A DNA stretch of 10,549 nucleotides from Desulfobacteraceae bacterium (lineage in GTDB: Bacteria > Desulfobacterota > DSM-4660 > Desulfatiglandales > Desulfatiglandaceae), in contig CP070700.1 of the NCBI GenBank assembly GCA_020349865.1, positions 2,120,197-2,130,745 on the forward strand, written 5' to 3'. Of the stretch, positions 1 through 10,549 are shown one piece after another (the stretch's first letter is position 1; each line of letters begins with the position of its first letter). Under the pieces are notes generated by a model. It had not been told where the DNA came from. It made no database searches and saw nothing but the letters and a program-made list of their open reading frames with translations. The translations under genes were made by a program, and so were the position numbers.

Positions 1-78
1 ACCCGCTATATATGCTTTAATAGTTGGGACCATCTGATGAATTTCATGATGGAAGGTCTTGAGTTAAAGCTTGAGTAA
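1..78 (+). CDS. C-terminal tail of a probable insertion-sequence transposase (partial)
   Basis: The window opens in a plus-strand reading frame that runs from base 1 to a TAA at 76-78 and encodes 25 residues. The tail has the pattern W-x-x-L-x-x-F-M-x-x-G-L (WDHLMNFMMEGLEL), which I associate with the C-terminal ends of several DDE transposases; that is recollection of family style, not a search. The same strand at the other window edge begins a transposase, so this could be the end of a second copy of the same element, but the two fragments do not overlap and cannot be compared. No inverted repeat matching the start of the right-hand element is visible in the next 300 bases. Confidence 0.4.
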   Translation, partial: TRYICFNSWDHLMNFMMEGLELKLE

Positions 79-352
79 GGATGGATAAAAACAAGAATGT
101 TCGATTAAATCAAATTATTGATTGCCCATTTGCCTTCTATAAATTCAGGGAATAGGGGAACTTTGTCTGAAGATGAAGCTTTAATGATTAATCTCTAGGT
201 TTATGGAGTGACTTTTGTCAATATGATACTTTTAAGGAATGAGAAAGATGTTCATTGATAAAAATTTCATTATATGTCTACTAAAATTTCCTGAAAATTG
301 ACTGGAATAATTTGTAAGAGATGGATCAATTAAACCAAAATTAGAATTGCTG
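79..352. other. AT-rich stretch with no recognised gene
   Basis: This AT-rich segment lies between the probable transposase tail and the 60-bp repeat. The only reading of note is a 24-codon plus-strand ORF starting at 81, closed by TAG at 153-155. I see no convincing promoter, RNA, attC site or insertion-sequence end here. Confidence 0.4.
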
Positions 353-412
353 CTCGAGTCAAGGGCTGGCTTGGTTTTTCTCCTTCTTTTTTATATGGTA
401 TATGACTTAAAA
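353..412 (+). repeat. 60-bp perfect direct repeat, left copy
   Basis: This block is identical base for base to 9969-10028, in the same orientation. It begins with the palindrome CTCGAG and ends in CTTAAAA; the flanks diverge at once on both sides. It lies 25 bases beyond the stop of the radical SAM gene, i.e. at the 3' end of that transcription unit on the minus strand. The right copy lies between an attC site and the start of an insertion sequence. Confidence 0.9.
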
Positions 413-437
413 TGATTTTCTATTCCATAACAGCACC

Positions 438-1754
438 TCAAACATTCCGAGTAACCATTTTATAACAATCATAATTCCAGTAAAACGAACATGTTGTACT
501 AAAGAGGCTCTTCGTCTTAAAGAATGTCTTTATTGCCCGTTTAAATGAAGTTTTAAGTGAGGCAGCAGCCTTATATGTTGAGATATGTCCCTCTTGTAGT
601 TCTTCTACTGTCATATTTTTAGGTTGAAACACAACTTCAAATCCATTATATCTTTTCCAATCCTTTGGATAGTCTTTTAGGAGCAATCTGCCCTCATTAT
701 AAAGTTGCTCATACAATTTAGTACTTGGAAATGGTGTTTGAATGGAAAATTGAGCAGCATCTAGTTCGGTATCATGTATGAAGTCCAAAGTTTTATTAAA
801 AATATCTTTAGTATCAGTATCATTGCCAAATATAAAACCCCCAACTATTGCAATGCCATTATCATGAATCTTCTTGATAGCATCCTTGAAATTTTTCGTG
901 GTAGGTCGAAGATTGACCTGTTTATTCATCGCAAGTAGTGCTTCCGATTCTACTGATTCAAATCCAATAAAAAATACTTTTGCACCATTCTTGGCAGCTG
1001 CCTGCAGCAGATTATCATTCTCGACGACATTGATACATGTCTGAGCCCCCCATTCTTTACCCAAATCTTTTAATCGTTCAAACAACTGAAACGCATGATT
1101 AAAACACTCCTGACCTGAACCGACAATATTGTCATCTATAAAAAAAAACCGATTCCCTTTCAACATACTAATCTCAGCAATTACATCATTGACAGGTCTA
1201 AACCTATAACGTCCACCATTGAAGCGTGTTACTGAACAAAAGTTACAGTCGAAAGGACAACCTCTGGATGTCTGAACTGTTTGTATAAAATAACTTTTTG
1301 AGCAAAGGTCTCTTCTTGGTATAGATAGGTTTTCCATACTTGGTCTTGGAGATATATATTTCTTCTGTATATTGCCTGCTTCATAATTCTTTAAGAGTGT
1401 TTGCCAGACCTCCTCACCTTCTCCTATTACAACAGTATTCACGAAATTCATAGCTTCTTGACTCATCATAGAAGCATGGATGCCACCAAGAACCACAGGC
1501 GTTCCCTTTTCCCTAAATCGTGTACTAATTTCGTAGGCTTTGGGCGCCAAAGGTGTCATACAAGTGATAGCAACTAGGTCAACATTTTTATCAAAGTCAA
1601 TAATATCGATAGTTTCATCGATAATCTCTATTTCATATTTATCTGGTGTATGGCTAGCTAAAATTGCTAAATTCAAGGGTGGCAAAGAAAGAACCTTAAC
1701 ATTTTCCAAAATATCGTTTTTATAAGACGGATTAATAAACAAAATCTTTTTCAT
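438..1754 (-). CDS. B12-binding domain radical SAM protein
   Basis: The 438-residue product has the two-domain layout of cobalamin-dependent (class B) radical SAM enzymes. Residues about 3-125 look like a Rossmann-type B12-binding domain, with VVLGGIHAS near 87-95 and the GEGE turn at 111-114. The radical SAM core follows, with the CxxxCxxC cluster motif at Cys166, Cys170 and Cys173 and an FFFIDDN strand near 203-209. The region around 375-400, with a Gly-Phe-Glu-Val-Val-Phe-Gln-Pro-Lys stretch, resembles the DUF4070 extension of HpnJ/HpnR/BchE-like proteins. The expected role is S-adenosylmethionine radical chemistry, often methylation or a skeletal rearrangement of a lipid or natural product; the substrate cannot be told. 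No DxHxxG motif is seen. The ATG at 1754 has only a weak purine-rich leader. A half attC site lies about 55 bases upstream, so it may be cassette cargo. Confidence 0.88.
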   Translation of the reverse strand: MKKILFINPSYKNDILENVKVLSLPPLNLAILASHTPDKYEIEIIDETIDIIDFDKNVDLVAITCMTPLAPKAYEISTRFREKGTPVVLGGIHASMMSQEAMNFVNTVVIGEGEEVWQTLLKNYEAGNIQKKYISPRPSMENLSIPRRDLCSKSYFIQTVQTSRGCPFDCNFCSVTRFNGGRYRFRPVNDVIAEISMLKGNRFFFIDDNIVGSGQECFNHAFQLFERLKDLGKEWGAQTCINVVENDNLLQAAAKNGAKVFFIGFESVESEALLAMNKQVNLRPTTKNFKDAIKKIHDNGIAIVGGFIFGNDTDTKDIFNKTLDFIHDTELDAAQFSIQTPFPSTKLYEQLYNEGRLLLKDYPKDWKRYNGFEVVFQPKNMTVEELQEGHISTYKAAASLKTSFKRAIKTFFKTKSLFSTTCSFYWNYDCYKMVTRNV

Positions 1755-1779
1755 GATTGCTTTCTTCTTGTATTATCAT

Positions 1780-1814
1780 GCGGTGAGCAAAGCGAATCCG
1801 CTTATTTGTTAGGC
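1780..1814 (-). other. Half attC-like site (left core plus hairpin)
   Basis: On the minus strand a consensus left core GCCTAAC (1814-1808) is followed by a short hairpin with a GCGG/CCGC stem (1798-1801 with 1780-1783). A right core GTTRRRY is not found at the expected distance; GATAATA stands roughly where it should be. It follows a stop codon by seven bases, as in cassettes. I read it as a damaged or partial attC site. Confidence 0.4.
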
Positions 1815-1821
1815 AAAAGAT

Positions 1822-2064
1822 TCACTCCACAAATGCTTTTCTCATTTCTTCCAGATTGTCAAACTATCTCATTTCAGTCCGTTCTCATAGCTTCCCCGCT
1901 AAAATGAAAAAAGAAGGTTGACCCTCAACTCTACCTTCGGGCTTCCTGAAATATGCAGGCTCAGAGAAAAAGTAGCCTGTCCCCTTTTCTAATAACTCCC
2001 CATCTATTCCCCCATCTACTCCAAAGATAAACAACGGTAGGTTCATTGAAAGTGAATTCCACAT
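1822..2064 (-). pseudogene. Decayed short cassette ORF, unknown family
   Basis: From an ATG at 2064 the minus frame runs 59 codons (start MWNSLSMNLPLFIFGVDGG) to a TGA at 1885-1887. The same frame then continues for six codons to a TAG at 1864-1866 and for thirteen more (FDNLEEMRKAFVE) to a TGA at 1822-1824. That last stop lies seven bases before an attC left core, the usual place for the end of a cassette gene. One uninterrupted gene broken by two nonsense mutations is the simplest reading. I do not recognise the family. Alternatively the 59-codon ORF alone is real, or none of it is. Confidence 0.3.
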
Positions 2065-2120
2065 TGTTTATTACCGCCCCGCTCCCCAGCAAGCCGCGAC
2101 AACAACAAAACGGCTTTGAA

Positions 2121-2160
2121 AAGTCAGGAGATAAGATGAGCGGTCTGCTCATCCTGACTT
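2121..2160 (-). terminator. Hairpin after the large coiled-coil gene
   Basis: A two-part stem overlaps the stop codon of the 1114-aa gene: the outer arms AAGTCAG/CTGACTT are at 2121-2127 and 2154-2160, and the inner arms GATGAGC/GCTCATC at 2135-2141 and 2147-2153. A one-sided bulge separates the two parts. On the minus strand the stem ends in a run of only four T, so it is a weak intrinsic terminator or a 3'-end stabiliser. Confidence 0.5.
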
Positions 2161-5100
2161 AGTTGCCAGTATCGGTAAAAAAACGGCCGTCCCTAAAATT
2201 TGACATCTTTTCAAAAACCTTCCACGGCCTGTGAAAGGCATCTTTTAAGCTCAAGCCCGGTCCGAGATCGATCACAATGGACGGTTTGCCAAAATTATCG
2301 GTCCCCAAATGCCAGCCGATGGGTTTCCGGCAAAGGCCGCTCAAAGCCTTTTCAATGGAGTCAAGGTCAATGGGCGTATCCCGGACCAGTTCTCCGTTCA
2401 CTTCCTTGTAATCCACCGGGAAGGGGCTGCCGTCAAGTTTCTCGGGTAATGGCTTGAGCAGGTCGTCCAGGTCCCGGCTCGGGTTCTCATTGCCAAGGGC
2501 ATCCTTCAGTAAAGTGCCTTCCGAATGATTGGGAACAAGCTCGTAACTATGATACGGGTGCTTAACCCGAAGGCAATGATCGTCAAGGTCAAAATCCTCG
2601 TCAGCATCATCCGGCGGCGCAACATTGGCTTCATAATGGTCACAATCCCATGCCCATCGCCTTGCCACCCAGTCTTTATCCTTGCAAACGATAATCGGCT
2701 CGAAATCCCAGGCATGATTGAAGCAGAAATCGCCAATTACGGGCACATCACTGAAGCTCCAGTCCAAAAGGTAGAGGATGCAGTGCTGGCCGGTTTCAGG
2801 GTTGGTCGTCACCTTATAATGAATGGCCCGCAACTCCTTTGAGCCGTAACGGGAATTATCCGGATCAGGGGTAATATCATCCTCGGTCAGCAGAATGCAG
2901 GGCAGGTTGTTTTTCACATGACTGTAAAGCTCTTCTTTGGCGGTCTGCAGGTCCTTGGAATAATCGCTGTCCTGCTGGTCTTGATCGTCCATTGTTCGGG
3001 TTGCGTGGCGGCACATGCGGCGGCATTCTTCCAACAGTTTGTCAAGCCCGGCCCGAATACCGGCAGCCTCTTCCTCCATCTCGCGGACATGCCGGGGGGT
3101 GTCACAGGTGTCATTGGGGCGGAGTTCCTTACGGAGCCTTTGGCTGTCCTTTTGCGCTTTTTCACGGGCTGCTTCAAGGCGTTTTATCAGGGCCTCGATG
3201 GCGGCTATCAGTCGCTGCAGTTTTTCCCGGGACGACTTGGCTCTGGCGATCCACGAACTGTCTAGCAAGCCATGCAGTTCTTTGACCAGTTTGCCGACAT
3301 CCTCAGGCTTGGGGGAGGCCCCCAACAGCTTACGGGCTCTGGCCAGGGCTCGGCGCAGCTTTTGCAAACAGTCATTAAGCTCTTTCAATTGCAGCTTTTC
3401 AATGTGGTCCAGATGATAAACCGTGCTCGCTTTGCTACGTTTTACCTTACGAATGCAATGGCGATAGGCCTGTTCAAGCCGGCGTATAAAGCGTTTGATC
3501 TCTTGTTTCAAGTCCTTCAAGCGGCGGCGGAAACGGCTTATCCGTTTAAGTCTGCGTTTGGCCTGTTTCTGCTTCCGTCGCGCATCTGCAAAGGCCCGCT
3601 CAGCCTTTTGGCGTTCAGCAACGGCCTTGGCCTCCTGGTCTGCAAACTTTTTAGCCCTTTCATTATAGGCCTTGAGCTGATCTCCCCATTTATCCAGAAA
3701 GTCAAGGTAGTCCCTGATTTCGGAATTACCTTTCAGATAAACCCATGTTCCCCCCTCGCTTGTGATGCCCATCGGCCCGACCCCGGCCGAAAAACCGGCG
3801 GGTAGGCCGCCCGGTGCAGGAGGCCCTCCGGTAAAGGCTCCCCCAGGGTGCTGCCGGGCAAAGATATCAAGAAGGTTCTTGATGGCGTTTCGGGCCTGGT
3901 TTTTCCGTTTCCGGGCCTTATCCTCCTTTTCTTTGACCGAATCAAGCGCTTTTTTTGCCTTTTTTTCATCGCTTTTGCCGTCGGCAGTCATCTGTTTCGC
4001 CTTAAGGGCCTCTTGAGCAAGCCCGGCAAGGGCCTTGTCAATTTTTTGCACCAAGGCCTTTAAGGCATTAAGCAAGTCAAGGATAACGCAGCAGTCTATA
4101 CAGTCACTGCTTTTTTGGAGCAGGGCCTCAGCATTGGCTAACAAGGCGCGTATTGCATTAACAAATGCCTCAAAACGCGATGATATTAATCGGGCCCGCC
4201 TTTCGGCCCGCCGCCGCATGGTGGTGCTGCGCCGGGCCTCTTTTTCCTTTTTATTGGCTGCCTTGTCAGCTGCGGCTGTTTTTGCTGCCTGGGCCTGTAT
4301 CAGTTTTCTGCTTGTGGCTTTTACCTTCATTAGGGAGGACTCCACCCGCAGGGCATCGGTGAGCTTGCTCTCCTGGTGAAAGGCCTTTGCTGCTTCTTTA
4401 TAATTATCTTCAAGGTTTTCTCTTTGATCTTTGAGATCATCAAGGGCCTTTTGGGCTGCGTCCGCTTTTTGACGCGCATCCTGTGCGATACGTAGCTTTT
4501 TGGCTTCCTGATCTTCGGCCCGGTCCATGGCAAGATCGGCTTGGGCGGCCTGCCTTATGATCTTGTCCAGCAAACTGCCGAGAAGGGTAATGGCCCTTGA
4601 TATTCTTTGAAATGTTGTTGTTTCACAGGGCAAAGGCATATAATGACGGTGGGCCCAGTCAATAAGCTGCACAGCTTTTGCTGCCGCGTCAGCCACCCCG
4701 CTCAACAATGCAGGTTCCGCCAGGACAAGGCTATCCGTGGCAGCCATTGCCGCGCCAATTGGCAGGGCTTGAATTGCAACCATGCGGGAGAAGGCCTGTT
4801 GAAAAACAGGCTCAACGGTTTCACGGATATCAGGACGCTTTTTGAGTTCTCGCAAAATCAAGTGCGACCCGGTCTCCGGTGTTGCGGTCATGGCACTGTC
4901 CATTTCCGAGAGCAACTGATTCAATTGCGGGGACAGGTCACCTGTCTCCAAAAGTGTTTGGGCCAGTCTGGAGCGCAGTGTGGTAAGCTGCTCAAACGAT
5001 TGTTCAAAGCGGTAAGTCGCTTGATACCAGGCTTCTTCACCGATTTCCCATTCCTTCTTGAGTGCGGCCTCCACTGCGGATGCATGCTCTTCAAGGGCAT

Positions 5101-5503
5101 CAAGCCGGGCTTCCAATTCGACACCAGCAGCCTTGAGGTCCGCATCAAACTGAAGATACTCGATGCTTTCTTCTACCGGAACAAACTCAAATTCCTGATC
5201 AGGATTGAAGAACAAAGGCTCGGAATTGCCTAAAAATTTTGGTTTTACGCCCGGTAGCAGCCCGCTGTCTTCAGGCCCGCCGCCGGTCAGCACAAGCCGT
5301 TCGCCGGGCTCAAGAATGCCTGGGGGTAGGCGAACGGGCTCAGCACCTTCACACCGAATTTCAGCGCCGGTCAGCCGCACAGGGGTGTCGCCTTTATTGG
5401 TCAAAACAATTTTTTCTTGTTCCAGGCCTTTCCAGGCCCCGGAATATTCAGGTTCAGGGGCCACCGGACCGATCACGAACTCAACTCGCACCTTGTTTTT
5501 CAT
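2159..5503 (-). CDS. Large coiled-coil protein with lamin-tail-like N-terminal domain, unknown function
   Basis: The product has 1114 residues and no signal peptide or membrane segment. Residues about 1-110 have the look of a lamin-tail/Ig-like beta domain (IVLTNKGDTPVRLTGAEI, then LPPGILEPGERLVLTGG). From about 120 to 550, and again from about 600 to 840, the chain is Ala/Lys/Arg/Glu-rich and strongly helical, typical of long coiled coils. The two halves are joined by a Gly/Pro-rich linker near 553-586. A cysteine cluster (CIDCC) lies at 468-472. The C-terminal 250 residues are a different, Trp/Asp/His-rich globular region (NHAWDFEPIIV, WDCDHYEANV) that I cannot assign. Start choice is firm: GAGAGGGAG lies six bases before the ATG. 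The gene is visibly richer in G+C than the AT-rich neighbours and much larger than usual cassette cargo, suggesting separate acquisition. A structural, scaffold or secreted-effector role is possible, but nothing in the sequence decides it. Confidence 0.85.
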   Translation of the reverse strand: MKNKVRVEFVIGPVAPEPEYSGAWKGLEQEKIVLTNKGDTPVRLTGAEIRCEGAEPVRLPPGILEPGERLVLTGGGPEDSGLLPGVKPKFLGNSEPLFFNPDQEFEFVPVEESIEYLQFDADLKAAGVELEARLDALEEHASAVEAALKKEWEIGEEAWYQATYRFEQSFEQLTTLRSRLAQTLLETGDLSPQLNQLLSEMDSAMTATPETGSHLILRELKKRPDIRETVEPVFQQAFSRMVAIQALPIGAAMAATDSLVLAEPALLSGVADAAAKAVQLIDWAHRHYMPLPCETTTFQRISRAITLLGSLLDKIIRQAAQADLAMDRAEDQEAKKLRIAQDARQKADAAQKALDDLKDQRENLEDNYKEAAKAFHQESKLTDALRVESSLMKVKATSRKLIQAQAAKTAAADKAANKKEKEARRSTTMRRRAERRARLISSRFEAFVNAIRALLANAEALLQKSSDCIDCCVILDLLNALKALVQKIDKALAGLAQEALKAKQMTADGKSDEKKAKKALDSVKEKEDKARKRKNQARNAIKNLLDIFARQHPGGAFTGGPPAPGGLPAGFSAGVGPMGITSEGGTWVYLKGNSEIRDYLDFLDKWGDQLKAYNERAKKFADQEAKAVAERQKAERAFADARRKQKQAKRRLKRISRFRRRLKDLKQEIKRFIRRLEQAYRHCIRKVKRSKASTVYHLDHIEKLQLKELNDCLQKLRRALARARKLLGASPKPEDVGKLVKELHGLLDSSWIARAKSSREKLQRLIAAIEALIKRLEAAREKAQKDSQRLRKELRPNDTCDTPRHVREMEEEAAGIRAGLDKLLEECRRMCRHATRTMDDQDQQDSDYSKDLQTAKEELYSHVKNNLPCILLTEDDITPDPDNSRYGSKELRAIHYKVTTNPETGQHCILYLLDWSFSDVPVIGDFCFNHAWDFEPIIVCKDKDWVARRWAWDCDHYEANVAPPDDADEDFDLDDHCLRVKHPYHSYELVPNHSEGTLLKDALGNENPSRDLDDLLKPLPEKLDGSPFPVDYKEVNGELVRDTPIDLDSIEKALSGLCRKPIGWHLGTDNFGKPSIVIDLGPGLSLKDAFHRPWKVFEKMSNFRDGRFFTDTGN

Positions 5504-5581
5504 ATCAGACTCCCTCTCTTATTTATGTATGTTTTTTGAGCTATCAGCCCCATTAGCCTTTACCTGTTAAATGAAAAAAAA
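5504..5581. promoter_or_regulatory. Leader of the large gene with a lone attC left core
   Basis: On the minus strand this leader begins just after the decayed DUF6624 gene. It carries ATTTAAC (5572-5566), a sequence identical to the left core of the attC at 5947-5996, but no GTT right core follows within the next 70 bases. It ends with the GAGAGGGAG ribosome binding site of the large gene. I see no clear -35/-10 pair. Confidence 0.4.
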
Positions 5582-5886
5582 TTACCGGAAAGCTTGGTTT
5601 AGTAAAGGCTTCCATCTATTCATGAATTCCTTATCCAGCACCGCATGTTGAACTATTAACCATGCTGCCTCGGAGTCTTCTTTGCCAACTATGCTGAAGT
5701 CTGGCCACCCATATTTATTGATAATTTCCTTAATACGGATATTATTTTCTTTTTATGAATTGCCTTCATTCTTGGGTGGTACTCAGTAGTACCTAATTCG
5801 CCGCTATCAGTAAACTCCTGTAAAACTCGTTGATCTTACTCTTACATTGACAGCAATTCATTTCTCAATTGATGATTCAACGTCAT
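5582..5886 (-). pseudogene. Degraded DUF6624-family gene
   Basis: The C-terminal half, read on the minus strand from about 5737 to the TAA at 5582-5584, is clear: KEIINKYGWPDF, SIVGKEDSEAAWLIVQHAVL. The order (GWP, then VG, then AAWLIVQHA) is the signature I know from DUF6624 proteins, small cytoplasmic proteins of unknown function. The N-terminal half starts at ATG 5886 (MTLNHQLRNELLSM) but is broken by two TAA codons a codon apart just after LLSM. It resumes as DQRVLQEFTDSGE...YHPRMKAIH and needs a one-base frameshift near the AAAAAGAAAATAAT tract (about 5740-5755) to join the C-terminal half. With two nonsense codons and a frameshift it cannot make a full product. It sits directly after an attC site, as expected of old cassette cargo. 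Confidence 0.75.
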
Positions 5887-5946
5887 GATTTCTTTGATGT
5901 CTATCGAAAAACTAACCTGACTTGCGCCCAAATAAAAAGGAGGGGG

Positions 5947-5996
5947 CATTTAACGGCCAGCTAGGCAAGGTCAGGTTGATAGTGCCTTGTTAAATG
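5947..5996 (-). other. attC-like recombination site, short form
   Basis: On the minus strand the left core ATTTAAC (5995-5989) and right core GTTAAAT (5954-5948) are perfectly complementary and match RYYYAAC and GTTRRRY. Between them lies an imperfect palindrome with AGGCA/TGCCT arms. The site is only 50 bp, shorter than most attC sites. The stop codon of the upstream gene falls inside it, a common feature of integron cassettes. The right half shares TAGCTGG and GGCCGTTA with the attC at 9884-9945, suggesting a common host type. Confidence 0.6.
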
Positions 5997-6468
5997 TTTT
6001 TTTAATATATTTTTCTTTTAACTCCTTCTCCACACTATTTGCCGGACAATTAAAATAAATACAACGAGTACATTCATATCTTTTTATAGTCATAGCAAAG
6101 ACAATCCATGACAAAAAGTAGAGAATTAAAAATTGTAATGATTTTAATAGCCAATATAATGGGGGAAAAATAATAATTATAAAACCTAAAATTAACATGG
6201 TTATATCAATTTTACTTAATGGCTTAGGTCTTTTGGGGAAAAATTTAGGAATAAACCATAGAAACATACATTTTGTTGTTTCAGAATCATTGCAGTAATG
6301 AGGGCAGTGTGAACAAAAAAATCTATATTCAAGGATTAAAAAATGGCCAATAAATATTAAAATATAAATAATAGTCCATACTATTGAATATTTCGAAATT
6401 GCAAAACAGGCTAAAAGTAATGGGATAAGACCAAATAAGTTCCAGTATATAAAATCTAACCTTCTATT
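5971..6468 (-). pseudogene. Cys-rich multi-pass membrane protein lacking a normal start codon
   Basis: An ATG at 6267 gives 98 residues, but the same open frame continues upstream to 6468 with clearly coding character, making 165 residues in all. It has two hydrophobic helices (about residues 12-26 and 29-45) and a motif EYRFFCSHCPHYC at 47-59. The PKRPKPLSK segment near 78-86 leads into two more helices (about 90-127) and a second cysteine group, CTRCIYFNC. Paired Cys motifs facing one side suggest metal or redox-centre binding in the inner membrane. It resembles a family of small uncharacterised membrane proteins I recall from anaerobes. No ATG, GTG or TTG precedes the first helix: the frame abuts the TAG stop of the monooxygenase-like gene. 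The N-terminus was therefore probably lost, unless a rare start or stop readthrough is used. The 3' end lies inside an attC site. Confidence 0.6.
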
Positions 6469-6831
6469 CTATGCCGAAGAGTTCTCTCGTCGATTAAGCA
6501 TGCAAAGCGGCTCACCCGCGAATAAAGTCCATTTTTCGGATATCCACTCGGGCTCCACCTCTGAAGACCACTGCTGGTACGGCTTGTTCTCCTTGTGCTT
6601 ATCGAAGGCTGCACGATCTTGATAGGCTTCATACACATAGAAGGCATCCTCATCAGCGGGGTCTGCCCATACGTCGAAGCGGAGCGTCCCATGCTCTTCC
6701 ATGCAGACTTGGCAGTCCCACTTCAGAAACTCGACAAGTTTCTGTCGCTTGCCGCGCTTAGCTTTTACACGGAACAAGATGGAGAATATCGGTTCTTGGT
6801 TTTCTCTGGTATTGTTCCTTTGCTGATTCAT
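6469..6831 (-). CDS. Antibiotic-biosynthesis-monooxygenase (ABM) domain protein
   Basis: The 120-residue product has the ferredoxin-like alpha/beta pattern of the ABM/YgiN family. It opens with a beta strand IFSILFRVKA, then the KRGKRQKLVEFLKW helix, the GTLRFDVWADPADEDAFYVYEAYQD strand-turn-strand, the AAFDKHKENKPYQQW helix and a final strand. Family members are dimeric and include quinol or polyketide monooxygenases, haem-degrading enzymes and many of unknown role; the substrate here cannot be inferred. An ATG eleven codons upstream (6864) is in frame, but AAAGGAGAG lies six bases before the ATG at 6831, which fixes the start there. The upstream attC at 6883-6942 is about 50 bases away, so this is the first gene of its cassette. 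Its TAG stop is in frame with, and directly next to, the following membrane-protein frame. Confidence 0.82.
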   Translation of the reverse strand: MNQQRNNTRENQEPIFSILFRVKAKRGKRQKLVEFLKWDCQVCMEEHGTLRFDVWADPADEDAFYVYEAYQDRAAFDKHKENKPYQQWSSEVEPEWISEKWTLFAGEPLCMLNRRENSSA

Positions 6832-6882
6832 TGAGGACTCTCCTTTATGCACGTATAGTTGCATGCTCTTGCTGCGTTAGCG

Positions 6883-6942
6883 GCATAACAGATTGCTGAG
6901 GGGCCGCGAGGTACGAGCGGCCCCTCAGCAGCATGGTTAGGC
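6883..6942 (-). other. attC recombination site
   Basis: On the minus strand the left core GCCTAAC (6942-6936) pairs with the right core GTTATGC (6889-6883), one mismatch in seven. Inside, a perfect 14-bp stem, GCGGCCCCTCAGCA with its complement, occupies 6917-6930 and 6894-6907 around a nine-base loop. Five- and four-base unpaired spacers separate stem and cores. Length (60 bp) and architecture fit attC well; the lack of an extrahelical base in the stem is unusual. It lies about 80 bases after the transglutaminase-like gene and just before the ABM gene. Confidence 0.75.
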
Positions 6943-7020
6943 CACACATACCGGAACAAGCACGTCAAGTGGTTAATCTTCCCTTCCCTCAAACTCTGAG
7001 TTGATTGTTTACTGTTTTGG

Positions 7021-8391
7021 TTACGGGACGTGATCACATCCGCCGAAATCTGCGATCTTTGCATCCATACGTTCCCACAGGTTGGTGACTTCTAGTTCCT
7101 GAAGAGTGTAATTTCTACTTAATACCTCAAAAACTTCACTGCTGGAATGATCTTTACCTGCTGCTATGTCACTACAATGTTTGTGAAGCAGATAATTAGG
7201 GAGATATTGGATCGCCAATTCACGAGGTCGTCGGCCGATGTTGTTGCAAACGGTATCACTAGGAATACCTAACCCAAACCACTCATTAAACTTCGCTTGA
7301 TTGATGAGGAGTTCACTGGATGGGAATGGTGGTGTTGACTTAGATAATTGATTATAAGGATCATCTCCATGGGAAAGATAGCGGCCCTCCCTGACAAAAT
7401 GTGGCAAAGCATGACCGCATTTCGTTTCGAGTGTCACTGGGATATTTACTGTACGCAAGACAGCGCGCAGGAAACCTGTGGTCCCCCAACACCCGCCTGT
7501 TCTGTGCTGAAGTGGGGAAGACGGGCGCGAAAGATCCTCTGTGCCTTCCAAAACTCGTTTGACCGGGGGAAATCCATAATATTGCCACTGATTGTAAACA
7601 TTCGAAGCCTGCCAGCCACCGCTAAAATGAACTAGATTAGAACGGCACCAGTCAATAATACGTCCGATTGTATCAAGTCTGCTTCTCCCCACCAGATCAT
7701 TGGCGACAAGAAACTCAAATGTTTTTGCCGGATCACCCGGCGTCACCACGCCATGGTCAAAATGAATGGCATAAGTTGCTGTTGAGGCATGCCAATGAAA
7801 CAAAGATCTGCTGTCGAATAAAAGCCTTAATTCTGTAGAATTTAGTTCACCTAGCGACCATATGACATATTGGCGTGCCTCGGCTACAATGCTTTGTGCC
7901 ACATGGCCAATAAATATCGACCAAGCTACAGCCTGTGTGAATTTTGTCGATATGGTTTCATCGCCTGAAGGTGTCACCCCCAGCTGAGGGGGATCTGAAA
8001 TGCCAAGAGAACGACCTTCGAGTAATGCGGCTACTGCATTCCTGAGGCTATTACGCATCCCTGATGACCAGCTTGTATAAGATTGAATGATGCCACTAGC
8101 AGGTTCCCAAAGGATATTATCTTGTACAAAAGGCCGCTCCGATAGCCAGCCGTCCAGGTTGAAAGCAACCTCCTCTTCTCCTACCGGCTCCCGACCAGTC
8201 CAAAGGATATCGGGTCCTTCCGTCCAGTACACAGGCTTCTCATTACGTAAGATGTTGAGAATCAATCGGGCACGAAGTGAATCTAACCCTGTATAAGCCG
8301 ACTCGGTTGCATCAGTAAAGTAGAGGTTGATCCTACACGATCCATCAGTGTAGTTAAGCGCTGTGTAATGCTTAATCTTTTTTACACTCAT
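7021..8391 (-). CDS. Transglutaminase-like protein fused to an N-terminal small repeat domain
   Basis: The 456-residue product has two parts. Residues 1-75 (KHYTALNYTDGSCRINLYFTD, then LRNEKPVYWTEGP) are a paralogue of the whole 77-aa protein encoded just upstream. Around 298-350 the layout is that of a transglutaminase-like cysteine peptidase fold. Cys301 in GGCWGTTGFLRAVLR heads a helix, followed by NIPV, His327 in CGHALPHF, and Asp343/Asp344 in SHGDDPYNQL, giving a plausible Cys-His-Asp triad. Residues 80-290 are unassigned. There is no signal peptide, so it is likely cytoplasmic. Known members cleave or cross-link proteins, but the target here is unknown. The start is firm: GGAGGT five bases before the ATG. 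The preceding small gene ends 50 bases upstream, so the two are probably co-transcribed. An attC follows the stop. Confidence 0.7.
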   Translation of the reverse strand: MSVKKIKHYTALNYTDGSCRINLYFTDATESAYTGLDSLRARLILNILRNEKPVYWTEGPDILWTGREPVGEEEVAFNLDGWLSERPFVQDNILWEPASGIIQSYTSWSSGMRNSLRNAVAALLEGRSLGISDPPQLGVTPSGDETISTKFTQAVAWSIFIGHVAQSIVAEARQYVIWSLGELNSTELRLLFDSRSLFHWHASTATYAIHFDHGVVTPGDPAKTFEFLVANDLVGRSRLDTIGRIIDWCRSNLVHFSGGWQASNVYNQWQYYGFPPVKRVLEGTEDLSRPSSPLQHRTGGCWGTTGFLRAVLRTVNIPVTLETKCGHALPHFVREGRYLSHGDDPYNQLSKSTPPFPSSELLINQAKFNEWFGLGIPSDTVCNNIGRRPRELAIQYLPNYLLHKHCSDIAAGKDHSSSEVFEVLSRNYTLQELEVTNLWERMDAKIADFGGCDHVP

Positions 8392-8441
8392 TCTTCACCT
8401 CCGAAATAAGGCCGAGTTTTCTTTTTTGTATGGGTGAGTCA

Positions 8442-8675
8442 TTAGACACCCTCCTCTTCTCCTACCGGCTCCCGACCAGTCCAAAGAATATCAGGTCCTT
8501 CCGTCCAATACACAGGCTTCTCATTGCGTAGTAAATCCACAAGAAATAAAGCGCGGGCAGAATCGAGGTTGATATAATAATCCCAAGTGCCATCAGTGAA
8601 GTAGATATTTATCCGGGTTGATCCATTCCGATAGTGAAGTACTGTATATTGTTTTATCTGTTTCTTCGTTGGCAT
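8442..8675 (-). CDS. Small protein, stand-alone copy of the N-terminal domain of the next gene
   Basis: The 77-residue product contains KQIKQYTVLHYRNGSTRINI and LRNEKPVYWTEGPDILWTGR and ends shortly after EPVGEEE. It is a stand-alone version of residues 1-75 of the 456-aa protein. The last 26 shared residues are identical, whereas the first 48 are only about half identical. Its size, ending and strong ribosome binding site (AGGAGG six bases before ATG) show a real gene rather than a fragment. I recall similar short hypothetical proteins but no function. Placement directly upstream of a protein carrying the same domain suggests a shared partner, such as a regulator, inhibitor or adaptor. No attC separates the two genes, so they may have moved as one cassette. 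Confidence 0.7.
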   Translation of the reverse strand: MPTKKQIKQYTVLHYRNGSTRINIYFTDGTWDYYINLDSARALFLVDLLRNEKPVYWTEGPDILWTGREPVGEEEGV

Positions 8676-8734
8676 GACAAACCTCCTTATTAATTGTTTA
8701 GTCTAATGTCATAGAACAAGTTAGAAGATTTTTT

Positions 8735-9202
8735 CTATTTGTCAGGCACTTCATATGGATAGCAACGAATATCAACATATGCAAATCCTGTCTTTTTCCT
8801 TTTTTCCTGCTCCTCTATCCATCTATTAATACCAATTTCTTTTAGTCTTTTCCCATCCGATAAAAGTGTTGGATATCCTTTCGCTAATACATTAATTCGA
8901 TTACATGGATATTCATCACATTCTATACATATCTCTATTCCTTTTCCTTTTGCACATTTTCTTATTCCACAAAATGGTGGTCCACAATTATCTTTCTTAC
9001 AGCAACATTCAGAGCTTTCATCGATTATTTTATTTAAAAATTTCCAAAAATCTTCAAATCCTGGTATAAATTTCCCCCAGTGTTCACAATCCTCCTTGAC
9101 ATATGAATCCTTTAATTCCTTTGCTTGATTGGGTATTCGAGTATACATTGAACAAAGACCACAGTATAAGACACAGTAAGTAATTAATTCTTTTTTATCC
9201 AT
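8735..9202 (-). CDS. DUF3795 Cys-rich protein
   Basis: The 155-residue product opens ELITYCVLYCGLCSMY, the CxxxCGxC start typical of DUF3795. It continues with Cys39, a Cys66-68 cluster, CGPPFCGIRKC (73-83) and ICIECDEYPC (91-100). These cysteines suggest a bound metal or iron-sulfur cluster; DUF3795 proteins are widespread in anaerobes and have no established role. No signal peptide or membrane segment is present. The C-terminal third (KRLKEIGINRWIEEQEKRKK) is a charged helix, as in the family. The ATG at 9202 is preceded closely by GAGG in a GTTAGAGG context, which may be the right core of a degenerate attC, so the gene would sit at the very start of its cassette. Confidence 0.85.
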   Translation of the reverse strand: MDKKELITYCVLYCGLCSMYTRIPNQAKELKDSYVKEDCEHWGKFIPGFEDFWKFLNKIIDESSECCCKKDNCGPPFCGIRKCAKGKGIEICIECDEYPCNRINVLAKGYPTLLSDGKRLKEIGINRWIEEQEKRKKTGFAYVDIRCYPYEVPDK

Positions 9203-9206
9203 TTTC

Positions 9207-9270
9207 CTCTAACGGGCTCATGATCGGCGTGGGAGTGCCGCAGGATTTTCCTAGTCGGTGTCCATGAGCA
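9207..9270 (-). other. Degenerate attC-like palindrome
   Basis: On the minus strand GTTAGAG (9213-9207) resembles a right core. Exact arms GCTCATG/CATGAGC lie at 9263-9269 and 9216-9222, with a smaller AGGA/TCCT hairpin in the centre. The left core expected near 9271-9278 is not recognisable (CTGCCCT). It sits between the beta-barrel and DUF3795 genes, where an attC is expected. Confidence 0.4.
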
Positions 9271-9332
9271 GGGCAGAAACATCATTGAAAAACTACAGCA
9301 AAGGTAAAACCAAATAGCCAAAAATCATAATC

Positions 9333-9848
9333 TCAGCCCTCAGTGGTAATAAAGTATTTCCCTGTAAAAGTGAACCGGGTTGTATCCGTGCCCCAAAAAT
9401 GAATGCCTAGCTCCGGATAGATACTACCAATGACGTTATCTACAACTTCCTTTTCCTCTCCGAATTCATCAATATAGCCATCATAATCATTATCAATCCC
9501 GTCGTTTTCCGCCGATAAAGTCTCTTCGGAGTAACCTGCAAAAACGCCAAATCCAATAAACGGAGAGAACCTTTTTCCAAAGTTATAACGTGCTCCTAAA
9601 TTGCCTCCTGCGAAAACATCATCTACACTTTCCGATGCCAAAAAAGCAAGTCCAACTCTTAATGAGAAATGTTCAGAGGCATAAGCATATATTCCAAGCT
9701 CACCACCAATAGAGTCAGGATCAGATCGCCCTCCCAATTCAACATATAGCCCTCCTCTATTACTGAAAGTATAAGCATTGGATTGCGCATACACACTTGA
9801 AGACAAACCAAAAAGAAGGGTCAGGAATAATATTGCCCATTTTTTCAT
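9333..9848 (-). CDS. Outer-membrane beta-barrel-like protein with Asp-rich metal-binding motif
   Basis: From the ATG at 9848 the product has 171 residues. Residues 1-22 (MKKWAILFLTLLFGLSSSVYAQ) are a classical signal peptide with cleavage after Ala21. The mature part alternates aromatic/hydrophobic and polar residues in strands (GGLYVELGGR, GELGIYAYASEHFSLRVGLAF, ARYNFGKRFSPFIGFGVFAGY, TRFTFTGKYF), as in small outer-membrane barrels. Near 114-128 an acidic insert, DGIDNDYDGYIDE, closely resembles the Ca-binding MopE-type motif, here with Tyr where Cys is common, and would sit in an exposed loop. A GTG seven codons upstream (9869) is in frame, but it has no ribosome binding site and would hide the signal peptide; AAAGG eight bases before the ATG supports 9848. 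The attC at 9884-9945 lies just upstream, so this is the first gene of its cassette. It ends one residue after a Thr-Glu pair with no terminal Phe, so it may be slightly truncated. Confidence 0.75.
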   Translation of the reverse strand: MKKWAILFLTLLFGLSSSVYAQSNAYTFSNRGGLYVELGGRSDPDSIGGELGIYAYASEHFSLRVGLAFLASESVDDVFAGGNLGARYNFGKRFSPFIGFGVFAGYSEETLSAENDGIDNDYDGYIDEFGEEKEVVDNVIGSIYPELGIHFWGTDTTRFTFTGKYFITTEG

Positions 9849-9883
9849 TAATCTGGCCTTTCTAATCACCTGTTACGCCCATT

Positions 9884-9945
9884 TTATAACGGCCCTCCCG
9901 AATCACGACCAGCTAAGTGAAACCAGGCAGGGTGACTTGTTAGGC
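9884..9945 (-). other. attC recombination site
   Basis: On the minus strand the left core GCCTAAC (9945-9939) is followed by the spacer AAGTC and an inner arm CCCTGCC. The opposite arm GGAGGG precedes CC and the right core GTTATAA (9890-9884). The inner arms pair as CCCT-CC/GG-AGGG with one extrahelical G, a hallmark of attC sites. The length of 62 bp is normal. The right core departs from GTTRRRY, but GTT, the cut triplet, is intact. It precedes the beta-barrel gene and lies about 23 bases from the 60-bp repeat. Confidence 0.7.
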
Positions 9946-9968
9946 ATATATTATTTATGCAATTGTGT

Positions 9969-10028
9969 CTCGAGTCAAGGGCTGGCTTGGTTTTTCTCCT
10001 TCTTTTTTATATGGTATATGACTTAAAA
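9969..10028 (+). repeat. 60-bp perfect direct repeat, right copy
   Basis: This block is identical to 353-412 in the same orientation. On its left is the attC at 9884-9945 (23 bases away). On its right begins the insertion-sequence leader (AGGGTGTTGAAAAAATAG from 10029). No second transposase end or target-site duplication can be checked, because the element runs out of the window. Confidence 0.9.
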
Positions 10029-10068
10029 AGGGTGTTGAAAAAATAGTCTAAAAATATTTAAAAATCAA

Positions 10069-10097
10069 TTGCTTAAGCATGAAAAATCCTGTATAAT
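10069..10097 (+). promoter_or_regulatory. Sigma-70-type promoter of the transposase
   Basis: TTGCTT (10069-10074) and a perfect TATAAT (10092-10097) are 17 bases apart, an optimal spacing. Transcription should start near 10104, giving a leader of about 44 bases before the transposase ATG. Confidence 0.75.
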
Positions 10098-10151
10098 AGC
10101 ATGGATTAGACAAACGAAAATCCCATACTAAATACGGAGGATTTTTCATGC
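10077..10151 (+). promoter_or_regulatory. Inverted repeat spanning promoter and transposase start codon
   Basis: GCATGAAAAATCCT at 10077-10090 and its exact complement AGGATTTTTCATGC at 10138-10151 form a 14-bp perfect inverted repeat. The right arm covers the end of the GGAGG ribosome binding site (10136-10140) and the ATG. The left arm lies upstream of the -10 box, so it is absent from transcripts of the element's own promoter and present only in transcripts entering from outside. Such transcripts would hide the start region, a strategy known from IS10 and IS50. Confidence 0.7.
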
Positions 10152-10549
10152 ATCACAAAAATATCAAATTGATTGTAAAAAAACAACTGAAGAAGCAGTA
10201 TCCAAACTGGAAACGTCTTAGCAGAAAAAAGAAAAAAGCAATATCCAAGAAGGTAACAGCAGAAGTGATAAAGCTATATGATTTTAATAAACCCATTCAA
10301 AACCCAATAGAGGAACTACTTGGCATAGAAGAGCAAGTGCCGGAACCAGGCATGATGAATCTAGAGGAAATGGCAAAGTATATAGACAGATTCAACAGGA
10401 GCAAATTGATAAAGATAAGCAGCCACTGCCGGCATCCCACGTATATCCAGGATGAAGAGTTACGGGTGATAGATAATCTTTTGGATGATCTCATTATTAA
10501 TGAGCTTCTTTCCTATAAGGGTTATACGCCTTCTATGAGGGAAATTTTA
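10148..10549 (+). CDS. Insertion-sequence transposase, N-terminal part (cut by window edge)
   Basis: The plus frame from ATG 10148 is open to the end of the window (134 codons). It begins MHHKNIKLIVKKQLKKQYPN, followed by an extremely Lys-rich helix (RKKKKAISKKV), typical of the DNA-binding N-terminus of an insertion-sequence transposase. It continues PIEELLGIEEQVPEPG and LDDLIINELLSYKGYTPS. I recognise the style from transposases of sulfate reducers and their relatives but cannot name the IS family; the DDE catalytic region lies beyond the window. GGAGG lies seven bases before the ATG, and a good promoter and a start-masking inverted repeat precede it. Its strand is opposite to all cassette genes. 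Confidence 0.7.
   Translation, partial: MHHKNIKLIVKKQLKKQYPNWKRLSRKKKKAISKKVTAEVIKLYDFNKPIQNPIEELLGIEEQVPEPGMMNLEEMAKYIDRFNRSKLIKISSHCRHPTYIQDEELRVIDNLLDDLIINELLSYKGYTPSMREIL

Follow-up and report, generated by a model that had tools for sequence, protein, structure and literature searches.

Do the small, unrelated genes that follow one another in a single direction in this stretch of Desulfobacteraceae DNA descend from integron cassettes, or were they gathered in some other way? The whole stretch of 10,549 nucleotides that was analysed (the window) carries nine genes or gene remnants, all on the minus strand, and the first-pass annotation had read most of it as an integron-type cassette array. 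A decayed array is the likeliest single origin of the small genes, with a patchwork that has no integron history almost as likely. Read from the right in the direction of the minus strand, the features are as follows.

10029..10549, plus strand: left part of an insertion sequence, its transposase starting at 10148 and continuing past the window end
9961..10028, no strand: 68-bp direct repeat, 96% alike to a second copy at 345-412
9950..9978, minus strand: promoter-like TTGACT-17-AATAAT, reading towards the genes (10/12 match, weak)
9884..9945, minus strand: site A, boxes GCCTAAC / GTTATAA, without a stable hairpin
9333..9848, minus strand: small secreted, barrel-like protein (OMP_b-brl 16.4 bits, sub-threshold against a cut-off of 28.7)
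9207..9278, minus strand: degenerate site, R' GTTAGAG, 7-8-bp stem, left box lost
8735..9202, minus strand: DUF3795 protein (Pfam 40.3 bits, cut-off 22.6), its start 4 bases past the degenerate site
8442..8675, minus strand: 77-aa protein, a stand-alone version of the N-terminal domain found in the 456-aa protein
7021..8391, minus strand: 456-aa protein, predicted from family comparison to be transglutaminase-like
6883..6942, minus strand: site B, a fully paired 14-bp stem between boxes GCCTAAC / GTTATGC, with no base bulged out
6469..6831, minus strand: ABM-domain (antibiotic biosynthesis monooxygenase family) protein (Pfam 41.2 bits, cut-off 23.1)
5971..6459, minus strand: Cys-rich membrane protein, in frame behind the ABM stop
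5899..5995 (long form) or 5948-5995 (short form), minus strand: site C, from box pairing, with an alternative partner for its left arm
5585..5886, minus strand: broken DUF6624 gene (open piece 30.7 bits, cut-off 27)
2159..5503, minus strand: 1114-aa coiled-coil protein (LTD 18 bits, below the cut-off of 34.3)
438..1754, minus strand: B12-binding radical SAM protein (profile and protein search)
345-412, no strand: other copy of the 68-bp repeat

The cargo is largely as first predicted: the DUF3795 and ABM proteins score over their Pfam cut-offs, as does the open piece of the DUF6624 gene, which covers profile positions 44-95 of 173, and the proposed beta barrel falls under its threshold. G+C content varies from gene to gene between 26.4% and 52.9%, and the patchwork of small genes is real and probably acquired. 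An ATG start was looked for near the upstream end of the Cys-rich membrane protein gene and none was found. The 1114-aa protein is probably not part of any array; its identification as LmuB (PADLOC match, E 7e-11) was rejected, the match being attributed to the coiled coil. Among the 120 listed of 3191 relatives of the radical SAM protein, the named one nearest to it comes from a Thermodesulfobacteriota bacterium (73%); a host in that phylum or close to it is likely, the plasmid match of the transposase being to Desulfosarcina. Neither tRNA genes nor an integron integrase were found within the window, and an Rfam search of it returned nothing at the gathering score or at E 1.

At the right edge, one copy of the 68-bp repeat stops where the insertion sequence starts. 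The transposase is 43% identical to one on a plasmid of Desulfosarcina ovata, its sole match in the plasmid search, and the GGGTGTT end is common to both elements. The 68-bp repeat and site B gave only short weak matches to plasmids (E 0.2-0.8), and viral contigs contained neither a copy of the 25-base core of the repeat nor relatives of the transposase. Genes start 4-51 bases behind the sites and, as the first-pass annotation had it, one gene stop lies inside a site, namely that of the Cys-rich gene in site C. Two of the supposed cassettes are multi-gene units, of two or three genes without an intervening site. The promoter call is weak, since the region holds 16 such matches compared with 11.2 +/- 3.8 in shuffles.

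The paired AAC...GTT palindromes on which the array had been proposed do occur at A, B and C, on the minus strand and in the direction of the genes; their frequency is no higher than in shuffled sequence. When pairs were required to span 43-107 bases end to end and to be complementary at no fewer than 6 of 7 bases, four were found on the minus strand and two on the plus strand of the window, compared with 3.96 +/- 1.97 in 200 dinucleotide shuffles. The minus strand has eight RYYYAAC cores (8.8 +/- 2.9 in shuffles), which makes the two lone left cores previously cited as evidence uninformative. The box criterion alone therefore carries no weight, and the complementary R'' and R' boxes (AAC end, GTT start) of A, B and C occur at a chance-level rate.

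Further analysis employed covariance models built from attC sites of reference arrays. A search of 185 genomes of a gammaproteobacterial class identified integron integrases above the curated cut-off in 71, and 20 adjoining regions were taken. Model R1 comprises 30 sites from arrays beside integron integrases, and model R2 comprises 34, of which 20 are shared with R1 and 14 are others (10 of these from spirochaete loci); the reference sites include no attCs of the likely host phylum. A covariance model for attCs of Deltaproteobacteria exists (PMC8352920). In the reference arrays R1 found 87 matches with E <=1, spread over 14 arrays; every one lay on the array strand, and up to 22 were the model's own sites (array L065, with eight of its sites in the model, was excluded). 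The ten control loci had none. Boxes combined with a stem under strict settings behaved likewise, with 23 occurrences on the array strand (9 of 17 arrays) and none on the opposite strand. Near integrases from two other phyla (represented by a spirochaete and an acidobacterium), the R1 matches numbered 70, at 18.6-37.9 bits and in 9 of 18 loci; two of the 20 available loci had been omitted as shorter than 700 bases. Scores of at least 25 bits were reached by 75 of the 87 and 38 of the 70 matches, respectively; the lowest reference matches among those listed, weaker ones being omitted, score 16.3 and 18.6 bits, which is near site B. The sensitivity of R1 is incomplete, as it lists one match in array L067 where a matrix scan finds 33, and low scores thus do not exclude an attC.

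In control DNA the best match was 10.7 bits for R1 (80,868 bases) and 11.5 bits for R2 (89,261 bases), R1 being run on five of the 10 control loci and R2 on five together with locus L119. Site A scores 14.1 bits with R1 (E 0.075) and 12.1 bits with R2 (E 0.2), and the short form of site C 11.6 bits (E 0.3) and 14.3 bits (E 0.051), all on the minus strand, so that A and C (11.6-14.3 bits) exceed every control-DNA match. A plus-strand stretch inside the 1114-aa gene (3509-3556) reaches 13.9 bits with R1 (E 0.081) and 16.4 bits with R2 (E 0.015). This in-gene match, most probably false, ranks between A and C with R1 and above both with R2; A and C are therefore indistinguishable from it. A covariance search had been proposed in the first pass, with background scores at all three sites as the outcome that would speak against an array; run exhaustively with R1 (filters off) and R2, it placed A, B and C among the top four matches of the window and above control DNA, with the in-gene stretch rivalling A and C.

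Folding was assessed by minimum-energy structures, which were not forced, and eight reference sites fold with z-scores of -2.9 to -8.7. Site A, as single-stranded DNA, has a z-score of +0.2, with 109 of 200 shuffles folding equally well or better. The degenerate site folds with z -1.2 and is absent from the listed matches of both covariance models.

Site B ranks first in the window in every scan. It scores 17.7 bits on the plus strand and 15.5 bits on the minus strand with R1 (E 0.01), and 20.7 and 18.1 bits, respectively, with R2 (E 0.0012), and folds into a strong hairpin (z -6.6 plus strand, -5.5 minus strand). With home-made matrix scans, which are cruder than covariance models, it reached 39.2 and 35.6 in the first scan (100 shuffles reach 31.4, the ten control loci up to 33.4) and 47.2 and 46.8 in the segment scan (60 shuffles reach 34.1). 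Its R'' box, like that of A, is the consensus GCCTAAC. B was also considered as an intrinsic terminator and rejected, having no T run and not being found by the terminator scan.

The extrahelical bases of an attC decide which strand is used, and the 14 bp of B, the one strong hairpin, contain none; its two strands score nearly alike, the one opposite the genes slightly higher. The hairpin features described for attC sites include two to three such bases (PMC11641012). Among 148 reference sites (those of 159 that score at least 32; 33 are from array L067), 105 have a left-arm bulge, 18 a right-arm bulge only and 25 none, and the longest unbroken helix among these 25 is 8 bp, compared with 14 bp in B. 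B resembles an attC in having R'' and R' boxes and a stem with unpaired spacers, and C in its L'' motif; they differ from the reference sites in that B is near-symmetric and unbroken, whereas R1 matches in the reference arrays lie on the array strand only and most sites carry a left-arm bulge, and A is unfolded. It is very improbable that B is a working symmetric attC without extrahelical bases, of a host resembling Thermodesulfobacteriota and with cassettes that carry the transglutaminase-like two-gene module.

For site C, the left arm TCAACCTGAC could pair with GTCAGGTTAG at 5921-5912. TCAACCTGAC is here the usual L'' motif and is also present in attCs of array L100. In the resulting long form, the R' box would be GATAGAC at 5905-5899, which differs by one base from a GTTAGAC box and lies at the usual distance; the broken DUF6624 gene has its first ATG (5886) 12 bases beyond it. 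Site C may therefore have been mis-paired in the first pass, with a true extent of 5899-5995. The long form would contain some extrahelical bases and is itself at control level: its segment-scan score is 24.4, a value that turns up 0.55 times per strand in shuffled sequence and 1.07 times in control DNA. The covariance model favours the short form, and the z-scores are -1.9 (short form) and -1.5 (long form).

Relatives of the cargo were also sought. Transglut_core is weakly matched in 13 of 22 members of the family of the 456-aa protein, the window's own member being without a match, and C301, H327 and D343 are invariant in the family; the protein is predicted to be transglutaminase-like. Foldseek with a model of the protein found nothing at E 0.001, and its sequence profile had no match among solved structures. 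Relatives were present at 10 public-genome loci, where only the 77-aa protein, of the window's other genes, adjoins them. This copy of the N-terminal domain stands beside the transglutaminase-like gene in 6 of the 10 other genomes. At these 10 loci R1 gave no match at E <=1, and none of the ten genomes encodes an integrase over the cut-off; elsewhere in two of them (G007 and G010) R1 gave one match (30.3 bits) and two matches (40.2 and 38.8 bits), respectively. Ten neighbour genes of the relatives, from five loci, have no common theme. The ABM protein has 14 relatives in the protein search, and only distantly similar relatives occur in 15 of 185 genomes; R1 gave no match at E <=1 beside them (10 loci, from 10 of these 15 genomes). 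A cassette origin of the 456-aa and ABM families elsewhere is not supported by the small sample examined. A search of 145 genomes from the phylum to which G009 belongs found no integrase over the cut-off. Searches without a positive control, which show little, found the DUF3795 protein in 0 of 185 genomes and the radical SAM protein in 0 of 188 genomes of another phylum. When 8,000 bases of the window were compared with plasmids at the DNA level nothing matched, nor did the 456-aa or 1114-aa protein match any plasmid, and viral contigs contained no relatives of the ABM protein, the ABM alignment or the 456-aa family.

We tentatively favour, with somewhat less than even confidence, the reading that the 5.6-9.9 kb region is the remains of an integron cassette array with decayed recombination sites. 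As its history we infer entry by IntI followed by decay: each unit would have entered as a circle, the integrase recombining its folded attC with a resident site, and mutation and deletion would then have removed boxes. This loss would have fused neighbours (the ABM and membrane protein genes; the DUF3795 gene and the two-gene module), and DUF6624 may have been broken by the same processes. Integrase-driven entry would yield a single gene direction, unrelated cargo and gene starts close behind boxes. Cargo, layout and covariance ranks thus agree with the cassette array proposed in the first pass; boxes at chance frequency, an unfolded A, an atypical B and multi-gene units do not.

These same weaknesses leave considerable room, again just short of an even chance, for an ordinary patchwork: genes acquired without any integron, next to an insertion sequence and a direct repeat, where B is an unrelated intergenic palindrome and A and C are chance pairs. 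It would account for the boxes at chance, the failure of A to fold, the difference between B and the reference sites, a false match scoring as well as A and C, and the mobile element and repeat at the edges. It leaves unexplained, however, that B outranks everything else in the window in each scan, that its boxes are the attC consensus at attC distances and that, lacking a T run, it is not marked as an intrinsic terminator. Insertion of a single cassette, with B its only attC, at a non-integron site of the attG type among other genes is unlikely: only B stands out in every scan and insertion at attG sites has been described (PMC12444791, PMC11641012), but B is structurally atypical and a second boundary is not recognisable.

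The decayed array would resemble a CALIN in its small, unrelated and co-directed genes, in attC-like boxes that separate some of these genes at distances under 4 kb and in having no integrase in the window. CALINs are defined by default as at least two attC sites (PMC9024848), less than 4 kb apart (PMC9668308, PMC9024848). The A-B and B-C distances are below 4 kb; the window differs in having one strong hairpin only (candidate site B), fewer than two sites that fit the attC description, and two- and three-gene units without a site inside. As two sites with the attC structure are not established, the window is not filed as a CALIN.

In practice, boxes by themselves should not be taken as evidence for an array, their frequency in the window being about that of shuffled sequence. 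If B were nevertheless a working attC, an integrase could use either strand of it and insert cassettes in either orientation, which would make it interesting for the question of how integron integrases choose a strand. The reading as a decayed array is plausible, ordinary in kind and unproven. Integrons have already been reported in Thermodesulfobacteriota (PMC9668308); if this reading is correct, the locus would add one more relic integron to that phylum and show how recombination sites may look after decay.

The two copies of a 68-bp direct repeat enclose the radical SAM gene, a gene for a 1114-aa coiled-coil protein and the entire supposed integron cassette array, and the right copy abuts the insertion sequence at its end. 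The features concerned are as follows.

345-412 and 9961-10028: 68-bp direct repeat, copies 96% alike
2159-5503 (-): 1114-aa coiled-coil protein, with sub-threshold lamin-tail and LmuB matches
3509-3556 (+): attC-model match inside the 1114-aa gene (13.9 and 16.4 bits with covariance models R1 and R2, respectively)
7021-8675 (-): transglutaminase-like gene and small separate gene, found in the window and also at loci L001-L006 from other genomes

To the left of the repeat, positions 1-344 have a low G+C content (30.8%) and wholly contain no ORF of at least 60 aa; the plus-strand frame entering from the left edge is a C-terminal piece only. This stretch perhaps represents the remains of a mobile element.

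Within the supposed array, the small gene repeats the N-terminal domain of the transglutaminase-like protein whose gene it adjoins. In the window, the two genes have 84 bases in common (94% identity), and the transglutaminase-like gene is paired with such an N-terminal-domain copy in six of ten other genomes. At the junction of the antibiotic biosynthesis monooxygenase-family (ABM) gene and the Cys-rich membrane gene (6459-6469), the latter continues in frame after the ABM stop and lacks an ATG start codon around its upstream end; the junction looks as if two units had been joined by deletion.

The 1114-aa gene has the highest G+C content in the window (52.9%). The attC-model match within this gene lacks the outer boxes, and it can serve as a false-positive yardstick for the attC models.
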